From a virus, in IMG/VR virus record IMGVR_UViG_3300042868_008033, positions 23,254 to 87,253 of that record: DNA of 64,000 nucleotides, one strand, 5' to 3'. Below the pieces are notes generated by a model. That model made no database searches. It was given only the letters and a program-made list of their open reading frames with translations, and was not told the origin of the DNA. Shown piece after piece: positions 1 to 64,000 of this stretch; positions within the stretch are counted from its first letter, which is position 1; each line of letters starts with the position of its first letter. A program made the translations under genes and the position numbers.

Positions 1-439
1 CGACTGCTGTGTGAACACGGGTCGTTTGATATGCGTTTGTAGTATCAAATGCATTACGATAACGAGCACCAACATCACCAGACAAACCAGCAACCAATGG
101 GAACTTAACACCAGCATCAACTGCATAATGACTAAAATGTGTTGAACTGGTTACTCTTTCACCCAAACGTCCACCAACGTAGAAAGCACCGATAGATTGT
201 TTCACACGAACTTCTAGTCCTTGTGAAATTGAACCACTACCAAGTGCAGTTTGGCTGTTTTCCATTTTAAGGCTATAGTCGGTAGAACCAACTTTATTAC
301 CAATAACAATTGCTTCTTTAATATTAGAGACATTTGTTGCACGATTTGTTTCATCAGAATACTCCAATGAACCATAACCTTGTGCCATCGCTGCGGCACT
401 CATGACCAAAGAGGCCAAAACTAAACTGATTTTCTTCAA
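1..439 (-). CDS. Secreted outer-membrane beta-barrel-like protein (partial)
   Basis: The gene runs off the left edge; 146 codons are visible. It starts with TTG, preceded by AGGAG (446-450) that overlaps the stop of the upstream gene. The N-terminus is a clear Sec signal peptide: KK, a hydrophobic run, then a likely cut after AMA-Q near residue 20. The mature part alternates polar and hydrophobic residues and is rich in G, S, T, Y and V (GLEVRVKQSIGAFYVGGRL; FPLVAGLSGDVGARYR), as in small OmpA/opacity-type barrels. It would insert in the host outer membrane. A role in blocking superinfection or altering the surface is inference. Without the C-terminus the exact family cannot be given. Confidence 0.75.
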   Translation of the reverse strand, partial: MKKISLVLASLVMSAAAMAQGYGSLEYSDETNRATNVSNIKEAIVIGNKVGSTDYSLKMENSQTALGSGSISQGLEVRVKQSIGAFYVGGRLGERVTSSTHFSHYAVDAGVKFPLVAGLSGDVGARYRNAFDTTNAYQTTRVHTAV

Positions 440-448
440 AATTAACTC

Positions 449-1027
449 CTAGTTGTTAAACAAAATCGACTTAGATATATCTATGATATAAATTAGTCTC
501 CTTTTATCAGTCTTATTATATGCACTATGCAATTCAGCATTATCAAATGCAAATAAGTCGGACCAATCCTGCTTTATACCATTAACTTCCAGTGCAACAT
601 CACCTTCTGGTATGATTAATGGTATATGAATTCTTACTGTGTTGCGTGAACGATTCTCAATGTCTACATGACTTTTAATAACACCACCTGATTCTAGTAC
701 ACTGTAACCACTACAACCAATGTGAGCAATATACTGTTGTGTTAGCGTTGATGCGGTTGGAAATATGTTGCGTATTCTTGGTTGTAAAAAGAAATTATGT
801 TCAACCTTTTGTTCAGGTAATGCATAACGTAGTCCTTCAACCTTCCAATCATTCTTTTCTTTTTCATCCAAAACAGCATGTGGGTTTGATGCAGCATATG
901 ATACACCGCCTTTAAATGTGGTGTGAAAGTCTTTATGATATTCTAAAAATTCATCACGTAATTTTGGTGCCAATTCCATCAATTCATCAGCGATTTTAAT
1001 TTCATTCCTACACCAAATTGACTGCAT
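449..1027 (-). CDS. Aspartyl/asparaginyl beta-hydroxylase-like Fe(II)/2OG oxygenase
   Basis: About 192 aa with the iron-binding triad of the AspH family: H121-x-D123 (SHVDIEN), a distal H168 (ELHSAYN) and a 2-oxoglutarate-binding arginine (KRRLIYIID, about 177). Such enzymes hydroxylate Asp or Asn side chains using iron, O2 and 2-oxoglutarate. GGAGG at 1032-1036 lies 4 nt before the second of two adjacent ATGs, which I take as the start; the first ATG is only 1 nt from it. The gene follows the tmRNA gene and may share its promoter. It is one of five 2OG-type proteins within 6 kb. The substrate is unknown. Confidence 0.8.
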   Translation of the reverse strand: MQSIWCRNEIKIADELMELAPKLRDEFLEYHKDFHTTFKGGVSYAASNPHAVLDEKEKNDWKVEGLRYALPEQKVEHNFFLQPRIRNIFPTASTLTQQYIAHIGCSGYSVLESGGVIKSHVDIENRSRNTVRIHIPLIIPEGDVALEVNGIKQDWSDLFAFDNAELHSAYNKTDKRRLIYIIDISKSILFNN

Positions 1028-1040
1028 CATACCTCCATTA

Positions 1041-1344
1041 AGTGGTTGGTTATTCTGTTACGAGGAAACCAACCGAAACCCTAGTCAGCGTTTAGGCTGC
1101 CAATGCGAACTGTGAGTCGTTTGCGTTTACTTTGATTTAGTTTTAACATCTTCTCTGATGAGCTGTCCACTTCTGTACTATTTGCCCTGTCGAAACTATG
1201 CAGGCCCATCAGAAGCATACTAGCACATAGACTTAACTATGAATTGTGGGTTTCAAGACCACTAATATGCTTATGGTGGACCTGGGGGGATTCGCACCCC
1301 CGTCCAGAACACATTTCTAGTTGCTTCATACAACCATAACATTA
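1041..1344 (-). ncRNA. ssrA: Circularly permuted two-piece tmRNA (ssrA)
   Basis: Read on the minus strand, the acceptor half comes first: T-arm GGGGG/CCCCC with loop TGCGAAT, acceptor strand CAGGTCC, then ACCA ending at 1274. A 66-nt intervening loop (1208-1273) follows, closed by an 11-bp stem (1262-1272 with 1213-1223, one G-U pair). Then comes the 5' half: GGGCCTG (1207-1201), which pairs fully with CAGGTCC, and the D-loop-like TTTCGACAGGG. The tag reading frame is at 1124-1092: GCA resume codon, tag ANDSQFALAA, stop TAA. An 8-bp hairpin (1044-1051 with 1067-1074) follows. tmRNA rescues stalled ribosomes and tags the unfinished peptide for ClpXP. The outer ends are approximate. Confidence 0.93.
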
Positions 1345-1350
1345 TTTATT

Positions 1351-1379
1351 ATTGTAACACAACCGCAATATCATGTCAA
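1351..1379 (-). promoter_or_regulatory. Sigma70-type promoter of the tmRNA gene
   Basis: TTGACA (1374-1379), a 17-nt spacer, and TACAAT (1351-1356) on the minus strand. The predicted start is near 1344. The -35 box overlaps the TGA stop of the exonuclease gene. An AATAAATA stretch at 1343-1350 also resembles the T4-like late motif, so late transcription is possible. Confidence 0.8.
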
Positions 1380-2035
1380 CTGTTTTTATGGTAATAATCA
1401 ATTGCTTTAACCAGGCCTTCAATATGGTCTTGTGTTTTTTCTTTGAAAATCATTGGTTGTTCGTTATCCACGGCCATAATGATTATCAAATCATCAATAG
1501 GTGTACCAACTAATTCTTCATACATCAATGCATATGCAGTACATTGCCAAAAATAATCTAAAATATCTTCACGCTTTTTAATCTTCTTTGATGTTTTAAA
1601 ATCAATGACTGATAACTTACCTTCATACTCACCAATGCAATCTACACGACCTGCTAATCCTAGTTGTGCAGACCACAGTCCGACCTCTTGGTAGTGTATG
1701 TTATTGATTTTGTTTAGATGTGGTTTGATTGATATGAACATCTCTTTGGCATCAGGCATAACAGTGCCTGGTGGTTTTGTTTCATTGTTCAAATAATATT
1801 CACACATGGTATGCATATTGGTACCACGGGATGTAGCATGTTTGGAGATTTTGTTTGCAACTTCTTCACCAACTCTACGGCGCCATGCCATGATGGCCTC
1901 TTTTTTCTGAGCACCCACCACTGTGGTCACCGATGGTAACTTTTTACCATCAGGCGTGACATAATATCTTTTCCCGTCAGGAAAAGTTTGAGATTCAATT
2001 TTTGGAATCTCTTTTGGTGGGCAATAAATGAACAT
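1376..2035 (-). CDS. PD-(D/E)XK exonuclease (RecB/Cas4/MGME1-like)
   Basis: 219 aa. The PD-(D/E)XK core is visible: an early E/H region (SRGTNMHTMCEYY), then GRVDCIGEYEGKLSVIDFK with Asp and the D-F-K motif, and a following QCTAYALMYEE helix. This matches single-strand DNA exonucleases of the Cas4/MGME1 group that are common in T4-like environmental phages. A role in recombination or degradation of host DNA is inference. Its ATG overlaps the stop of the upstream radical SAM gene by one base (TAATG), so the two are translationally coupled. Confidence 0.8.
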   Translation of the reverse strand: MFIYCPPKEIPKIESQTFPDGKRYYVTPDGKKLPSVTTVVGAQKKEAIMAWRRRVGEEVANKISKHATSRGTNMHTMCEYYLNNETKPPGTVMPDAKEMFISIKPHLNKINNIHYQEVGLWSAQLGLAGRVDCIGEYEGKLSVIDFKTSKKIKKREDILDYFWQCTAYALMYEELVGTPIDDLIIIMAVDNEQPMIFKEKTQDHIEGLVKAIDYYHKNS

Positions 2036-3549
2036 TATAATCCTAACTTTAATTTTTTGTATTCAAGGATAGTTTGATCCGCTTCTTCAATTTTTTTATT
2101 CAAAAAAGTTTTATCAAATGTTCCGTCAATAATATCTTTTATATCAATACCCATACCAACCAATTCAAATACATCATGGTTAATACTAACACCTTTGTTG
2201 GCATTTCCATAAATGGATTTACCAGCAGCAATACGATGCTCCTCTGTTTCATTATTCAACAATGCTGTAATGATTCTTGCCGTAAAGTAATTAGAGTATT
2301 TACTTTTCCAAGCCATTATACCACTATCTCCACCATATCTCATATCATCATCCTCTTTTGAAATTGTATATTCATCGGGTGACATTTCAGTGTAACCCCA
2401 CTTTCCACATTCCTTTTCAAATTCACTTAGGCGACTTACAGAACCTTTTCTAATTAACAAAGGCCACCAATCCCAATTATCAAACACTTCAAAATTTTGT
2501 TCCAACAATATCTTTTGACTTTTGTAAACACTCGATATAGGTTCACCAGGCAAACCACATATCATACCCGTATATGTGTAGATTGGTTTATATTTTTTTA
2601 ATTGTCGAATTGCTTCAAACTGTCTCTCATTATCTAGGCCTTTTCCAATTGCTTTCTTCGCTTCTGGATGAAAAGTTTCCAAACCAAATGTTGCAGCAAC
2701 CAAACCAGTATCAGCCAACATAGAAATAGTTTCAGGAAATCTCTCAATCAAATCTGCACGTAAAAATGCTGTGTAAGTTATCTTAACACCACTCTTGGCG
2801 ATTGCCTCAGCAACATAATCCAATTTGACCACGTTGTCGTTAAATGTATCATCATTGAACCAATAGTTGTTAACACCAAACAATTCATAATTTCTACGAA
2901 ATTCATCTGCCAAATTATCCACATGACGAATGTAATCATTCTTCTTTTTACCTAACAAAGGGAATGCACAGAATCTACACCTAAAAATACATCCTCTACT
3001 AATTTCAATAGGCAAAAAATTATTTTTGATTAAATCACTCTCTAACCACTTAATAGATAAATCCGTATCATCATTCTTATATGCCATTTCTGCATTGATA
3101 GAAAGTGTATCTCTGTATGGCACCCATTTTAAATCATCTAAACGTTTCTTGGTTAAAAATTTTAGATAGTGTAATACCGCTTCTTCAGCATAACCCCAAA
3201 ACACCCTATCAACTTGAGTCAAATCTACACCATCAATTGGTGTTTCATTGCCACCAATCAGCGTTTTTACGTGTGGATATTTTTCTTTAACGTGTTTGAA
3301 TATTTTATTTAATTTATCAAATGCATAGATGAATGTAATACTAATACCAACAAACAAAGTTTTTGGTCCAATAAATCTAGCGCAGATTGTTTCAAGTTCT
3401 TCATCTGTGAAATTACCAAAATAGTCAACAACTTCAACGTTGTAACCATGTTGGTCTAAAACTGTTCTTAATCTTGCTGCACCAGCTGGTCGACTAATTG
3501 TTCTAGTCCTCTCCATGCCGGTGAAAATAATTCCATGTGTATCTGTCAT
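2035..3549 (-). CDS. B12-binding-type radical SAM enzyme
   Basis: 504 aa. Residues about 1-140 look like the Rossmann-type B12-binding domain seen in this class (IIFTGMERTRTISRPAGA; HVKTLIGGNETP). The radical SAM cluster motif is CIFRCRFC at C187, C191 and C194, followed by a TIM-barrel-like region with FNDDTF and a GLPGEP loop. These enzymes use a 4Fe-4S cluster and SAM, and many are methylases or ring-forming enzymes. It sits between the oxygenase genes and the exonuclease in one operon with 0-4 nt gaps. The substrate is unknown; B12 binding is inferred from architecture, as no DxHxxG motif is evident. Confidence 0.78.
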   Translation of the reverse strand: MTDTHGIIFTGMERTRTISRPAGAARLRTVLDQHGYNVEVVDYFGNFTDEELETICARFIGPKTLFVGISITFIYAFDKLNKIFKHVKEKYPHVKTLIGGNETPIDGVDLTQVDRVFWGYAEEAVLHYLKFLTKKRLDDLKWVPYRDTLSINAEMAYKNDDTDLSIKWLESDLIKNNFLPIEISRGCIFRCRFCAFPLLGKKKNDYIRHVDNLADEFRRNYELFGVNNYWFNDDTFNDNVVKLDYVAEAIAKSGVKITYTAFLRADLIERFPETISMLADTGLVAATFGLETFHPEAKKAIGKGLDNERQFEAIRQLKKYKPIYTYTGMICGLPGEPISSVYKSQKILLEQNFEVFDNWDWWPLLIRKGSVSRLSEFEKECGKWGYTEMSPDEYTISKEDDDMRYGGDSGIMAWKSKYSNYFTARIITALLNNETEEHRIAAGKSIYGNANKGVSINHDVFELVGMGIDIKDIIDGTFDKTFLNKKIEEADQTILEYKKLKLGL

Positions 3550-3552
3550 AAT

Positions 3553-4347
3553 TTAAATAAATTCATTATCTCTAACTTTTTTGGTAACATATCGTTCTCT
3601 AATTGCCTCAAAAAAATCAATATCTTCATCGGTTAATTCAACCTCATCAATTTTTTCTCGGAATCCTCTGACGTAATCCTGTAATTGTTCAAAATCACCG
3701 GCATAATTAAAGAATTTTGTTACTTTTTTTGTATCATAAGCATCCATGATGATATGATATCTATCCTCATCCGAATCATTTCTAATTTGGTGCCATTGAT
3801 TCACCCAAAGCATCCAAACACCACCATCTGCTGGCATATGTAAGTTTTTACCTTGACAAATATGCACACACTTTTTATTCGTAAATAATGGAATATGAAT
3901 ACGTGCCATATATTCTGTTTCTTCAGCATCTCTATGCACCAAACTTTTTGAGTGTGCTTTTAAACAAGTAACCCTAACTCTGGTTGGATAAAAACCCATT
4001 TCACGAATGTCGTCCATTACTTTTTTAATTTCACCAACATAAGCTTCAGTTGGTTTATCATGTTCTAATCCATGAGAAATATTAAAGTATTTGTAAGCTT
4101 TTAGTACCAGTTCATTTGTTGGTAAAAAGGATTCTAGTGTTTGTCCTTTTTCCAGTTGAACAGCTTCCCAACCGCCAGTCCATGTAGCTTCTTTACACAT
4201 TAAACTCCAACCACCAAAACCATTGTATTTTGGAGTTTCATATTCTTCACCTTGTATAACTTGGTCACCTAAAGTGAAAACACTTTCTCTCACTTCTTGT
4301 TTTAATTTTTCAATATCTACTGTATAGTCTAATTTTTCGAAAAACAT
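3553..4347 (-). CDS. AspH-like Fe(II)/2OG oxygenase
   Basis: 264 aa. The C-terminal half carries an AspH-type double-stranded beta-helix: H138-R-D140 (SLVHRDAEE), then RIHIPLFTN, then distal H186 in WVNQWHQIRN and a following arginine (DEDRYHIIMD). About 120 N-terminal residues have no family I recognise. It is distinct from the 449-1027 protein but shows the same catalytic order. It lies in the oxygenase run, with 3 nt to the radical SAM gene downstream. A protein or peptide substrate is inferred from AspH relatives. Confidence 0.75.
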   Translation of the reverse strand: MFFEKLDYTVDIEKLKQEVRESVFTLGDQVIQGEEYETPKYNGFGGWSLMCKEATWTGGWEAVQLEKGQTLESFLPTNELVLKAYKYFNISHGLEHDKPTEAYVGEIKKVMDDIREMGFYPTRVRVTCLKAHSKSLVHRDAEETEYMARIHIPLFTNKKCVHICQGKNLHMPADGGVWMLWVNQWHQIRNDSDEDRYHIIMDAYDTKKVTKFFNYAGDFEQLQDYVRGFREKIDEVELTDEDIDFFEAIRERYVTKKVRDNEFI

Positions 4348-4357
4348 TTATTATCCT

Positions 4358-5026
4358 TTATAAGTTTCCAGTTTCTTGTAACATTTCATACACTTGGCCA
4401 TAATCATACAATTTAGTTCTAAGTGCAAATGCCTTTCTAAGTTTTGCTTCGCCGCCTAATGGTTCAACATTATGTGGTATTCTCACATCTAACAAATATG
4501 CTTCACTAGGTTGAGCAATAAAAGATCCAATTTCATATACATCATCAAAAGTATATACAGCATCAACATATGTTATTTCTTCACATGTTGGCATATTTTG
4601 TTTTTCAGACACAAACTCTTTAACTCTAGTTTTTAATTCTTCAACATTAACTTTTTCATCTTTCATATTTACAGACACATCATAGTGTCTATCTTCTTCT
4701 GTTTTCCAAGAATTTGCTCCTAGTTTTGCTCTGAAAAAGACCGTTCTATAATTTTGTGGGTCATAATAAAAATTGATTGTTGTTATGAAGTCATTATCAA
4801 CGTGTGGTAACAATAAACTATTAATTGACATTCTGGTTACTTGAAAATCTTTCCAATATCTTTCCGGTACAACCTTATACAATACTTCTTTTTCTGGTTC
4901 TGGTGTCCAAATTGTATTATGTCTTACACCTAATCCATATTTGCCGGCAAATGAATCTGCTCGACCTTGTGGTATGATTGTGTGTGGCATATATTCATAT
5001 GTGTGTTTCAATTTAACAAACGACAT
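4358..5026 (-). CDS. 2OG-oxygenase-like protein, copy 1 of a tandem pair
   Basis: 222 aa. It shares a layout with the next gene upstream (5013-5543): an N-terminal IW.PE segment, then RYWKDFQVTRMSIN, the putative iron motif H75-V-D77 (LLPHVDND), and a distal LLDVRIPHNV followed by LRKAFALRT. The HxD...H order fits the Fe(II)/2OG fold, although overall similarity to named families is weak. The pair looks like an old tandem duplication. The start overlaps the upstream gene by 14 nt. Confidence 0.62.
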   Translation of the reverse strand: MSFVKLKHTYEYMPHTIIPQGRADSFAGKYGLGVRHNTIWTPEPEKEVLYKVVPERYWKDFQVTRMSINSLLLPHVDNDFITTINFYYDPQNYRTVFFRAKLGANSWKTEEDRHYDVSVNMKDEKVNVEELKTRVKEFVSEKQNMPTCEEITYVDAVYTFDDVYEIGSFIAQPSEAYLLDVRIPHNVEPLGGEAKLRKAFALRTKLYDYGQVYEMLQETGNL

Positions 5027-5543
5027 TATTGGTTTCCTTTAGCATCTCTAGTACATCCTCATACTTATGAACAAAAGTTCCTAAGGTAATGGCTTTACGT
5101 AAATTGAATTCACCTTTAACGCCATGTATTTGACTTACATCAAGTAACCAAATCTCATAATCTTTAGCAACAAAACTACCAACTTCAATCAAATCTTCTT
5201 CAAAATATATATACCCATCGGTTTGATTATCCACCTGCAATGTTCGTGGATTACCAACTTTTGGTCTATAGAATGTAGTTGTACAACTTTCTGTTTGTAG
5301 GTAAAAGTTGATTGAAGTAATAATTTCCGTATCCGTATGTGGTGGGATTATACAGTCAATCGTCATTACTGTCAAGTGAAAATCCTGCCAGTACCTTTTT
5401 GGTATCACACCATATATTTTGTCAGCCTCAGGTGACCATATCTTTTTATAGTCGATACCTTTACCTTCATGTTTGAAATTTTTTAGTGGGTCGGTAACTG
5501 CATATAATGGTTTTTCAAAATTTGTTTCCAGTTTTGTAAACAT
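5013..5543 (-). CDS. 2OG-oxygenase-like protein, copy 2 of a tandem pair
   Basis: 176 aa from the ATG that overlaps the upstream stop (TAATG); another in-frame ATG lies 9 nt earlier. Putative iron ligands are H69-T-D71 (IPPHTDTE) and the distal His in WLLDVSQIHGV, followed by NLRKAITLG. It parallels the 4358-5026 protein (YWQDFHLTVMTID against YWKDFQVTRMSIN) but lacks an insert of about 45 residues. Chemistry is inferred from fold motifs and no substrate is known. It is part of the co-oriented oxygenase and radical SAM cluster. Confidence 0.62.
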   Translation of the reverse strand: MFTKLETNFEKPLYAVTDPLKNFKHEGKGIDYKKIWSPEADKIYGVIPKRYWQDFHLTVMTIDCIIPPHTDTEIITSINFYLQTESCTTTFYRPKVGNPRTLQVDNQTDGYIYFEEDLIEVGSFVAKDYEIWLLDVSQIHGVKGEFNLRKAITLGTFVHKYEDVLEMLKETNNVVC

Positions 5544-6250
5544 TATTTCCATTCTCTAATTTTTGCCATGCGGCCAGCCCACGATTTTAAAATTACCGTA
5601 TTCTGTGCATTTTTGTCTACAACTTTTCTTAGGTCGGTTGACAATGAAATGCGTAAATCATCAGATTTATTTTCATCAACGCCATGCAAAACATATGATG
5701 GAAAAAATATCAATCTACCTTCAACTGGTTTAAACCTACGTTCTCGCAATTTTGGTGTGTTACTTAGAGTATTATTTAACCAATCAATTGCTTGTGCAGA
5801 ATCAAACGCCACAAGGTCACCACAACCTTCTTTAGCCTTTATGTAATACGTTGCTGCGATAGCAGATTCGGTGTGTCCATGCACCTCTAAGCGTTCTCCT
5901 GGTTCACGCACATTGACCCAACCCATGAAGTGTTCACAACCACGAATATTTAACATTCTGAGTTGTGGAATATTTTGCACAATTTTCTTGGTTACAATGT
6001 CTATAATTTCTTGTTTAAGTATATCTAAGTTGGGTCTACTGTAGTCCCATATACTGTTGTTTGGGTCTTTGTCTTTACCCAATACGATATCTTTGCCGAT
6101 ACCATAAATTTCATCTAACAGAGTTTCATTAAATTCTTCATCAAAACGTGTTTGTACTTCCCAAATTGGACTTTGCCAAAACATGTTCTGTGCATTTTGA
6201 TACCAATGGTATTTTTCTCTGTCTTCTCTTGTCATAATATTTTGTGTCAT
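5543..6250 (-). CDS. Fe(II)/2OG oxygenase (prolyl-4-hydroxylase-like fold)
   Basis: 235 aa. The C-terminal domain has H124/H126 in EVHGHTES, a beta strand AATYYIKA, then LIFFPSYVLHGVDEN with distal H189 and R200 in DDLRISLSTDL. This matches the phage-rich putative 2OG-Fe(II) oxygenase group (PF13759-like). Residues 1-100 are helical and unassigned. It is coupled to the downstream 2OG-like gene through TAATG. No good ribosome site is seen before either of its two N-terminal methionines, so the start is uncertain by five residues. Confidence 0.75.
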   Translation of the reverse strand: MTQNIMTREDREKYHWYQNAQNMFWQSPIWEVQTRFDEEFNETLLDEIYGIGKDIVLGKDKDPNNSIWDYSRPNLDILKQEIIDIVTKKIVQNIPQLRMLNIRGCEHFMGWVNVREPGERLEVHGHTESAIAATYYIKAKEGCGDLVAFDSAQAIDWLNNTLSNTPKLRERRFKPVEGRLIFFPSYVLHGVDENKSDDLRISLSTDLRKVVDKNAQNTVILKSWAGRMAKIREWK

Positions 6251-6259
6251 AATAAAAAA

Positions 6260-6640
6260 TCAATAGTTTTGTTTTTCAAACCATTCTTTAAATTCTTTTA
6301 ATACTTGTAATTTCAACTCATGTTCCTCATCTGTTAAATCCTCATCTTTTGGTAATGATACATAATTTTCATATTCTTCTATTGGATTTCTGTATAATGG
6401 ATCCATTGTCCAATTAGCTTGTACCACTTTTTCTACTTGAGAATCAAAAAGTTCCGTCAATACATCTTCATACTCATAAGCTACAGTAAAATATTCATTT
6501 TTTTCTTCTTCAGTTAAATTTAAAATTCTTTCCATAAAAGTTTTTTTTAAAAAATCTGAAATAACTTTAGTATCCAATAATATATTATCACCTTCATAAG
6601 TTTTTATGGTCGGAAAATATGTGTAAGAATATTTTTTCAT
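6260..6640 (-). CDS. Small acidic protein of unknown function
   Basis: 126 aa, rich in E, K and Y, predicted mainly helical. It ends KEFKEWFEKQ, which resembles the end of the upstream 97-aa protein (EYKEWLDKQ). Both also share a middle helix (YEYEDVLTELF against LTYHENILIKLF), so they may be distant paralogues. Its ATG overlaps the upstream stop by 4 nt. It sits between the cysteine-rich protein and the oxygenases, so a partner role is possible but unproven. Confidence 0.65.
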   Translation of the reverse strand: MKKYSYTYFPTIKTYEGDNILLDTKVISDFLKKTFMERILNLTEEEKNEYFTVAYEYEDVLTELFDSQVEKVVQANWTMDPLYRNPIEEYENYVSLPKDEDLTDEEHELKLQVLKEFKEWFEKQNY

Positions 6641-6930
6641 TGTTTATCCAACCATTCTTTATATTCATGAACTTGTATTACATCTACTGAATTTCTTAAT
6701 AATTCTGGGAGAAAAACATCACTCTTTAACAACGAATTTCCAAACAACTTAATTAATATGTTTTCATGGTAAGTTAGTGCTTTATAAACACGTTCCTTTT
6801 TTTCTTTGTTTAAAGCATTAAACGCATTTGAACTGAATGTATTAAAGAAAAAAGTCATATGTTCATCAACATATTTTGCACTATCATCCGTTAAAATTTT
6901 AACCGGTCTTTTAATGGAATATGTTGGCAT
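6637..6930 (-). CDS. Small helical protein of unknown function
   Basis: 97 aa, no recognised family. It is coupled to the cysteine-rich protein gene (1-nt overlap at 6930) and to the 126-aa gene (4-nt overlap). The helix pattern and the ending EYKEWLDKQ match the neighbour at 6260-6640, suggesting divergence after duplication. There are no cysteines and no signal peptide. It may be a chaperone or adaptor for the upstream product; that is guesswork from position only. Confidence 0.6.
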   Translation of the reverse strand: MPTYSIKRPVKILTDDSAKYVDEHMTFFFNTFSSNAFNALNKEKKERVYKALTYHENILIKLFGNSLLKSDVFLPELLRNSVDVIQVHEYKEWLDKQ

Positions 6931-7886
6931 TATGCAACCTTCTTCTTTGGAATAAATTTTTCAATAAAACGTCCAAGTTCAGCAACCAATTTGAACATAA
7001 CAAAAATTACAACAAGGCCCGCACCTTTAATAAAACCGGGTTCTTTCTTACTTGGTCCAAACCAGCGTTGCCACACACCAATAACTTTACAGATTGGTGT
7101 ACCAAATGCAAACATCATTTTACCAGTCAAACTACCAGTTTCTTTTTCACCCATCATATAGGCCATTTCTTCAGCCCAAGGTGTTGCAATATCATGTGCC
7201 CATGTGATAGACCACTTTTTTGCAGCAACACTAAAATCTTCATCGGACATCCAAGGCATCATCTTAGGTCCTTTACCGTCCATCCAATCAACAACAATCT
7301 CAGCCCATGCACGATAACCATTGTATATATCCGGATGTGTTTTCTTTAATTGTTCACCAAATGCTTGGTCAGCCACAAAAATGTTTTTCTTCATCAATCC
7401 CAAATCAAACAACTTGGTACAAATAATTTTAGAACAATTACAATTATAGGTGAAACAATTTTGGTTGTTCGTGCAGTTGTATACTGGTGTGGTTGCCAAT
7501 TGGCAATTTCCGCTTTGTAACCATTTTTGTGTATCACAATTAGCACAGTTAATTGCAGTGCAGTTATTTGTTGCATTACATTGAATACTTGAAGAACCAG
7601 AAACACTACAATTCTGTTCTTTATTGTTTACATTATTACAATTGCCACCATTATTTTTTTGGTAATGAGTTAAACCACCACGATATACGTTCATATTCTG
7701 TGGATTTGACTGCCTTTGTGGACTAGGTGTTGATACTGTACCACCGGGATTCAACACCAATGTGCCAGCAGGTTTCAAAAATCCATTTAAAAAGTTTAAG
7801 CTCGTACTTGCTGTGGTTGCAGCTCTACCAACCTCAGTATTAATTTGAGAAATTGCAATTGAACTGTTTATATCTGGTGTTGCCAT
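6930..7886 (-). CDS. Probable virion protein with an Asn-Cys repeat region
   Basis: 318 aa in three parts. Residues 1-75 (ISQINTEVGRAATTASTSL, then NVYRGG) resemble N-termini of phage tail-associated proteins. Residues 83-156 hold 12 cysteines (83, 93, 103, 109, 114, 117, 128, 138, 144, 149, 151, 156), ten of them directly preceded by Asn. Residues 160-318 are Trp/Met-rich and end in a hydrophobic segment (GAGLVVIFVMFKLV) with a basic tail. The gene follows a SPASM radical SAM gene by 34 nt and precedes four 2OG-type oxygenase genes. I infer that it is their substrate. The alternative is a disulfide- or metal-binding virion protein that is not modified. Confidence 0.7.
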   Translation of the reverse strand: MATPDINSSIAISQINTEVGRAATTASTSLNFLNGFLKPAGTLVLNPGGTVSTPSPQRQSNPQNMNVYRGGLTHYQKNNGGNCNNVNNKEQNCSVSGSSSIQCNATNNCTAINCANCDTQKWLQSGNCQLATTPVYNCTNNQNCFTYNCNCSKIICTKLFDLGLMKKNIFVADQAFGEQLKKTHPDIYNGYRAWAEIVVDWMDGKGPKMMPWMSDEDFSVAAKKWSITWAHDIATPWAEEMAYMMGEKETGSLTGKMMFAFGTPICKVIGVWQRWFGPSKKEPGFIKGAGLVVIFVMFKLVAELGRFIEKFIPKKKVA

Positions 7887-7920
7887 TTTTTCTCTATCTT
7901 TAAAATGTTGTTATTATTAT

Positions 7921-9372
7921 TTAGGTTTCCAAACGAGATTTGCCATATACCGCAACATCATCAACAGTTCCAATAATCTCTTTAACTACCTTGATTGGTA
8001 TGATTTTTTTCTTATTTTCTTCATTATGTTCAAAAATCGTACCAAAAATGTCTTGTCTATCTAATGGTAAAGTATCACTCTTAATCAAAGTTGGTATATA
8101 ACCATTTGTCATCACAGTGAAAGCAGCTGCGAACAAGGCCACATTATCTGAATATGCATTTGCACATGAGATATCCCAATATTTTTCATCCAAGAACATA
8201 CATGCACCTTTACATATATGTAACACTGGACATTCTGGACACTCTTTACGATTTGACCAATGTGTGACAGATTTTAATTCAACATTTGAATAATTATCCA
8301 ATGTACCACCATGGTGCGATTCACCATTCTTTGAGATTTCCAAAGAACTTACGTTCTGACAGGTCATCACATTACCACGTAGGTCAACTGAAATTGTATG
8401 TTCATCGTCCATACCACATTTTTGACCTAAATATTTAGATTCTCTATGACTCAAAATTGAGGCCATTAAATCATCAATTTTACCCAGCTGAGGCAAGAAA
8501 CCAATTTTACCATCAGAAGCATATAACTCACCAAAAGCCTTCTGTCTAAAATCAAAATGTTCTTGTTTTGTGATTAGTGAATACGAAATACCTTCTTCAT
8601 CATAGGCATCAACCATTGAACCTTCACCAATAATAACATTTTCATCTCCTGTGAGATTTACAAACCAATCATAGATTTCTTTTCTACTTTGGTTCTTAGC
8701 ATTCAACATTGCATTGAAACTGAAACTTTTACCTAGTTTTGTCATCATGCGATAGAATCCAAGTATACGTTCTTTTTGTTCTGGATCATCAAAAGGATCA
8801 GGACCACGTACAAATTGACCCGGTCCATCATGTGAAATTGACACAGCAAAATCCATCATCATTAACCAATCAATAATTTCATCAGTTAAAATAGAACCAT
8901 TTGTAATGATACTAAAAATAGGTTTAGTTTTCCAACTGTCAAATTTTTCTGCAATGGCCTCAGCCAATGGCTTCATTGTTTTCCAATAAACAAGTGGTTC
9001 ACCACCCCAAAATTCAACTCTTAAACCAACATCTTCATCAAAATGAAGATTATCTAATTTCTCCATAAAAACATCAATATCTTTTTTAGAGGTTTCTGGT
9101 TGGCGTTCAACAAACTTCTGTGAACAATAATCACAAGAATAGTTACAACTCAACCCCATCTGAATCTTCAAATGGCTGATTAATTTTGATTTTTTTAGTG
9201 GACGATTCTTGTCAAATGGTTTGTAAGGTTTCAAAGAATGTTGTGGCATTTGGTCTGCCGGATATTCAAACACATTACCATCAGAATCTTTCAACACATT
9301 AGCCATATTGTCATAGTGAAAAACTCTTTTATCACCATCTTCAAATCGTGTGGCTTCAATTTCAAAAATCAT
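7921..9372 (-). CDS. Radical SAM enzyme with SPASM domain
   Basis: 483 aa. The radical SAM motif CNYSCDYC (C76, C80, C83) is followed by a GGEP motif (VEFWGGEPLVYW) and a C-terminal SPASM-type cysteine set (GQKCGMD; VMTCQNV; KECPECPVLHICKGAC; DISCANA) for two auxiliary Fe-S clusters. This is the architecture of anaerobic sulfatase-maturating and peptide-modifying enzymes (sactisynthase and QhpD type). It is transcribed just before the cysteine-rich protein gene and just after two tandem late-type promoters. Peptide modification is known for the family; the particular substrate is inferred. Confidence 0.85.
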   Translation of the reverse strand: MIFEIEATRFEDGDKRVFHYDNMANVLKDSDGNVFEYPADQMPQHSLKPYKPFDKNRPLKKSKLISHLKIQMGLSCNYSCDYCSQKFVERQPETSKKDIDVFMEKLDNLHFDEDVGLRVEFWGGEPLVYWKTMKPLAEAIAEKFDSWKTKPIFSIITNGSILTDEIIDWLMMMDFAVSISHDGPGQFVRGPDPFDDPEQKERILGFYRMMTKLGKSFSFNAMLNAKNQSRKEIYDWFVNLTGDENVIIGEGSMVDAYDEEGISYSLITKQEHFDFRQKAFGELYASDGKIGFLPQLGKIDDLMASILSHRESKYLGQKCGMDDEHTISVDLRGNVMTCQNVSSLEISKNGESHHGGTLDNYSNVELKSVTHWSNRKECPECPVLHICKGACMFLDEKYWDISCANAYSDNVALFAAAFTVMTNGYIPTLIKSDTLPLDRQDIFGTIFEHNEENKKKIIPIKVVKEIIGTVDDVAVYGKSRLET

Positions 9373-9389
9373 TTTATTTCCTCTTATTA

Positions 9390-9432
9390 TTGGAATAGTA
9401 TTTATCTTAGTTTGGAATAGTATTTATCTTAG
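9390..9432 (-). promoter_or_regulatory. Tandem 21-bp repeat carrying two late-type promoter motifs
   Basis: The 21-bp unit ttggaatagtatttatcttag occurs exactly twice (9390-9410 and 9412-9432). Each copy contains GATAAATA on the minus strand (9399-9406 and 9421-9428), matching the NATAAATA late motif of T4-like phages. The nearer copy ends 27 nt before the radical SAM ATG. The distal copy overlaps the PhoH stop. Confidence 0.6.
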
Positions 9433-10193
9433 TAACCTAGGTCTTCACAGGCCACAATCCATTGTTTAACTAAACTGGAACGAACAATATCGTCTGGTGT
9501 AAAGTATATTTCTTGAAAGGACGGCATCTTACGTGCCACTTCCAAGAAACTATGGAATGCTGTTTGGTCTTTGTTACTCTTAATCAAATCAGTTTGTTTA
9601 AAATCACCTGAAAATATGATTTTGGACCTATGTCCAACACGGGTGATAATTGTATTTACTTCTGACCAATTCAAATTCTGATTTTCATCAACTATAATAA
9701 TAGCATCATCAATAGAAATACCACGAATGGCAGTAGTAGAAATAAATCGTACATGATTTTGTTCCTTTAATCTATCCCATGCATCGGAACGACCAAATAA
9801 TGTGGCCGCAATCTCTTTGTAAGGTAATTCATAGATTTCTTGTTTTTCTTCAAGATTGCCTGGTAAATAACCAACGTCACGTAATTGCACAAGTGACCTT
9901 ACAACTACTACTTGTTTGAATGAATTGGACTTGTCTAATACTTCTTCTAATGATTTATATAGTGCCAAAAAAGTTTTGCCTACCCCAGGACTACCAAATA
10001 GTCCCATAAAGTAGGCACCGCCTTTATACATCTCAAAGAATAATCTTTGATTTTCTGTTAGTGGATCAAACGTCTTTAGATGGTCTGGTTTAATTCTCAA
10101 TGAATTGTTTACTGCTGGTTGATGCCTTGTCTTATTCTCATCATCTTGTAACTGTTCCGCTGCGTATCTGGCTGTTGTTTTTTTGGTAACCAT
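9429..10193 (-). CDS. phoH: PhoH-like P-loop ATPase
   Basis: 254 aa from the ATG behind AAAGGGG. The Walker A motif is GSPGVGKT (67-74), and a Walker B-like strand IIIVDENQNL is followed by SGDFKQTDL. This is the PhoH/PhoL family, very common in marine and freshwater phages and related to RNA-helicase-type ATPases. Its phage role is unsettled (RNA or phosphate metabolism). The N-terminus is basic and overlaps the end of a small upstream gene by about 53 nt. Length and motifs are normal for the family. Confidence 0.9.
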   Translation of the reverse strand: MVTKKTTARYAAEQLQDDENKTRHQPAVNNSLRIKPDHLKTFDPLTENQRLFFEMYKGGAYFMGLFGSPGVGKTFLALYKSLEEVLDKSNSFKQVVVVRSLVQLRDVGYLPGNLEEKQEIYELPYKEIAATLFGRSDAWDRLKEQNHVRFISTTAIRGISIDDAIIIVDENQNLNWSEVNTIITRVGHRSKIIFSGDFKQTDLIKSNKDQTAFHSFLEVARKMPSFQEIYFTPDDIVRSSLVKQWIVACEDLGY

Positions 10194-10332
10194 CAATTCC
10201 CCTTTGAAATATTGCTGAAACTTTTTTAGTAGTATCGGGTTTCTTTTTCTTCCGATTCTTGCTGGAATTCTTTACCTCAGGTATCTCCTCAATTTTCTTT
10301 TTTGGTAGAAATAGGGCTGGTATCTGCGCCAT
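10141..10332 (-). CDS. Small basic protein of unknown function
   Basis: 63 aa, lysine-rich (LPKKKIEEIP; KNRKKKKPD). Its ATG overlaps the stop of the upstream gene (TAATG), which supports real translation, and it ends inside the PhoH gene in another frame. No family is recognised. The large overlap with PhoH is unusual, so the C-terminal third is less certain. Confidence 0.5.
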   Translation of the reverse strand: MAQIPALFLPKKKIEEIPEVKNSSKNRKKKKPDTTKKVSAIFQRGIDGYQKNNSQIRSGTVTR

Positions 10333-10607
10333 TACCATTCCCTTGGCATTTTAGTTTTATGACCACTCATTGTATTTCCAGGAATAGTTTCCTTCATACG
10401 ATTGATGACATACTTTTCAAATGTGGAGTCGGCCTTACCAGTTCCTGGTGTGTCCATACGCATACCATCGCCTAGGCCTGGAATGCCATCGACTGTGAAG
10501 TAACGTTCTAGATGGGGGTTATTTAACTTAAACTCATCATACTCTGCAAGGCGCATCGTATGTTCTTCAATTTCACTTGTATTTTTATTCAAAAATGTAT
10601 AAATCAT
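10332..10607 (-). CDS. Conserved phage protein, FmdB-like N-terminus
   Basis: 91 aa. The start MIYTFLNKNTSEIEEHTMRL followed by a NNPHLERYF segment resembles a short protein found widely in T4-like phages that begins like the FmdB regulator but lacks its zinc cysteines. The C-terminal half (GKADSTFEKYVINRMKE) is helical. Overlaps of 4 nt upstream and 1 nt downstream place it in one translational chain with the neighbouring small genes and PhoH. Function unknown. Confidence 0.7.
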   Translation of the reverse strand: MIYTFLNKNTSEIEEHTMRLAEYDEFKLNNPHLERYFTVDGIPGLGDGMRMDTPGTGKADSTFEKYVINRMKETIPGNTMSGHKTKMPREW

Positions 10608-11158
10608 GCGGTTTGAAACCAGCTTGGCACTGGTCGTGAGTTAAATTTTCCTCGCCATGAAGCGAGGTGCGTCTTATTATTTATATAGTAATTGCGGTAT
10701 GACTTGATTGAATCGCCTGCCACTTTTACATCATCAGGCATTGCAGGTGTTGGTTCTGTGAAGCCAACGCCTTTGGGAATATGTGTTGGTGGTGTGTATA
10801 GTGATTCAATCAATTTTTCGCAGGCATGGTTTTTACCATAACGATATGTATATTCTTTCATCAATTCAATGAACATAGTATACAACCACTCATAGTTTTC
10901 ATAAGACTTTCTCACCCATATTGCTGAAGGATGATTGATATGAGTAGCCTTATACAATGTATAATCACGACTATCACCTAGTGTCCAGAATTTCCTTTTT
11001 CTTCCTGAAGCAGAAATACCTTCAAGTTCCACGCCATCAAGAACACGATGAGCAGTAGAAAGTAATTGAGCATATTCGAGGATCATTTTGATACAATGTT
11101 TGTCGTTATGCATTTCTGCACACACTTTTGGGTCATTGTGAAGGTAAAAAATGTTCAT
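10604..11158 (-). CDS. Conserved phage protein of pyrimidine-dimer glycosylase-like type
   Basis: 184 aa. It has conserved blocks typical of a widespread phage family: FYLHNDPKVCAEMHNDKH, MILEYAQLLSTAHRVLDG, YKATHINHPSAIWVR and AMPDDVK. The H-C and H-D pairs near the N-terminus and the KMILE helix recall Pyr_excise-type endonucleases such as DenV, but the link is remote and activity is unproven. The end (YRNYYINNKTHLASWRG) is also typical of the family. It overlaps the next gene by 4 nt. Confidence 0.6.
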   Translation of the reverse strand: MNIFYLHNDPKVCAEMHNDKHCIKMILEYAQLLSTAHRVLDGVELEGISASGRKRKFWTLGDSRDYTLYKATHINHPSAIWVRKSYENYEWLYTMFIELMKEYTYRYGKNHACEKLIESLYTPPTHIPKGVGFTEPTPAMPDDVKVAGDSIKSYRNYYINNKTHLASWRGKFNSRPVPSWFQTA

Positions 11159-11162
11159 GTTG

Positions 11163-11312
11163 TCACCAGTGATGGATTACTCCGGCAATAATAAAAAGGT
11201 TGGCTATGATGTATGATAACACAATAACAGTCCGGATGCAAGCAATTTTATTGGCCTCGCTGTTATTGTTACCACTCTTTTCACCTAAAGCTTTACACCA
11301 CAGGCGCCACAT
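11163..11312 (-). CDS. Small single-pass membrane protein
   Basis: 49 aa from an ATG 20 nt inside the end of the upstream gene, in another frame. A basic N-terminus is followed by one strong transmembrane stretch (IRTVIVLSYIIANLFIIAGV). No clear ribosome site is seen, so translation would depend on coupling. No family is recognised. Confidence 0.45.
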   Translation of the reverse strand: MWRLWCKALGEKSGNNNSEANKIACIRTVIVLSYIIANLFIIAGVIHHW

Positions 11313-11577
11313 AAGGAATTTTAATCCTAGGAACATCCATCCACATACCATGTGTCTTTATGTTGCCATATTGGTCATGTATGTTTCGTTTAACCTGTAA
11401 AGCAACCTTTGCAATTCTATCGCCTTCCATATATTCAACTACCTGAAATTCATAACCGATAGGTTCAACCATTACGAATGATGTTGCTTGTGTTGTCTGC
11501 ATTGCCATACCTGTGCCTCCGGCACTAACACTCGGCAAAATGCCGTAAAATGTATTGGTTGTTAAAGTTGTACTCAT
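11293..11577 (-). CDS. Conserved hypothetical phage protein
   Basis: 94 aa. The N-terminus is Thr/Ser/Gly-rich, followed by beta-type alternation (FQVVEYMEGDRIAKVALQVK) and a C-terminal MDVPRIKIPYVAP. No known domain. It starts at ATGA overlapping the stop of the upstream membrane-protein gene. The lack of a signal peptide or basic patches suggests a small cytoplasmic or structural protein; nothing more specific can be said. Confidence 0.65.
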   Translation of the reverse strand: MSTTLTTNTFYGILPSVSAGGTGMAMQTTQATSFVMVEPIGYEFQVVEYMEGDRIAKVALQVKRNIHDQYGNIKTHGMWMDVPRIKIPYVAPVV

Positions 11578-11861
11578 GTTAACATCCTAATCAAACCAAA
11601 TGTGTCGATAGCTGTCAACAAGATGTAGTTAGCCAGCATCCCAAATGATTTCCGAGTATAAGCAGCCCAAGCATAGAGAGCACAACCAGTAATCCACACA
11701 GGATAAAGAACCAAGAGTGGAGGGTTTGGTACCGTGACTGCCATAGTGATGCTGCAACCAATAGAAATAGCCCAAGCGAGCAACTCAATAACAAAACGAA
11801 TGTGATTACTGCGCCAATCATTTTTAATCCATTGAATTGTCGGTGCGAATAGTTGCTGCAT
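11574..11861 (-). CDS. Small integral membrane protein
   Basis: 95 aa from the ATG behind GAGG. Three hydrophobic segments are visible: about 18-40 (IELLAWAISIGCSI), 45-62 (LLVLYPVWITGCALYAWAA) and 70-90 (GMLANYILLTAIDTFGLI). The Y-A-W and ANYILL..ID pattern resembles short phage membrane proteins with PnuC-like spacing, without proof of transport. A competing reading frame at 11615-11821 is also hydrophobic; I prefer this one because of its ribosome site and family-like motifs. Confidence 0.6.
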   Translation of the reverse strand: MQQLFAPTIQWIKNDWRSNHIRFVIELLAWAISIGCSITMAVTVPNPPLLVLYPVWITGCALYAWAAYTRKSFGMLANYILLTAIDTFGLIRMLT

Positions 11862-12054
11862 AATATTCCTCATCTGGTATTACATCTAATGTGCCGTTAA
11901 TTGTAAAACCACATCCACGTAGAAACATGGTAAATTCTTCTAGAATGTCTTGCAGTTGTTCTGCTTCAAATTCTATAGTAATTTTTGTTCCTGGTTGTTT
12001 GTCATTAAAACCCCCCAAGTAGTTGTAGTGTTGACCTGCCATTTCAAACTTCAT
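11824..12054 (-). CDS. Small conserved protein of unknown function
   Basis: 76 aa with mixed beta/alpha character: FEMAGQHYNYLGG, then an acidic helix (FEAEQLQDILEEFTMFLRG) and EEYYAATIRT at the end. Related proteins occur in T4-like phages but no function is known to me. It overlaps the downstream membrane-protein start by about 38 nt and lies 3 nt after the upstream gene. Confidence 0.6.
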   Translation of the reverse strand: MKFEMAGQHYNYLGGFNDKQPGTKITIEFEAEQLQDILEEFTMFLRGCGFTINGTLDVIPDEEYYAATIRTDNSMD

Positions 12055-12057
12055 TGT

Positions 12058-12366
12058 TTAACCACCAAATTTAGGAATTTCAATTTCTTCTGATTTTTTA
12101 GTTTTCTTTGTAGTTTCAGATGATGTAGAAACTTTAGGAAAACGGCGTTCAATATCTTCTACTGTTACAGTCTGCATAGCGAATTGTCTGAACAAATCAT
12201 AACTGTCGGAAACTTTCATGGCATTTTTAGAATTCATACCTGCACCATCGAGTGTAAACAATGCACATCCACCATTAGCCAATGGTGCAATTTCAATAAT
12301 GTGGTCCAAATTAATAATAACAGGACAACCCTTTTCAAGGGAATTGACTTCAACAAATAAACTCAT
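12058..12366 (-). CDS. Conserved phage protein with a beta-rich N-terminus
   Basis: 102 aa. The N-terminal half reads as a small beta sheet (INLDHIIEIAPLANGGCALF) of a type seen in short phage proteins. The C-terminal half is Lys/Thr/Ser-rich and probably unstructured. No catalytic motif. It lies in a run of small genes between the epimerase and PhoH. Confidence 0.6.
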   Translation of the reverse strand: MSLFVEVNSLEKGCPVIINLDHIIEIAPLANGGCALFTLDGAGMNSKNAMKVSDSYDLFRQFAMQTVTVEDIERRFPKVSTSSETTKKTKKSEEIEIPKFGG

Positions 12367-12375
12367 AGTGACTCC

Positions 12376-12630
12376 TTATTTCTTATCACAATCAGCCACA
12401 CGAATTAAATATACTGTTTGCTCTGTGTGTGGACGTACAAAGAAACATTCACCCTTAATCGACCATACAAGGTGGTTTTGAATACCATCTTTAAAGTCTT
12501 TTAATACATCTACTGTTGGTGTAGGTCTGGTGACAATTGCCAACATAAACAATAAAATGGCAACAACCATTAGTATGTAACCAACGAGTTTCACATAATT
12601 TTCTTTTAACCAAAGTAACCAAGTTTTCAT
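12376..12630 (-). CDS. Single-pass membrane protein
   Basis: 84 aa. One transmembrane helix (about 14-33, LVGYILMVVAILLFMLAIV) follows a short amphipathic N-terminus, so the C-terminal 50 residues with two Cys (GECFFVRP; VADCDKK) are probably periplasmic. No lipobox. Overlaps the upstream gene by 4 nt. Unknown function. Confidence 0.6.
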   Translation of the reverse strand: MKTWLLWLKENYVKLVGYILMVVAILLFMLAIVTRPTPTVDVLKDFKDGIQNHLVWSIKGECFFVRPHTEQTVYLIRVADCDKK

Positions 12631-12866
12631 ATTTTTCCTAATTGTAAAAGTAGATTATACACTGCGGTGCCAATTAAGGCAACTGCACCTATAAAGATTG
12701 CTAGTTTGATGGATTCTTCTTGATAATATTCAACTTCATGTTTAATCATATCCCGTTGCGCCAGGATCATTGGTGGTGCTTCTTGTTCACCACCTAACAT
12801 ATAGACAGTCTTTTCGGATTCTTTCAACCTACGTAAGGCCGACACATAATGAATGAATGATAACAT
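12627..12866 (-). CDS. Small membrane protein
   Basis: 79 aa from the ATG overlapping the upstream stop (TAATG). A charged helical region (residues 10-50) is followed by one hydrophobic helix (IKLAIFIGAVALIGTAVYNLLL). It is probably tail-anchored in the inner membrane. Function unknown. Confidence 0.6.
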   Translation of the reverse strand: MLSFIHYVSALRRLKESEKTVYMLGGEQEAPPMILAQRDMIKHEVEYYQEESIKLAIFIGAVALIGTAVYNLLLQLGKI

Positions 12867-13045
12867 TAACAAGTCACCTTATATGGTGGTGCATAAGGGT
12901 CTGGTTGATATGGTGCAGGTCGTGCTGCAAGGTGATGCACCAATTCACGCAATGCCACATTTTCTTTTTCAATGAGTTCCAACTCTTTTATACGGAGTTT
13001 TATCTCAGACATTTCTTCTTCAAGTTTTTGTAGTACATTAACCAT
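12866..13045 (-). CDS. Short coiled-coil protein
   Basis: 59 aa from ATG 13045, chosen because it lies just after the upstream stop. Residues 1-40 form a heptad-like coiled coil (LQKLEEEMSEIKLRIKELEL); the end is Pro/Tyr-rich (PAPYQPDPYAPPY). This may be an oligomeric partner of the adjacent membrane protein. Function unknown. Confidence 0.55.
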   Translation of the reverse strand: MVNVLQKLEEEMSEIKLRIKELELIEKENVALRELVHHLAARPAPYQPDPYAPPYKVTC

Positions 13046-13046
13046 A

Positions 13047-13709
13047 TTAGTCCCATAGTGCTTGATAATATTTGCCGAACAAACGCAAACCATTAGTGAT
13101 GCGTTCTTGGTGTTTGTTGCGAGCTTCCCAATCTATCTCATATGTATGATTTGGTCCATGGCGCATTTCAGTATATCTCTGTTCACTTTTAGGCACTTCA
13201 TTGCCTTCTACATCAACAGGCACAAAATTCCAATCAGCAACACCAGAAGTGTACAGTTGTTCCCAATCATTATCTGGTTGTAGTTGTTCAAAAGCCCAAA
13301 TCATTTCATCCATGACCCAATCGAAACGTTTGAAATGATTGGCATCCACATCATATACATTTTCTTTTGGTGGTGCTGAGGTAGACTTCAATTCTTCTGG
13401 CACATCATTATCATCAACATTAGGCGAACCATGTTTCGTGGTGTGCAACTGTTTCAACATTGGAAGAATAATTGGTGACAATGTGCCATCCATATTCCAT
13501 GTATCCCATCTGTCGATTTTTACATAACGAATTTGTGGATGAATAAAGTCCATGAATTTCATGTATGCGGTTGACAATGGCATTAGACGATTGGACCACT
13601 TTTCGATGATTGGTTCATCATAGTCAATCTCACGCCAAAAGAAAATCTTCTCCAAAATTGTATATGGAGAAATCCAGTGGTTACGATAATTTGAGAAATA
13701 GATTTTCAT
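13047..13709 (-). CDS. Conserved hypothetical phage protein
   Basis: 220 aa, rich in W, H and D, with no recognised domain. Notable blocks are YVKIDRWDTWNMDGTLSPI and FDWVMDEMIWAFEQL near the middle and HGPNHTYEIDWEARNKHQ near the end. Many aromatic and acidic residues and no hydrophobic segment suggest a soluble protein. It overlaps the epimerase gene by 4 nt, so the two are probably made together. Confidence 0.65.
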   Translation of the reverse strand: MKIYFSNYRNHWISPYTILEKIFFWREIDYDEPIIEKWSNRLMPLSTAYMKFMDFIHPQIRYVKIDRWDTWNMDGTLSPIILPMLKQLHTTKHGSPNVDDNDVPEELKSTSAPPKENVYDVDANHFKRFDWVMDEMIWAFEQLQPDNDWEQLYTSGVADWNFVPVDVEGNEVPKSEQRYTEMRHGPNHTYEIDWEARNKHQERITNGLRLFGKYYQALWD

Positions 13710-14527
13710 AATTTTAACATTTGTTCCAGTGTAAAAACTTTTTTCATATACGGCGACACATCATGCAAAACAGAATGTGCTAAGTCACCTGCTCTACGTG
13801 GCATCACATTTACTTTAAAATCACAACCATTCACCTTTTTGAATGTATCTATAGTTTGTTGTACTGTGTAACCTTGCCCGCTGCCTAGGTTTTCCAAGAG
13901 GATATTTGAAGGTCGTCTAATAGCAAGTTTAATGGCCTCGCATATTTCAAGTACGTGTATATAATCACGAACTGCGGTACCATCAAGTGTATCATAATCA
14001 TTACCATATAAATTGAACTCACCTGTTTCTCTCGCTTTCATTAAATTGTACATCAAACCATCATGGTTCGTTGGATCAATTCTGTATGCAGAACCAATAA
14101 CGTTGTAGAACCTGAAAATTGTTTGGTCTTTGTTAGTTAATGTGCAATAATTACGAACAATTGTTTCAGTAATCTTTTTTGATATTGCATATGGACTTTC
14201 TGCACCAGAGGCTGCGCCAGTTGATGCAAAGATGAAATGGTCAAAACTCACACGTTCCAAAAGATTCATTGTACCACCAACATTTGTTTGGTAGTAACGC
14301 ATCGGCCATTTTACAGAATCACCGACATTCACTAATCCAGCCAAATGAACCACAACATCATAATGGTCATTCAAACAATTCATGTTGTCAATATCTTCTT
14401 GTATAAATTTTTCTGCAAGTTGTGGTTTGAACACACGATCCAAACCAACAACATATTCATTACTCAACACCTGACAAAGGTGTTGGCCAATGTAACCAGA
14501 ACTACCGGTGATTAGAATCTTCTTCAT
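13706..14527 (-). CDS. NAD-dependent nucleotide-sugar epimerase/dehydratase (GalE-like)
   Basis: 273 aa, extended SDR family. The NAD-binding Rossmann motif is GSSGYIG (8-14). The catalytic Y-x3-K is in SPYAISK, after a Ser/Thr stretch (FASTGAAS), and AVRDYIHV is typical of GalE-type enzymes. It probably interconverts UDP- or dTDP-sugars for surface or DNA glycosylation, perhaps together with the glycosyltransferase-like genes near 62-64 kb. It is slightly shorter than GalE (about 330 aa). Substrate not determined. Confidence 0.85.
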   Translation of the reverse strand: MKKILITGSSGYIGQHLCQVLSNEYVVGLDRVFKPQLAEKFIQEDIDNMNCLNDHYDVVVHLAGLVNVGDSVKWPMRYYQTNVGGTMNLLERVSFDHFIFASTGAASGAESPYAISKKITETIVRNYCTLTNKDQTIFRFYNVIGSAYRIDPTNHDGLMYNLMKARETGEFNLYGNDYDTLDGTAVRDYIHVLEICEAIKLAIRRPSNILLENLGSGQGYTVQQTIDTFKKVNGCDFKVNVMPRRAGDLAHSVLHDVSPYMKKVFTLEQMLKL

Positions 14528-14808
14528 TCTTTGTAATCAATGGAGTTGATTGATTTCATTTTGTCGGCAATGTCCCAATTCTTACAGTAATCGTTATCTG
14601 CGTCAAACAATTTTAAATAATCTTTTGCAGATAATTCACGACTAGAAACAATCACCTCATCAATATGATGTTGTGAAAATTCTTTGAAAGAATCTTTGCC
14701 AATTTCCATAATGAATTCATCATGTGCATGAGATTCTTCATGAGCCTCAACCACATAACGCATACGAAACATTGATACAGTTTCAACTAGATACAGTTTC
14801 TTTTCCAT
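14524..14808 (-). CDS. Small conserved phage protein
   Basis: 94 aa from ATG 14808 behind GGAG. It begins KKLYLVETVSMFRMRYVVEA, then an acidic HDEFIMEIG and FSQHHIDEVIVSSRELS, a layout common in short phage proteins of unknown function. It overlaps the epimerase start by 4 nt and the upstream gene by 26 nt in another frame. Confidence 0.6.
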   Translation of the reverse strand: MEKKLYLVETVSMFRMRYVVEAHEESHAHDEFIMEIGKDSFKEFSQHHIDEVIVSSRELSAKDYLKLFDADNDYCKNWDIADKMKSINSIDYKE

Positions 14809-15040
14809 TTTCAACTCCAAAAGTTTTTTCAATTTCAAACACACATACATCAGCCAATTCACGGGAAGACCACCTATGATCCTTGGCAAATTGTTTATTT
14901 TCTTTTATGATATCGGTACACCTTAACACAATCATCTCGGTGAATTTCTCAATTGTATATTCCCACTTATACCGTTCTTTGCCTAGACCATATACATCTA
15001 GGTAAGATTCTCGGACAAGTTCTCTAAGTTGTTCGTTCAT
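14783..15040 (-). CDS. Member of the MNER(I/L) small-protein family
   Basis: 85 aa, from the ATG after GGAGG that overlaps the phosphoesterase stop (TGATG). Its N-terminal MNEQLRELV and middle IEKFTEMIVLRCTDII match the family also seen at 24926, 25142 and 34441 (MNERI.., FAELIV.EC). Predicted helical. Copies spread over the genome suggest repeated duplication. Function unknown. Confidence 0.6.
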   Translation of the reverse strand: MNEQLRELVRESYLDVYGLGKERYKWEYTIEKFTEMIVLRCTDIIKENKQFAKDHRWSSRELADVCVFEIEKTFGVENGKETVSS

Positions 15041-15966
15041 CAAACCTCCACAAATTTCAATTGAAATCTATCAGCACGGTCTTCATATGCATCATAACCA
15101 CGGGGGTTACAAACAATACGAGTAGAACCAACCATGTAGTCGAAATCTTCATGTGTATGACCATGAGTCCACAATTTGATTTGTGGATGATCCATGATGT
15201 ATTCGTCCAATGCGCTACTATAACCACCATTCATAATCTGTTCATCAGCATAACGAGGATGGGTTGATGATTTGCTTGGTGCATGGTGACCCACAACAAC
15301 AAACTTTTCATCAAACTTACCTTCAATCACAGACTGAATGTAACCCAACATTTTACGATGGTCTTCAACCGAATCTTCTGGTGAGAACCGAGAAACACGT
15401 TGCTTGAATTCAAAACCATCTTCAATCAATGAATTTACTTCACCAATTTTTTGTGTGATGTATTCACCATTCCCATCTTTTTTGTAGATTGGTGCTTTGT
15501 AGTTGACCACACGGTCACTATTATCTACACAACGGAAGTCATTCATCATGCCTTTCATGTGCAACAATGTAATTGGATCTTCCTTGTTCATATCAGTCCA
15601 CAAAGTACCGCCAATGAATGTTACATCATCAACAGTTAGAATTTGTTTATCTAAGATATGTAAATTGCGTAGATAACCAAGCTTATCACGAAGCCTTGTA
15701 ATAGTATCCCTAAAATCACCGTGATAATGTTCGTGATTTCCAGCGATGTAGATAACATGAGGGAATCTAGCAGAGCATTCTTGAAAGAATGTATGCCACG
15801 CCTCAGAGCGGCCAAAGCGGTCAGCAAGCGCATATTCGTCCCTTGTATTTAAATCTTTAGCAACACAAATATCACCGCCAAGAATGAGTACATCAGCACC
15901 TTCGGTATTGTCGAGGCTGATAGTACCAAATTCTAGGTGAATATCTGAACAAACTGCAATCTTCAT
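15040..15966 (-). CDS. Calcineurin-like metallophosphoesterase
   Basis: 308 aa. All metal-binding blocks are visible: D-x-H (CSDIHLEF, residues 7-11), GGDI, GNHEHYH, VVGHHAPS and THGHTHEDF. The enzyme hydrolyses phosphoesters with two metal ions. The family covers nucleic-acid and small-molecule phosphatases, so the substrate is open. It is the first gene after a strong promoter at 15989-16017 and heads a chain of overlapping genes. Confidence 0.85.
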   Translation of the reverse strand: MKIAVCSDIHLEFGTISLDNTEGADVLILGGDICVAKDLNTRDEYALADRFGRSEAWHTFFQECSARFPHVIYIAGNHEHYHGDFRDTITRLRDKLGYLRNLHILDKQILTVDDVTFIGGTLWTDMNKEDPITLLHMKGMMNDFRCVDNSDRVVNYKAPIYKKDGNGEYITQKIGEVNSLIEDGFEFKQRVSRFSPEDSVEDHRKMLGYIQSVIEGKFDEKFVVVGHHAPSKSSTHPRYADEQIMNGGYSSALDEYIMDHPQIKLWTHGHTHEDFDYMVGSTRIVCNPRGYDAYEDRADRFQLKFVEV

Positions 15967-15988
15967 AGTATTATTTCCTTATGGTGAT

Positions 15989-16017
15989 ATTATAACATGG
16001 GTAGTTATATATGTCAA
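15989..16017 (-). promoter_or_regulatory. Sigma70-type promoter before the phosphoesterase
   Basis: TTGACA (16012-16017), 17-nt spacer, TATAAT (15989-15994), both boxes perfect. It sits 23 nt before the phosphoesterase ATG, and its -35 box overlaps the end of the upstream gene. Confidence 0.85.
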
Positions 16018-16334
16018 GCCACACTGTTGTTTAATTGCGACACACGTAGGATCCTTACCTGGTCATCAGGCACGGCAAACATCCTTGCTCGGAAATATGT
16101 AAGGCCATGGCTGTGGTGAGGCATCTTTGTAAATTCAACACTTTTAGTTTTCATCAATTCATCCAGCAGGACTATTAACAACCTTTGTTTGATATCATCC
16201 TGAAATGTTGCAACATTCATCCGCAACTGTTCCAAGTCACTAACAATAAGTTGCGCTTTAATCATATTGCCTTTGATGGCATATTCCATTTCTTTAATAT
16301 CAATAGGCAAATTCCATGGATCAATAATAGCCAT
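16014..16334 (-). CDS. Hypothetical helical protein
   Basis: 106 aa, mainly helical (MIKAQLIVSDLEQLRMNVA; IKQRLLIVLLDELMKTK), with a C-terminal beta region (FRARMFAVPDDQVRILRV). No known family. ATG overlaps the upstream stop by one base. The stop codon falls inside the -35 box of the phosphoesterase promoter. Confidence 0.55.
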   Translation of the reverse strand: MAIIDPWNLPIDIKEMEYAIKGNMIKAQLIVSDLEQLRMNVATFQDDIKQRLLIVLLDELMKTKSVEFTKMPHHSHGLTYFRARMFAVPDDQVRILRVSQLNNSVA

Positions 16335-16723
16335 TAGTCCACTCTTTCAATGGCCATTTCACAGTTGATAATCATCTCACAATCATCATTAGACCAACCA
16401 TTATCTTCAAGGTCTAACCATGAATTACCTTCTTCAAAGAAGTTTTCTAACCATTCACGGGTTTCATCATCACAGTCATCGAAATCGTGTTCTTCCCAAC
16501 AACCATCATCCAATTCAATCATCTCACAATCATAACCACAACTATATAAATCTACACCTTCTTCCAATACTGGCGGTGTATCACCATCAGACGGCGGCGT
16601 TTGAATGTGAAATTCACCCCATCGCCAACCAGTTTCAATCACAATTTTATTATCACCTAATGATAGATGATTACGTTCAATAATGGATTTTTTCCATTCC
16701 GGTTTAATACTCCATGTAGCCAT
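16334..16723 (-). CDS. Very acidic hypothetical protein
   Basis: 129 aa with a strongly acidic Trp/Cys-containing second half (GYDCEMIELDDGCWEEHDF; DDETREWLENFFEEG). Acidic small phage proteins sometimes mimic DNA, but nothing here proves that. No metal motif with regular spacing. Coupled to both neighbours by single-base overlaps. Confidence 0.55.
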   Translation of the reverse strand: MATWSIKPEWKKSIIERNHLSLGDNKIVIETGWRWGEFHIQTPPSDGDTPPVLEEGVDLYSCGYDCEMIELDDGCWEEHDFDDCDDETREWLENFFEEGNSWLDLEDNGWSNDDCEMIINCEMAIERVD

Positions 16724-17070
16724 TATTTTTTCTCCTGAATAGGTTCAATCTTTGGTTCTTCGTATGTCATTGGTTGTTCATATCTTGGCATAGCACCAAT
16801 AAATGCACCACTGGTTGCTTTACGTAAAGCATACAATGGAAAGAAAACAACAGCCAATGCAAGTGTAATGCCAATGCCAACTGCAACAAAACATTTTACA
16901 TAAAAAATATAGGTCACTTCAAGCATCAGATTCCAGAATCCTGCTGTGCCAAAGTTTTCTGTAGGGTCACCATCATTAAAGGTGCGAATGTGTTTGATAA
17001 ACTGTTTATTCAAAATTTCTGTTTGATTGGTAAGAATATCAACAATACCACGGTACAAACTAATCATCAT
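16723..17070 (-). CDS. Small inner-membrane protein
   Basis: 115 aa. A long hydrophobic region (about 50-82, TYIFYVKCFVAVGIGITLAL and onward) can cross the membrane once or twice. The C-terminus is Pro/Glu-rich and probably cytoplasmic. GGAG precedes the first of two ATGs. It is part of a group of membrane and lipoproteins at 16.7-18.3 kb. Function unknown. Confidence 0.6.
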   Translation of the reverse strand: MMISLYRGIVDILTNQTEILNKQFIKHIRTFNDGDPTENFGTAGFWNLMLEVTYIFYVKCFVAVGIGITLALAVVFFPLYALRKATSGAFIGAMPRYEQPMTYEEPKIEPIQEKK

Positions 17071-17079
17071 ACTAACTCC

Positions 17080-17607
17080 TTATCTTAATGTGTAGTGTGC
17101 AACAACAGCATTAGGTTTCTTTAATGCTTCAGCACGCCGTTGTTTATATTTTACATTCTCAACATCTAACAACTTGGTTTCAGAGGTGTCTTTCTTATCC
17201 CAAATTGCCTCACACTGAGATTTATTATAGTCTGTAAATTGTAGGCAATCCTCGATGAAATATTTTCTATCATCTTCTGGTTTTGTCATCAATTCTTCTT
17301 TGTTGGTCGGTTGTGGATCCACACCTTCTTGAATCTTCTTTTCATCTAATTCAATATGGACAGGATTTTCAGGAATAATTACCTTTTCAATGATGATTTG
17401 CTCTTGCTCAACTTTAGGCACCACTGGTGTTTTTGGTCTGTGATTGGCCAAGACAACAACCGCAGCTAAAGCCATAACACCAATGATGATTTGTTTCCAC
17501 CAAAGAAAGAAAACAAGACCAAGAACAAATACACCAATAGCACCAAATACAATGATTTCCATTGTGTGTTGGGAAATACCAGAATCATTGACGATTTCGG
17601 AATACAT
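17080..17607 (-). CDS. Membrane-anchored hypothetical protein
   Basis: 175 aa. Two adjacent hydrophobic helices (about 17-36 and 41-54; IIVFGAIGVFVLGLVFFLWW, then IIIGVMALAAVVVLANH) are followed by about 120 mostly charged residues with two cysteines. The Pro/Val/Glu-rich linker (PVVPKVEQEQIIIEKV) looks extended. It may reach across the periplasm. No known family. Confidence 0.6.
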   Translation of the reverse strand: MYSEIVNDSGISQHTMEIIVFGAIGVFVLGLVFFLWWKQIIIGVMALAAVVVLANHRPKTPVVPKVEQEQIIIEKVIIPENPVHIELDEKKIQEGVDPQPTNKEELMTKPEDDRKYFIEDCLQFTDYNKSQCEAIWDKKDTSETKLLDVENVKYKQRRAEALKKPNAVVAHYTLR

Positions 17608-17617
17608 TTAAATCACC

Positions 17618-17866
17618 TTATTGACGATAAGCCACTTCACATTGAACAGAAACTGGATACATGATTGTGCCATGATCCGTTTTCTGCGGCAGTGTTTGAA
17701 TCACTGGACGCATTTTTGCGTCTATACAATCTTTAGACGACCGAATTACTTCAGCACGTTCAATGACCTTTGCTTTTTCGAAACCATCCAATTTGGGAGT
17801 TGAACACGCAGCTATCACTAAAAAAAGAATAGTAAACATACCATATCTCAAAGTTTTGTTAAACAT
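17618..17866 (-). CDS. Small lipoprotein
   Basis: 82 aa from ATG 17866 behind AAAGGA. The signal peptide has a lipobox LVIAAC with the lipidated Cys at residue 21, followed by STPKLDGF. The mature part has two more Cys (CIDAK; VQCEVAYRQ). Probably anchored in the outer membrane. A role in lysis or exclusion is possible but not shown; a separate spanin pair lies at 53.5-54.2 kb. Confidence 0.65.
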   Translation of the reverse strand: MFNKTLRYGMFTILFLVIAACSTPKLDGFEKAKVIERAEVIRSSKDCIDAKMRPVIQTLPQKTDHGTIMYPVSVQCEVAYRQ

Positions 17867-18080
17867 TTTTAATCCTTTCAATTAACTGTGATGCTTCAGT
17901 AAAATTGGACACATCATCAGTGAATTCCATTTCCTGAATCATCAATTCAGCTTTTGCCATACGAATTAATTCTAATGCATAGGCAACATCATCGTTATCG
18001 GCTTGATCCAGCCATTCATCAAAACCTTCATTGGTCGTATTCATAATAAAATCCAGGTTATCTCGGTCCCACTTATTCAT
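17859..18080 (-). CDS. Small acidic protein
   Basis: 73 aa from the ATG within the 8-nt overlap ATGAATAA with the upstream gene. Acidic and helical (FDEWLDQADNDDVAYALELI; MIQEMEFTDDVSNF). No family recognised. Its end overlaps the lipoprotein start, so translation is likely linked. Confidence 0.55.
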   Translation of the reverse strand: MNKWDRDNLDFIMNTTNEGFDEWLDQADNDDVAYALELIRMAKAELMIQEMEFTDDVSNFTEASQLIERIKNV

Positions 18081-18282
18081 TGAAGTTCGCCTTGATGCCA
18101 TTGTCTTTAAATAGAATGCCAAAAAGAGCAGTTAAACCCATTGCTGTGATAAAACCTATTTCATTCACACCATTAATTGCGGGAATAAGAAACATATTCC
18201 AAAGCAACATAACAAATAATGAATTCAAAGAAAGTAGGAATGCAACTATTGCTGCTCGCATCAAAAATTTAGACCAGTTCAT
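18073..18282 (-). CDS. Small two-helix membrane protein
   Basis: 69 aa from ATG 18282 behind CGGAGAAG. Two hydrophobic segments (about 8-32, AAIVAFLLSLNSLFVMLLW; about 38-60, VNEIGFITAMGLTALFGILF) make a hairpin-like membrane protein. Holin-like size and topology, but it is far from the endolysin. Function unknown. Confidence 0.55.
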   Translation of the reverse strand: MNWSKFLMRAAIVAFLLSLNSLFVMLLWNMFLIPAINGVNEIGFITAMGLTALFGILFKDNGIKANFNE

Positions 18283-18311
18283 AACTTCTCCGTTTATAGT
18301 GGGACGAAGCA

Positions 18312-18635
18312 TTAGGCTTCAGCAGTTTCAGTAGTTGTTGGTTGTGCAACAGGTGTTGTTTTAGGTGCGCCAACATAACGACCATTCTTATCAAACTCGG
18401 TATAATTAACCAACTGATATGCTGTTACAGCACGGCCGGTTTTATGCACCTTGATGATACCGCCATCTTTGCGGATGTTATAGATGTTTGTGGATAAGCG
18501 ATAGAGAACCGCTTCTTGATCCGTGCCTTTGAAACAGGACTTAATCTCATCTGGAGATACAGGTTTACCTGACAAAAGGGTTACGGTGATTTTTTCGTGG
18601 CGATTTTGTTTGCCTGAGCGAACGGTGTTTGACAT
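18312..18635 (-). CDS. Hypothetical protein, possible DNA-binding helix-turn-helix
   Basis: 107 aa from ATG 18635 behind AAAGGA. After a basic N-terminus (RSGKQNRHEKITVTLLSG) comes a pattern like a small winged helix (VSPDEIKSCFKGTDQEAVLY; LSTNIYNIRKDGGIIKVHKT). This resembles short phage regulators, but no family match is certain. It is the first gene after a TTGCCA/TATAAT promoter. Confidence 0.55.
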   Translation of the reverse strand: MSNTVRSGKQNRHEKITVTLLSGKPVSPDEIKSCFKGTDQEAVLYRLSTNIYNIRKDGGIIKVHKTGRAVTAYQLVNYTEFDKNGRYVGAPKTTPVAQPTTTETAEA

Positions 18636-18679
18636 TTTAAGTCCTTTCAAAATTACATGATAAGAGTACCAACATATGA

Positions 18680-18708
18680 ATTATAACACAAAGATGGCAT
18701 GTTGGCAA
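18680..18708 (-). promoter_or_regulatory. Sigma70-type promoter (TTGCCA class)
   Basis: TTGCCA (18703-18708), 17-nt spacer, TATAAT (18680-18685). It lies 45 nt before the ATG at 18635 and just beyond the end of the CobS-like gene. Confidence 0.8.
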
Positions 18709-18731
18709 CCATCCAGTGTTGTTTTTTTACA

Positions 18732-19874
18732 TCAGAATGGAATTTCATCCGTATTTACCACCGTAGGGGCTTTTCCTACGGGAGCATCAACTTTCGCATC
18801 AACCTTGGAATACAAGTCGAGGAACGCCATTTTGGTGTCTGTGTCGAACCGTGCCACGCATAGTTCAATAGCTTTCATTCGGTCGCCAAAGATTTTAAAT
18901 GCTTTAGCAATGTGGACCAAACGGCGTGTGGAGATAACTTCATCAACAGCACCTTGGTCAAATGATTGTCGAACAATATCAGCCCATTGTGTCAACTTCT
19001 CAACAAAATCCTGGTCAGCAATCAATGGTGAAAGTATTTTCTTTTCAGTCTTAACATCAGGATATTCCTGTTCAACTGTAATAGGGAAACGTTCTAGGAA
19101 TGCATCATCTAGAATCTGTGAAAGGTAACGACCTTCTTCACTACCACGACCTTTAGTGTTTGCAGTAGCAATGACGTTGAACCCATCTTTTGGATATACC
19201 ATCTCACCGTTTTTCTTGTTGTAGTATGGTTTGCCTTCTAAGATACCTTGCAAACACATCAACTTATTAGAACCACGGTCAACTTCATCAATCAACAGAA
19301 TGGCGCCACGCTTCATTGCTGTAATAACAGGACCGTCACGATTAACAACGTTCCCATTAACAAGAGTAGGACCACCGAGCAAATCCGATTCATCAGTTTC
19401 AATACTAATGTTAACTCTAATGCACTCCCGCCCGAGCTCCGAGCAAGATTGTTCCACCATGAGGGTTTTACCATTACCTGAAAGGCCTGTAATGAACACA
19501 GGATAAAACAAATCAGACTTAATGATATTACGCAAATCTTTAAAAAATCCAAATGGCACATAATCTTTATACTTTGTAGGAATTGATACGTCAGAGTCAT
19601 CAACTAGTTTAGGTTGTTTGAATTCTAAAACTTGTGCAGCCAATGCAATTTCAAGTTCAGGTTCTTTAACAATTGTTTTCTTGGTGCCGATGTTAGGCAA
19701 TTTATATTCTCCTCGACCAACTCTATAATCAGACTTGGTTACAAACCAGTGTGGAAAAGAAAGGTCATTTTCTTCAATAACTTGTTGAATGCCGTCACGG
19801 GTCAAAATAGAACCTGTGCCATACAATTCTTCGGCTGCTTTAACAAAAGCGGTTTGATTGCGGTTTAAACTCAT
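18732..19874 (-). CDS. cobS: CobS-like MoxR-type AAA+ ATPase
   Basis: 380 aa. The N-terminal 100 residues are a phage-type extension, then a AAA+ core: Walker A GLSGNGKT (130-137), Walker B AILLIDEVD, sensor 1 FNVIATANTKGRG and an arginine-finger region DAFLERFPITVE. Phage proteins of this type are usually called CobS after the cobaltochelatase subunit. A chelatase role is unlikely here; they are thought to remodel a partner VWA protein. The likely partner is the VWA/HExxH protein at 38188-40278. Its own promoter lies at 19908-19936. Confidence 0.85.
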   Translation of the reverse strand: MSLNRNQTAFVKAAEELYGTGSILTRDGIQQVIEENDLSFPHWFVTKSDYRVGRGEYKLPNIGTKKTIVKEPELEIALAAQVLEFKQPKLVDDSDVSIPTKYKDYVPFGFFKDLRNIIKSDLFYPVFITGLSGNGKTLMVEQSCSELGRECIRVNISIETDESDLLGGPTLVNGNVVNRDGPVITAMKRGAILLIDEVDRGSNKLMCLQGILEGKPYYNKKNGEMVYPKDGFNVIATANTKGRGSEEGRYLSQILDDAFLERFPITVEQEYPDVKTEKKILSPLIADQDFVEKLTQWADIVRQSFDQGAVDEVISTRRLVHIAKAFKIFGDRMKAIELCVARFDTDTKMAFLDLYSKVDAKVDAPVGKAPTVVNTDEIPF

Positions 19875-19907
19875 ATTTTTCTCCAGTTATGACATCCACA
19901 TATTGGT

Positions 19908-19936
19908 ATTATACATGAAAATCAACTCAATGGCAA
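19908..19936 (-). promoter_or_regulatory. Sigma70-type promoter (TTGCCA class) before the CobS-like gene
   Basis: TTGCCA (19931-19936), 17-nt spacer, TATAAT (19908-19913), with AGTAGTAC immediately upstream of the -35 box. About 34 nt before the ATG at 19874. Confidence 0.8.
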
Positions 19937-19951
19937 GTACTACTAAAACAA

Positions 19952-20206
19952 TCATTCTGTCTCCCACTTTTCGGTTTGTTTAAAGGATTTCTCTTGGATT
20001 GTGAGGCTATCTTTAGATATATGCCTAGGATTACCACATAATCCACATTCAGGGTTTCCACAATCCATGGCATGGTGTTTGGCAAACTTGTGAGGTTCTT
20101 TAACATCCATGCCGTGGCGTTTGGCAATTTTCATTTGTTTTTTGATGGCAATCTCATCATTCTGCAAACGTTTTGAGTGTTTGATTTTATCTTCTTCTGT
20201 ACTCAT
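19952..20206 (-). CDS. Conserved small phage protein with a Cys knuckle
   Basis: 84 aa. The block HHAMDCGNPECGLCGNPRH (C-x4-C-x2-C with nearby His) is characteristic of a short protein found in many T4-like phages. It probably binds zinc. The rest is basic and helical (KHSKRLQNDEIAIKKQMKIA). It is the last gene of the rIIA-rIIB-ATPase run. Function unknown. Confidence 0.7.
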   Translation of the reverse strand: MSTEEDKIKHSKRLQNDEIAIKKQMKIAKRHGMDVKEPHKFAKHHAMDCGNPECGLCGNPRHISKDSLTIQEKSFKQTEKWETE

Positions 20207-20215
20207 ATTTAATCC

Positions 20216-21337
20216 TTAAAATGCATCGAAGTTGAAATACTTAGGTGATTCTTTCATTAAAATAATAGTGGTGCCGTTTTTCTCAAAGATGAACTGGCCA
20301 GTTTTGTTGTTGAATTTCACCAAGTCATCGTTGCCAAAATCTCTTTCGTTCCAACCTGAATCTTCACCTTGTTCATCATCAACAACCGCTGTGGCCAAGA
20401 GTTGCAAACCCTTAGTTTCTTGTGGTTCTACTTTATTTAAAGATTTGAACCAATAACTGACACTGATATCTTTTGATGACAATGGTGTACCTGTCCATTT
20501 TGTTGGACTCACACGGTCAGCCTTACGGTCACCACGATAGACTTCAATAGCATATGTAGCACCAGAATCAAACTCTGCCTTCACGTTAAGGATACGCATT
20601 GCATCTTGTGGCGATTCATTGTAACGATTCATTTCTTCAATCATTGCCTTCAACATATCAAAGTTAAATGCTGAAAATACAGAAGCAATGTTTACAATTC
20701 GTTCTGTATGTGATTTATCATTCAAGTTATCGGCACAGTACTCACGAATGAATGCCTCATCCAAACCTTTAAAGTTAACCATGTAGAAGATACGACCTGG
20801 TCGGTTACGCATATGCGAATCAACACGCCATTTATCATTACTGGTCAACATAAACAATTTCTTGGTTGAATAAATTCCATCCAATAATGTCAGCAATGCT
20901 TCTTGTTCTTCACTGTTATACACCTTCTCAAATTCATCAAACATCACAATACATGGTTGCTGAATAGATTGAATCAGTGTATTGAATTTATCACCATGCC
21001 ATGCAGCATTGATAACAATAGTTGGCACATTTTGTTTGGCCATTTCAATACAAATGTTTTTACTCAGCAAGGTTTTACCTGAACCTTTTTCACCCACGAG
21101 CATTACACCTGTGGATTTCTCACGATTCCAAAAACTGTTGATGATACGTTCAGTGTTACGAATCGTATCACCATACAGTTTTGTAGGCACATCAAAATTC
21201 TCAATCTGTTCGATATAGAAATTTTCGAATGGATCCTGCTTGACAACATAGTTGCCAGCAGGTAGAACCTCATGTAGGTCCATTGATTCTCTAGTGGCAA
21301 TACGAAATGTATTGCCTGACTTCATGTAGTAACTCAT
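20216..21337 (-). CDS. AAA+ family ATPase
   Basis: 373 aa. Walker A is GEKGSGKT (82-89), Walker B is CIVMFDEFEK, sensor 1 is KLFMLTSNDKWRVD, and an arginine finger is plausible at RNRPGRIFYMVNF. The C-terminal 100 residues are unassigned and may bind a partner. Such single-domain AAA+ proteins recur next to rIIA/rIIB in T4-like phages, with no proven role. The ATG overlaps an old TAA (TAATG) that now lies beyond the present rIIB stop. Confidence 0.8.
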   Translation of the reverse strand: MSYYMKSGNTFRIATRESMDLHEVLPAGNYVVKQDPFENFYIEQIENFDVPTKLYGDTIRNTERIINSFWNREKSTGVMLVGEKGSGKTLLSKNICIEMAKQNVPTIVINAAWHGDKFNTLIQSIQQPCIVMFDEFEKVYNSEEQEALLTLLDGIYSTKKLFMLTSNDKWRVDSHMRNRPGRIFYMVNFKGLDEAFIREYCADNLNDKSHTERIVNIASVFSAFNFDMLKAMIEEMNRYNESPQDAMRILNVKAEFDSGATYAIEVYRGDRKADRVSPTKWTGTPLSSKDISVSYWFKSLNKVEPQETKGLQLLATAVVDDEQGEDSGWNERDFGNDDLVKFNNKTGQFIFEKNGTTIILMKESPKYFNFDAF

Positions 21338-21353
21338 TAAGGTTCAATCCAGT

Positions 21354-21422
21354 TATTTGCGTTTTCTTGCACAGGTGGTTACCACCTTGCGGGCCAGCTA
21401 TTTGCGTTTTCTTGCACAGGTG
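21354..21422. repeat. 24-bp direct repeat at the end of rIIB
   Basis: The unit tatttgcgttttcttgcacaggtg (24 nt; its first 20 nt are tatttgcgttttcttgcaca) occurs exactly at 21354-21377 and 21399-21422. Both copies are in the rIIB frame and encode PVQENAN. The second copy in reading order lies after a TAA stop and continues NWIEP to a further TAA that overlaps the next ATG. Confidence 0.85.
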
Positions 21423-22137
21423 CAGTGAATTCTTCTTCATCAGATGGCATCACACCAACTTCACCAATCACTTCATAACGGCAGGCACGGCCTTTCGCAT
21501 TGTCATAATCTGTTGGAATGGATACAACATCACGGGGATTGATTTTAACAATCACAGTGCGTTCGCCGCCAAAGTGAGCCAAATAGGACTCAGAGCAGAA
21601 ATGCAAACCAGCAGAGCAAGTTTGATTCTTGTCATCATTAACTTGGTTACGTTCCATCTCCACAAACATACCAACAGAATTGTCCATTGTGCCTGTATGA
21701 CAATCTTTATAATCGTCACGGACTTTTTTGTATGCCAAGAAATGACCATCGCCTGTAATTGGCAAACGATTCTTTTCCAAGAAACCATACAACTCATTCA
21801 CAGCACGGAACGAAGGGTTTTCCATCATGTTCTGCATGAAGTTGGCCAATGGTTCAATTGGAAAACCTGATTGCAACATCTCAACCATACGGTTAACAAT
21901 AGCACCATGCATCTCTGTGCCTTTCCAAAACAATTTCTCGCCTTGTACTTCAATATTGCCTGCGCCGTAATTCAACACAACCTTTTTAGGATTGATTGTA
22001 TCACGTACAGTTTCCCAATCACTTGCCTTGATGGCATCAACTACCTTTTGATAGGTGATATGGGTTTTAGAAATTGTGTGTGGTGTATTATCAATAACAA
22101 CCACAACATTAGAACCTTGAATCAAATACGGAAACAT
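21379..22137 (-). CDS. rIIB: rIIB-like protein
   Basis: 252 aa from ATG 22137 (AGG 9 nt upstream), just after the rIIA stop. Features match phage rIIB-like proteins: an N-terminal strand-rich domain (YLIQGSNVVVVIDNTPH), a helical middle (IEPLANFMQNMMENPS) and a C-terminal block (GDGHFLAYKKVRDDYKDCH; CSAGLHFCSESYL). In T4, rIIA and rIIB counter the lambda Rex system; the biochemistry is unclear. Its last residues (SWPARW) look new, created by a short tandem duplication with a stop codon. Confidence 0.85.
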   Translation of the reverse strand: MFPYLIQGSNVVVVIDNTPHTISKTHITYQKVVDAIKASDWETVRDTINPKKVVLNYGAGNIEVQGEKLFWKGTEMHGAIVNRMVEMLQSGFPIEPLANFMQNMMENPSFRAVNELYGFLEKNRLPITGDGHFLAYKKVRDDYKDCHTGTMDNSVGMFVEMERNQVNDDKNQTCSAGLHFCSESYLAHFGGERTVIVKINPRDVVSIPTDYDNAKGRACRYEVIGEVGVMPSDEEEFTAPVQENANSWPARW

Positions 22138-22138
22138 C

Positions 22139-24301
22139 TTAAACACCTTTCACTGTGTCAACCAAATTAATATACTCACACACATCACCCTCATTTGCAT
22201 ACGAACTCAATTTATCAAGCAGAGGGTATCGCTTAGAAAAATCAGCCAATTTTTGTTTGTATTGTACAAGCAAATCTTCAACATCTACGTTGTTCTCAAC
22301 TTGCATTGCTCGCATCAATTGTTGTAACCAATGGATGCCTTTCAACTTTGGTAGACCAACAAAACCATCTAAGAATGCTTTTGCAGGACTCTTTACATCA
22401 ACACCATCAATCACCGTCTGGTAATTATAGTTGAAAATGTCGTGCTTGTCAAGCCGTTCCATCACGGTAGCCATACCAATTTTGGTATTTAAGTTATTAA
22501 CAGTGGTAGAAATGTGTTCTTCAAGGTTAATCCAGTTTGGCATCTTTTTGATGGTTTCAATATCACCTTTACGGACACCATACACATTAACTTTCAACTC
22601 ATCAATCTCGGTTCTATTCAACAACTGTTTCAACTGGTCAACATTGTGACGCAATTTGGTAAATTGAGGAACAAAGCCTAGCAATGGAACATAATAAAAC
22701 TTTTCAGTCTTATCAAACTTATCCAATGTATCAGCGGCACGCCAAACAAAATCTTGTGATGCTGAGCGATTGGATGCACCACCACGGCGTTCAAGGTGAA
22801 CAATAGTCACATTCTTACCAAAACCATTACCGCCACCAGCCTTACGTGGTTTCTCAGTCAAACTTGATGCAGCCATACGCTGTGCAGCAGGTGGATTGTG
22901 CAACATTGTATAGAAAGCAACCAAATTCATTGGTTTGGTTTTATCCAGTTTGTCCAACACAAACACATTTTCACGATAAGTGTTTTTCTCTTTATTGCGG
23001 AAATGGTGTTTAGCACGTTCAAATGAACCGGTCTTACAATCATTCTCAACAAACATTGAGATGTTGTCAACCTCGATATTGAAATATTCAATACGCTTTT
23101 GGTCTTTATCATAAGATACAGAATGACTACGATTCTTGCAACGGTTATTACCACGTTCAGACTCAAATTGTTTGATATGAATGTTCATAGCCTTCAAATC
23201 AAGCAAATCTGCCTTGATATCAAACGAATGATACCCAGCACCACGTACATCAAACAAAGCAAAACCAGTGTTGGTCACATATTCAAGCACTGCACCTTGC
23301 CATAATTCTTGGTGTTTCTTGTTATACAAAAACTTGGAACGTTCCCATTCACCTTCAATCACATCAGCTTCAGCAGTAAGAACCTTGGTCAATGCAGCAT
23401 TAACTGCAACCAATTTTTTACGAATAGAATCAATGGTCAATGGAATGTAGGACAAACCTTCACGTGATGCTTGAAAGTCCAACTCACCAATGCCAAATTC
23501 AAGCACAAGGCCACATTTCAACAATTGGTGTACACCTTCAAGTGATTGTTCGGCTTGTGGTACTTCAATAGGATATGCAATGTTACCCATCACAGCAATG
23601 GATGAGGTACGATTGTACCTATCAGATTTAACTGAATGAACACCGGGAATAATATTCTGTGTTTCATATTCAACACGTTCAATATTGATTGTGTTACCTG
23701 TGATTGTAGGCAATACAGGGAACCAACGATACACTTTAACTGCTTCATCAGTAAATTTACTAAAGTCATACCTGTCATTGACGGAGAATTTTACCTCAAC
23801 ACCATTAGATTCTGATACCGCTTCTTCACCCATCAGAGCAATAGATGGCACACCAACGTCATTGATAAAGGCAGAGTAAATGCCTTTGCGGCCATTTTGA
23901 ATGGCAGTGACAGTGAAGTTATCAGTATAAGAGAACGGAGATTTTGAACCAAGACCAAGAGCACCGATAAACTCATTAGATTCGGTTTTGGTTGATTCAA
24001 AATATGTGGTGTAAATTTTGGTTACTTGGTCATGTGACAAACCAGTGCCAAAATCACGAATAGAAAACCACGGTTCTAGTGTGGTTGGCAGGTGCACCTC
24101 GAAAGGTTGTGTGGTGCCTGCTGCGGTGTGACTATCAATGGCATTACATGACAGCTCACGAATTATCGCCTTAATCTTATTGGCGTACAAACCGCTGGAA
24201 AGAATGTTAAATGCTTTTGCTGAATTACGGATACGGAACTCACCGATTTCACCAACATTGGAAAGAATGGCCTCTGCTTGAGGTGCGCTATTGAGAATCA
24301 T
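22139..24301 (-). CDS. rIIA: rIIA-like protein with GHKL ATPase domain
   Basis: 720 aa from ATG 24301 behind AAAAAGG. The N-terminal GHKL (Hsp90/MutL-type) ATP-binding fold is clear: N-box RELSCNAIDSH (48-58), DFGTGLSHD, and a glycine-rich lid GALGLGSKSPF. The length suits the T4 rIIA family (725 aa). The partner rIIB follows directly. It is driven by a TTGCCA/TATAAT promoter 33 nt upstream, which fits early expression. Confidence 0.88.
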   Translation of the reverse strand: MILNSAPQAEAILSNVGEIGEFRIRNSAKAFNILSSGLYANKIKAIIRELSCNAIDSHTAAGTTQPFEVHLPTTLEPWFSIRDFGTGLSHDQVTKIYTTYFESTKTESNEFIGALGLGSKSPFSYTDNFTVTAIQNGRKGIYSAFINDVGVPSIALMGEEAVSESNGVEVKFSVNDRYDFSKFTDEAVKVYRWFPVLPTITGNTINIERVEYETQNIIPGVHSVKSDRYNRTSSIAVMGNIAYPIEVPQAEQSLEGVHQLLKCGLVLEFGIGELDFQASREGLSYIPLTIDSIRKKLVAVNAALTKVLTAEADVIEGEWERSKFLYNKKHQELWQGAVLEYVTNTGFALFDVRGAGYHSFDIKADLLDLKAMNIHIKQFESERGNNRCKNRSHSVSYDKDQKRIEYFNIEVDNISMFVENDCKTGSFERAKHHFRNKEKNTYRENVFVLDKLDKTKPMNLVAFYTMLHNPPAAQRMAASSLTEKPRKAGGGNGFGKNVTIVHLERRGGASNRSASQDFVWRAADTLDKFDKTEKFYYVPLLGFVPQFTKLRHNVDQLKQLLNRTEIDELKVNVYGVRKGDIETIKKMPNWINLEEHISTTVNNLNTKIGMATVMERLDKHDIFNYNYQTVIDGVDVKSPAKAFLDGFVGLPKLKGIHWLQQLMRAMQVENNVDVEDLLVQYKQKLADFSKRYPLLDKLSSYANEGDVCEYINLVDTVKGV

Positions 24302-24333
24302 TACAAAACCTTTTTCAATCAATCAATACAAGT

Positions 24334-24362
24334 ATTATATCAGAAATAATACCAACTGGCAA
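24334..24362 (-). promoter_or_regulatory. Early promoter before rIIA with an AGTACT palindrome upstream
   Basis: TTGCCA (24357-24362), 17-nt spacer, TATAAT (24334-24339). About 28 nt upstream lies AGTACTAAAGTACT, a near-perfect inverted repeat shared with other early promoters. Confidence 0.82.
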
Positions 24363-24404
24363 CCATGTTGTTGTTAACCTACAACAGTAGTACTTTAGTA
24401 CTAA

Positions 24405-24638
24405 TCAATGATATCCACCATAACAATGTTCCGTAACATAACTGACAACTGCTTGGCGACCATCATCATTCAAATTGAATACATCAATTGGATGTTTAAA
24501 ATTAAAATGCATATTTGGACTATCCCACCATCTATCTACCAATTCTTGGCGACCAAGCAATGCCATCAGCATATTATCACAATCAGCCTTTTGCAAAGCG
24601 TGTTGTATTTTATTTTGAACTTCTCTTTTGCGCCACAT
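24405..24638 (-). CDS. Small conserved phage protein
   Basis: 77 aa from ATG 24638 behind GGAG. Typical blocks are WRKREVQNKIQHALQK, then MALLGRQELVDRWWDSP, HFNFKHPIDVFNLNDDGR and a His-rich end (TEHCYGGYH). It is a recurring short protein in T4-like phages without an assigned function. Last gene of the early operon ending before rIIA. Confidence 0.65.
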   Translation of the reverse strand: MWRKREVQNKIQHALQKADCDNMLMALLGRQELVDRWWDSPNMHFNFKHPIDVFNLNDDGRQAVVSYVTEHCYGGYH

Positions 24639-24640
24639 AA

Positions 24641-24922
24641 TTAACTCCAAGTCCTGTGACGTTCAGCCACCCATTCTCTACCATCATATTCCTCAATGTA
24701 CCAGTCTACATCATCAGGAACTTCTACGATTTTTAAATCTGAGAAATCACCACCAGCATCGGTACCATATTCTTCAATCATTGCCACAAGGTCTGGACAA
24801 TCACGGGGAATATCATAATACCAAAATCTTTCATCAGTAATACCAGCACGGTTTTTATATTCATCTAATGCAGCCTCAGATAAACCAAAACCACCATGAC
24901 ACGCATTTATAACAACTTTCAT
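24641..24922 (-). CDS. Conserved phage protein of unknown function
   Basis: 93 aa. It has the full pattern of a widespread phage family: N-terminal VVINACHGGFGLSEAAL, central DIPRDCPDLVAMIEEYG, then LKIVEVPDDVDWYIEEYDG and WVAERHRTW at the end. No enzymatic motif is known. Conservation across many phages suggests a host-targeting or housekeeping role. Confidence 0.75.
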   Translation of the reverse strand: MKVVINACHGGFGLSEAALDEYKNRAGITDERFWYYDIPRDCPDLVAMIEEYGTDAGGDFSDLKIVEVPDDVDWYIEEYDGREWVAERHRTWS

Positions 24923-24925
24923 TCT

Positions 24926-25138
24926 TCAACTCCGAAATGTTTTATTAATCTTATCCGCACAATAATGGCCATCCATTCCTTTGTCACCTAGTTCCTCACA
25001 TATGGTTAGGCATTCCATAACAATCAACTCGGCGAACTTTTCAGGATCATCAATGGTATACTCGGGCCAAGTATGCTGATTGCCGCTATTATAGTGACCG
25101 CCGGCCTGTGACCAAAGTTCTTTAATTCTTTCGTTCAT
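24926..25138 (-). CDS. MNERI small-protein family member
   Basis: 70 aa. Shared features are MNERIKELWSQAG, then FAELIVMECLTICEEL, and an end INKTFRS almost identical to the end of the next gene (IKGTFRS). A tandem paralogue lies at 25142-25336. Predicted helical. Unknown function. Confidence 0.65.
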   Translation of the reverse strand: MNERIKELWSQAGGHYNSGNQHTWPEYTIDDPEKFAELIVMECLTICEELGDKGMDGHYCADKINKTFRS

Positions 25139-25141
25139 TCT

Positions 25142-25336
25142 TCAACTCCGAAATGTTCCTTTGATTCCACTCCAACAGGCAAGCGCAGAGTTATCTTTTT
25201 TCATAACATCTTCACAGATTTTCATACATTCCCATACAATCAACTCGGCGAATTGTTCCAATTCAAATTCAATCGCATGGTTAGACCACTCGGGGAAACC
25301 TGCCTCGATGGAAAGTTGTTTGATTCTTTCATTCAT
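25142..25336 (-). CDS. MNERI small-protein family member (tandem paralogue)
   Basis: 64 aa: MNERIKQLSIEAG, FAELIVWECMKICEDV, ending GTFRS. It is the tandem partner of 24926-25138, and two more relatives lie at 14783 and 34441. Same orientation, 3 nt apart. Unknown function. Confidence 0.65.
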   Translation of the reverse strand: MNERIKQLSIEAGFPEWSNHAIEFELEQFAELIVWECMKICEDVMKKDNSALACWSGIKGTFRS

Positions 25337-25348
25337 AATTTTACCTGA

Positions 25349-26227
25349 TTAACCACAAATTGCATACTCAGCCAAATCAGACCAGTTTTTACCTGCGCCT
25401 TGGCGAATCTTTGTTACCTGAATCAGTGTACGGAGCGATAACTCTTTAACTGAATCTTGGTGTTTCTCAATCAAATTCATAGCATCAGTCTTAACGACCT
25501 TATCAAACTCAGGCATAAACTCACCTGTAGACAACAGGTGGCGCATACGTTCGACCTTTTGCTTTGTGGTCATTGACAAGTCAACAGCCAATGAACGGGT
25601 CAGGATAGCCTGGTCAATATTGGATGCGGACAAGTTGGAGATAAACACAACACGACCTTTGAATTCGAAGGATGTAGGCAAATCTTCATCTTTGATATCC
25701 GCTCTCCATGAAATGATACGGCGTGAATATGAATCAAGCGCACCTTTGAGCAGGTTCAATGATGTAGGATCCTTGAGTACGGAATCACAATCATCAAACA
25801 CAATAACACCATCTTTATTTTCATAAAGTGTGCGGTACAGGCCTTTAGGTGTTGAATAACCTTTGATGACACGGAATGTCTTGGCAGTCTTAAGGACGGT
25901 ACCAACAGCGATATCATCAAGCACGGATACATCTTTGAAACCAAGTGCTGTCAACGTTTGTGACACGGTAAAAGACTTACCAAGACCACCAGGACCAGTC
26001 ACAACAACGGATGCTTGTGCGCCGTTAGCAAGCATAGTAACCATATCAGACACAAAACCGAAGCGTTGGTTAATACTAAAACGGGACTCAAGCACAGGTG
26101 CAACAGAATTGGATTCTGATTGTGCCTTACGGATGACATAATCCATATGCGCCTTGTTTGAACGCTTTACAGTCTTGCCGTTGATAACAGCAACATACTT
26201 ACCACCAACAAATTTCACATCAATCAT
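25349..26227 (-). CDS. P-loop AAA ATPase
   Basis: 292 aa. Walker A is TGPGGLGKS (77-85), Walker B is GVIVFDDCDS, and a sensor-like VVFISNLSAS follows. The N-terminal 40 residues are basic. It resembles AAA-type ATPases found near early genes of T4-like phages. Partner and substrate are unknown. It is the first gene after the promoter at 26256-26283, and at about 43% GC it is slightly richer than its surroundings. Confidence 0.75.
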   Translation of the reverse strand: MIDVKFVGGKYVAVINGKTVKRSNKAHMDYVIRKAQSESNSVAPVLESRFSINQRFGFVSDMVTMLANGAQASVVVTGPGGLGKSFTVSQTLTALGFKDVSVLDDIAVGTVLKTAKTFRVIKGYSTPKGLYRTLYENKDGVIVFDDCDSVLKDPTSLNLLKGALDSYSRRIISWRADIKDEDLPTSFEFKGRVVFISNLSASNIDQAILTRSLAVDLSMTTKQKVERMRHLLSTGEFMPEFDKVVKTDAMNLIEKHQDSVKELSLRTLIQVTKIRQGAGKNWSDLAEYAICG

Positions 26228-26255
26228 CGTTACTCCTAATCAATCAATACTACGT

Positions 26256-26316
26256 ATTCTACAGGTTCTGGTAGAAAAGGCAAGCCTAATACTTTAGTAC
26301 TCAAGCAGTCTGGTCA
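26256..26316 (-). promoter_or_regulatory. Early promoter-operator cassette before the AAA ATPase
   Basis: TTGCCT (26278-26283), 16-nt spacer, TAGAAT (26256-26261). Directly upstream is GAGTACTAAAGTATTAGG, then 9 nt further AATACTTGACC. The same composite occurs before several other early genes. Confidence 0.75.
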
Positions 26317-26478
26317 AGTATTCTTCTTGGAACGCTTCGGTTTCTCTGCTTCAGCAACCATTGCTGCCCGCTTTTCCGTTGCGTCCACCCACTCCTGGTG
26401 GTCTGCAACCAGTTTTTTGTACTCATCATATGTGACAACGGCATCATTCCAACGATAGGTAAACGTTTCTGGATCCAT
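26314..26478 (-). CDS. Small basic/acidic helical protein
   Basis: 54 aa, below usual gene-calling limits. It starts 3 nt after the upstream stop (TAATATATGG) and reads MDPETFTYRWNDAVVTYDEY, then a helix with WVDATEKRAAM and a basic end PKRSKKNT. The TGA stop is part of the AATACTTGACC operator element. It lies in frame between two supported features and has gene-like composition. Confidence 0.55.
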   Translation of the reverse strand: MDPETFTYRWNDAVVTYDEYKKLVADHQEWVDATEKRAAMVAEAEKPKRSKKNT

Positions 26479-26481
26479 ATA

Positions 26482-26688
26482 TTATACGGACTTTCCTGTC
26501 GCTAAGTGTACTACGGCAGCTGGGAATAAGACTGCCACCGCCAATTCCAAGAGGTCTGGATCCAGTTTGTCATTACTTGCAAGGCGTTCTATAGTCTTGG
26601 TCATGACCCATGGACGGCGGTCAAGAAAACGGAGAGCTGAATCTAATGCAAAATCTTGTGCATATGAAATTTCTAATTCATAATTCAT
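26482..26688 (-). CDS. Small conserved protein
   Basis: 68 aa from the ATG that overlaps the upstream TGA (ATGA). Contains FALDSALRFLDRRPWVMTK and a hydrophobic end (LLELAVAVLFPAAVVHLATG). No family recognised. Probably soluble with an amphipathic C-terminus. Confidence 0.58.
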   Translation of the reverse strand: MNYELEISYAQDFALDSALRFLDRRPWVMTKTIERLASNDKLDPDLLELAVAVLFPAAVVHLATGKSV

Positions 26689-26906
26689 ACTGTCACACCC
26701 CAATATTTCATAACACGTTCCAAACAATATAAATGGTCTGTGATTTCACCAATGTCCTTGGCTTCATCAATATCAAATATTGCAAAACCACGACCTTCAG
26801 CACGATTCACCAAATCCTGTTTTAGTGATTCATATGTACTTTGCAATTCCGTTTGTATGATACCATCAACGGTATCCCAATCCAATTCAACAGTTACTTT
26901 TTTCAT
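26685..26906 (-). CDS. Small conserved protein
   Basis: 73 aa: VTVELDWDTVDGIIQTELQS, then an acidic end (DIGEITDHLYCLERVMKYWG). This N-terminal pattern is common in short T4-like phage proteins of unknown function. Coupled to the next gene by ATGA. Confidence 0.62.
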   Translation of the reverse strand: MKKVTVELDWDTVDGIIQTELQSTYESLKQDLVNRAEGRGFAIFDIDEAKDIGEITDHLYCLERVMKYWGVTV

Positions 26907-26915
26907 AATTAATCC

Positions 26916-27095
26916 TTAATCCTTACTGGGGGGCACCGCAATTATATAACAACGTTGATTTCTTGGCAAATCTTTTTCACATTCCATTAATTCTGTGTCC
27001 ATAATTTTGCCATTAGCAAAATACCCAGTGGGTGACAATACAATCCATGAAATGGTAATCATGATGCCAATTATAATGCCAATTATTATATTCAC
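26916..27095 (-). CDS. Small single-pass membrane protein
   Basis: 59 aa if it starts at GTG 27095, just after the upstream stop; an in-frame ATG lies 24 nt earlier inside that gene. A transmembrane run (NIIIGIIIGIMITISWIVL) is followed by a periplasmic tail with two Cys (MECEKDLPRNQRCYIIAV). Function unknown; the start is uncertain. Confidence 0.5.
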   Translation of the reverse strand: MNIIIGIIIGIMITISWIVLSPTGYFANGKIMDTELMECEKDLPRNQRCYIIAVPPSKD

Positions 27096-27096
27096 A

Positions 27097-27489
27097 TTAC
27101 CACCATGAATCATAGTAAACGGCATCGCCTACAGCAATAGCTGCCATTGCCTTGCCAATGAATTCCATATCCTGTGCAACAGAATCAGGATCAGGTGGAT
27201 TATTACCAAAGAAGAAACCAACTGTTTCAGGCAATCGGCCTTTTGTCACATCCATTGCCAATGATTGCAGGTCTTCCATTGTCAATCGTACAGGCACACA
27301 ATTAAACGATTCTTTATCGCCGCCTTTTGAACGATATAGGCGTTCCATCCAACCATGGAGGTCGTGGTGCTTACGCCAATATGCCAATTCTTCTAAATCA
27401 TCTTCACGACCAGCGTCCTGACCACGCACATTAAAATCATCAATCACATCTTCCGCTTTTACACGGAATGCGTACATATCTAAACCCAT
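27097..27489 (-). CDS. Conserved phage protein (MGLDMYA family)
   Basis: 130 aa. It begins MGLDMYAFRVKAEDV and has YWRKHHDLHGWMERLY, VPVRLTMEDLQSLA, LPETVGFFFG and the end AVYYDSWW, all hallmarks of a small protein common in T4-like and other phages. It is sometimes mis-annotated as a kinase. No active-site motif is evident. The high W/Y/H content suggests nucleotide or metal binding, but that is speculation. Confidence 0.72.
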   Translation of the reverse strand: MGLDMYAFRVKAEDVIDDFNVRGQDAGREDDLEELAYWRKHHDLHGWMERLYRSKGGDKESFNCVPVRLTMEDLQSLAMDVTKGRLPETVGFFFGNNPPDPDSVAQDMEFIGKAMAAIAVGDAVYYDSWW

Positions 27490-27490
27490 T

Positions 27491-27952
27491 TTAAACTCCC
27501 ATAACAGTTTTATAAATTGAATGAAACAACTCAGGATTGGCAGTGCAAGCAGAGTGTGAAAAATCTATAATAGAAAGTTTTGATTTCATTTCATTATCTT
27601 TTTTGGCTTTACGTTCAGCACGTTGCTTTGGTCCTAAAACCTTGCCGGCGTGGTCACCATTGCCACCACGGGTTGTCCATTCTAAATTTGATACATCATT
27701 ATTCAATTTGTTGCCATCTAAATGATTAACAATTTCTAAATTTTTACGATTGGTTATAAATGATATTGCAATCAATCGGTGGACTTGAAATGTTTTCTTT
27801 TCCTTTCCATTAGAAAATCCAACATTATAATAACCAGTTGTGCCTTTGGTTTGAGTCAATTCAACCAATTCACCACGTTTTTTTGAAAACACACGACCAT
27901 CGGTGCTGACCGAATAATCTTCCCAACCTGCAATTTTTTTAGTCTTAATCAT
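27491..27952 (-). CDS. HNH homing endonuclease with NUMOD4 domain
   Basis: 153 aa. The N-terminal NUMOD4 DNA-binding motif is GWEDYSVSTDGRVFS (9-23), and the HNH nuclease core is HRLIAISFI...NHLDGNKLNNDVSNLEWTT. The lysine-rich tail probably binds DNA. This is a free-standing homing endonuclease placed between two early genes and overlapping one by 4 nt. It probably spreads itself among related phages. No intron is evident. Confidence 0.85.
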   Translation of the reverse strand: MIKTKKIAGWEDYSVSTDGRVFSKKRGELVELTQTKGTTGYYNVGFSNGKEKKTFQVHRLIAISFITNRKNLEIVNHLDGNKLNNDVSNLEWTTRGGNGDHAGKVLGPKQRAERKAKKDNEMKSKLSIIDFSHSACTANPELFHSIYKTVMGV

Positions 27953-28476
27953 TTTAACACAATGCCTTCCACATTATACTTTTTCTTCAAAAATGACAAA
28001 CACGCTTCAGGTGTTGGTCGTGCTGCTTCTTGTTTGCCATTCATCATAGCAACCCACTTTTGACGATCCGCACGGAAGAATACAGTACCATCAGGATACG
28101 TTGTTTTGGTGCCTTTTACAATAGAACCAACAGTGGTATTGCCAACTTTTGAAATAACCAGTTTGGTTGGTGTCACTGTACGTTGGCGTGCCATCTTACG
28201 TGATGCAGGTTTTGCTTTGGCGACTTTTGGTGTCTTAACTTCAGGATCAGCAACACCTGTACTAGGGTTGAATCGTGGGCCGGTCATAGGACCTACCCAT
28301 GGGAAGAAACCAACAGGCGATGGACGACCAACAAATGACAATGCTTCAGTCATATCAGACCCACACATTGACCAAGAATCGGTTTCTGCATCATACCAGC
28401 GATAATACTTACCTTGCATCCCACGGTCGACCAAATACATGGCAGTTTGTGGGGGTTTACCAGTTTGAAATTCCAT
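27949..28476 (-). CDS. Conserved phage protein of unknown function
   Basis: 175 aa from ATG 28476 behind AGGAG. The N-terminal domain has aromatic motifs (YYRWYDAETDSWSMCG), a basic Pro/Lys-rich linker (TPKVAKAKPASRKMARQR) follows, and the C-terminal domain is PDGTVFFRADRQKWVAMMNG, then PEACLSFLKKKY. The C-terminal part looks like a small DNA- or substrate-binding repeat. First gene after the promoter at 28499-28526. Confidence 0.6.
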   Translation of the reverse strand: MEFQTGKPPQTAMYLVDRGMQGKYYRWYDAETDSWSMCGSDMTEALSFVGRPSPVGFFPWVGPMTGPRFNPSTGVADPEVKTPKVAKAKPASRKMARQRTVTPTKLVISKVGNTTVGSIVKGTKTTYPDGTVFFRADRQKWVAMMNGKQEAARPTPEACLSFLKKKYNVEGIVLK

Positions 28477-28498
28477 AATATCTCCTATTGAATGTGTC

Positions 28499-28562
28499 AT
28501 TATACATGAATCCTAGGTAATGGCAACCTTAATACTAAAGTACTCCATCTCCTAGGTCAAGT
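28499..28562 (-). promoter_or_regulatory. Early promoter-operator cassette
   Basis: TTGCCA (28521-28526), 16-nt spacer, TATAAT (28499-28504). Upstream come GAGTACTTTAGTATTAAGG and, 9 nt beyond, AATACTTGACC. Same composite as at 26256 and 31526. Confidence 0.8.
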
Positions 28563-28563
28563 A

Positions 28564-28743
28564 TTATTGCATTGCGAATTTTTCCATTTTTGTTGGTGTA
28601 TACAGGCGCTGGGTCAATAACGGATATTCTTTCCGTGATTTAATCTCGCCAATATTCAATTCTGCCAAACACTGCAAACCAAAATTACTAAATTTAGCGC
28701 CTGACAACACATCCAACATATAAATCCAATGTAAATCTTTCAT
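28564..28743 (-). CDS. Small hypothetical protein
   Basis: 59 aa. Its ATG overlaps the upstream TGA (ATGA). It reads MKDLHWIYMLDVLSGAKFSN, then a helical ELNIGEIKSRKEYPLL and a basic end. No family recognised. The coupling and ordinary codon use support it. The stop lies just before the operator cassette. Confidence 0.6.
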   Translation of the reverse strand: MKDLHWIYMLDVLSGAKFSNFGLQCLAELNIGEIKSRKEYPLLTQRLYTPTKMEKFAMQ

Positions 28744-28946
28744 TCGATATCCCTATCCCATTCTAATGCTTCTAAAGCGTCAATAATACATGAATCAGCA
28801 ACACTCATTTGTGATGCAACTTCGGCGTTTGTCTTTAATGGCGACACCTGCAGCCCATTGGACATTGGTGTTTCCGCCCAATGATATACATCCGCAAGCA
28901 ATGCCTGCGCCTGTTCTAGTTTTGCAACCAATTCTGAGTTAGTCAT
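28740..28946 (-). CDS. Small helical protein
   Basis: 68 aa, almost all helical (SELVAKLEQAQALLADVYHW; CIIDALEALEWDRDIE). No known domain. Part of the early operon starting at 29801. Confidence 0.58.
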   Translation of the reverse strand: MTNSELVAKLEQAQALLADVYHWAETPMSNGLQVSPLKTNAEVASQMSVADSCIIDALEALEWDRDIE

Positions 28947-28956
28947 TACTTTTACC

Positions 28957-29178
28957 TTAATCTAAAAGAACCATATATTCTGCTGGATAATGTTTGCGAA
29001 ACCAATCCAGTCCTTTGCGAACCATTTTGTAGTCGCCTGTCATCTCACAACCCATTATGGTGTCATATACTGCAACCGCTTCAGGCGTCAGCATTACACC
29101 TTCACCAGAAAACGGATTCTTTACCTCGACAGATTCCTTATCGAGCACCATACAATCAAACGGCAATTTTACCTTCAT
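28957..29178 (-). CDS. Small conserved protein
   Basis: 73 aa. It has DCMVLDKESVEVKNPFSGEG, then VAVYDTIMGCEM, and a C-terminal MVRKGLDWFRKHYPAEYMVL. This pattern occurs in short proteins of many phages, without known function. Good spacing to its neighbours. Confidence 0.62.
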   Translation of the reverse strand: MKVKLPFDCMVLDKESVEVKNPFSGEGVMLTPEAVAVYDTIMGCEMTGDYKMVRKGLDWFRKHYPAEYMVLLD

Positions 29179-29190
29179 TACAATCTCCTA

Positions 29191-29394
29191 TTAACAATCT
29201 GGATCAAAATCGTGCCATTCCTGCGCTTCGTCAGGTTGGCCGTCATATTCATCACATTCCATATCCACTTCAGGCAGATATGATTCTAATACCTTTGCAG
29301 GCACTCGCTTCAGCAATTCTTCCAATGCTGTCACATCACCAGATTCAATATCTAATTGAATTTGTGTAATAACTTTATCAACCAATTCATCCAT
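29191..29394 (-). CDS. Small acidic protein
   Basis: 67 aa: a helical N-terminus (LVDKVITQIQLDIESGD), then LEELLKRVPAKVLESYLPE and a strongly acidic end (DGQPDEAQEWHDFDPDC). Common layout of small phage proteins; function unknown. Confidence 0.6.
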   Translation of the reverse strand: MDELVDKVITQIQLDIESGDVTALEELLKRVPAKVLESYLPEVDMECDEYDGQPDEAQEWHDFDPDC

Positions 29395-29402
29395 TTTTTA
29401 CC

Positions 29403-29525
29403 TCACGCTTCATTAATTGAATAAACAACAAAACCTAACTCATTCGCTACCTCATATGCTGTTTCCAGATTAGGTGCTTCGATTAAGTCACAGCCGGACT
29501 CATGTTCAACAAAATATTCATTCAT
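29403..29525 (-). CDS. Very small acidic protein
   Basis: 40 aa, start MNEYFVEHESGCDLIEAPNL, end VVYSINEA. It follows AGGT in a leader (TTAATCAGGTAAAATTATGA) that also precedes the gene at 25336 in nearly identical form. Short, but its position in a gap-free operon and its ribosome site support it. Confidence 0.55.
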   Translation of the reverse strand: MNEYFVEHESGCDLIEAPNLETAYEVANELGFVVYSINEA

Positions 29526-29537
29526 AATTTTACCTGA

Positions 29538-29801
29538 TTAAAGATAGGATTCTTCTAACTCAACAATTTGCACATGAATTTCAGCAATATCATCTGCATC
29601 CAATTCTGGATCCATGCGGTCGAGGTCATATTGCAAATCTTCAATTTGTGAATCAATGATTTCATTCACCATCATACGATATGCAATTGGATCAAGACGC
29701 TTCACAATCTCGGAACGTGAAAACGTCAAATTACCGATAATAACGTCACCGTCACAATCCAACATTTCATCTATCATTTCGATAATCGCTTCGTTTCGCA
29801 T
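29538..29801 (-). CDS. Small acidic helical protein
   Basis: 87 aa, acidic (EMIDEMLDCDGDVIIGNLTF; QYDLDRMDPELDADDIAEI), with a leucine-rich helical end. No family recognised. First gene after the promoter at 29831-29859. Confidence 0.6.
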   Translation of the reverse strand: MRNEAIIEMIDEMLDCDGDVIIGNLTFSRSEIVKRLDPIAYRMMVNEIIDSQIEDLQYDLDRMDPELDADDIAEIHVQIVELEESYL

Positions 29802-29830
29802 TTTATTTTACCTCACTGATTTAAAACACA

Positions 29831-29917
29831 ATTATACCAGATTTTACCTGACTTGGCAACCTAATACCATAGTACTCCATTTGTTTGCTGGAGTACTACA
29901 GTATTACCTGACTATCG
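29831..29917 (-). promoter_or_regulatory. Early promoter with two AGTACT-type operators
   Basis: TTGCCA (29854-29859), 17-nt spacer, TATAAT (29831-29836). Upstream are GAGTACTATGGTATTAGG and, about 17 nt further, AATACTGTAGTACTCC, so two operator-like inverted repeats are stacked. Confidence 0.8.
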
Positions 29918-30166
29918 TGGGTATACTGCAAAAGTAGTAGCATCCGACTGCAAACAACTGCTTTGGCGAGTATTTTGTGAACGAAAGGTTCTATGAACCC
30001 GAGGACCACGATACCTTAGTTTTACTTTTTGACCAACAGCTTTGTAATACTTCAGTACACGTTCCCGCATTTCAACAGGCACGCCTTTGAATAAGGAAGT
30101 ATTACTTGGACTGCGATACAACTCATACAGTACATGAAAAGTTCTAACTTTATCTTCAAATGTCAT
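29912..30166 (-). CDS. Small basic protein
   Basis: 84 aa. Helical N-terminal half (MTFEDKVRTFHVLYELYRSP) and a basic C-terminal half (KVKLRYRGPRVHRTFRSQNT) ending ATTFAVYPR. The RYRGPR and ..DATTFAVY pattern is seen in short proteins of other phages. May bind nucleic acid; not shown. Its end overlaps the operator region. Confidence 0.6.
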   Translation of the reverse strand: MTFEDKVRTFHVLYELYRSPSNTSLFKGVPVEMRERVLKYYKAVGQKVKLRYRGPRVHRTFRSQNTRQSSCLQSDATTFAVYPR

Positions 30167-30175
30167 ACTTTTTAC

Positions 30176-30337
30176 TCACATTCCTGCTTCTTCAAGACAC
30201 GCCAACTCGGCTAGTAACTCTTCCGTACTCATCATTGGCAGAATTGTAGTAGCATAGGTCACAAATTTATCGGGGTCTGAATACCCTTGCATTACAATAT
30301 GCTCAATAATGAGTGCTAAAGTTTCGTTTTTTGTCAT
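30176..30337 (-). CDS. Very small acidic protein
   Basis: 53 aa: MTKNETLALIIEHIVMQGYS, then FVTYATTILPMMSTEELLAE. Ribosome site GAGAGAAA before the ATG. First gene after the promoter at 30365-30393. No family recognised. Confidence 0.58.
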   Translation of the reverse strand: MTKNETLALIIEHIVMQGYSDPDKFVTYATTILPMMSTEELLAELACLEEAGM

Positions 30338-30364
30338 TTTCTCTCTCAACCGTTTAAAAATACC

Positions 30365-30412
30365 ATTCTATCATAGAATCCGACAACTGGCAACCTGAGT
30401 ACTATAGTTCTC
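30365..30412 (-). promoter_or_regulatory. Early promoter-operator cassette
   Basis: TTGCCA (30388-30393), 17-nt spacer, TAGAAT (30365-30370), with GAGAACTATAGTACTCAGG immediately upstream of the -35 box, an almost perfect inverted repeat. Confidence 0.78.
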
Positions 30413-30806
30413 AAGCCGACTGCTGTGATAATAAAGTATTAACTGATTCACGTATAACGTCAACATAAGTTCTAATGTTATCAAAAGAATTCATTATCTC
30501 AGTATCAGTAGTACTAAAGATTTCATTTTCACAATGTTCTAAGATATACTTAACATTCTGGTACAGATTAATACTTTCGTTCTTAATACTTTCGATTGAC
30601 TCGTAACGTTCAATCAAAAGTTGTAATTCCTCAGCAGAATCACGTATGTCAGAAAAATGTATTACATCTAACATATCACCAGTAAAACCTTCTTCTACAT
30701 TTTCAGTTTCAGCAATAATACTTTCCGTTGCATTGTAGATTGTATCACCAAAGATACCTAAGTCAATAGTATTCATTTTCGCTCTTTCATCATTGTTTGT
30801 TGTCAT
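30411..30806 (-). CDS. Hypothetical helical acidic protein
   Basis: 131 aa (a later in-frame ATG at 30776 is possible). Acidic and helical: IIAETENVEEGFTGDML, then ELQLLIERYESIESIKNESI. It ends with a Ser/Gln-rich tail. No known family. Next to the DnaA-box region, which could link it to replication only by position. Confidence 0.58.
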   Translation of the reverse strand: MTTNNDERAKMNTIDLGIFGDTIYNATESIIAETENVEEGFTGDMLDVIHFSDIRDSAEELQLLIERYESIESIKNESINLYQNVKYILEHCENEIFSTTDTEIMNSFDNIRTYVDVIRESVNTLLSQQSA

Positions 30807-30813
30807 GTGTTAC

Positions 30814-30841
30814 ATTATACAGGTTTTTTATGAAATGGCAA
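30814..30841 (-). promoter_or_regulatory. Early promoter (TTGCCA class)
   Basis: TTGCCA (30836-30841), 16-nt spacer, TATAAT (30814-30819), with a weaker TAAGACTTTTCTCTTATA inverted repeat upstream in the operator position. About 8 nt before the ATG at 30806, so the message would be nearly leaderless; the internal ATG at 30776 would give a normal leader. Confidence 0.75.
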
Positions 30842-30887
30842 TATAAGAGAAAAGTCTTACATTATGGCCATGGAGTACTAAAGTTGC

Positions 30888-30950
30888 TGTGGATAAGTCT
30901 GTGTATAAAATGTGCATAAGTCGCAGATGCTGTGGATATGCTGTGGATAA
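30888..30950. promoter_or_regulatory. Cluster of five DnaA boxes, candidate replication origin
   Basis: Five 9-mers in the same direction within 63 bp: TGTGGATAA (30888-30896), TGTGTATAA (30900-30908), TGTGCATAA (30911-30919), TGTGGATAT (30931-30939) and TGTGGATAA (30942-30950). Four match the reverse complement of TTATNCACA exactly, and two are the strongest E. coli box. Start-to-start spacings are 12, 11, 20 and 11 bp, close to helical turns. The surrounding 30807-31183 region has no gene. Confidence 0.75.
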
Positions 30951-31183
30951 CTTTACCTGACTAGTTAATGAGTACTTCCGTTGTAACCTGCATCCAGGTG
31001 TACTGAGAAAGTATTAGTAATCCGCATAAAATACTGCAAAAGTGTCATAAAGTGCAATTTTGTGTGCTTTAGTGTTACCAGCGCACCTGGCTTCGCAAGT
31101 TACCTGTAAGAAACAAGTCTTAGTCTCTGTCTGCGATGGCACCTCAAAGCATTACAAAGCGTTTCTCGGTACTACAAAGGTTC
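30951..31183. other. Gene-free stretch between the DnaA boxes and the next gene
   Basis: No reading frame of note. It contains a GAGTACTTCCGTT copy (30970-30982), repeated at 31463-31475, and an orphan operator-like GTACTGAGAAAGTATTAG with no -35/-10 pair close behind it. Moderately AT-rich. It may belong to the origin or hold binding sites for the early regulator. Confidence 0.45.
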
Positions 31184-31375
31184 TCAGAAGCGCTCTAGTT
31201 CGCCATTGAATACTTTTGTTTCAAAATCATAGATAATACATTGTACTTCATCAGCAAAGCCCAACTCACACAAAAGTTTACACTCCTGTATGAATGCTTC
31301 ATGGCCTAAACCAAAAGTATACAGCATTTCTTCCAACTCTTGTAATTGAATACTAATTTCTGACATTTTGCCCAT
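31184..31375 (-). CDS. Small acidic protein
   Basis: 63 aa from the ATG behind CAGGAG. Helical with three Cys (IQECKLLCELGFADEVQCII) and an acidic end. No family recognised. It has its own promoter at 31403-31431 and probably a second one further upstream. Confidence 0.6.
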   Translation of the reverse strand: MGKMSEISIQLQELEEMLYTFGLGHEAFIQECKLLCELGFADEVQCIIYDFETKVFNGELERF

Positions 31376-31402
31376 GTAATGCTCCTGTGTTAATATGTGG
31401 GT

Positions 31403-31475
31403 ATTATACAATAAAACCGAGAGTTTGGCAATATACTGAAAAAGTACTCCATTGCCGAGCTAGAGTACTTCCGTT
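31403..31475 (-). promoter_or_regulatory. Early promoter-operator cassette
   Basis: TTGCCA (31426-31431), 17-nt spacer, TATAAT (31403-31408). Upstream is GAGTACTTTTTCAGTATA, and further out an AAGTACTC half site. It drives the gene ending at 31184. Confidence 0.8.
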
Positions 31476-31525
31476 TTCAACGCCCAGCCCCAGCGTCCAC
31501 CCCAGTCTGCTTTCGAATAGGTGCT

Positions 31526-31595
31526 ATTATACAGGAACCAGACAGGTTGGCAATATAGCGCAATAGTACTCAAGCAATCCGGTCAAGTATTCCAG
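31526..31595 (-). promoter_or_regulatory. Minus-strand half of a divergent promoter hub
   Basis: TTGCCA (31548-31553), 16-nt spacer, TATAAT (31526-31531). Upstream come GAGTACTATTGCGCTATA and, 9 nt on, AATACTTGACC. The operator block is shared with the plus-strand promoter at 31603. Between this promoter and the next downstream one (about 31440-31520) there is no gene. Confidence 0.78.
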
Positions 31596-31602
31596 ATAAC
31601 GC

Positions 31603-31631
31603 TTGCCATTTCCTGCAGGATCGGTTATACT
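31603..31631 (+). promoter_or_regulatory. Plus-strand half of the divergent promoter hub
   Basis: TTGCCA (31603-31608), 17-nt spacer, TATACT (31626-31631). It is preceded by GGTCAAGTATTCC, the same element that serves the opposite promoter. The first plus-strand ATG follows 30 nt later. Confidence 0.78.
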
Positions 31632-31661
31632 TTGTCCATCAAATCAAGAAAGCGAGAAAAT

Positions 31662-31919
31662 ATGACCGAATTCGAAAAGCAGTGCTACGGTATGTCAACA
31701 GCAGCGATCCGTGAGCAGTATATGAAAAGCTTTACTGCCAAGCACGTTGGTCTGGAAATGGTGTGCATGAGCATATTGTCGGACGCTCAGGAATTGCTGG
31801 CGATGGGTGCAACCAATGATTCCCGCCAATATATGAACCGTGCTAAATTCATCCTTTGCGAAATACAGGACCAGCGTGAAGCGGCCGGCCGCCTGTTGGA
31901 TGAATTGACCACAGAATAA
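31662..31919 (+). CDS. Small hypothetical protein on the plus-strand island
   Basis: 85 aa, start behind GCGAGAAA. Helical: FEKQCYGMSTAAIREQYMKS, then LEMVCMSILSDAQELLAMG and a C-terminal EIQDQREAAGRLLDELTTE. GC content is visibly higher than in the minus-strand genes. No family recognised. First gene of the four-gene plus-strand island. Confidence 0.65.
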   Translation: MTEFEKQCYGMSTAAIREQYMKSFTAKHVGLEMVCMSILSDAQELLAMGATNDSRQYMNRAKFILCEIQDQREAAGRLLDELTTE

Positions 31920-31952
31920 CACTACAGGCAACTGGAAGAAAAAAGTTTACAG

Positions 31953-31980
31953 TTGCCATTTTCACCAAATCTGGTATAAT
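31953..31980 (+). promoter_or_regulatory. Early promoter (TTGCCA class)
   Basis: TTGCCA (31953-31958), 16-nt spacer, TATAAT (31975-31980), preceded by AGAAAAAAGTTTACAG. 33 nt before the next ATG. Confidence 0.82.
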
Positions 31981-32013
31981 TGACTCTTACAAACAAACAA
32001 ACAAAGGAAAAAA

Positions 32014-32349
32014 ATGTTTACATTCGCATGTGGTTCGGTTGAAGGTTTAACTCTCACTCAAAAGCGTGAGACCCTGAAGGCGCTCAAGGCGTCAATTAAG
32101 CTCGAGGTTGAAACCAAAAAGGCTTTGCGTGGTCTTGCTGCTGACGCTAAACTGAAGGCTGCTGCTGAAAAGCGTGAAGCCGCTATCGCTAAGGCACAAG
32201 CTCGCCTTGAGAAGCTGCTTGCTAAGCAAGTTGGTGCTGTAGGCGCTAAGGCAGTGAAAGCCAACAAGCGCCCAAGCAAAGGCGTGGTGTTCGGTGCTGA
32301 GGACAATGCTATTGCTGCTGCCATCATGGCTCGCAAAGCAACAGCGTAA
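32014..32349 (+). CDS. Basic Ala/Lys-rich coiled-coil protein
   Basis: 111 aa with strong ribosome site AAAGGAAA. Long alanine- and lysine-rich helix (KALKASIKLEVETKKALRGL; KAAAEKREAAIAKAQARLEK), then a basic end (KANKRPSKG). Resembles nucleoid-associated or DNA-condensing small proteins in composition only. About 50% GC and codon choices unlike the AT-rich neighbours. Early expression is likely from its promoter. Confidence 0.65.
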   Translation: MFTFACGSVEGLTLTQKRETLKALKASIKLEVETKKALRGLAADAKLKAAAEKREAAIAKAQARLEKLLAKQVGAVGAKAVKANKRPSKGVVFGAEDNAIAAAIMARKATA

Positions 32350-32358
32350 CCATTCGGG

Positions 32359-32404
32359 TGCTGCGAGGAACGCAGCAACACCAAAAGCCGGTGCCAACAC
32401 CGGC
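32359..32404 (+). other. Two stable hairpins in a 3' untranslated stretch
   Basis: Within the 154-bp gap 32350-32503: stem TGCTGCG/CGCAGCA with loop AGGAA (32359-32377), and stem GCCGGTG/CACCGGC with loop CCAA (32387-32404). No T-run follows, so neither is a standard terminator. They may stabilise the upstream message or form a small RNA. Confidence 0.5.
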
Positions 32405-32503
32405 GCTCGAGTGTAAGGCAAAGGGATCGGATCCCAGAGGCCGCCAGTTGGAAAATTACTGGCACAGTATTTGAAAACAAAAGTTAACAATTTAGGAGTT
32501 AGT

Positions 32504-32635
32504 ATGAATGTATTCATTTTTGTGACTGGTTCTTTGGTCGGCGCATATTATAACACCGCCGTGCTGTCGGTGGCAAGCGCTTGTGCTGGTGCTTGCACTA
32601 GAGGTGCCGAGTTAATACTCCAGCTGGTGGCTTGA
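32504..32635 (+). CDS. Very small hydrophobic protein
   Basis: 43 aa. A strong ribosome site, AGGAG, lies 5 nt before the ATG. It reads MNVFIFVTGSLVGAYYNTAV, then a Ser/Ala/Cys-rich stretch and a hydrophobic end. Likely a small membrane peptide. No family can be assigned at this length. Confidence 0.55.
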   Translation: MNVFIFVTGSLVGAYYNTAVLSVASACAGACTRGAELILQLVA

Positions 32636-32651
32636 GTTAAAAAGTATTAGG

Positions 32652-32679
32652 TTGCCATTTTCGGTGGCCGTGTTATACT
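32652..32679 (+). promoter_or_regulatory. Early promoter-operator cassette before the gp88-like gene
   Basis: TTGCCA (32652-32657), 16-nt spacer, TATACT (32674-32679), with GAGTTAAAAAGTATTAGG directly upstream. 30 nt before the ATG. Confidence 0.8.
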
Positions 32680-32709
32680 CCTTCCATCAAATCAAGAAAG
32701 CAAAGCGAA

Positions 32710-33357
32710 ATGAACAAATTATCCAAAACCTCAAAGCTCGACAATATCCTCAGCTGGTCCCTTCAGGCTCTCGAAACCTGCCAAGGTTCTATTGGTGCGG
32801 ATGGTGAGCTCGTTCCCGCTTGTGCTGGTTGCTACGCCACGCAAGGCACATATAATTTCCCTGGCACCAAAAAAGTGCGCTTCGATAATAAGCAAGCATG
32901 GCAGGATGATGCTTGGGTGGATACAATGGTTGCTGCTCTCAAAAAGCAAAGCTACTTCCGCTGGTTTGATTCTGGCGATATGTACTCCATACAGTTAGCG
33001 CTCAAAATGTATGCTGTGATGGTTAAGACCCCCCACGTGAAGCACTGGTTGCCCACACGGATGCACAAATTCGCTAAGTATCAGCAGGTGCTCACCAAAA
33101 TGGCTGCTCTGCCTAATGTGATGGTGCGCCCTAGCAGTGATGCTATAAATGGCACATATACTGCTGGTGTACATGGTAGCACTATATTGCCAGAAGGTAT
33201 GCCGGTGCCTGCTGGTGTTAAGGTTTGCACGGCACCAACTACAAATGGCAAGTGCTCTGGTTGCCGTGCTTGCTATTCTAAAGAGGTCCCAGTGGTTGCA
33301 TATATTGCCCACGGCCGCAAAATGGCAAAAGTTATTCGGTTGGCAGTGGCTGCTTAA
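32710..33357 (+). CDS. GP88-family phage protein (Cys-rich)
   Basis: 215 aa. Typical blocks are PACAGCYATQGTYNFP, RWFDSGDMYSIQLALKM, HWLPTRMHKF, NVMVRPSSDAING and a C-terminal CSGCRACYSKEVPVVAYI. The paired Cys clusters suggest a metal or Fe-S site. The family is found in many phages and is also called gene product 88; no function is proven. It is the last gene of the plus island and is followed by a strong terminator. Confidence 0.75.
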   Translation: MNKLSKTSKLDNILSWSLQALETCQGSIGADGELVPACAGCYATQGTYNFPGTKKVRFDNKQAWQDDAWVDTMVAALKKQSYFRWFDSGDMYSIQLALKMYAVMVKTPHVKHWLPTRMHKFAKYQQVLTKMAALPNVMVRPSSDAINGTYTAGVHGSTILPEGMPVPAGVKVCTAPTTNGKCSGCRACYSKEVPVVAYIAHGRKMAKVIRLAVAA

Positions 33358-33403
33358 GGTTTTCGCTCTCCCCACTTGAGGCTAGGCTGGATGGTGGGGT
33401 TTA

Positions 33404-33437
33404 GAGGCAGTGCTGTAATGGTGCTGCCTCTTTTTTT
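33404..33437 (+). terminator. Rho-independent terminator of the plus-strand island
   Basis: Stem GAGGCAG (33404-33410) with CTGCCTC (33424-33430), 13-nt loop, then a run of T to 33437. It ends the plus island just before convergent minus-strand transcription. Confidence 0.9.
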
Positions 33438-33563
33438 GGCTCTGCTGGAGCTGCTGTCCGAGCAGTAGCGGTGAGGGATGGGGGTGCGGTAGGTAAGTGA
33501 TTAGCTAAAAAAGTGCCACCTGGTCAAACTCTTTTTTCTCATTTTTTATTTTCTGGGGCCCCG
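33438..33563. other. Convergent intergenic stretch
   Basis: Gap between the plus island and the end of the minus-strand operon. It holds a GGGGCCCC palindrome near 33556 and A/T runs (33509-33514, 33531-33550), which could help stop minus-strand transcription. No reading frame or promoter is seen. Confidence 0.4.
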
Positions 33564-33749
33564 TTAAGGGTTTCGAAATTTTTTCTCGGAGGATCCTCTT
33601 GATACCGGGAATTTTTCCAGGTCCAGCTTTCGCTCCTCTGCAAATTTCTGTGATTCTTCTAATGAACCAATCTCATAGCCTTTATCTGGATGCACTCTCA
33701 AAGCATTCTCAAGGTTCTCTATAATTCTCTGTACGTCACTATGTTTCAT
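33564..33749 (-). CDS. Small hypothetical protein
   Basis: 61 aa: HSDVQRIIENLENALRVHPD, then an acidic-basic helix (LEESQKFAEERKLDLEKF) and a basic tail. Overlaps the upstream gene by 11 nt in another frame. No family recognised. Last gene of its minus-strand operon. Confidence 0.55.
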   Translation of the reverse strand: MKHSDVQRIIENLENALRVHPDKGYEIGSLEESQKFAEERKLDLEKFPVSRGSSEKKFRNP

Positions 33750-34017
33750 TTTCAGTTTTCAATTGTATCCACATTACTAAGGCATTCTCAAGGTTCTCAT
33801 TGACCTTATCTGATGCCACTCTCAGAGCCACCAGAATATCCATAGCATCCTCTCTTTCATACCAAGTACCAACGAGTCTGCCTGTAGGGTTTCTGATACC
33901 TCTGATAGTATTGCAATCGTATACATGGACCCACTCTTTACGTGAAAGGCCTCTCTCTTTTATCCATTGGCAATATTGGTCATAGTTACCTGCAACAACA
34001 AAATATCTCTGTGTCAT
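33739..34017 (-). CDS. Hypothetical protein
   Basis: 92 aa: an N-terminal beta-type strand (QRYFVVAGNYDQYCQWIKER), then WVHVYDCNTIRGIRNPTGRL and GTWYERED. The pattern (short strands with a GTWY..R motif) occurs in small phage proteins. Function unknown. Confidence 0.6.
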   Translation of the reverse strand: MTQRYFVVAGNYDQYCQWIKERGLSRKEWVHVYDCNTIRGIRNPTGRLVGTWYEREDAMDILVALRVASDKVNENLENALVMWIQLKTENET

Positions 34018-34030
34018 TACTCTTTAACTC

Positions 34031-34207
34031 CTACACCATCTCATCAACGTTATTACCTTTACTGAAGTACTGTGTTTTCATTATCTGCAATTCTTCCTGA
34101 CGGTCTTTGATTACTTTAATCTGTTGTTGTTTGATTGTTTCTTGGTGTACAAGTTTCTGTAGTTCAATTTTGTGTGCCATTGCGGCATTAATACCACTTG
34201 CTTTCAT
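34031..34207 (-). CDS. Small helical protein
   Basis: 58 aa from the ATG overlapping the upstream TGA (ATGA). Glutamine- and lysine-rich helix (QKLVHQETIKQQQIKVIKDR). Probably coiled coil. No family recognised. Confidence 0.55.
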   Translation of the reverse strand: MKASGINAAMAHKIELQKLVHQETIKQQQIKVIKDRQEELQIMKTQYFSKGNNVDEMV

Positions 34208-34425
34208 AGTTTCTCTCCACAGTGAGGACAATTTTTAGTTGACACATTACGCATCTCTTTCAGTGTCTTGTTTAGTTTACGTGCATCGGCAGTAATACGC
34301 TTTATGGCTTTACGGTCACGCTCGTGTTTAGCTTTGTTCAATTCTTCTTTAAGGTGTAGTTTCATCTTAGTCAATCGACCCTCAAAGATTTCAATAAAGC
34401 CAGTTATGCCAGTCGATTCACTCAT
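34204..34425 (-). CDS. Small protein with helical region and CPHC end
   Basis: 73 aa. A basic coiled-coil region (LHLKEELNKAKHERDRKAIK) is followed by a C-terminal NCPHCGEKL, half of a zinc ribbon. It could pair with another half by dimerising. Function unknown. Confidence 0.6.
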   Translation of the reverse strand: MSESTGITGFIEIFEGRLTKMKLHLKEELNKAKHERDRKAIKRITADARKLNKTLKEMRNVSTKNCPHCGEKL

Positions 34426-34440
34426 TATTTCACTCCTTAA

Positions 34441-34776
34441 TTAAACATCCATTGCACATTGATATTGCCGCTCCGCATCACAATCACACAATGTCTCATA
34501 ATCTCCGTGAATTTCTTCTGCATAGGGGCAAGTATGTAATACATTAGGCTCTGTGGATTGTTCTTCAAGTCCGAAATGTTGTTTGATAGCAGTGACATAT
34601 AAATTGCTTTGATACGCTCCGGCTGCTTTTTCTTCGTATGATGCCCCTTCGTTCATACAGGCTTGAGCACATTCTGCTATAATCAACTCGGCGAACTTTT
34701 GTAGCTGCATTGAGTTTACTTCGGGGTAATGACTGCCACCTGCTTGAAGTGCTATTTCTCGAATTCGTTCGTTCAT
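34441..34776 (-). CDS. MNERI small-protein family member with extra C-terminal domain
   Basis: 111 aa. Residues 1-45 follow the family (MNERIREIALQAG; KFAELIIAECAQACMNEG). A linker GLEEQSTEPN and a Cys/His-containing tail (TCPYAEEIHGDYETLCDCDA) are unique to this copy and may bind metal. Relatives are at 14783, 24926 and 25142. Confidence 0.62.
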   Translation of the reverse strand: MNERIREIALQAGGSHYPEVNSMQLQKFAELIIAECAQACMNEGASYEEKAAGAYQSNLYVTAIKQHFGLEEQSTEPNVLHTCPYAEEIHGDYETLCDCDAERQYQCAMDV

Positions 34777-34779
34777 TTT

Positions 34780-34980
34780 TCACCAACTACTTTCATCTAC
34801 GATTGTTTTCTCTATTATTACCATATCGCCGTTGATGACAGTTGGCAACGACACTTTGACGATTGAACCGATACCAGATGACGAATCAACGGTCACGGTT
34901 ACGTAGTCAGAATCCGGATACTTATCACAGAATGTTTTGATAGCTATCAGGTCTTCTTGGTGTAGGTGTAGTTTACTCAT
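34780..34980 (-). CDS. Small hypothetical protein
   Basis: 66 aa: LHLHQEDLIAIKTFCDKYPD, then beta strands (YVTVTVDSSSGIGSIVKVSL). Coupled to the next upstream gene by a 4-nt overlap. This alpha-then-beta layout is seen in short phage proteins; function unknown. Confidence 0.6.
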   Translation of the reverse strand: MSKLHLHQEDLIAIKTFCDKYPDSDYVTVTVDSSSGIGSIVKVSLPTVINGDMVIIEKTIVDESSW

Positions 34981-35270
34981 AGTGATATCTCCGGATTGCT
35001 AGTAGAATCACCTGCACCCAATATGCAAGCCAGTTTACTATCGTATTCGATGAGTGTCCAGCTTCGTTTCTCTTTGTTAACCAATAGTGTCACATGCGTA
35101 CCATTAGTTGTTTTGCCGACCCAAACTGGCATCTCTTTGTATTCTTCTGTAAAGTATCGCATTACGGATTCGGCATTTGAACATCTTATTGATTTCGACA
35201 GAGTAATGACTTCTTGTGCGAATGTTGTAGTGCTGAACAGGAGTGCTAAGGTGATGATTGTTTTACGCAT
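34977..35270 (-). CDS. Secreted hypothetical protein
   Basis: 97 aa with a Sec signal peptide (RKTIITLALLFSTTTFAQ, likely cut after TFA). The mature part has two Cys and WVGKTTNGTHVTLLVNKEKR, suggesting a small periplasmic beta protein. Function unknown; the host-envelope location is predicted from sequence. Confidence 0.65.
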   Translation of the reverse strand: MRKTIITLALLFSTTTFAQEVITLSKSIRCSNAESVMRYFTEEYKEMPVWVGKTTNGTHVTLLVNKEKRSWTLIEYDSKLACILGAGDSTSNPEISL

Positions 35271-35377
35271 TGTGGTTCCTCTATGTGTTGCATGGCTCGT
35301 TCGTGAAGTTTATCCCATACGTCTGGTTCTCCCCAGAAAAGGAAGAATAAAATCAGAATTACCAGTAAGTCAGTCAT
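35246..35377 (-). CDS. Very small membrane-anchored protein
   Basis: 43 aa. Its ATG lies in an 8-nt overlap (ATGACTGA) with the upstream stop. One hydrophobic helix (LLVILILFFLFW) is followed by a charged tail (VWDKLHERAMQHIEEPQC) overlapping the next gene by 25 nt. Supported by coupling only. Confidence 0.5.
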   Translation of the reverse strand: MTDLLVILILFFLFWGEPDVWDKLHERAMQHIEEPQCVKQSSP

Positions 35378-35855
35378 TTTCTAGGACCTTCAGGAATTCT
35401 TCCGGAAGGCGGACGTTGGAAAGTCCGGAGGCGCTTGAAAACATCGGTGCTATCTGAGAAGGAGTATAACCAGCAAGGCCACATCCAATAGCAGTAACAT
35501 TAAATACCAGATTAGGCATATACTTAGCAAACTCTATGAATTGATTGACGTATACTCTAATGTAAGTTAATGGCAAGGTTTCGATATTCTGGTCTTTTGT
35601 TGGAATACCATAAGAGTCGCCTTGTAGTCCGACACCAACACCATAGATGGCACCGTGGTTGTCAGCAGCAAACTTTGCGGCACCAGCACCGTGTCGGCCG
35701 GCCAGGTTCGAACCAAAGACAAAGATTTCTCTTAGAGGTGTCGGTGTTCGGCCAATACAGAGTTCACAATCCGGTTCATCACAGGTATCTTCCAACCATT
35801 CGTTGGTCTGTTCGTCATAATATGCATCATACTGTTCTGAATATTTCTGGTTCAT
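35370..35855 (-). CDS. Macro-domain-like phage protein (A1S_2505 type)
   Basis: 161 aa. An N-terminal Cys knuckle (EPDCELCIGR) precedes the characteristic FVFGSNLAGRHGAGAAKFA, IYGVGVGLQGDSYGIPTKD and FNVTAIGCGLAGYTPSQIA. This fold relates to macro domains, which bind or process ADP-ribose. The phage family is widespread and activity is not shown. A role in removing ADP-ribose marks would be inference. Confidence 0.72.
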   Translation of the reverse strand: MNQKYSEQYDAYYDEQTNEWLEDTCDEPDCELCIGRTPTPLREIFVFGSNLAGRHGAGAAKFAADNHGAIYGVGVGLQGDSYGIPTKDQNIETLPLTYIRVYVNQFIEFAKYMPNLVFNVTAIGCGLAGYTPSQIAPMFSSASGLSNVRLPEEFLKVLEND

Positions 35856-35976
35856 AATGTTTCATCATCTTTATGCAATGGGCAAATTGTATAGGTTCGT
35901 GGTCAGGATCCGGTAAGTTATCACCGTGTTTCTGTTTCAGTTTCTCATAAATGGCTAAGGCCTGTTCATCGGTCAT
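35827..35976 (-). CDS. Small conserved phage protein
   Basis: 49 aa: MTDEQALAIYEKLKQKHGDN, then PDPDHEPIQFAHCIKMMKHY. The DPDHEPI.FAHC motif recurs in short proteins of many phages. Overlaps the next gene start by 29 nt. Function unknown. Confidence 0.62.
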   Translation of the reverse strand: MTDEQALAIYEKLKQKHGDNLPDPDHEPIQFAHCIKMMKHYEPEIFRTV

Positions 35977-35985
35977 TATATATCT

Positions 35986-37197
35986 TTAGTTTTTCTTTAT
36001 TGGTATTATTGAAGGTTTTAAATCAACACCAATATTTTTCAAATCCCACATTTGAACATCATTAATCAAATCACTTTCTTTAATTTTTATTGGCTTAAAC
36101 CATTCGTCTTTCCAATATTGCATTGGTTTATATTTGTATGTATATTTTTCAGGTACGACATCCAATTGAGGTAGTCCCATATTTTTGTAAGCATCTCTTG
36201 TGATAACTTGGTGTACAAAATTTGTAATTGGTCCACGATAGAACTGACACCAAGGTCCAACATCAAGTTCTTCCATATCTATATTAGTAACATCCGGCCA
36301 TTGTATTAAACGTAAATCAATTCCCTTCCAATTCATCATGATATGATAAGGATTATTATCTGATTTAGATATTGAGATTTCATCTCCAAGAATGTTTTTG
36401 ATGTACTTAATCATTTTACTCAAATAAGAACGTTCCTTATCCGAACTTCTTCCAATAAAACTACCACAACGAATTCTGAAATGGTCTATTTTTGGATTAG
36501 CCAATAATCTTATTTCATTTAATATTTCAGGTAAATGTTCGTAACTCTCTATAGTATAACCGACATAACCACAACCAACACCATATTCTAATATGTTGTT
36601 TAAACCACGAAGTTGTTTATTATGTACTTTTAATCCTTGATAACTACTGTGATTTAATCCTACGCATACGCTTTTAAGTCCAGATTGAAATATCTTTTTC
36701 GTCCAATCAGCACTACTAAATTTCAATCCGTTTGATAATAATTCAAATTGTTCAAAACCCAAAGAGTCTATTTGTTTACACAAATCAAAAAAATCCGGCC
36801 TCAATGTAGCCTCAGCTCCAGCCAACATAGGAATACCAGTTTTTGGAAAACCATCAATTTGTTTTATGATATCTTCTATTTTTCTATCTGTGATTTTATT
36901 ATCAGGTAAATGATAACAATGTGGACATTCTAATTGACACCTATCACTAGCTTCAAATAAAATTTGATTGACAGATGAATTTGATATTGGTAATTTTTCT
37001 TTTAGGTCCTCATACATTTCTTGAAAATGTTCAATACCGTAATAAAATTCAACATCTGTTTCTACAACACTATGCATAATACCATGTTGCGGACATTTTT
37101 TGGCCATTAAAATTTCTTTATCATTTTCATATACAATTCCTGGTATATGTTTATAACAATGATTACAAAGACTAACTGTTTTATGTATGAAAAACAT
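35986..37197 (-). CDS. Radical SAM enzyme of the Tes/MJ0619-like type
   Basis: 403 aa. An N-terminal Cys/His knuckle (SLCNHCYKHIPG at C11/C14; KKCPQHG at C35) precedes the radical SAM motif CQLECPHC (C87, C91, C94). This layout is characteristic of the Tes (tetraether lipid synthase)/MJ0619 methylase group. AT-rich, well below the average of its neighbours, and its family is unusual for a phage, so horizontal acquisition is likely. The substrate is unknown; lipid or pterin chemistry would be inference from relatives. Confidence 0.75.
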   Translation of the reverse strand: MFFIHKTVSLCNHCYKHIPGIVYENDKEILMAKKCPQHGIMHSVVETDVEFYYGIEHFQEMYEDLKEKLPISNSSVNQILFEASDRCQLECPHCYHLPDNKITDRKIEDIIKQIDGFPKTGIPMLAGAEATLRPDFFDLCKQIDSLGFEQFELLSNGLKFSSADWTKKIFQSGLKSVCVGLNHSSYQGLKVHNKQLRGLNNILEYGVGCGYVGYTIESYEHLPEILNEIRLLANPKIDHFRIRCGSFIGRSSDKERSYLSKMIKYIKNILGDEISISKSDNNPYHIMMNWKGIDLRLIQWPDVTNIDMEELDVGPWCQFYRGPITNFVHQVITRDAYKNMGLPQLDVVPEKYTYKYKPMQYWKDEWFKPIKIKESDLINDVQMWDLKNIGVDLKPSIIPIKKN

Positions 37198-37673
37198 TAT
37201 TCAATAAAATATCTGTTAACAACTACTTCTAAGATTTCCATAACTTGTTCTGCTGTCAATGAATTGTCTTCTGCCAGCCTGTCTTCCAAAGGAATGACAT
37301 ACCAACGCCAAGCATCTTCTTCTTCAAGAAACTCATGCCATGCAAACAAACAAACTTCTTCATCTGGACGGTGTTGCACCATATTACCAAATGTGAAAGA
37401 ATGTGTATCGTGTTCAGGAAAAACAAAACCACGTTTTGCAGAATCTTTATGAATATAGATTGCATATGATTCTAGGTTTGTATTACCGTGTTCTACGTAT
37501 TCGTAGTCACCATTGGCATCTTCAGTTTCTAAATCACCATAACCATCAAATGCAACTTTGATTTCAGAAATAGGAGAAATGTTATCACCAATTTCTGGTT
37601 CTAGAACCTCAGTCCTATTTTTTAATATTTTAATTAAATATTCTTCGAATTTATTATAACCGTATTCGTCCAT
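37197..37673 (-). CDS. Hypothetical acidic protein
   Basis: 158 aa, acidic, aromatic-rich (YGYNKFEEYLIKILKNRTEV; CLFAWHEFLEEEDAWRWYVI). The ATG overlaps no other gene, but its end shares a base with the radical SAM start. No family recognised. Possibly a partner of the radical SAM enzyme by position only. Confidence 0.58.
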   Translation of the reverse strand: MDEYGYNKFEEYLIKILKNRTEVLEPEIGDNISPISEIKVAFDGYGDLETEDANGDYEYVEHGNTNLESYAIYIHKDSAKRGFVFPEHDTHSFTFGNMVQHRPDEEVCLFAWHEFLEEEDAWRWYVIPLEDRLAEDNSLTAEQVMEILEVVVNRYFIE

Positions 37674-37674
37674 T

Positions 37675-37953
37675 TTATACCTCTTTATAAATGTTAGACC
37701 AGATTTTCAGTTTCTCTTTTTTGGCCTGTCTGGCTGCGTTAATATTACTGTCAGAAACAATACACTTCTCTACCATAATATCTATCATAGCCAAAAGGTC
37801 TCCAACTTCTTCTTCCAAACTCTGCATGTTACTTTTGTTTGTAACAGGATGCACGGAGTCAAAACCGAAACGGAAAATCTTTGAGATTGCCTGCGTCACT
37901 TCAGCACATTCTTCCTGTGTGATACAGAAAATCTCTTTGGTCTTTTTATCCAT
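37675..37953 (-). CDS. MazG-like NTP pyrophosphohydrolase
   Basis: 92 aa from the second ATG behind GAGG, within an 8-nt overlap with the upstream stop. The MazG helix pattern is present: E-E-x-A-E (TQEECAEVTQAISK) and EEVGDLLAMIDIM with the E-x2-D set for magnesium. These enzymes hydrolyse nucleoside triphosphates. Short single-domain form; a second MazG-like gene is at 47646. Confidence 0.72.
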   Translation of the reverse strand: MDKKTKEIFCITQEECAEVTQAISKIFRFGFDSVHPVTNKSNMQSLEEEVGDLLAMIDIMVEKCIVSDSNINAARQAKKEKLKIWSNIYKEV

Positions 37954-38179
37954 TAATAACCTCATTCAACAAAACTTGGTTGCCATCGGCACCTTGACAC
38001 CAAGATTCGGCAAAATCTTCTGCTTCACTCTCGGTACGAATCGTGGTTCGTTGTACCACTTTGTTCTCAATGTACAAGGCAACTTCCCAAACATCAAACT
38101 GTCTGTCGAGAACACCTCTAGCAAGTCTAGTCACGGTAGCCTTTCTACCTGCACCATAATATTCTGAATAAATTTCCAT
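37946..38179 (-). CDS. Small hypothetical protein
   Basis: 77 aa, beta-rich: YSEYYGAGRKATVTRLARGV, then FDVWEVALYIENKVVQRTTI and an acidic helix. The pattern occurs in small T4-like phage proteins. Coupled to the MazG-like gene. Confidence 0.6.
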   Translation of the reverse strand: MEIYSEYYGAGRKATVTRLARGVLDRQFDVWEVALYIENKVVQRTTIRTESEAEDFAESWCQGADGNQVLLNEVING

Positions 38180-38187
38180 AATAACTC

Positions 38188-40278
38188 CTATGTAATAAGT
38201 CCGATAAAACGATTCAGTACAACACGACTGTTATGTTTGCCATTATTGTACTTTGTAAATGCAGAGGCAATACCTCTGAAGGTTGAGTTTTCTTTAACTT
38301 CGAAAGTAGAATCCTCATCGGTATCTAGGCCATTTGACCGCAAGATATAGTACTCATCATATCCAGTATTCTCCAGAATGGCAAACTTAGATTTTCTAAA
38401 ATTGTCCTTCATTTCTTCGTGGTTCATTTGTTTCGGAAACCACTGATGCACTTTACGGTTAAAATCTCTACCATTGATAACATAAAAACCAATAACATTA
38501 GAACCAGTTCTTGCTTTCAACAAACGAATGAAAGCATTTGTCTGTGCTTCGTAACCATTTTTACCATCAATCTTTTCTTCATGTTTGGTAACAGGATCAC
38601 GAATAACTAATCTTTCACACTTCATGTGTACATCTGTTAGTCCGTAATAAGAATCTTTTTGTAAATAACGGTTAGCATTATTACTTTCACCGTCTGTTAG
38701 AAAAATTGTATTGACAATCTGTAATTTGTTTTTCTTTTGAAATTCAGGAACGATAGTCATTGCATGAACGATTGCTTGGTTCAGGGGTGTGCCTTGCATA
38801 TGCATCCAATGGGGGAAATAACCACGGACTTTGCCTAGACCAGCCATACAAACTAATGATGAACCTGCATAAGTGAACTCGGAACTAGACATCCTAGATG
38901 ATAATAGGTTCATCAAACCATAAGGTTTGAAATATATGTCATTTTCTTTTGGTGTTTGTTTGGTTAGTTTTTCCGTTTCGGTGTCTTCAACAAAAGCAAA
39001 CACTTCATAGGGTATGTTCATTTTCTTGCAGAACAATACCAAATTGATTAATTGTTTCATTGTGTTACCGATGTGGTCAATCATAGAACCAGACCAATCG
39101 AGGAACATAACAAGTCCGTGTGATTTACCACCAGGAACAACCGAGATTTTCTTAAAGATATCTTCACTGAAACCATAAGAGTAAATCTTATTCATATTCA
39201 ACTCACCAGTTTTGGCAGTTGTTGTGCGTTTCAACTGGTCAGCATTCTTACGCATTTCAAATTCTTTAACAAGGTAGGAAACTACTTTGTTACTTTCATT
39301 TCGAATTTTAAGGAATGTTTCTGTTGAAGAACTGAAGTTTTCTTCTTTGTATCTTTTCCAAATATATTTGTGGTCAACAACATCTTTTGGATTAAAATAT
39401 GGAATATTTGCGTATATAATATTACTCAAACTATTGTCAAAAAGTTGCTTTTCGTTTTCTTTATAGGCAGCATCAGTAAAAGAACGAATCTGGTCTTCCA
39501 GGCTTACTTTCTTATCTTCTTCTACAGAATCAAATTCATCACCATCAGATTGTTTGTTAGATTCAACCTCTTGTTCTTCTACATCTTCACCATCTTCAAA
39601 AGTTTGTTCTTTTGAATTGCCTTGGTCATCAAAATCAACTTCTTCATATTCTGATTCGTCTTCATCTTCACCATCATCATTGTTTTCAGCTTTAGCTTTA
39701 GCACGCTTTTGTTCTTCTTCTTCTAATCTGCGTTTCATGTATTTGATAATTTTCTTCGATACATCAATAACATCATCATAGGTTTCGGTGGTTTCAACTT
39801 CATTAAGCAAACCACGTTCTTCATCATTGAATTCAATACGTAATGCTGCGCCGCCTTTGCAGTGCAGGTTAATGCGGTCAAGAAAATTCATCTTGTTGAT
39901 ATCTGTTCCTTTGATACCAAAGAAATCTCTACTCATAAGCTCACCATAAGCTTTGACGAATGAATTTTTAAGGCCTGGATATTTGTATTTGATTTTGCGT
40001 TCAATACGGGAATCTTCAACCACATTAGATACATCTCTGATAACCTTTTCATCTCTTGCTTTCAACATACCATCCATAGGCGTATAGAGAGCATGGCCAA
40101 CTTCATGTCCTGTAAAAAGGTCATAAAGAGCACTAGAGATATTTTTATCCAGTACCGGAAGTGTCAAAATCCGATTCTTAACGTCAAAAGATGCTGTTGG
40201 TACCGGACGTTGTTCAACAACAAGGTTCTCGGTTGCCATCAATTTGGCTAAAAGTGATTTTGATTCAAGTAATTCCAT
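38188..40278 (-). CDS. cobT: VWA-domain protein with HExxH motif (CobT-like)
   Basis: 696 aa. Residues 58-62 are HEVGH, a zinc metallopeptidase-type motif (TGHEVGHALYTPMDG). A long acidic linker follows (EDEDESEYEEVDFDDQGN), then a von Willebrand A domain with MIDAS VMFLDWSGSM and a later IFLTDGESNN. Annotated in T4-like phages as CobT or a peptidase. It probably works with the CobS-like AAA ATPase at 18732, which resembles chelatase and MoxR-VWA pairs. The actual target is unknown. Confidence 0.8.
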   Translation of the reverse strand: MELLESKSLLAKLMATENLVVEQRPVPTASFDVKNRILTLPVLDKNISSALYDLFTGHEVGHALYTPMDGMLKARDEKVIRDVSNVVEDSRIERKIKYKYPGLKNSFVKAYGELMSRDFFGIKGTDINKMNFLDRINLHCKGGAALRIEFNDEERGLLNEVETTETYDDVIDVSKKIIKYMKRRLEEEEQKRAKAKAENNDDGEDEDESEYEEVDFDDQGNSKEQTFEDGEDVEEQEVESNKQSDGDEFDSVEEDKKVSLEDQIRSFTDAAYKENEKQLFDNSLSNIIYANIPYFNPKDVVDHKYIWKRYKEENFSSSTETFLKIRNESNKVVSYLVKEFEMRKNADQLKRTTTAKTGELNMNKIYSYGFSEDIFKKISVVPGGKSHGLVMFLDWSGSMIDHIGNTMKQLINLVLFCKKMNIPYEVFAFVEDTETEKLTKQTPKENDIYFKPYGLMNLLSSRMSSSEFTYAGSSLVCMAGLGKVRGYFPHWMHMQGTPLNQAIVHAMTIVPEFQKKNKLQIVNTIFLTDGESNNANRYLQKDSYYGLTDVHMKCERLVIRDPVTKHEEKIDGKNGYEAQTNAFIRLLKARTGSNVIGFYVINGRDFNRKVHQWFPKQMNHEEMKDNFRKSKFAILENTGYDEYYILRSNGLDTDEDSTFEVKENSTFRGIASAFTKYNNGKHNSRVVLNRFIGLIT

Positions 40279-40454
40279 TATTTTTTCTCAGTCATAATAA
40301 TAACATTGCCTGTTGGAGTTTCTTCAACTCTCATATTTAACACAGTGCCTTCTTTCCAGCCTGTTTCAGCAAGCAATTCATCAGGAAATTGTAAGATTGC
40401 ATCGCCGGTGCCGTCATTCGCTTCTTGCAAATCAATAATATATCTCTTACTCAT
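40278..40454 (-). CDS. AbrB/MazE-like DNA-binding protein
   Basis: 58 aa with the swapped-hairpin (SpoVT/AbrB) pattern: AILQFPDELLAETGWKEGTV and LNMRVEETPTGNVIIMT. Coupled to the VWA gene by a 1-nt overlap (TAATG). It is like an antitoxin or transition-state regulator, but no toxin gene is adjacent, so it may be a stand-alone phage regulator. Confidence 0.72.
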   Translation of the reverse strand: MSKRYIIDLQEANDGTGDAILQFPDELLAETGWKEGTVLNMRVEETPTGNVIIMTEKK

Positions 40455-40593
40455 AATATTCCTTCATTTTCCTGTACCAATCTTGGTCATCTTCATGTCC
40501 TGATAGTACTGCCCACTTACGGACAACTTCATCTAGCAATTTCCAGTCAATAGGATCTTGCGGTTCTTGTTTTAGCTCAGTGTTTTGCGACAT
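40447..40593 (-). CDS. Very small acidic protein
   Basis: 48 aa: MSQNTELKQEPQDPIDWKLL, then an acidic helix ending WYRKMKEYYE. It overlaps the AbrB-like gene by 8 nt (ATGAGTAA). Supported by coupling and a gene-like frame. Confidence 0.55.
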   Translation of the reverse strand: MSQNTELKQEPQDPIDWKLLDEVVRKWAVLSGHEDDQDWYRKMKEYYE

Positions 40594-40594
40594 T

Positions 40595-40747
40595 TTAGTC
40601 TCCTACAACAGCAATTTGCGACAAAATTGTCTTTTTCTCATCTTTACGACTGTATTTTACGACATTCTTATGTGCTTGTACAGGCTTGATTGGTGTACGA
40701 CACACAGGACGTTGTAATTTTACAACAAAACTCATTTTCTTACTCAT
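40595..40747 (-). CDS. Very small basic protein
   Basis: 50 aa, basic (SKKMSFVVKLQRPVCRTPIK; NVVKYSRKDEKKT). GAGG precedes it. A second in-frame ATG lies 12 nt later. May bind nucleic acid; not shown. Same orientation as its neighbours with 1-nt gaps. Confidence 0.55.
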   Translation of the reverse strand: MSKKMSFVVKLQRPVCRTPIKPVQAHKNVVKYSRKDEKKTILSQIAVVGD

Positions 40748-40748
40748 T

Positions 40749-41078
40749 TTAGCGCCTCATTTTTGAAATTTCTACAGCTTCCTGACTGTTAAACACAGGA
40801 ACAGCGTTTGATTTGTGCATTGTTGCTATTCCCATCACTTTTGTGCCAGTGTAAACCTTCGGTGTTGCTTTAGTAGCGACACCGTTACCTGTATTTAATG
40901 ACGGATAATGCACAGTTTCACGACCGGCAGGTGCCGACAGTTTATATGTTAGTTGATTGCTTGTGGATTTGATGGGTTTCGATGTTTGGTGTGATTTCAA
41001 CCACGCATCATATTGTTCACGCACAGCTTTTGGTCCTAGTTTTTTCTTGGACTTTGCGATTCGAACATATATCATCAT
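40749..41078 (-). CDS. Conserved basic phage protein
   Basis: 109 aa. Motifs are LGPKAVREQYDAWLKSH, SAPAGRETVHYPSLNTGNG, YTGTKVMGIATMHKSNAVPV and an end EAVEISKMRR. This sequence pattern occurs in many T4-like phages, without known function. Strong ribosome site and its own promoter at 41103-41131. Confidence 0.7.
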   Translation of the reverse strand: MMIYVRIAKSKKKLGPKAVREQYDAWLKSHQTSKPIKSTSNQLTYKLSAPAGRETVHYPSLNTGNGVATKATPKVYTGTKVMGIATMHKSNAVPVFNSQEAVEISKMRR

Positions 41079-41102
41079 AAAAATCTCCTAAACAATGGTT
41101 GT

Positions 41103-41131
41103 ATTATACACCATCCATCAAAGAGTGTCAA
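41103..41131 (-). promoter_or_regulatory. Sigma70-type promoter (TTGACA class)
   Basis: TTGACA (41126-41131), 17-nt spacer, TATAAT (41103-41108), both consensus. It lies about 25 nt before the ATG at 41078. Confidence 0.85.
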
Positions 41132-41155
41132 TAGTGGTGTTGTTAATTTACAACA

Positions 41156-41335
41156 TCAGTAATTAATTTTTTGGGATTTGTTATATCTTTGATTGGATTC
41201 AAAAGACTCATACTCATCGTAGTACTTTTGTTTTCGTTGTTGCTTCTGACGTTTTTTGTTTCTGTTTTCCTCTTGGAAATACTTCTCATCATCATAGTCT
41301 CGCTGGTTGCGAAACTTTCCAGAAAATTTAGACAC
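41156..41335 (-). CDS. Small basic, charged protein with GTG start
   Basis: 59 aa: SKFSGKFRNQRDYDDEKYFQ, then a highly charged helix (NRNKKRQKQQRKQKYYDEYE). AGGAG lies 10 nt before the GTG. No family recognised. Composition suggests nucleic-acid binding or disorder. Confidence 0.5.
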   Translation of the reverse strand: MSKFSGKFRNQRDYDDEKYFQEENRNKKRQKQQRKQKYYDEYESFESNQRYNKSQKINY

Positions 41336-41340
41336 TTTAA

Positions 41341-41730
41341 TTAAACTCCTTGATTAATAATTTCAAATGTTGTGAATGTGATGCCACGAATACGAGCTTC
41401 TGGCATATCCTCTACGTTTGTTTCTGAAACATAGATTATATTGGATGCGGGATAACATAGTTTTATAAGTTTTAGTAAATTACAGCAGGTTCCATCAAAA
41501 TCATTAAAAGCAAACACCTCATCAACATAAGAAATACTTTCTACAAATTCTTTTCTTTGTTCGAATGTACTTTTGGTCCTATTTCGACATAACTCCATAT
41601 AGGAGTCAGAATGAACTCCTACAACAAGCCAATCACATTTAGATTTGCATGTTTTTAATAATTTAAAATCATTATAAGTTATGTAATCGAATTCACCTGA
41701 TAAGACAATGATGTTTTCTTTTTTCGTCAT
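41341..41730 (-). CDS. Cytidylyltransferase-like protein with altered active site
   Basis: 129 aa, same length as TagD-type glycerol-3-phosphate cytidylyltransferases. The nucleotide-binding strand reads VLSGEFDYITYNDFKLLK, where the family has GxFDxxHxGH; here T-Y-N-D replaces H-x-G-H. The later RTKSTFEQRKEFVESISYVD keeps the family shape. Loss of both catalytic His suggests a changed or missing activity. It may be a structural or regulatory relic. Confidence 0.65.
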   Translation of the reverse strand: MTKKENIIVLSGEFDYITYNDFKLLKTCKSKCDWLVVGVHSDSYMELCRNRTKSTFEQRKEFVESISYVDEVFAFNDFDGTCCNLLKLIKLCYPASNIIYVSETNVEDMPEARIRGITFTTFEIINQGV

Positions 41731-42152
41731 GGCAACATGTCTGGAAATGCCTCTTTTACAAATTTATAGTCTAACCCTTTTACTCCCAAATCTTTTTGGA
41801 AGATACCCAATATAACTTCTGCTTCCCGTGGTTCAATTGATTCTAACATTTGAATTAGTAATTCATTTCTACGGTGTTCATTTAATTTTTCTGCGGTTGG
41901 ATCACCAACTCTGAACATATACATTCTACGTATTTGTCCATTAATATTATCATGTGTAATACCAGGTAACATATCTGTTGGTATACGATAATTTTCTGGC
42001 AGTTCTTTAATTTTCCATTGAATGTCTGGATGATAAGCCAATTTCAATACATCAACCAATGACTGTGAAAGATTTTTAGAAATTACATCCATTCTTTCTT
42101 TTTTATTCTTAGCCAGTTCAAATTCATCAAAAACTTCATATAGCGATTTCAT
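41727..42152 (-). CDS. Conserved T4-like phage protein (DUF6433-type)
   Basis: 141 aa: LYEVFDEFELAKNKKERMDV, then LKLAYHPDIQWKIKELPENY and a C-terminal LIQMLESIEPREAEVILGIF ending FVKEAFPDMLP. This matches a protein often found next to RNase H in T4-like phages. Function unknown; its position suggests DNA replication. Coupled to RNase H by a 1-nt overlap. Confidence 0.7.
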   Translation of the reverse strand: MKSLYEVFDEFELAKNKKERMDVISKNLSQSLVDVLKLAYHPDIQWKIKELPENYRIPTDMLPGITHDNINGQIRRMYMFRVGDPTAEKLNEHRRNELLIQMLESIEPREAEVILGIFQKDLGVKGLDYKFVKEAFPDMLP

Positions 42153-43015
42153 TAAAATTCCCCAATAACATCTATTAAACTTTTCAGTTTGTTTGTAATT
42201 AAATAATCCAGTATCTTACCTTTAGGTGCTGGTTTGGTTTCTTCATAAGTATTTATAATTTTAGTCTGTATATCACCTGGTATATTTCTTAGGTCAATCA
42301 ACGTCTGGTTACGTGAAAAACCGATACGTGCATTTTCATCATCATATTCACTATAGTCTTGACCCATGAATTTTGTAAGTTTGGATTCTGTCATAACCTT
42401 CTGACGAATCTCACGCACAAATGTGTCACTCGGTGAAATAATATTTGGAATGCCATCACCTTTATCACCATGAATGATTTTTTCTTTCAATTCATCAAGT
42501 GGATTCTTAGAAATGAGAAATTTCTTCTGTGCAGGATTATATTGTTTAACGGTATACTCACTTCGGCCGTTATACATCTGTAATTGCAAGAAATCACCAT
42601 CACTTGAAATGATTAGGATGTTTTCATGCATGATATGTCGTGGTACAAGTGTACCGATGATATCATCAGCCTCTGCACCCTCAACATCAATGACTTTGTA
42701 AGGGAAATTATCTCTGAGCTCTTGCTTAAACTTGGAAAGCATATCAAAGATTAAATGCCAGTCGAGTTCAGACTTCTCTCTGGTTTTTTTACGGCCGGCT
42801 TTGTAGAAAGGAAAGAATTCCTTGCGCCAGTATTTACGGTTGTCAGCACACAGTACAACTTCACCATATTCTTCTCGGAAGTTCTTTAGGTGAGTCCTGA
42901 GTATATTCAGGACCATGTGTCTGATAAGGCCTTCTTCTAATTTAACACCTTTTTGACTGGCAATTTGTGCCATAAGTCCGGCTAACAATACCTGGTTAAG
43001 GTCAACAAGAATCAT
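42152..43015 (-). CDS. rnh: T4-type RNase H (5'-3' exonuclease, FEN1-like)
   Basis: 287 aa. Acidic metal-binding residues of the FEN1/PIN superfamily are visible: LVDLNQVL at the start, ADNRKYWRKEFFPFYKAGRK, DVEGAEADDIIGTL, ISSDGDFLQL and HGDKGDGIPNII (helix-hairpin-helix type). It removes RNA primers of lagging-strand fragments in T4-like replication. Length is close to T4 Rnh (305 aa). Confidence 0.85.
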   Translation of the reverse strand: MILVDLNQVLLAGLMAQIASQKGVKLEEGLIRHMVLNILRTHLKNFREEYGEVVLCADNRKYWRKEFFPFYKAGRKKTREKSELDWHLIFDMLSKFKQELRDNFPYKVIDVEGAEADDIIGTLVPRHIMHENILIISSDGDFLQLQMYNGRSEYTVKQYNPAQKKFLISKNPLDELKEKIIHGDKGDGIPNIISPSDTFVREIRQKVMTESKLTKFMGQDYSEYDDENARIGFSRNQTLIDLRNIPGDIQTKIINTYEETKPAPKGKILDYLITNKLKSLIDVIGEF

Positions 43016-43044
43016 AATGTACTTTCAGTTTAGATATCCATATT

Positions 43045-43389
43045 TTACATCATTGACTTGAATTTGTCAATAGCATCATCTAAAAAATTGTGGGAGGTTG
43101 TGGTTTTCTTTGCAATTAAACCATACCAACCTTGGGGAATCAGTCCGGATATGTATTCCCTAGGATCGGCAAATATGGCATCAAAGATATCAAGGTCCTC
43201 GACTTGGCCATTTTCTTCGTTGCATTTAAACAACAAAATGTGCCACCAATCGCCAATTATGTTTCCTTTTATTGGTTGTCCTGGATTTTTATATTTGTTA
43301 GTCATAATGTTGATACTATCTTCTTCTTCCATTGGCAAGAAAAATAAAGCATCAAATTCCCCACCAACCTCCTTCAAATAATCTAACAT
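43045..43389 (-). CDS. Hypothetical protein
   Basis: 114 aa: an acidic start with FDALFFLPMEEEDS, then GDWWHILLFKCNEENGQVED and a C-terminal helix (NFLDDAIDKFKSMM). No family recognised. Overlaps the upstream GIY-YIG-like gene by 7 nt. Confidence 0.58.
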   Translation of the reverse strand: MLDYLKEVGGEFDALFFLPMEEEDSINIMTNKYKNPGQPIKGNIIGDWWHILLFKCNEENGQVEDLDIFDAIFADPREYISGLIPQGWYGLIAKKTTTSHNFLDDAIDKFKSMM

Positions 43390-43796
43390 TGTAATCCTTT
43401 AATGTGTGATTTTCTTACTCTTACCATAATCCAAGAATTGTAATAATCATCTGTCTCCAGAGCACCATTTACAAACTGTTCTTTTGCTTCAAGATAACCA
43501 CACTCACCTTTGCTTTTACATAGATGTATAATTTCTCGGCTAAACGAATCTAGTCCGTGTATTATAACATCTTTTTTCAATTCCTCGTTACTACCGTAAT
43601 AAGTTTGCCAGTCAGAGGAAACTTTGAATCGTTTCTTCTTACCTTTCACTTGCCTAGTCTTTGAGGAATAGAAAAACTTCTTACCAATGTATTTTTTATT
43701 TGTTACATTGTTGGTTATAAGATACACAAAGCCATAATCGTCACCAATCAATTCTTCTGTAAATTCTTTGTCTTTATATGTCCAGTTCAGTCCCAT
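43383..43796 (-). CDS. GIY-YIG-like endonuclease
   Basis: 137 aa. The core is GFVYLITNNVTNKKYIGKK (GIY-YIG variant with V-Y-L and Y-I-G), followed by a basic stretch, TYYGSNEELKKDVIIHG and an acidic Glu in CGYLEAKEQF. Such proteins in T4-like phages are short Seg-like or repair nucleases. Whether it is a homing enzyme is open. Confidence 0.72.
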   Translation of the reverse strand: MGLNWTYKDKEFTEELIGDDYGFVYLITNNVTNKKYIGKKFFYSSKTRQVKGKKKRFKVSSDWQTYYGSNEELKKDVIIHGLDSFSREIIHLCKSKGECGYLEAKEQFVNGALETDDYYNSWIMVRVRKSHIKGLQC

Positions 43797-43975
43797 TTTT
43801 CATTATCATTGAGTTCATCATCCTCTATATATTCGTCTTCGGATAATGAATCAATCGTTTCGCCACAAAACGGGCAAAACTCAGGTAATTCTTCTGATAC
43901 TAGTTCTTCCATAAAAATTACATCGTAACTGGATTCGCAGTTACTACACTCCGCTGTTATTGTTCTTGTTGTCAT
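43787..43975 (-). CDS. Small zinc-ribbon protein
   Basis: 62 aa with two Cys pairs, ECSNCESS and FCPFCGET, spaced like a zinc ribbon, and an acidic tail (EDEYIEDDELNDNEKWD). Coupled to the next gene. It may bind nucleic acid or a polymerase. Function unknown. Confidence 0.65.
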   Translation of the reverse strand: MTTRTITAECSNCESSYDVIFMEELVSEELPEFCPFCGETIDSLSEDEYIEDDELNDNEKWD

Positions 43976-43984
43976 ATGTTTCCT

Positions 43985-44971
43985 TTAGTTTGCCCACACA
44001 TCGCCCCAATCTCCGGACAATGCACCTTTAGCATAATCAGTTGCACGGTTCTCAAAGAAGTTTGTGTGTGTTGGTGCGTTAATCATTTCTTCAACCCAAG
44101 GTAATGGATTCTTCTTCACTTTAAAAATGCCTTTAAGACCAAGAGATATAAGGCGCCTATCAGCAATATAACGAATGTACTTTTTGACATCTTCACTAGA
44201 TAGACCGTCCATAGCGCCCATAGAAAAGGCGAGGTCAATAAACTTATCTTCCAATTCAACCATCTTTTCTGCAATGCTGTAAATACGGCCTTTAAGTTCA
44301 TCATTCCATATCTCTTTGTTTTCTTCTATGTAGGTACGGAATAATTTAATCATTGACTCAGCATGTTGTGTTTCATCAACAATTGACCAAGTAACAATCT
44401 GTCCCATACCTTTCATCTTACCTGTGCGTGGAAAGTTCAATAACATGATGAAAGAGGAGAACAACTGCATCCCTTCAGTGAAAGCACTGAACACGGCGAT
44501 GTGGGTTGCAGTTGAGGCGGCATCACCATTCTTAGAAGAAAGGTCTAACACATAATCGTGTTTATCTTTCATTTCTTGATAATCTAAGAACTGGTTATAA
44601 GTGGCTTCAGGTAAACCGAGTGTTTCGATTAGGTGACTATATGCAGCAACGTGTAATGCTTCTCTTGCAGCAAAACCTAACAACATCATGCGAACTTCTG
44701 GTTGAGGGAAATATGGTAAATAGTTCTTTACATAACCACCAGCAACGTCAATGTCGCCTTGTGTAAAGAATCTAAAGATATGTGTAAGAAATTGTTTTTC
44801 TTCTTTGCTTAGTTTCTTTTTCCAATCTTTAACGTCTTCCATCATTGGAACTTCTGTGTGAAGCCAATGTGATTGTTCATGTTTCAACCATGCATCATAT
44901 GCCCATGGATAGTTAAAAGGTTTAAAACTGTTTCTTTCATCCGTAAGTCTGGATTCTATCTTCTTAATCAT
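43985..44971 (-). CDS. nrdB: Ribonucleotide reductase class Ia small subunit
   Basis: 328 aa from the ATG overlapping the thioredoxin stop (ATGA). Iron-ligand pattern: an Asp near 73-75 (TQGDIDVAGGYV), E104-x2-H107 (AREALHVAAYSH), then a second E-x2-H (VDETQHAESM). Tyr111 is placed where the radical tyrosine is expected. It makes deoxyribonucleotides with NrdA, reduced by the adjacent thioredoxin. Confidence 0.9.
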   Translation of the reverse strand: MIKKIESRLTDERNSFKPFNYPWAYDAWLKHEQSHWLHTEVPMMEDVKDWKKKLSKEEKQFLTHIFRFFTQGDIDVAGGYVKNYLPYFPQPEVRMMLLGFAAREALHVAAYSHLIETLGLPEATYNQFLDYQEMKDKHDYVLDLSSKNGDAASTATHIAVFSAFTEGMQLFSSFIMLLNFPRTGKMKGMGQIVTWSIVDETQHAESMIKLFRTYIEENKEIWNDELKGRIYSIAEKMVELEDKFIDLAFSMGAMDGLSSEDVKKYIRYIADRRLISLGLKGIFKVKKNPLPWVEEMINAPTHTNFFENRATDYAKGALSGDWGDVWAN

Positions 44972-45210
44972 GCTGTTGCCCACTCTTTTAGTTCTGTGAT
45001 GGTTTTAGAACCAACCAATCGTTTAACCTCAATGTTTTCATCCAACATCACTAATGTCGGTACACCACGAATTCCATATTCAACTGCAACATCAGACTGA
45101 ACATCAATATCAATAACTTCAATTGGCATTTGTAAATTTGCTTGTTCTAAATTCATTGCTAATGATTTACATGGCCCACACCATGATGCTGTAAATCTTA
45201 ATATCTTCAT
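44968..45210 (-). CDS. Thioredoxin-like protein
   Basis: 80 aa. Active site W10-C-G-P-C (ASWCGPCKS), later GVPTLVMLD with the cis-proline. Slightly shorter than thioredoxin (about 105 aa). It probably reduces the ribonucleotide reductase; the genes overlap by 4 nt. Confidence 0.88.
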   Translation of the reverse strand: MKILRFTASWCGPCKSLAMNLEQANLQMPIEVIDIDVQSDVAVEYGIRGVPTLVMLDENIEVKRLVGSKTITELKEWATA

Positions 45211-45211
45211 C

Positions 45212-45850
45212 TTATCTCTCCATTAATTTATTTGTGAATTCTAATAATAGTTTATGATGTTCTCCATTGTGATAGAGGCCTCTCATCCAACTATATGATT
45301 TATACCAATGTGGTTGACTTTCAGGATGACAACCAATTAAACCTATCCTGTTCTGAATAATGGCCATCGGATCATCATTCATATACTTTGCAATAATTTC
45401 ATACTGTCCTGGTCCAAAGGCACAACCATCATAAAAGAACATCTTCTCCTGTTTACCCAACCATTCAATTTTTAAGTTCTTTGCATGAGGCCTACGTGTG
45501 TCGGTATTTGGTCGTGTTATATATTGTTCAACTTCTACATTATCAAGAAAATTGAAATAACTATTACCAGCCCAATAAGCACCCATGCAAATTCCCAGGT
45601 AGCGGCCGCCATTATGAATAAAATCAGAAATGCGACTACGATTATCTTTAAATAAAAAATCAAAACTATCACTATCACCCAAACCACCAGGAAAAGCAAC
45701 AATATCGACATTATCAAAGAAATCACTTTCTAGTTCATGCTTTGTAAATATTTTAAAGTTGTAATGTGTCTCTAGTGCTTTAATTATTCCATTACCAGAT
45801 TGTACCGAACATTTTGGTTGATGTAAGAATATAGCGATAGTGGGTTTCAT
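45212..45850 (-). CDS. Class I glutamine amidotransferase-like protein (BPL_N type)
   Basis: 212 aa. The nucleophile elbow is GICMGAYWAG with the Cys and a following G-x-A. A His/Glu partner is in LIGCHPESQPHW, and the N-terminal strand is VAFPGGLGDS. This resembles the N-terminal domain of eukaryotic biotin-protein ligases (a GATase-1 fold). It lies inside the reductase operon between nrdA and thioredoxin. A role in nucleotide or cofactor chemistry is inference. Confidence 0.7.
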   Translation of the reverse strand: MKPTIAIFLHQPKCSVQSGNGIIKALETHYNFKIFTKHELESDFFDNVDIVAFPGGLGDSDSFDFLFKDNRSRISDFIHNGGRYLGICMGAYWAGNSYFNFLDNVEVEQYITRPNTDTRRPHAKNLKIEWLGKQEKMFFYDGCAFGPGQYEIIAKYMNDDPMAIIQNRIGLIGCHPESQPHWYKSYSWMRGLYHNGEHHKLLLEFTNKLMER

Positions 45851-47641
45851 TTATCCCTCACAAGCAATGCAATCATTTCCTTGTGCTACTTGAACCATGT
45901 CCAATTCTTTAATAACTTGACGTTCAATACGTTTAGATACCTTATCTGCCTTGCCAATCTTTTCTGAACGGCAGTAGTAAAGCGTTTTCAATCCTTTTTT
46001 CCATGCCATAAAGTGTATGGCGTGAATGTATTTGATATGTGCATCTGGACGGAAGAACAAGTTTAATGATTGTGCTTGGTCAATGTATTGTTGGCGGTCA
46101 GCAGCCAATTCGATAACCCAACGTTGGTCAATTTCCATGGATGTTTTAAATACAGCTCTCTCATTTTCATCCAACCATTCTAAATGTTGTACAGAACCAT
46201 CATTCGCCATGATACTACTCCAGACTTCATCTGACCATCCGTTTGGATGAATCTCAGCGTGTTTTTGGATAATTTTATCTAGATGTTTATTCTTGTTTAG
46301 AAATGCGCCTGATAAAGTGTCTTGACGGTAAGCATTAGCACGGTAAGGCTCAACGCTAGGGCTAGTGTTTCCCATAATGATAGACGAAGAAGCATTTGGA
46401 GCAATAGCCATAAGGTGACTGAAGCGCTGGCCAGTGCCGACAGCATCAGGAGCTTCCCCTCGTTCTTTTCCAAGAATTTGATTAGCCTCATCTAATTTAC
46501 TCCTTATGTGTTTAAATATTTGATTATTTGTAACTTTTGACATTACACCTTCAAATGCAATATTGTTCTTCTGCAAGTAAGCATGAAAACCTAAGGCACC
46601 AATGCCAATAGAACGCTCACGACTAGCAGAGTGTATAGCCCTGGAAATGGTATCAGGTGCATTAACAATAAAAAACTCCAGAACGTTATCGAGCATTTCA
46701 GCAACATCCTTAAGGAACAAGGTATCATTCTTCCAATCATCATAGTGCTCCAAATTTAAAGATGATAAACAACATACAGCAGTTCTTTCCTCATTTGTTG
46801 GTAAAATAATTTCAGAACATAGGTTTGATTGATGTACTTTTAATCCTCTATCTTTTAGGAATTGAGGTAACATTTTATTACTAGTATCAATGTAATGAAT
46901 ATAAGGTTCACCGGTGTGCATACGTAATTCTAAGATTTGTTGCCACAAAGCTTTGGCGGAAACTGTTTCACGCACTATTCCTGATTTTGGATCAACCAAA
47001 GGCCATGAATCATCTGCTTCTGAATCCAACATACAGTTTTCAATCAGTTTCATAAAATCATCAGTGATGTTAACACCATGGTGTAGATTCATGCATCGTA
47101 CATTAGGATCACCAGTAGGTTTACGCATTTCTAAAAATGATATAATGTCGGGATGACTGATATCAAGATAAGCAGCATAACTTCCACGGCGAGTACGACC
47201 CTGACGGTAAGCAAGAGATGAAGCATCGTAAATTTTGAGGTGCGGCATAACACCAGTACTCTTGTCGTCTGCACTACGTATACCGAAGCCAATACCAACA
47301 CCACCGCCAAGCATAGAAAGCCAATTAGTTTCGCTAAGATTATCAACTAGACCCTCCGCAGTATCTTCAATATAGTTAAGAAAGCACGATATAGGCATAC
47401 CACGCTTAGAACGCCCATAGCTAAGAATTGGAGTACTATAACTGAGCCAATGATTAGCGGAGTAATTGTAAAGGCGCTGAGCGTGTTCAGGATTACTTCC
47501 GAATGACGATGATACATATGCAAACCTCTGTTGTGGTGATGTTTCATCATCACGCATGTAAGACTCTTGTAATCTTTTAATTCCTAATTCATCAAATAGT
47601 TTATCTTTTTCCAAGTCTATTTTGATACCCATATATTCCAT
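45851..47641 (-). CDS. nrdA: Ribonucleotide reductase class Ia large subunit (short form)
   Basis: 596 aa against about 760 in E. coli. The N-terminal ATP cone is absent, as in many T4-like phages. Key residues: redox Cys86 (MPISCFLNY), the N-x-C-x-E catalytic motif (SNLCSEI), the second redox Cys region (RTAVCCLSSLN), radical-transfer Tyr near the end (TLYYCRSEK) and the C-terminal C591-x2-C594 pair (NDCIACEG). Without the cone, dATP feedback inhibition should be lost. Confidence 0.9.
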   Translation of the reverse strand: MEYMGIKIDLEKDKLFDELGIKRLQESYMRDDETSPQQRFAYVSSSFGSNPEHAQRLYNYSANHWLSYSTPILSYGRSKRGMPISCFLNYIEDTAEGLVDNLSETNWLSMLGGGVGIGFGIRSADDKSTGVMPHLKIYDASSLAYRQGRTRRGSYAAYLDISHPDIISFLEMRKPTGDPNVRCMNLHHGVNITDDFMKLIENCMLDSEADDSWPLVDPKSGIVRETVSAKALWQQILELRMHTGEPYIHYIDTSNKMLPQFLKDRGLKVHQSNLCSEIILPTNEERTAVCCLSSLNLEHYDDWKNDTLFLKDVAEMLDNVLEFFIVNAPDTISRAIHSASRERSIGIGALGFHAYLQKNNIAFEGVMSKVTNNQIFKHIRSKLDEANQILGKERGEAPDAVGTGQRFSHLMAIAPNASSSIIMGNTSPSVEPYRANAYRQDTLSGAFLNKNKHLDKIIQKHAEIHPNGWSDEVWSSIMANDGSVQHLEWLDENERAVFKTSMEIDQRWVIELAADRQQYIDQAQSLNLFFRPDAHIKYIHAIHFMAWKKGLKTLYYCRSEKIGKADKVSKRIERQVIKELDMVQVAQGNDCIACEG

Positions 47642-47645
47642 ATTT

Positions 47646-48005
47646 TTACTTTCTTATAATTGCTTGAATGTTAGGTGGCGTCCATCCTTCAGGTTTTAAT
47701 ACCTTGCCATCTTCTCTTTTTATTACTTTTCCGTTTTCAGAAATTTTAGCTAAATTGCTACGAGCAACTTCGTCCCAAACTTCTTGTTGTGGAATTTTGA
47801 GTGTGTGTTCAAGTCCTTCAAGTACCCATTTTAAATCAGCAGTTGCATCGGCAATTTCCACAATGTTTCTACTACCATAAGCAGTAACAAGTTCTCTAAA
47901 TTCTTCGATTATCAAATCCATGTAAAGTTCTGATTGTGGTCCAAAGTCTGTTGACTTTTGGTCACATGCATCCATAAAAATTCTTACATCATTCTTACTG
48001 TCCAT
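47646..48005 (-). CDS. MazG-like pyrophosphohydrolase (phage type)
   Basis: 119 aa. Helical MazG core: LIIEEFRELVTAYG (E-E-x2-E) and IADATADLKWVLEGL. The C-terminal tail NGKVIKREDGKVLKPEGWTPP is typical of phage and cyanophage MazG. It hydrolyses NTPs or signalling nucleotides. Overlaps thyX by 11 nt. Confidence 0.8.
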   Translation of the reverse strand: MDSKNDVRIFMDACDQKSTDFGPQSELYMDLIIEEFRELVTAYGSRNIVEIADATADLKWVLEGLEHTLKIPQQEVWDEVARSNLAKISENGKVIKREDGKVLKPEGWTPPNIQAIIRK

Positions 48006-48660
48006 TAGTGTACTCCTTAATCATAGGGAAAATTGGCTCAATAACATCAGCACAAGCCAATGCAACATCTTGATGTTCTTTCTGTGTCCCGTTTGCGCTA
48101 CGGAGTTGTATATAGTGAACCCAAGAACGAAGCGTTCCGTTCATGTATAAACGTGAACCAGTCATACCTTCTGGTAATACTGCTCTCGCTTGTTCTTTTG
48201 CAATACCGTTCTCAATAGCCCACTTATACTCCTTTTCAACCGCATACAATACACGTTTCTGAGCACGTTCCCATTCTATAGCAAGTAATCTTGCATCTTC
48301 ATCATCTGCATCAACTACAACTGAATTTTGACGATTCTTCAAGTCTTGCATCCTTGCTTCTTTTAGTTCAAAACCCAATTGAGTCGCCTCCGCATATCGT
48401 TGACTAAATTCCTGAAAGGAAAAGGAACGATGCCTTAAAATCTGGCGTGCTATATCCCGTGTGGTGTCTATCTCCAAACAAATACTCACCATTTCTAGTG
48501 GTGACCAATGTTGGTTTTTGATAAGATACCGAACCAACTTTTCAGATGTTTCGGTATTATTTTGATTGGCAGGATTTGAAACTCTGGCTGCAAAAGCAAC
48601 CTGTTCTAACAAATTCTTACCATCTGCTCCCTGTGTGTATGATATCAATTTCACCTGCAT
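47995..48660 (-). CDS. thyX: Flavin-dependent thymidylate synthase
   Basis: 221 aa. The ThyX signature RHRSFSFQEFSQRY is at 76-89, with FAARVSNP near the N-terminus and SANGTQKEHQDVA near the end. It makes dTMP from dUMP with FAD and folate. It is placed with the reductase and primase genes. Confidence 0.92.
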   Translation of the reverse strand: MQVKLISYTQGADGKNLLEQVAFAARVSNPANQNNTETSEKLVRYLIKNQHWSPLEMVSICLEIDTTRDIARQILRHRSFSFQEFSQRYAEATQLGFELKEARMQDLKNRQNSVVVDADDEDARLLAIEWERAQKRVLYAVEKEYKWAIENGIAKEQARAVLPEGMTGSRLYMNGTLRSWVHYIQLRSANGTQKEHQDVALACADVIEPIFPMIKEYTNGQ

Positions 48661-48673
48661 AACAAATCTCCAT

Positions 48674-49687
48674 TCAAGTCTTTTTCCAGTTAATAAATTC
48701 CATCTTTGCTCTCAGATTTACAAAGGTATGTTTACTTATGATATCTTGAATTTCGTCTGGTGAGAAGCCATTCAAAACCATATCATTCACATCTTTTTCT
48801 TCAATCATTTCAGGCCAGATTACCACATTGTAGTGTTCCTCGATAGCCTTGTCCATCTGATTATGTAGTTCTTTGTTTCTTGGTTCATTATCATACACCA
48901 AGACAATCTTAGACTTGTCAAAGTGCTTGGAAGCAGCCATCAGATTTGAATCCGCAGTTGCAACGGCATTCTCCAGAAACATAGAGTCAATAGGACCTTC
49001 CACAACATATATCATGTCTTCCGTGTTGATCCGGTCAGTCCCGAATAACTTGTGGTTATCTTTGTCTGTCTTTACTGTGATATATCTTAGTTTAGATTCA
49101 CCTAATGCACGACCCTGAAATGCCACAAGATTTTTATCTTCATCATAGAATGGTATTACCAATCTAGGGTCATCTTCTTTGAGTCCATCTTTCTCTATTT
49201 GCAGGCTCTCAACAAAGCCTTTAAAGTCTTGTGCAAAATATAGGTGTGCATGGAACGACTCTGGTATTTTGCGGGATTTGACATACACTTTCGCAAAATG
49301 TTCTTCTGGTAACGATTCGACCGATGGAATATCGAATTTAACACGAAACTTCGGGGTTTCAGGTTTGAATTCATCGAAAGTTGGTTTAACGTAATTGTCA
49401 CGTCCCTGTTCACCATTCTTGTACCGTTCAAGTGCATATTCTTTAACTAGGTTTGGATCAACCTTCTCCAGGAAATTATAAAAGGAAGTGGATGCACCAC
49501 AATTGTGGCACATATAAAAGTAATTGTTCTTTTTTTCGTAAACATAACCACGAGCTTTGGTTTTGTTCTTGCTTGAGTCGCCACAGAGAGGACACCTGAA
49601 GTTATACAGGTTATCCTTTTTCTGTGTGAATTTTTGAAGCTTCGGGGATACCCTTAGCAGAAAGGTTCTATCAATAAAAACGGACAT
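48674..49687 (-). CDS. DNA primase (T4 gp61-like)
   Basis: 337 aa. N-terminal zinc finger C32-x2-C35...C60-x2-C63 (RCPLCGDS; YMCHNCGAS). The TOPRIM core is IYVVEGPIDSMFLENA (glutamate) with IVLVYDNEPRNKE (D-x-E-type). Makes RNA primers for lagging-strand synthesis. Length similar to T4 gp61 (342 aa). It lies 13 nt upstream of thyX. Confidence 0.87.
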   Translation of the reverse strand: MSVFIDRTFLLRVSPKLQKFTQKKDNLYNFRCPLCGDSSKNKTKARGYVYEKKNNYFYMCHNCGASTSFYNFLEKVDPNLVKEYALERYKNGEQGRDNYVKPTFDEFKPETPKFRVKFDIPSVESLPEEHFAKVYVKSRKIPESFHAHLYFAQDFKGFVESLQIEKDGLKEDDPRLVIPFYDEDKNLVAFQGRALGESKLRYITVKTDKDNHKLFGTDRINTEDMIYVVEGPIDSMFLENAVATADSNLMAASKHFDKSKIVLVYDNEPRNKELHNQMDKAIEEHYNVVIWPEMIEEKDVNDMVLNGFSPDEIQDIISKHTFVNLRAKMEFINWKKT

Positions 49688-49719
49688 AACAAAATGGTGT
49701 GAAGTTTACAAGAAACTAG

Positions 49720-49748
49720 ATTATACACCAATTAATGTAAAAATGCAA
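49720..49748 (-). promoter_or_regulatory. Promoter before the primase
   Basis: TTGCAT (49743-49748), 17-nt spacer, TATAAT (49720-49725). It overlaps the end of the upstream gene. 33 nt before the primase ATG. Confidence 0.72.
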
Positions 49749-50037
49749 GTATTTTTTCTAAGTGGCCGGAAAGTATTCCAGCAAAGGCCACGGCACCGGC
49801 AGCCATCCATACTACCTTTTGTCTGACTTTTTCCAGGTCACCAATCTTCCTTGCTAGTTCGGTATGTTGAGTACAGGATGCATTATACATTTCTTCCAGT
49901 TTTTCACTCAAAGCGTCCCGTGTTTTATCAAGGCAATCATGCATCTCTTTAACATCAACTTTTAGGTCATCCATTTTTTCATTAAGGTTTTCTACCTTAG
50001 TTTCAACGATGCCTATTCTTTCTACTGTAGTGGCCAT
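49732..50037 (-). CDS. Coiled-coil, tail-anchored membrane protein
   Basis: 101 aa. Long coiled coil (VETKVENLNEKMDDLKVDVK; TRDALSEKLEEMYNAS) and a C-terminal hydrophobic helix (VVWMAAGAVAFAGILSG). This layout is seen in phage lysis-associated and unknown membrane proteins. The stop overlaps the primase promoter. Function unknown. Confidence 0.62.
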   Translation of the reverse strand: MATTVERIGIVETKVENLNEKMDDLKVDVKEMHDCLDKTRDALSEKLEEMYNASCTQHTELARKIGDLEKVRQKVVWMAAGAVAFAGILSGHLEKILAFLH

Positions 50038-50048
50038 TTAGTTCTTTC

Positions 50049-50363
50049 TTATACACTAAAGCTGCTGCCGCATCCACATGTGGATTTGGCATTTGGGTTG
50101 GTAATCACAAATTGTGATCCTGTTAGTCTATCTTTTTTATAATCTATTGTTGCACCAGAGAAATATTGCATACTGGCAGAATCAACAAGTAATTTTTCAG
50201 TCACTTCAAAATCATCCTCATTCTTAGCATCCTCTATCATGAAACCATAATTAAAACCAGAGCATCCACCGCCTTCGATAAAGGCTCTGACGTATTTCGA
50301 ACTTTCTTCTTCCAATAAAATTTCTTTTATTTGTTCAATAGCATTTTCAGTTACTGTTAACAT
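50049..50363 (-). CDS. iscA: A-type Fe-S carrier (IscA/ErpA-like)
   Basis: 104 aa. Three cluster-binding cysteines: C34 ([10 protein letters not shown]) and C96-G-C98 (STCGCGSSF). Full-length A-type carrier. Overlaps the IscU-like gene by 17 nt. With IscU it may feed Fe-S clusters to the phage radical SAM enzymes, whose demand in this genome is high; that link is inference. Confidence 0.88.
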
Positions 50364-50730
50364 GTTTACCTTTATAATTGTTAATGGCCGCTTTCACAGC
50401 GTCTTCTGCAAGTATGCTACAATGTATTTTAACAGGTGGTAATGCTAATTCTTCTGCGATATCAGAATTCTTAATAGTAGAAGCTTCATCCAAAGTTTTA
50501 CCTTTGATCCACTCTGTAACCAAGGATGAACTTGCGATTGCTGAACCGCATCCATATGTCTTGAAACAAGCATCTCTAATAATATCATCTTCAACCCTAA
50601 TCTGTAACTTCATAACATCACCACACGCAGGCGCACCGACCATGCCTGTTCCAACATTTTCATCTATATCAAACTTACCCACATTTCGTGGATTTTCGTA
50701 ATGGTCAATGACCTTTTCGGAATACGCCAT
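50347..50730 (-). CDS. iscU: Fe-S scaffold protein IscU-like
   Basis: 127 aa. Scaffold residues are present: C36 with D38 (PACGD), C61 (GCGSA), H103-C104 ([10 protein letters not shown]) and the LPPVK loop (98-101) that binds the HscA chaperone in bacterial IscU. No IscS cysteine desulfurase is visible in this window, so it presumably uses the host IscS. Confidence 0.9.
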
Positions 50731-50936
50731 TATTTTTTCACAGGAACTTCTGTGCCTTCAAGTTTCTTGTGAACTTTCATTTCTTTACAATTTTGTTTTG
50801 GTTTGCCAGCTTTGTCTTTAACAACTTGACCTTGTTTATCTTTTACATCAACACAAACTTTTTTTGTTTCTGCTGCAGCAAAAGCTGTTGAAGATATGGC
50901 TAAACATAGTCCTGCTACAAATATATAATTTTTCAT
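50730..50936 (-). CDS. Small secreted protein with Cys
   Basis: 68 aa with a Sec signal peptide (YIFVAGLCLAISSTAFA, cut after AFA), then a basic mature part with two Cys (KVCVDVKDKQGQ; KQNCKEMKVHKK). Similar small periplasmic proteins accompany host and phage genes, with no clear function. Coupled to its neighbours by 1-4 nt. Confidence 0.65.
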   Translation of the reverse strand: MKNYIFVAGLCLAISSTAFAAAETKKVCVDVKDKQGQVVKDKAGKPKQNCKEMKVHKKLEGTEVPVKK

Positions 50937-51154
50937 TTTTCGTCCTTTTTAGTAAACTTTTCTGATGCTGTGAAACCTAAACCTGCAATTACAATGTACA
51001 TCATTGAATCGTAAATTTTAGAATCTATAGGATGACCATATAGCATAGTAATAAAACCTGATGCACACATTACAAATGCTAACAGTGTGACAACTCTTTT
51101 GCTAGAGATGGTGCCATTGACACCATCTGATAACATACTTTTTAATGAGTCCAT
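50933..51154 (-). CDS. Two-helix membrane protein, holin candidate
   Basis: 73 aa. Two hydrophobic segments (about 20-38, RVVTLLAFVMCASGFITML; about 48-62, YDSMMYIVIAGLGFTA), charged ends and a size typical of holins. It lies in the same run as the nuclease and endolysin. The holin role is a guess. Confidence 0.5.
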   Translation of the reverse strand: MDSLKSMLSDGVNGTISSKRVVTLLAFVMCASGFITMLYGHPIDSKIYDSMMYIVIAGLGFTASEKFTKKDEK

Positions 51155-51158
51155 CTAT

Positions 51159-51596
51159 TTAGATTTCTGGTTGTGGGGCTGGTGCAGGCGCTGGTTTGCC
51201 TCCAAATCCTGTGACAACTTGTGCTGCTGGTGCAAATGTTGCTGCACTTGGCGTTGGTGTGCCAAATGTTGCATTGTTGCTTGGTGCATTAGTTGACGGT
51301 GCATTTGGTGGTGGTCCTGAAACGGTTGGTGGTTTATTTGCTGCATCTAGTGCCTTTGCTCTAAGGTCTTTATCATTACCGGCTAACATAATGCCCGATA
51401 GAGTACCAGTTAAGAATGTTGCAATAGGAATAATCAACTCAAAGAATTTTTGGTCAATAGGACTAATTGCATTTAATGGTTGAGTTACAAAGATAATGGA
51501 GTATAACACGACAAATACAATACCTGTCAATGTTAATGCCAAACAAATACCGATAAAGAATTTTAGACGAGCCATTAACTGCTCTTCTGTATACAT
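51159..51596 (-). CDS. Membrane protein with Pro/Ala-rich tail
   Basis: 145 aa from the ATG at 51596 (weak ribosome site). Two transmembrane segments (about 13-36, FFIGICLALTLTGIVFVVLY; about 55-75, LIIPIATFLTGTLSGIM) are followed by a disordered Pro/Ala/Asn tail (PPPNAPSTNAPSNNA). Another holin candidate. No family recognised. Confidence 0.58.
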   Translation of the reverse strand: MYTEEQLMARLKFFIGICLALTLTGIVFVVLYSIIFVTQPLNAISPIDQKFFELIIPIATFLTGTLSGIMLAGNDKDLRAKALDAANKPPTVSGPPPNAPSTNAPSNNATFGTPTPSAATFAPAAQVVTGFGGKPAPAPAPQPEI

Positions 51597-51606
51597 GAAA
51601 TTATTA

Positions 51607-51900
51607 TTATTTTCCACAATTCGCTCCTTGTGTTGGTGTTGTACATTGTGCTGGTGCAGGAGTTTGGCCCATAGGTTCAACTCTTGTTGTTGGTGGACCC
51701 AATCTTGGATCCCTCTGTCCTTTAAAAATATGTTCTGGACAAGTTCTTGTCACATCACATCTTGGCATTTTACAAAATTCTTTGTCCCAATTATCAGGGT
51801 CTTGACATGGATAACGGAATCTATCACCGCCAAAAAATGCCAATGATAAAGGTAAAATAATCATTGCGATTGCTACATATAATAGTTTTTTGTCGTTCAT
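51607..51900 (-). CDS. Membrane-anchored Cys/Pro-rich protein
   Basis: 97 aa. An N-terminal helix (LLYVAIAMIILPLSLAFF) anchors an extracytoplasmic part with seven cysteines (CQDPDNWDKEFCKMPRCDV; TRTCPEHIF) and a Pro-rich end. Disulfides are likely in the periplasm. Function unknown. Confidence 0.58.
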   Translation of the reverse strand: MNDKKLLYVAIAMIILPLSLAFFGGDRFRYPCQDPDNWDKEFCKMPRCDVTRTCPEHIFKGQRDPRLGPPTTRVEPMGQTPAPAQCTTPTQGANCGK

Positions 51901-51909
51901 GTTTTTTCC

Positions 51910-52344
51910 TTAATTACACCAAGAAGTTTTAGCTTCACCGTAATATTCACGAGCAAATCCGTTGGCAATCAATTGCGTCCGGAGACTTTGACCGTTTAGA
52001 ATGATATCACCCAATACACGACCACCGAATTTATCCCAACTGTAAAGAATGACTTGTCGTTGTTGGCTGGCGTTAATGAGACCTTTAGTGAAAACGGAAG
52101 CGGCTTCACCACGTTGTTTTTCACTATCGCATTGACCTCTAAATCCTTTTTCCGGAGTATCGACTCCATAGACTCGTACCGCAAGTTCGGGCTTAAGGGG
52201 TGCAGGCAGAAAGGGTGCGGCGATAACAACTGTATCGCCATCCGTTACTCTTAATATTTGTGCGTCATACGTAACACCTTGTGGTGCTTTTTGTGCAAAT
52301 GCCAAACAAGGTAACAATGCAAGTATGAATAATATTTTTTTCAT
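51910..52344 (-). CDS. Secreted staphylococcal-nuclease-like protein
   Basis: 144 aa from ATG 52344. Signal peptide (KKILFILALLPCLAFA, cut after AFA), then the SNase fold: ILRVTDGDTVVI, VRVYGVDTPEKG with the catalytic Arg/Glu region, and LYSWDKFGGRVLGDI. Exported thermonuclease-type enzymes cut DNA and RNA outside the cytoplasm. In a phage it may clear DNA at lysis or block competing DNA. Confidence 0.82.
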   Translation of the reverse strand: MKKILFILALLPCLAFAQKAPQGVTYDAQILRVTDGDTVVIAAPFLPAPLKPELAVRVYGVDTPEKGFRGQCDSEKQRGEAASVFTKGLINASQQRQVILYSWDKFGGRVLGDIILNGQSLRTQLIANGFAREYYGEAKTSWCN

Positions 52345-52345
52345 A

Positions 52346-52969
52346 CTATACTCCAAAAACGTGAAGTGCATGTTCATAATGTTTGATGCGGTCTTCAAGG
52401 CCAATCGTTCCACCATTGATACGTTTTGTCAATGTGACGATATCACCTTTGTCAGCCCACTGATTTAACTTATTTGTTTCCCAGAACCAGCAAGCAGATT
52501 GTGCTGCGCCTTCAAATGTCTGTAGATATTCTGATGCTTCTTCTACTGTAATATCGAGACTGCCTGCAAAGAAAGTATAGTTGTCACGGCCGGTCAATTG
52601 AATTAAACCACGGCCACAGAACTTGTATCCATCACCAGACGCCTCATCTCCGTTACCCATACGGCTAGCGTAGATTTTGTTTGCGATTGCTTCTTGTTTG
52701 TTTGGCTTGGCAGCATAATGCTGTGCAATCTCATCATTTGGAAAATACTTACCAAACAGTTTACGTAGTGATGCTGCTTTATAATTTAGATTTTCTTTAA
52801 GAACCATGAAACCACCAGACTCATGTGAGCATTGTGCTATGAAAGCAGCCATTCTCTGAGGTGTATTGATTTCATAATCTGGTAATAGAATTGATAAGGC
52901 GTGATGCCAGTTATCAATATATGGGTTTTTTGGAAGTAATTGTTTTAATTGTTCTTTTGTTAATTCCAT
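52346..52969 (-). CDS. GH19-type endolysin (chitinase/lysozyme fold)
   Basis: 207 aa from ATG 52969 behind AAGGA. The catalytic region is AAFIAQCSHESGGFMVLKE with Glu50; also YRGRG-type GYKFCGRGLIQLTGRDNY and a late RINGGTIGLEDR. Breaks the peptidoglycan glycan strand. No signal peptide, so release needs a holin. Spanin genes follow close by (53.5-54.2 kb). Confidence 0.88.
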   Translation of the reverse strand: MELTKEQLKQLLPKNPYIDNWHHALSILLPDYEINTPQRMAAFIAQCSHESGGFMVLKENLNYKAASLRKLFGKYFPNDEIAQHYAAKPNKQEAIANKIYASRMGNGDEASGDGYKFCGRGLIQLTGRDNYTFFAGSLDITVEEASEYLQTFEGAAQSACWFWETNKLNQWADKGDIVTLTKRINGGTIGLEDRIKHYEHALHVFGV

Positions 52970-52978
52970 TTTCAATCC

Positions 52979-53500
52979 TTATAATATTATCGGTAACCAT
53001 AAAAAAGCACCTTGTGACATTAATAATATTGCAAAAGCACCAAGACCGATACCAATACAATACATTTTTTTATTCAACGTCAACATAGATGCAGCTAATA
53101 TAACAATTGCAATTTGATAGAAAGCATTAGAGTATGTGTACCAAGGACTTCTTAGTTTCGCTACTGCTCTCTCAGCTTCAATTGCACGAGCCTTGGCCAT
53201 CAATTCTTTTTTACCTTCACCTGATGAAGGTTCTGATTCGTAACGTTCTATTTTAACCTTCATAATTTCGGCTTTTCTTTTGTCGCCATTACGAACAGCA
53301 TTATCGTATGTTATTTCAGCTAATGACTGTTTAATGCTTTTTGCTTGATAGAAAGACCAAACATTGTTTGCTTCAATCGTGTTATCTAAAATCTGTGATG
53401 AATTGCCACCATCAAGTAATGATGTGATAGCCAAAAATGCAGCCAAAAATGTAATAATCCAACCAGTGCGTTCTTTAGTTTGTTCTTGTTCTTCTGTCAT
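52979..53500 (-). CDS. DUF4337-like membrane protein
   Basis: 173 aa. One N-terminal helix (WIITFLAAFLAITSLL) and two C-terminal helices (YQIAIVILAASMLTL; IGIGLGAFAILLMSQGAFLW) bracket a helical NNVWSFYQAKSIKQSLAEIT region. This is the layout of the DUF4337 family, found in bacteria and phages. Function unknown. Confidence 0.75.
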   Translation of the reverse strand: MTEEQEQTKERTGWIITFLAAFLAITSLLDGGNSSQILDNTIEANNVWSFYQAKSIKQSLAEITYDNAVRNGDKRKAEIMKVKIERYESEPSSGEGKKELMAKARAIEAERAVAKLRSPWYTYSNAFYQIAIVILAASMLTLNKKMYCIGIGLGAFAILLMSQGAFLWLPIIL

Positions 53501-53787
53501 TTCACACCTTCAAATATTCGTTTCTGTATTTCATACCATTCAATCCATGCATCATTTTTCACCGCACACTCATAGTATGTTGTATAGTTTATTGTAACTG
53601 TTTTGCTTATGTCTGTTAACTTTGGATCATCTACTAATTTTTCTAATTGAGGACATTTCTGTTTCAATTTCTCAGGTACCTCTGGAAATTTAGCGGTAAC
53701 TGGAACAGTTGTCGAACAGCCCATCATAAACACGATTACAACAATAAAGATAGCCCATATTAAATATTCTGTTGTTCTCTCATTCAT
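53497..53787 (-). CDS. Probable outer-membrane spanin lipoprotein (Rz1-like)
   Basis: 96 aa. A signal segment with a lipobox-like MMGC (Cys24) is followed by STTVPVTAKFPEVPEKLKQK, a Pro-rich start typical of Rz1-type proteins. Overlaps the i-spanin candidate by 4 nt. Fuses outer and inner membranes at lysis with its partner; the role is inferred from layout. Confidence 0.68.
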   Translation of the reverse strand: MNERTTEYLIWAIFIVVIVFMMGCSTTVPVTAKFPEVPEKLKQKCPQLEKLVDDPKLTDISKTVTINYTTYYECAVKNDAWIEWYEIQKRIFEGVK

Positions 53788-54239
53788 TTTGGTGCCTCTG
53801 CTGCTCTATTGTGAGCTTCTACGAATTCTTTTGGTATCTCACATACACCACCTGGAGCAAATTTTGTGTCATACTTTACAATTTCTCTATCCACATATTT
53901 AACAATGTCTTGACCACGGGTCTTAACAATTTGCACCTTGTTTACCACTTTCTCAACAATCTTAATATTTTCTTCCTTTGATTGTGCTTCAGCTGCAGCA
54001 ACTTTTTCTTCCATCTCTCGCACTCTTGCTTCCCACTGTTCATTATCGTGGATTGCGCCAGCCATGAATGTACCAATCACAATCGCAGCAATAGAACCTA
54101 ATTGTATTGGTGTTTTATAAACGTAAAGGAATGGTATGAATGATAAGAATCTAATAAAATATGATGCGGCCACACCAAAAACGCCGGCTATTAAGACGGC
54201 GTAGAATATCCAATTAGGTAACCATTGCAATATCCACAT
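53784..54239 (-). CDS. Probable inner-membrane spanin (Rz-like)
   Basis: 151 aa. Hydrophobic N-terminal region (about 7-57) then a coiled coil (WEARVREMEEKVAAAEAQSK) and an end VCEIPKEFVEAHNRAAEA, as in Rz-type proteins. More transmembrane content than classical Rz. Paired with the lipoprotein gene that follows. Confidence 0.66.
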   Translation of the reverse strand: MWILQWLPNWIFYAVLIAGVFGVAASYFIRFLSFIPFLYVYKTPIQLGSIAAIVIGTFMAGAIHDNEQWEARVREMEEKVAAAEAQSKEENIKIVEKVVNKVQIVKTRGQDIVKYVDREIVKYDTKFAPGGVCEIPKEFVEAHNRAAEAPK

Positions 54240-54240
54240 G

Positions 54241-54714
54241 TTACATATTTGGTTGTTTGCGTTTGACGAATGACATTACTGGATTTCTTTTCTTAGAAAC
54301 ACCTGGTTCTCCACCTGCGCCGCCCGACCCAGCAATGTTTCCACCACCAACAGTATTGGTTGGCGCAGCTGCCATACCTTCTTCATTTATTGCAGTGACA
54401 TGAGTTTTAGGTAAACTTAATATGGGATGTGTTTTGGTTACTGGTTTACCATTTTTCAAATGCACATACATTTTACTAGAACCATCAACTTTTCTTAATG
54501 TGGAACCTTTTTTAACAACATGCCCATTACCAAAATCTAAATCTTGATTTGCAACATGTGTATGGTGTTGTTTTTCATTTTCACTATAAGTATGGTTAAT
54601 ATTTTCAGACACCTTCTCACAACTTCCTGGAGAGAATGCTTTTTTACCTCGAACAGGTTTGTATCCAGTCCAGCATCTATCTTTTTCTGTAATATATTCT
54701 TGAAATGTTTTCAT
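54241..54714 (-). CDS. Capsid-targeting-like protein with Cys-Gly repeat motif
   Basis: 157 aa from the ATG overlapping the upstream stop (TAATG). It begins MKTFQEYITEKD, close to the T4 internal-protein targeting peptide (MKTYQEFIAEA). Next is CWTGYKPVRGKKAFSPGSCE, a motif repeated in phage proteins, and a His/Gly-rich middle. I infer an internal head protein cut after TE by the prohead protease. Confidence 0.62.
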   Translation of the reverse strand: MKTFQEYITEKDRCWTGYKPVRGKKAFSPGSCEKVSENINHTYSENEKQHHTHVANQDLDFGNGHVVKKGSTLRKVDGSSKMYVHLKNGKPVTKTHPILSLPKTHVTAINEEGMAAAPTNTVGGGNIAGSGGAGGEPGVSKKRNPVMSFVKRKQPNM

Positions 54715-55454
54715 TAGCAATTCCATTTACGTAAGGATTTGTTGATGCGAGAATCTGGATCTTTAGCAGTTGCCGCTGAAGTTAATCTTTTCTTCATACC
54801 AGACATTCTAGCACAGAATGATTTGCGGCGATTCGCTGCAGTTGAACCTGCTTTTAATTTTGATGGTTCTGTTGTCACAGCTGTTTTTAGTTTGGAACCT
54901 GGATTCTCTCTACGATAAGAATCAACACCTTTTTGATTCAAACCACCAGATTCTCTTTTGCCTTCTTTGCGTTGCCATGCAGCAGTTTCTTCTAAGTCAA
55001 CTTCTTCATTTTTACTGGACATATAACCAGCAGCTGTTTCAATATAGTCTGCAGCTAATGTTACTTTAGATTGAACCCAAGCAGGTATCTGCATATTTGG
55101 ATCCTTAACGACACCACGCATCATGTTGATGGAACGTTCCATGTGATCCAGTTGATTCATAATCATACTACCTTCATCATCCATTTCTTTACCCATGGCG
55201 ATAGCAATATGGTTTTCTTCTAGTTCTTCCTCAGAAAGTTTATTTACTTTAGCAACATAATTAGTTGTATCTTTTCGTAACGTTGATCCAGGTTTTCTCA
55301 GAACACCTTTTTCTTTTTCTTCACGTTTTTTGGCTTTTGCAATCTTATCCAATTTATCTTGTGTCATTTTGCCCCAAGGACCATGACCTTCCTTAACAAC
55401 TTCTTCTGGAGTTGGTTCTTTTACTTCGTTAATAAATTCTTGAAATTTTTTCAT
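54714..55454 (-). CDS. Capsid-targeting-like protein (DUF6321-like end)
   Basis: 246 aa. It starts MKKFQEFINEVKE, a capsid-targeting-like peptide. A C-terminal basic block, FCARMSGMKKRLTSAATAKD, is typical of a T4-like phage domain (DUF6321-type, hedged). Middle region helical (MNQLDHMERSINMMRGVV). Inferred to be packaged in the head. Confidence 0.6.
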   Translation of the reverse strand: MKKFQEFINEVKEPTPEEVVKEGHGPWGKMTQDKLDKIAKAKKREEKEKGVLRKPGSTLRKDTTNYVAKVNKLSEEELEENHIAIAMGKEMDDEGSMIMNQLDHMERSINMMRGVVKDPNMQIPAWVQSKVTLAADYIETAAGYMSSKNEEVDLEETAAWQRKEGKRESGGLNQKGVDSYRRENPGSKLKTAVTTEPSKLKAGSTAANRRKSFCARMSGMKKRLTSAATAKDPDSRINKSLRKWNC

Positions 55455-55837
55455 ATGTTTCTTAATATCTCTGCGACATTCATATCTAGTGGTAAATCGG
55501 ATGATGATATAGTTTTTCCATTAATACCATAAACAAAATCAGGCATGATATCTAGATAATCTAAAAAAGTCTTTAGAATATCATAATCACGTTCATCAGT
55601 CTTATAGAACAATATTCTTGCCGTTGCTTCTGGACCAAAAACATTATTCAATAAAATGATATGGTTTATAATTAATCGTTCTTTGAGGGATTTTGTGACC
55701 TTATATCTACGAAATAACCTTTTCAGGTATTTTGTTCTTTTAATATCTCCCTCAAATTCCGACATAATGCAATGTGGTGATGTATAGCATTTTGCAGCAT
55801 ACATCATAAAATTATCTTCATTCAATTCATCGAACAT
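55451..55837 (-). CDS. Conserved T4-like phage protein (DUF7207-type)
   Basis: 128 aa: FDELNEDNFMMYAAKCYTSP, then YLKRLFRRYKVTKSLKERLI, HIILLNNVFGPEATARILFY and a C-terminal DLPLDMNVAEILRNI. The family occurs next to head genes in many T4-like phages. Function unknown. No clear ribosome site: the ATG follows a hairpin and TATAAT. Confidence 0.65.
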   Translation of the reverse strand: MFDELNEDNFMMYAAKCYTSPHCIMSEFEGDIKRTKYLKRLFRRYKVTKSLKERLIINHIILLNNVFGPEATARILFYKTDERDYDILKTFLDYLDIMPDFVYGINGKTISSSDLPLDMNVAEILRNI

Positions 55838-55845
55838 ATTATAGA

Positions 55846-55861
55846 GGGGCCGAAGCCCCTT
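55846..55861 (-). terminator. Hairpin with UUCG tetraloop after a virion-protein gene
   Basis: Stem GGGGC/GCCCC (extended by A-T) with loop TTCG, a very stable C(UUCG)G tetraloop on the minus-strand RNA, only 3 nt after the stop of the 55865-56734 gene. No clear U-run follows on that strand, so termination may be partial. On the plus strand a TTTTATT does follow. Confidence 0.6.
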
Positions 55862-55864
55862 TTA

Positions 55865-56734
55865 TTAAGCGTCAGGTAAAGAAATATCGTCTGAACCATC
55901 ACCTATAACTTCGGAAATGGCAACTAACGTTTCGTATTGAACACGACCTGCACGGCCACCGGAACCAACTGTTTTTATGTTCCAACCAATGTGTGTTGCG
56001 TGTTCTGCACCACTAACACTTTGACTTAAACCACGACTTGCAATTGCTGTTGCACGTACACCATCAACAATCGTAAAGAATTGTCCTGTTTCACCGGTAG
56101 ATGTGATATCAATAACAACGTTGTTTGCAGCATTTGCAGCAGTTGTTGCCAATGAGAAACGGTTTGCATCAACGGGTACAACATAATATGTGTTTGCATT
56201 TGTTAAACCAGCAATGTTAGCAGTACCACCCCAATTGAAAACAAGAGCAGCACTATTTGCTTGACCGTGAGCAGTATACATTACTACGTTATTAGCAGCA
56301 ATTACTGAAGCTGTTGGAACAGTTAATACTGGAACTTGAATTGTAACTGCTGGAGTTGATGTGTAACCAACACCTGTGTTTGCAACTGTAATATTACTCA
56401 CCAGGCCAGCAGCAATAGTAGCGGTTGCAGTTGCACTATATGCACCAGCACTAGCTACAATAGAAACACCAGGTGCTTCAACATATCCAGCACCTTGATT
56501 TGACAATGAGATATCCACTACATTATCACCACCAGCAGTGGTCTCTGTAGCATCTACCATGAACAATCCAACAGTCATACCTTGTGTATATGCCTGGAAT
56601 TGTGTATTACCATATAACAGTGCAACGTTTGCTGCTGTTGGTGCGGATGCAACTGGCGCATTTGTTGTTTGTACTGTCTCAACAGCCCAATATGGTGCAT
56701 TAGCTGCGTTATCGTTATTTCCCCAAGATGACAT
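55865..56734 (-). CDS. Beta-rich virion (head decoration or fibre) protein
   Basis: 289 aa, rich in A, V, T, N and G with repeated beta-type units (VDISLSNQGAGYVEAPGVSI; GYTSTPAVTIQV), a feature of phage adhesion and capsid-surface proteins. The start SSWGNNDNAANAPYWAVETV is typical of a T4-like environmental phage structural protein. Strong ribosome site (AAAAGGAG) and a late motif GATAAATA 33 nt upstream indicate high late expression. Confidence 0.72.
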   Translation of the reverse strand: MSSWGNNDNAANAPYWAVETVQTTNAPVASAPTAANVALLYGNTQFQAYTQGMTVGLFMVDATETTAGGDNVVDISLSNQGAGYVEAPGVSIVASAGAYSATATATIAAGLVSNITVANTGVGYTSTPAVTIQVPVLTVPTASVIAANNVVMYTAHGQANSAALVFNWGGTANIAGLTNANTYYVVPVDANRFSLATTAANAANNVVIDITSTGETGQFFTIVDGVRATAIASRGLSQSVSGAEHATHIGWNIKTVGSGGRAGRVQYETLVAISEVIGDGSDDISLPDA

Positions 56735-56767
56735 GTTATTCTCCTTTTAACCGTGGGTTATATTTAC

Positions 56768-56775
56768 TATTTATC
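56768..56775 (-). promoter_or_regulatory. Late promoter motif GATAAATA
   Basis: GATAAATA on the minus strand, matching the T4-like late consensus NATAAATA. It overlaps the stop of the upstream gene and lies 33 nt before the virion-protein ATG. Confidence 0.6.
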
Positions 56776-58030
56776 TTTTTCCAGAAACTGGTTTACGCAT
56801 CTTCAACATAGGGTCGATTTCGATGGTATCTCTCTTTTCACCAGTCAAGGTGGTACCGCCTGTTAATACCGCTGCGGCCTGTGGTTCTTCTAAATCAGTA
56901 CTTACACTTTGCATTTTTGGTTTTTTACCATAAGTTGCAACAGACTTGTCTTCCTTTTCATGGTCATAAATTTCCTCTTTCATTCCCTTCCTTTTATAGA
57001 TGGATTTAATGATTCGAGCAGACTTAGACATTTGAATCAACTTTTTATTCTTTGGTTGTTCAACATCATCGGGACTATTTGCACCGTCATTAGGCATTGA
57101 TGATGCGGCCATCGGGTCTTGTGTATTTTCTTTATTTAAAGATTTTTTAATCGAAGCAGTTGTCTTGTCAATTTGTTTGCCTGTGGCCTTCATGTGATTC
57201 AACAGACGGTCGTTCGATTTTTTATATTGGCCTTTTGAAGCCAAATCATCAGAAGACTTCATCGCTTTATCTTTATAACTTTGCAATGTTTCTGAACTGA
57301 TTTCAGAAATGACATTCGTATCATCTGAGTGTTCAACAGAATCACCAGTCCATCTTTTGCCACTTGTATAATCTTTGCTTGCGCCAGACATTGTTTTGTT
57401 TCGTAAAGATTCTGCATCTTCAGGATGACGACTCAAGTGTTTTTCTTTGGCTTTCATGAAAATACCATGAGCTCTTGTTGACTTAGAAGCCATTTCTTTT
57501 TTCTTTGAAACGTCTGGTTCTGAACGAGATTTATCATACAGTTCATGACTTCTTTTTAAAAGTTTATTGGCTCTTTCACCATATTCAGGAAAAGATTCAC
57601 CTAAAGATTCAGCTTCTTCTTTAATAATTTTACCATACTGATTCATGGTCAAAGTTCCCTTGCCACGAATTGAAATCAGTCTTTCTACCATTTTATGTAG
57701 AAGTACATCCGATTTTAATTCTTCACGAGCAAACTCTAATACACGAATCAACAAAGGTATATCAAAGATAATTGTATCTTTTCTATCTACAGCTTCTGAC
57801 ATGTGGTCTCTTTTCCATTTGATGAATTGTCCCATCTTGGAATGTGCAACCTTTTGGTCTTTAGAAACATGTTTTGGATTGATACCTCTAGAAGTCAAAT
57901 ATTGATCCAAAGCAGCATCTTCCGCAATATTAGCTTTTGCGGACCATGGATCCCAAGGATTAGTTCCAAAAGAAGGCTTTTCTGCACCCCCCCTTTTAAC
58001 TATAGATTTTAATGTTTGTGCTTTGCTCAT
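56771..58030 (-). CDS. Conserved head-associated protein of unknown function
   Basis: 419 aa. Central conserved block FDIPLLIRVLEFAREELKSD, then LHKMVERLISIRGKGTLTM, known from T4-like phages. The rest is long, charged and low in complexity (KRSHELYDKSRSEPDVSKKK). Many lysines suggest DNA or scaffold contact. Part of the late block; function unknown. Confidence 0.68.
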   Translation of the reverse strand: MSKAQTLKSIVKRGGAEKPSFGTNPWDPWSAKANIAEDAALDQYLTSRGINPKHVSKDQKVAHSKMGQFIKWKRDHMSEAVDRKDTIIFDIPLLIRVLEFAREELKSDVLLHKMVERLISIRGKGTLTMNQYGKIIKEEAESLGESFPEYGERANKLLKRSHELYDKSRSEPDVSKKKEMASKSTRAHGIFMKAKEKHLSRHPEDAESLRNKTMSGASKDYTSGKRWTGDSVEHSDDTNVISEISSETLQSYKDKAMKSSDDLASKGQYKKSNDRLLNHMKATGKQIDKTTASIKKSLNKENTQDPMAASSMPNDGANSPDDVEQPKNKKLIQMSKSARIIKSIYKRKGMKEEIYDHEKEDKSVATYGKKPKMQSVSTDLEEPQAAAVLTGGTTLTGEKRDTIEIDPMLKMRKPVSGKR

Positions 58031-58039
58031 TATTGTGCC

Positions 58040-58189
58040 TTATTTGTTCATCATTTCTTTTTGAACTCTATTTAAAGATTTTTTGGCCAAGTACCTTGCA
58101 TGGTTCAGTGGTTTTAAATCGTGTGTATCATTAATACTAGAGACAAAAGGTCCGTCTTCTTGACTGGTTGGTCCCTTTGCCTCATTTAC
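58040..58189 (-). other. -1 frame extension reached by a dnaX-type slippery site
   Basis: 49 codons with no start codon of their own, open from GTA right after the heptamer A-AAA-AAG and ending in TAA at 58040-58042. The product would read VNEAKGPTSQEDGPFVSSIN, then helical LKPLNHARYLAKKSLNRVQK. AGGA lies 9 nt before the heptamer, as in dnaX. A weak stem (CAAAGG with CCTTTTG) is possible downstream. Confidence 0.65.
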
Positions 58190-58671
58190 TTTTTTTCGTC
58201 TGTTTCCTGTTCTGGTTTATCTTTTTGTTTAGAACCACCGTAACGAGAACCTTGTTTGACACCTGAACCGCCGTTTGGTTGTGGTTCTGGTTTCTTTTTC
58301 CAGTCAAATGCATTTTCTTTGAATTGCTTCAATGTTTTCTGTGTTGAAACTTCAACTTCTTCTTTTTTTGGTTCTGGTTTTTTACCAGTAACTGGTGCAC
58401 CAGCTCTTTTCTGTAGTGCTTTAAGTTGGTCTTCATCTGAACCACCAGTCAAAGCTTTGAAAGCTTTCTTGGCAATATCTTTAAGACCTTCTTCAACGGT
58501 TTCTTCTTCTTTGACGGTTTTCTTTTCGCCACGAAGAATTTTGAAATCATGTGCATCAACTTTATTGTTCTTGTTTTTATCAATTAAATGTTGATTGCCT
58601 TTTAGTGCCTCTTGTTGTAAAATTTCTTTTACCGCATCAGCAAGTGCATCGTTTTTTCTTAAGTTTATCAT
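58186..58671 (-). CDS. EF-hand-like small protein, zero frame of a shifted gene
   Basis: 161 aa from ATG 58671 behind AAAGGAG. Residues 31-42 (DKNKNNKVDAHD) match the 12-residue calcium loop of EF-hand and dockerin repeats. A Lys/Glu-rich middle and a low-complexity Gly/Pro/Lys tail follow. The frame ends in GAA AAA AAG TAA. A -1 slip would extend it by 49 residues to about 210. Likely head-associated by position. Confidence 0.68.
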   Translation of the reverse strand: MINLRKNDALADAVKEILQQEALKGNQHLIDKNKNNKVDAHDFKILRGEKKTVKEEETVEEGLKDIAKKAFKALTGGSDEDQLKALQKRAGAPVTGKKPEPKKEEVEVSTQKTLKQFKENAFDWKKKPEPQPNGGSGVKQGSRYGGSKQKDKPEQETDEKK

Positions 58672-58672
58672 A

Positions 58673-58885
58673 TTAATCTCCTTTAATGTTTTTTGCAGCT
58701 GCAACCATAGTCTCACCTTTAGCTTCTGCTGCTCCGCCGTGGCCGAACTGTTTTTCTTTTTGTGCTTGGTCACCATACTCTTTTGCTTTGTACATCAAGT
58801 GAGCCTTTTGGCGTTTGATTTCTTGAGCATCATAATGTGATGTTTCTGGTGTAGATTCTCTTACAAACTCTGTAAATTTTTTCAT
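58673..58885 (-). CDS. Small capsid-targeting-like protein
   Basis: 70 aa starting MKKFTEFVRESTPE, a targeting-like peptide, then charged helices (HYDAQEIKRQKAHLMYKAKE) and KNIKGD. Coupled by ATGA to the upstream adenylyltransferase-kinase gene. Probably a packaged head protein; no enzyme motif. Confidence 0.62.
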   Translation of the reverse strand: MKKFTEFVRESTPETSHYDAQEIKRQKAHLMYKAKEYGDQAQKEKQFGHGGAAEAKGETMVAAAKNIKGD

Positions 58886-60663
58886 TTCTTTTTCTTCTTT
58901 ATTGAACTTGAACCAAATTTATCTCTTGGATTTTCCATTGGTTCTTTATTTGTTGCACCGCCCAATACACCGTAAACACCCATTTCAGAATCGGCAGGAT
59001 CATTATGCGACTCTCTAAAGTTTTTGAAATCTACATGTTCTCTATATGTTACATCGCCTAGACCAGACATAGGGTATACTGTTCCCTGTTGGCGTGTATC
59101 AAATTCTGGACCAACTGTTGTTATGTTTCTCATACGTTGATTAACAGTTGGTGAATCTCTGAAACGATTACGTTTTACTTTTTCTTTGTCCTTGGAGAAG
59201 TTGTCTTCTTTGGGGATTGGACTGACTTTGAGGCTGGGGCCTTCTTCACTGTAGGTTTTGAAGGTGTAACTTCCTCGCTTTTTGTTTCCATCCCACTTGA
59301 TGTTGTCGGCGTTAATGTCTCCTGCACGATTATCTGGGAGTTCACTTCCTGGACCTTCGGCTCTTGGACCGGTACCGGTGTTGAGAGTTGGACTTCCACT
59401 GGTGCGCTTGGTTTTGTAACTTTCAAAAAATCTAGAATTTTTCTTAACATTTTCATTTTCCTTAAATAATGATGTGATACTAATTTTACCACGACTTTCC
59501 AACCAAGAGAACGCAATTTCATTGTAATTTTTGTCCTCGATGAACCTATTTATTTTTCCGTAAGTGTCAGTAATGTCTTCTTGAATTTCTTCGAAGGTTG
59601 AACTATTATTGAAATCTATAAAATTGGAAAAATTCTGACGATATGCTTCTTTTGAAGTTTGTGCTAATTGCCACTTATCATATCTAATTGATTCTGAAAT
59701 TGACTTGGTCAACTTCTCATTACGTTCTTTACTGGCTTCATTGGTTGTATCAACAAATACCATAACAGTTTCATAACCAAATTCTTCTAGTTCTTCTCTA
59801 ATAGTAATTATTCTAGTGTGGTCATCAGCAGGTCCATTAATAATTAGTGGACCACGGTTACGAATAGCTTCTCTACGATAGTCGGTTGTTTTTTCGGACA
59901 GTTTTTGTTTGTCCATCAATAAGTCAAATGCTTGCACTGAATTCAATTCTACTGCTTTATTTTCAGCAATTGCTTCACGTATAATAATGTCTTTACCTGA
60001 ACCTGGTCCACCAGTCACAAAGATTGCTTTAAATAGTCCACGATTGAATTCTTCATTCAATCCCATACCTTTACGAACATCACGAAACAATGCTCTAGCA
60101 TGATTGTCTGGAACATGTGCAGGAACACCTTGTCTGAACGAATTGAAATCACCACTCTTTGCATGGTCACGCATCTTGGAAGCAGACATACCTTCTGCAC
60201 CTTCTGCATCGGGGTCACGTTGACCAGCAGATTTAACTTCTATCTTTTTAAAGTTGAATAGTTTACCTGGACCTTCTCCGTTATACTGATTTAATTTTTG
60301 TTCATATTCTGGAATACGGTCTGAACCTGCAACCATTATCAAGTGGTCATGGCCTGCTTGATGTAGTGCAGCTGCATGTTGTAAAAATGTTGGTTTCTCT
60401 TTACTTGAACCGGTAATGTTTGTGTCAGGGAAGAATCTCTTTGCGTGTTTGATTTTACTTGCAATGTCTAATGGATTCTTCTTTGTGTCCATAGAATGTG
60501 ACACAATAATGTGGTGTGGTGCTTTGTAGTCTTTTGCAAGTTGTTTCACTCTATCAACCACTTTAGCGTGGCCAATAGTTGGAGGATTCATTCGACCAAA
60601 CGCCATCACCACAGGTGTGTGGGTCTGTGCATCTTCTTGTAACTTTTCTAAAAACTTTTTCAT
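58882..60663 (-). CDS. Adenylyltransferase-kinase fusion with capsid-targeting-like start
   Basis: 593 aa. After MKKFLEKLQED (targeting-like), residues 16-170 form a nucleotidyltransferase: FGRMNPPTIGHAKV (T-x-G-H active site) and GMSASKMRDH (I/S-x-T/S-x2-R-type). Residues about 213-380 hold a P-loop kinase (VTGGPGSGKD) with MVFVDTTNEA. The C-terminal 200 residues are charged, with GSPTLNTGTGPRAEGPG. Nicotinamide-nucleotide adenylyltransferase-like in the first part. It may rebuild NAD or repair ends; not proven. Confidence 0.75.
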   Translation of the reverse strand: MKKFLEKLQEDAQTHTPVVMAFGRMNPPTIGHAKVVDRVKQLAKDYKAPHHIIVSHSMDTKKNPLDIASKIKHAKRFFPDTNITGSSKEKPTFLQHAAALHQAGHDHLIMVAGSDRIPEYEQKLNQYNGEGPGKLFNFKKIEVKSAGQRDPDAEGAEGMSASKMRDHAKSGDFNSFRQGVPAHVPDNHARALFRDVRKGMGLNEEFNRGLFKAIFVTGGPGSGKDIIIREAIAENKAVELNSVQAFDLLMDKQKLSEKTTDYRREAIRNRGPLIINGPADDHTRIITIREELEEFGYETVMVFVDTTNEASKERNEKLTKSISESIRYDKWQLAQTSKEAYRQNFSNFIDFNNSSTFEEIQEDITDTYGKINRFIEDKNYNEIAFSWLESRGKISITSLFKENENVKKNSRFFESYKTKRTSGSPTLNTGTGPRAEGPGSELPDNRAGDINADNIKWDGNKKRGSYTFKTYSEEGPSLKVSPIPKEDNFSKDKEKVKRNRFRDSPTVNQRMRNITTVGPEFDTRQQGTVYPMSGLGDVTYREHVDFKNFRESHNDPADSEMGVYGVLGGATNKEPMENPRDKFGSSSIKKKKK

Positions 60664-61862
60664 ATGTTTCTTATTCCAGCAAAATTTCTACGAGAGAATT
60701 CCGCACGGTTAACTAACTTATCAGATTCTTTACCGTGATGAAAAACATATCCTTCAGGATTCGCAGATTCTCCGCCGTGTGTGTGTTGAAATTCTTGGTG
60801 TTGATTCATAACACCAATAAGTGTATCTTTAGCCTTCTGTAACTCACCATGCATTTTGAAAAGATTGTTGTAATGTTTTTTATTACGTTCAACTTTACCC
60901 AATTCATCTTTTAAAGCTGATTGTTTGACCTTCTTGTTCTTTTCGACTTTAAGTTTGTCGATTGCTTTATTTTTGTTTGTTTCCAGCCAAGACTTAAAGT
61001 TTTTATGGTTAGATTCTTCACCTGTACGTACAGTGTGATTAATATAAGTTTCTAATGAACCACCAACACCATGGTGTTCACTAGTACCAGCATACATGTC
61101 ACCGCCATGTGTATCATGTACTGCTTGAGCTGCAGTAATATGTTTAGTGAATTTCTTTTGTTCTTCTGGACTGAAATGCACCTTTGATGTGTCCATTCTT
61201 GGATCAACAGAGAATACATCAGAGTGTTTATTGAAGTTTTCGTGGTCAACTTCATGTGATGCATTTAGACTTGCAGCATCTTTGCCTTGGTACGATAAGT
61301 GTGTTACAACACCAATTTTTGCCTTCTTAACTCCACCTTCGTGTGTTCCGTGTGCAGTATATGTTAGGCCAGAAGGATTAGGATGAAACGATGTACCACC
61401 ACCCTTTTCAGTTTTCTTATCTTCCTTGTCTGTACCAAACATCATATCACCTTGATATACACCTTTTTTAGGTGCAATCTTGGGTAAATGCGTTAGTGCA
61501 TCTTTTAACTTTGCGGCCAGACCAGGTGCGTGACCATGATTCATATCTACATCTTTTGGTGTGTAGTTAATCTTTGGTGTCTTATTGAAAGCGGACTTTG
61601 ATGCAACAAAGAATTTACCAGTCTTTGGATGATGACCATAAACAAGTGCTGGTGAACCATCATATTTTGTGGTTAGTTCGGATGATTTATTACCAGCCTT
61701 AATGTGTTCTGCTGCAGCTGACAATGATTTGATGGCATGTGCCGCACCTTTTTCACCATTTTGTAGAGGACGGTCTTCCACATGCGTCAAATGTTTAATC
61801 TGACGGCTGGCGCCTTCTTCAGGATCCTCTTGCTCTGTTAAAAAAGTTTTGAATGATAACAT
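60660..61862 (-). CDS. Ligase-like nucleotidyltransferase with capsid-targeting-like start (DUF6267-type)
   Basis: 400 aa. It begins MLSFKTFLTEQED. Residue K66 lies in TTKYDGSPALVYG, the K-x-D-G motif I of RNA/DNA ligases and capping enzymes. GVYQGDMMF resembles motif III, PEGYVFHHG resembles motif IV (E-G), and KLVNRAEF lies where motif V would be. The central part is His-rich. It is in the DUF6267-like group in my judgement. Activity untested. Confidence 0.68.
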   Translation of the reverse strand: MLSFKTFLTEQEDPEEGASRQIKHLTHVEDRPLQNGEKGAAHAIKSLSAAAEHIKAGNKSSELTTKYDGSPALVYGHHPKTGKFFVASKSAFNKTPKINYTPKDVDMNHGHAPGLAAKLKDALTHLPKIAPKKGVYQGDMMFGTDKEDKKTEKGGGTSFHPNPSGLTYTAHGTHEGGVKKAKIGVVTHLSYQGKDAASLNASHEVDHENFNKHSDVFSVDPRMDTSKVHFSPEEQKKFTKHITAAQAVHDTHGGDMYAGTSEHHGVGGSLETYINHTVRTGEESNHKNFKSWLETNKNKAIDKLKVEKNKKVKQSALKDELGKVERNKKHYNNLFKMHGELQKAKDTLIGVMNQHQEFQHTHGGESANPEGYVFHHGKESDKLVNRAEFSRRNFAGIRNI

Positions 61863-61906
61863 TGTCTACCTATTGAATTACAACACACTTTGGTTGTCTG
61901 TAGGGT

Positions 61907-61947
61907 TATTTATAATGGATTATACCACAGATTCACAAATCTGTCAA
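61907..61947 (-). promoter_or_regulatory. Overlapping early and late promoters of the head block
   Basis: TTGACA (61942-61947), 17-nt spacer, TATAAT (61919-61924), both consensus. Just downstream is TATAAATA (61907-61914), the exact T4 late motif, 45 nt before the ATG at 61862. The rest of the 61863-61976 gap holds no gene. Confidence 0.78.
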
Positions 61948-61976
61948 ATCTTGGCTTAGATATATAGTACTCTATA

Positions 61977-62651
61977 TCAATCAAATTTCCACTCACCCGT
62001 TGAGGCCACTTGGCCCCTGCAATACACTCTATCAAATTCTACTACTTTTTCTTTATCTAAAACGGCAAAATATGCGTGTTCCAAGTCTATTGGACCTAAT
62101 AGAGGGAACACTTTTTCTAAGGCTTGTTTATGAGTATCAATCAAAGACGTACACATAGACCAAAGGCGAGTATCGAAAACATGAGTTGCTCCGTGAATGG
62201 GTTCACTCATCCATGTTGGTATGCGTTCCTTGAATACGTATTTACCATTCAACCCATCATAGTGATTAATATCAAAACCATCATCAAGTTGTAGACGACC
62301 AGTTATTTTAAATATACGGTCAACACCTTCTAATAATTCCGAATTCTGTTTTAGATAGTCTAATACAACATGCATCATCGCACATTCACCTTGGCTTTTC
62401 ATTCCGTTTTTGGTAAAGTGTAGTAAAAAATCAACTTGATTCAAATTTAAGAATAAGTCAACCTTAGAAACAAGTTCTGAATACTGGTCTGTCAATGATT
62501 GTATTGATACATCGGAAAGTACGATGAATGAATCTGGAGATTTATTTCTAATAGAATCAACAGTCTCTAGTGTTTGTTTCAGACGTTCTTCTGGACTAAA
62601 GACACCAATTGCAGGTATCAAACAAGATGTTATGATAAAAATTGATTTCAT
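61977..62651 (-). CDS. Putative glycosyltransferase-like protein
   Basis: 224 aa from the ATG overlapping the upstream stop. Features: SIFIITSCLIPAIGVFSPEE, DRIFKITGRLQLDDGFDINH (a D-D near a strand, as in GT-A folds), and PTWMSEPIHGATHVFD. This resembles phage and bacterial sugar-transferase-like proteins of the HtrL neighbourhood. Assignment is weak. Operon with a methyltransferase. Confidence 0.58.
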   Translation of the reverse strand: MKSIFIITSCLIPAIGVFSPEERLKQTLETVDSIRNKSPDSFIVLSDVSIQSLTDQYSELVSKVDLFLNLNQVDFLLHFTKNGMKSQGECAMMHVVLDYLKQNSELLEGVDRIFKITGRLQLDDGFDINHYDGLNGKYVFKERIPTWMSEPIHGATHVFDTRLWSMCTSLIDTHKQALEKVFPLLGPIDLEHAYFAVLDKEKVVEFDRVYCRGQVASTGEWKFD

Positions 62652-63211
62652 TTGTACCAGTACCAAACATCACATTCAGTTGTAAGAACTTTGCCGGTTT
62701 TAGTTGGTGCGAATTCGCCAACGGCTTTATTGACACCAGGAATAGTTTGATAGTCATGGCCAGAGAATATACCACCTTTTTTGACTTTAGGATAGTAGTT
62801 ATGACAATCTTTTGTTAATTGTTCGTAGGTGTGTAATCCATCAATGAAGATGAAATCAAATTCTCCATCGTTGAACCGGTCAACAACATTGTCCGAAAAA
62901 TCTCTAAACAAAACAAATCGTTGGCCATATACCGCCATCTCTTTAGTCACCCGTTGAAAGAATTCTTCTCGGTCATTCAATACATTACCGTTCCAGTCCG
63001 TGTATGCAACATAAGGATCAATTGAATATAAGGTCAATTCTGGATTGGTGTCCAATAGAAACTTTGAGGTGTGTGCCTCAGAACAACCAATCTCTAAACC
63101 TTTTTTCATGCCTTTGGTCAATTCACCAAGTCCATAACCCGAACACTTGGTTACTCCACGCTCAACACCAAATGCTTGTGTTGCAGTATTAAATTTAATT
63201 ATATCACTCAT
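62648..63211 (-). CDS. Class I SAM-dependent methyltransferase
   Basis: 187 aa from the ATG behind AGAGG. SAM-binding motif GLEIGCSEAHTSKFLL, then YSIDPYVAYTDW, and the acidic loop FDFIFIDGLHTYEQ. The Methyltransf_24-like group methylates sugars or small molecules. Placed between two sugar-related genes, so a sugar target is likely; that is inference. Confidence 0.8.
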   Translation of the reverse strand: MSDIIKFNTATQAFGVERGVTKCSGYGLGELTKGMKKGLEIGCSEAHTSKFLLDTNPELTLYSIDPYVAYTDWNGNVLNDREEFFQRVTKEMAVYGQRFVLFRDFSDNVVDRFNDGEFDFIFIDGLHTYEQLTKDCHNYYPKVKKGGIFSGHDYQTIPGVNKAVGEFAPTKTGKVLTTECDVWYWYK

Positions 63212-63212
63212 A

Positions 63213-64000
63213 TCATACCTCTTTATTAAAGTCACTAAAAATAACAAACGGATCAAGTCCGAGTTGGTGGTCTGGAATCTTATGTAGTTCAAATAATTCC
63301 GGATATTTGATTGATGACATTAACATAAGTGTTTGGTCATCATCAATCAAACCATTCGTACCCAATTCAATCAAACATTCTTTCATCGCAGATTCGAATT
63401 TAGGCCATGCTGTTACACCACCAACAATCTTTGCACCAAGAATGTAAACATCGTTTGTTGCAATGATTTCATGTATAGGTTTGTCATCATATTCTTTATA
63501 ATTGAATAGATGCATCTTATTAACATCAAAATCATAAGACCACTTCTTGCTTGTAGGTACTTTCTCTGCCGTGCGGCAATAACCAAAATCCAACCAAGAA
63601 ACTAATTCATTACTAACCATGTTGTTTTTGATTGCTAAATTGACAAATATAGATTTGAGAAAGTTAACAACCACATAATGTGCATTCCAATATTCTGGAT
63701 TTGCTCGCTGTTCTGGAATAATTAAATTTTGAAATGCATCAGTTTTCTGAATGTTATTAACATCTTTAATCAAGTCTGCATACTTACTAAAAATATCAAA
63801 CGAAACAAATTTTGTTGGTCTGTCGCCACGCAAAGGTTTCAGTTTCTCAATAATGTCTGGTGTAGAGAATACAACCATCTCATTTTCCATTTGAGCCATG
63901 TGTGAAAAACGTTCAATGTATGTATCAGTAGTTCTTTGTAGATAATGTGGTAGGCCTTTGTCTGGTGTCCATTCTCCACGGCCAATGTCATAAAAAGCAG
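63213..64000 (-). CDS. HtrL/WlaTC-type glycosyltransferase (partial)
   Basis: 262 codons visible. The frame is open past the right edge (AFYDIGRGEWTPDKGLPHYL lies upstream of the first ATG at 63899), so the start is outside. Blocks FSHMAQMENEMVVFS, DFGYCRT and IVGGVTAWPKFES match the HtrL family of putative glycosyltransferases. With the methyltransferase it may modify phage or host surface sugars. Confidence 0.72.
   Translation of the reverse strand, partial: AFYDIGRGEWTPDKGLPHYLQRTTDTYIERFSHMAQMENEMVVFSTPDIIEKLKPLRGDRPTKFVSFDIFSKYADLIKDVNNIQKTDAFQNLIIPEQRANPEYWNAHYVVVNFLKSIFVNLAIKNNMVSNELVSWLDFGYCRTAEKVPTSKKWSYDFDVNKMHLFNYKEYDDKPIHEIIATNDVYILGAKIVGGVTAWPKFESAMKECLIELGTNGLIDDDQTLMLMSSIKYPELFELHKIPDHQLGLDPFVIFSDFNKEV

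Follow-up and report, generated by a model that had tools for sequence, protein, structure and literature searches.

A probable programmed −1 frameshift at a dnaX-type A_AAA_AAG site in a gene family of uncultured T4-type phages

Introduction

Phage T7 gene 10 is a structural gene with a −1 frameshift; in it, as in phage A2 and in the tail assembly chaperones G/GT of lambda, a shift close to the gene's end means that part of the product is extended at its C-terminus. For A2, the shifted gene is that of the major head protein, according to a work cited in PMC10885494. The heptamer A_AAA_AAG is the shift site of dnaX (PMC5009743), which in E. coli is accompanied by an upstream Shine-Dalgarno-like sequence and a downstream stem-loop and yields two products that share their N-terminus. 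Some dnaX genes have a reversed layout, reported for Chlorobium phaeobacteroides, in which a stop in the zero frame comes after the site and a shift is needed for the long product (PMC5009743). Thermus thermophilus dnaX makes use of polymerase slippage at nine A's (PMC1088944, PMC5009743). The same A_AAA_AAG, with Shine-Dalgarno-like and structural stimulators, is also found in the IS3 family (PMC4066793).

Here, we analyse a gene that ends on this heptamer and belongs to freshwater T4-type phages, all of them uncultured. Similar to E. coli dnaX and the IS3-family sites, it combines A_AAA_AAG with an upstream Shine-Dalgarno-like sequence and a possible downstream stem-loop, and it would give two products with a common N-terminus; similar to reversed dnaX, its zero-frame stop comes after the site and the long product would need the shift. 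Unlike dnaX, however, it is an unrelated T4-type phage gene with an extension of 49 codons, and its Shine-Dalgarno-like match has four bases only (AGGA). Nor is it a transposase gene as in the IS3 family. The addition of a C-terminal part near the end of the gene is shared with T7 gene 10, A2 and lambda G/GT, but the gene is neither a major capsid nor a tail-chaperone gene; a search for homology to tail assembly chaperones of the lambda G/GT type gave no PHROG match and no chaperone family in Pfam.

Results

The window analysed here, a stretch of 64 kb, comes from an 87 kb IMG/VR record of an uncultured virus. The features discussed below all lie on its minus strand:

58673..58885, minus strand: upstream gene, 70 aa, with the capsid-targeting-like N-terminus MKKFTEFVRE
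58671..58186, minus strand: zero-frame gene of 161 codons (short product, 161 aa), ending GAC GAA AAA AAG TAA
58205..58208, minus strand: Shine-Dalgarno-like AGGA, 9 nt 5' of the heptamer
58196-58190, minus strand: A7 run, containing the first letters of the heptamer
58195-58189, minus strand: slippery heptamer A_AAA_AAG, invariant in all A7 variants
58186..58188, minus strand: zero-frame stop TAA, directly 3' of the heptamer and kept in every A7 and A10 variant
58189..58040, minus strand: −1-frame extension of 49 codons, from GTA at 58189 to TAA at 58042-58040
58140..58183, minus strand: predicted stem-loop of 11 bp (58183-58173 with 58150-58140), beginning 5 nt past the heptamer
56771..58030, minus strand: downstream gene, 419 aa, no function assigned, used as the anchor for finding relatives

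An earlier note on this DNA, made from the letters alone, had described a gene that ends GAA AAA AAG TAA and is followed by 49 start-less codons in −1, with AGGA 9 nt before the heptamer; on the minus strand this holds, with no early start codon in the extension and AGGA at 58208-58205, exactly 9 nt from the heptamer. The heptamer is in phase with the zero frame, as at dnaX. Reading in −1 starts GTA AAT GAG, the 49 codons encode VNEAKGPTSQEDGPFVSSINDTHDLKPLNHARYLAKKSLNRVQKEMMNK, and the full shift product has 210 aa; a tryptic peptide that would come from the extension is, for example, GPTSQEDGPFVSSINDTHDLKPLNHAR. Upstream of the site the −1 frame is open for 9 codons only, without ATG, GTG or TTG. 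In one A7 subgroup (L036, L043, L049 and similar loci) a TGA stands in −1 just before the run (TGA CGA AAA AAA GTA), which leaves the 9 nt CGAAAAAAA as the only place where the −1 frame can be entered and therefore pins the shift to the A run.

How unusual is this arrangement? An open −1 frame of 49 codons after the stop is not rare by itself, as it follows 25 of 85 ORFs in the window, because genes overlap. Within ORFs of at least 100 aa, the 64 kb hold four in-phase A_AAA_AAG sites, among which 58195-58189 alone abuts its own stop and alone opens more than 17 codons in −1. The case for a frameshift rests on the heptamer, the absent start and conservation.

To find relatives, IMG/VR was scanned with the downstream gene, with two alignments and with the virtual protein of 210 aa. 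The scans, with much redundancy between them, gave a set of 290 loci, in which variants were counted as distinct extension sequences. The earlier note had asked whether related phages keep the heptamer or have a fused frame, and both situations occur. The heptamer is kept in 22 distinct A7 variants, which are related to each other and hence not independent observations, and in 5 A10 variants; all read AAAAAAG-TAA with the extension in −1. In distant relatives, the same tail is fused in one frame. The junction of L053 reads GAT AAA AAA AAA GTA ACT GAA, and L053 and L190-L194 share AAA AAA AAA GTA ACT GA(A/G) preceded by T; that of L057 reads GAT AAA AAG GTA AAT GAA, and L052, L055, L104 and L203 have a junction without a run. 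In L201, L258 and L276 the tail forms a gene by itself, whose ATG overlaps the stop by four bases (ATGA) and whose product begins MKSFKEF or MKTFKEF, which is capsid-targeting-like. With fused as well as separate homologues, the tail counts as a genuine protein module that can be joined or expressed by several routes, the shift being one of them. Built on 87 columns, a tree of the downstream domain has too little resolution to tell whether the shifted form arose once.

Beyond IMG/VR, comparison with 50,697 phage records at the DNA and protein level gave no relative of the frameshifted gene, and a fused homologue gave weak module matches only, to cyanophages P-TIM68, Sf-CH5 and Sf-CH8. No relatives were found in 84,980 bacterial and archaeal genomes scanned with the downstream domain.

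Two elements next to the heptamer could act on ribosomes. Its spacing of 9 nt places AGGA within the 6-17 nt upstream that characterise dnaX-type sites. It is present in 15/15 A7 contexts of the form examined, in 1/20 fused contexts and in 0/1 A10 contexts; in a shorter subgroup of the A7 clade the spacing is 6 nt, not 9, and L039 is an exception with AGGCC in its place. In A7 contexts AGGA is always built by CAG-GA or AAG-GA, that is, by the non-preferred codons of the window's genes (CAA:CAG 111:27; AAA:AAG 293:101). Of the 20 contexts in fused relatives, which encode the same peptide, 19 have CAA or CAT/CAC; the single A10 context has CAA.

The second element is the predicted stem-loop, whose arms pair GAGGCAAARGG with CCTTTTGTCTC. 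In the window it folds at -20.0 kcal/mol (z -4.3 vs shuffles). The stem is present in all A7 variants, with folds of about -19 to -29 kcal/mol and, in L008, where one pair is broken, of -15.6 kcal/mol; z ranges from -3.6 to -6.7 across four A7 variants, L036 having -6.7. Over 20 variants 99.5% of the stem cells are paired, without covariation, a test that is uninformative here because 9 of the 11 pairs never vary. When the same peptide was recoded, 196 of 2000 window sequences (~10%) folded equally or more strongly, and some of the stem may therefore simply follow from the peptide encoded; for L036 the figure was 2 of 2000, and it is the only A7 variant of those tried that is clearly beyond recoding. 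GAG, which makes up 14% of the codons for Glu, and GTC, which makes up 9% of those for Val, are invariant in 22/22 variants, and their third bases pair in the stem. This stem is not retained in register in A10 relatives. Judged from these patterns, AGGA and the stem-loop are likely but unproven stimulators of the shift.

Transcriptional slippage, by which the polymerase adds one A or loses two and part of the mRNA encodes the long protein in one frame, would make a ribosomal shift unnecessary. It may apply to the A10 relatives, in which AGGA and this stem are missing. PMC3711429 lists A runs longer than seven as slippage sites, and long runs concentrate at this locus: of 26 runs of at least nine A's in 1.26 Mb of locus DNA, 20 are at the junction, counts that are not fully dereplicated. 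In addition, both other frames contain nearby stops in six fused loci with A9, as in Thermus dnaX. This likeness concerns L053 (3160), L190-L194 (3094) and L271 (3269), which have a single frame through A9 with TAA and TGA in both other frames directly after the run, so that any slip would yield a short product like that of the window; it is a likeness of layout only, and the window itself has A7. A run of about nine or more A's is absent from the window's gene, occurring as A9 or A10 in relatives only, and A7 falls short of the nine A's that are the usual threshold in many bacteria, where selection against polymerase slippage is evident at that length (PMC1088944). Moreover, every variant has a G after the run, giving AAG, which is relevant to ribosomes but not to polymerase, and AGGA and the stem-loop belong to the A7 clade, not the A10 clade. 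With slippage counter-selected at nine A's, and A7 found together with AGGA and the stem, the ribosome is favoured, and we regard slippage as an unlikely explanation of the window's gene.

Translation of the extension as a separate gene, by re-initiation or from a non-standard start near the stop, has its model in L201, L258 and L276, where the tail does have its own ATG in an ATGA overlap. In the A7 clade, however, ATG, GTG and TTG are absent from every variant between the upstream −1 stop and the end of extension codon 24. An ATG does come after the stop (TAAATG), but it is out of frame, and 10 of 22 variants have TAACTG. The first 17 codons are the best conserved part of the extension. With an early in-frame start lacking from the A7 clade, we reject re-initiation as very improbable.

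Could the A7 run be an assembly or sequencing error in one continuous gene, as the earlier note had cautioned? Homopolymers are error-prone, and fused relatives exist. Yet the redundant loci scored comprise 171 with A7 and 17 with A10, from many separate metagenome assemblies, and none in the IMG/VR locus set has A6 or A8 at a split junction; because A7 and A10 differ by three, the −1 phase is retained. The fused lineages, moreover, have other junctions, either A9 after T or no run. The same phase across relatives excludes an error for practical purposes, and the caution can be set aside.

Within the extension, the 22 A7 variants have a pN/pS of 0.21 in the −1 frame vs 5.2 and 1.6 in the other two, and variable columns at codon positions 1/2/3 number 13/10/32 of 48; this pattern is one of purifying selection in the −1 frame only, as estimated from the aligned variants. 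A relic reading, in which a frameshift cut the gene and left an unexpressed tail, would suit the fused forms that are common among more distant relatives, but has next to no likelihood given this selection, the third-position variation and the retention of the extension in lineages whose tails share only about 49-60% identity, and we reject it.

What would the protein do? The zero-frame gene has no match in PHROG, and contains one weak EF-hand-like loop below the Pfam cut-off. Such loops (DKNKNNKVDxxDF) lie at window positions 58505-58600 on the minus strand and also in L055 and L036, and occur as repeats in some relatives; among the proteins tested, only L055, a fused homologue, has an EF-hand over the Pfam cut-off. 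The predicted structure of a fused homologue's C-terminus is mostly of low confidence (mean pLDDT 63) except for a terminal helix, which follows a low-confidence stretch and has block means of 74-90.

The earlier note had placed the gene in a head block. No match to gp20 or gp23 was found in the window's record; related records carry T4-type gp20 and gp23, and in the 180 kb genome of L029 these are at 96-102 kb and the frameshifted gene is near 140-147 kb. There the gene thus lies outside the gp20-gp23 cluster, at a distance of ~40 kb, and the head block is only partly supported. What does speak for it is a set of five genes between 54241 and 61862 on the minus strand with an MKxFxEFxxE-like motif at or near their start (MKTFQEYITE, MKKFQEFINE, MKKFTEFVRE, MKKFLEKLQE and MLSFKTFLTE). 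We take these N-termini to resemble T4 capsid-targeting sequences letter by letter. The role of the 10-residue capsid-targeting sequences of T4 internal proteins is described in PMC9026906. From the motifs, 54241-61862 is a possible block of capsid-internal protein genes and, because its neighbours bear such N-termini, the short and long products of the frameshifted gene might, with low confidence, be capsid-internal proteins too. Starts of this kind on the five neighbours and on the separate-gene tail are likenesses to the T4 internal head proteins IPI-IPIII; unlike these, the frameshifted gene does not start with an MKxxxEFxxE-type sequence but with MINLRKNDALADAVKEILQQE.

Two further observations concern the phage. 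A 593-aa upstream gene ends, at window positions 58880-58945 on the minus strand, with SSSIKKKKK and an A-rich tail directly before the ATG of the next gene. At 1019-1393 (minus strand) the window carries a phage-encoded tmRNA, permuted and of the betaproteobacterial type (tag ANDSQFALAA; Rfam RF01850, 123 bits), and the same type occurs in 4 of 6 related records of 111-180 kb. This type suggests that the host of the window's phage is a betaproteobacterium.

Discussion

We consider it highly probable, from the comparison of these sequences, that the gene undergoes a programmed −1 shift with two products, ribosomal in the A7 clade and possibly transcriptional in A10 relatives. Most ribosomes would halt at the TAA past A_AAA_AAG and release the 161-aa protein, and some, shifted by −1 on the heptamer in the manner of bacterial dnaX, would go on to make the protein of 210 aa. 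The tail that the long product gains at its C-terminus is conserved and would consist of a short linker and a helix. For the A7 clade, we regard ribosomes as the most likely agent of the shift: AGGA would pair with 16S rRNA, and the stem-loop 5 nt downstream would help. A10 relatives have neither AGGA nor that stem, and in them slippage of RNA polymerase, or simply the greater length of the run, may bring about the shift. Both products would be of use to the virion, perhaps as internal head proteins.

The earlier note had supposed that a share of ribosomes makes a longer protein of about 210 aa by a −1 shift. The frame does give 210 aa and is conserved and under selection; the share of ribosomes we infer. 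Comparison of sequences supplies the site and its conservation, the −1 selection on the tail and the fused and separate homologues, from which we infer the occurrence and rate of shifting, the role of AGGA and the stem, and the service of both products in the virion. The frameshift could also be a tolerated one, not one retained for making two products.

The mechanism is already known from dnaX-type sites; the family itself, with its range of expression modes, appears to be undescribed. Novelty lies in this family, in the phage group that carries it and in the set of states seen at a single junction. As a tentative reading, one family, perhaps of a capsid-internal class, may reach a short and a long product in several ways: A7, A10, A9, fusion and split genes. 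In that series, A7 would be ribosomal with stimulators and A10 perhaps a matter of polymerase slippage, and the single-frame A9 with flanking stops would be the mirror image, in which the short form arises by slippage.

For T4-type myoviruses, the locus would be a well-supported case of programmed frameshifting, as judged from sequence. A title cited in PMC10885494 states that tail chaperone genes of T4-type myoviruses suggest a mechanism other than frameshifting. A gene caller confined to one frame at a time would overlook the tail of 49 residues, and the gene would be listed as an orphan of 161 aa.

Finally, if the tentative reading of several expression modes in one family is true, uncultured T4-type phages would offer a series, formed in nature, in which the evolution of recoding can be followed in parallel to dnaX. 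As the family contains A7, A9 and A10 forms, fused forms without a run and split forms, it is suited to asking why a shift is used and not a fusion, and it would also let one ask when polymerase slippage replaces ribosomal shifting.
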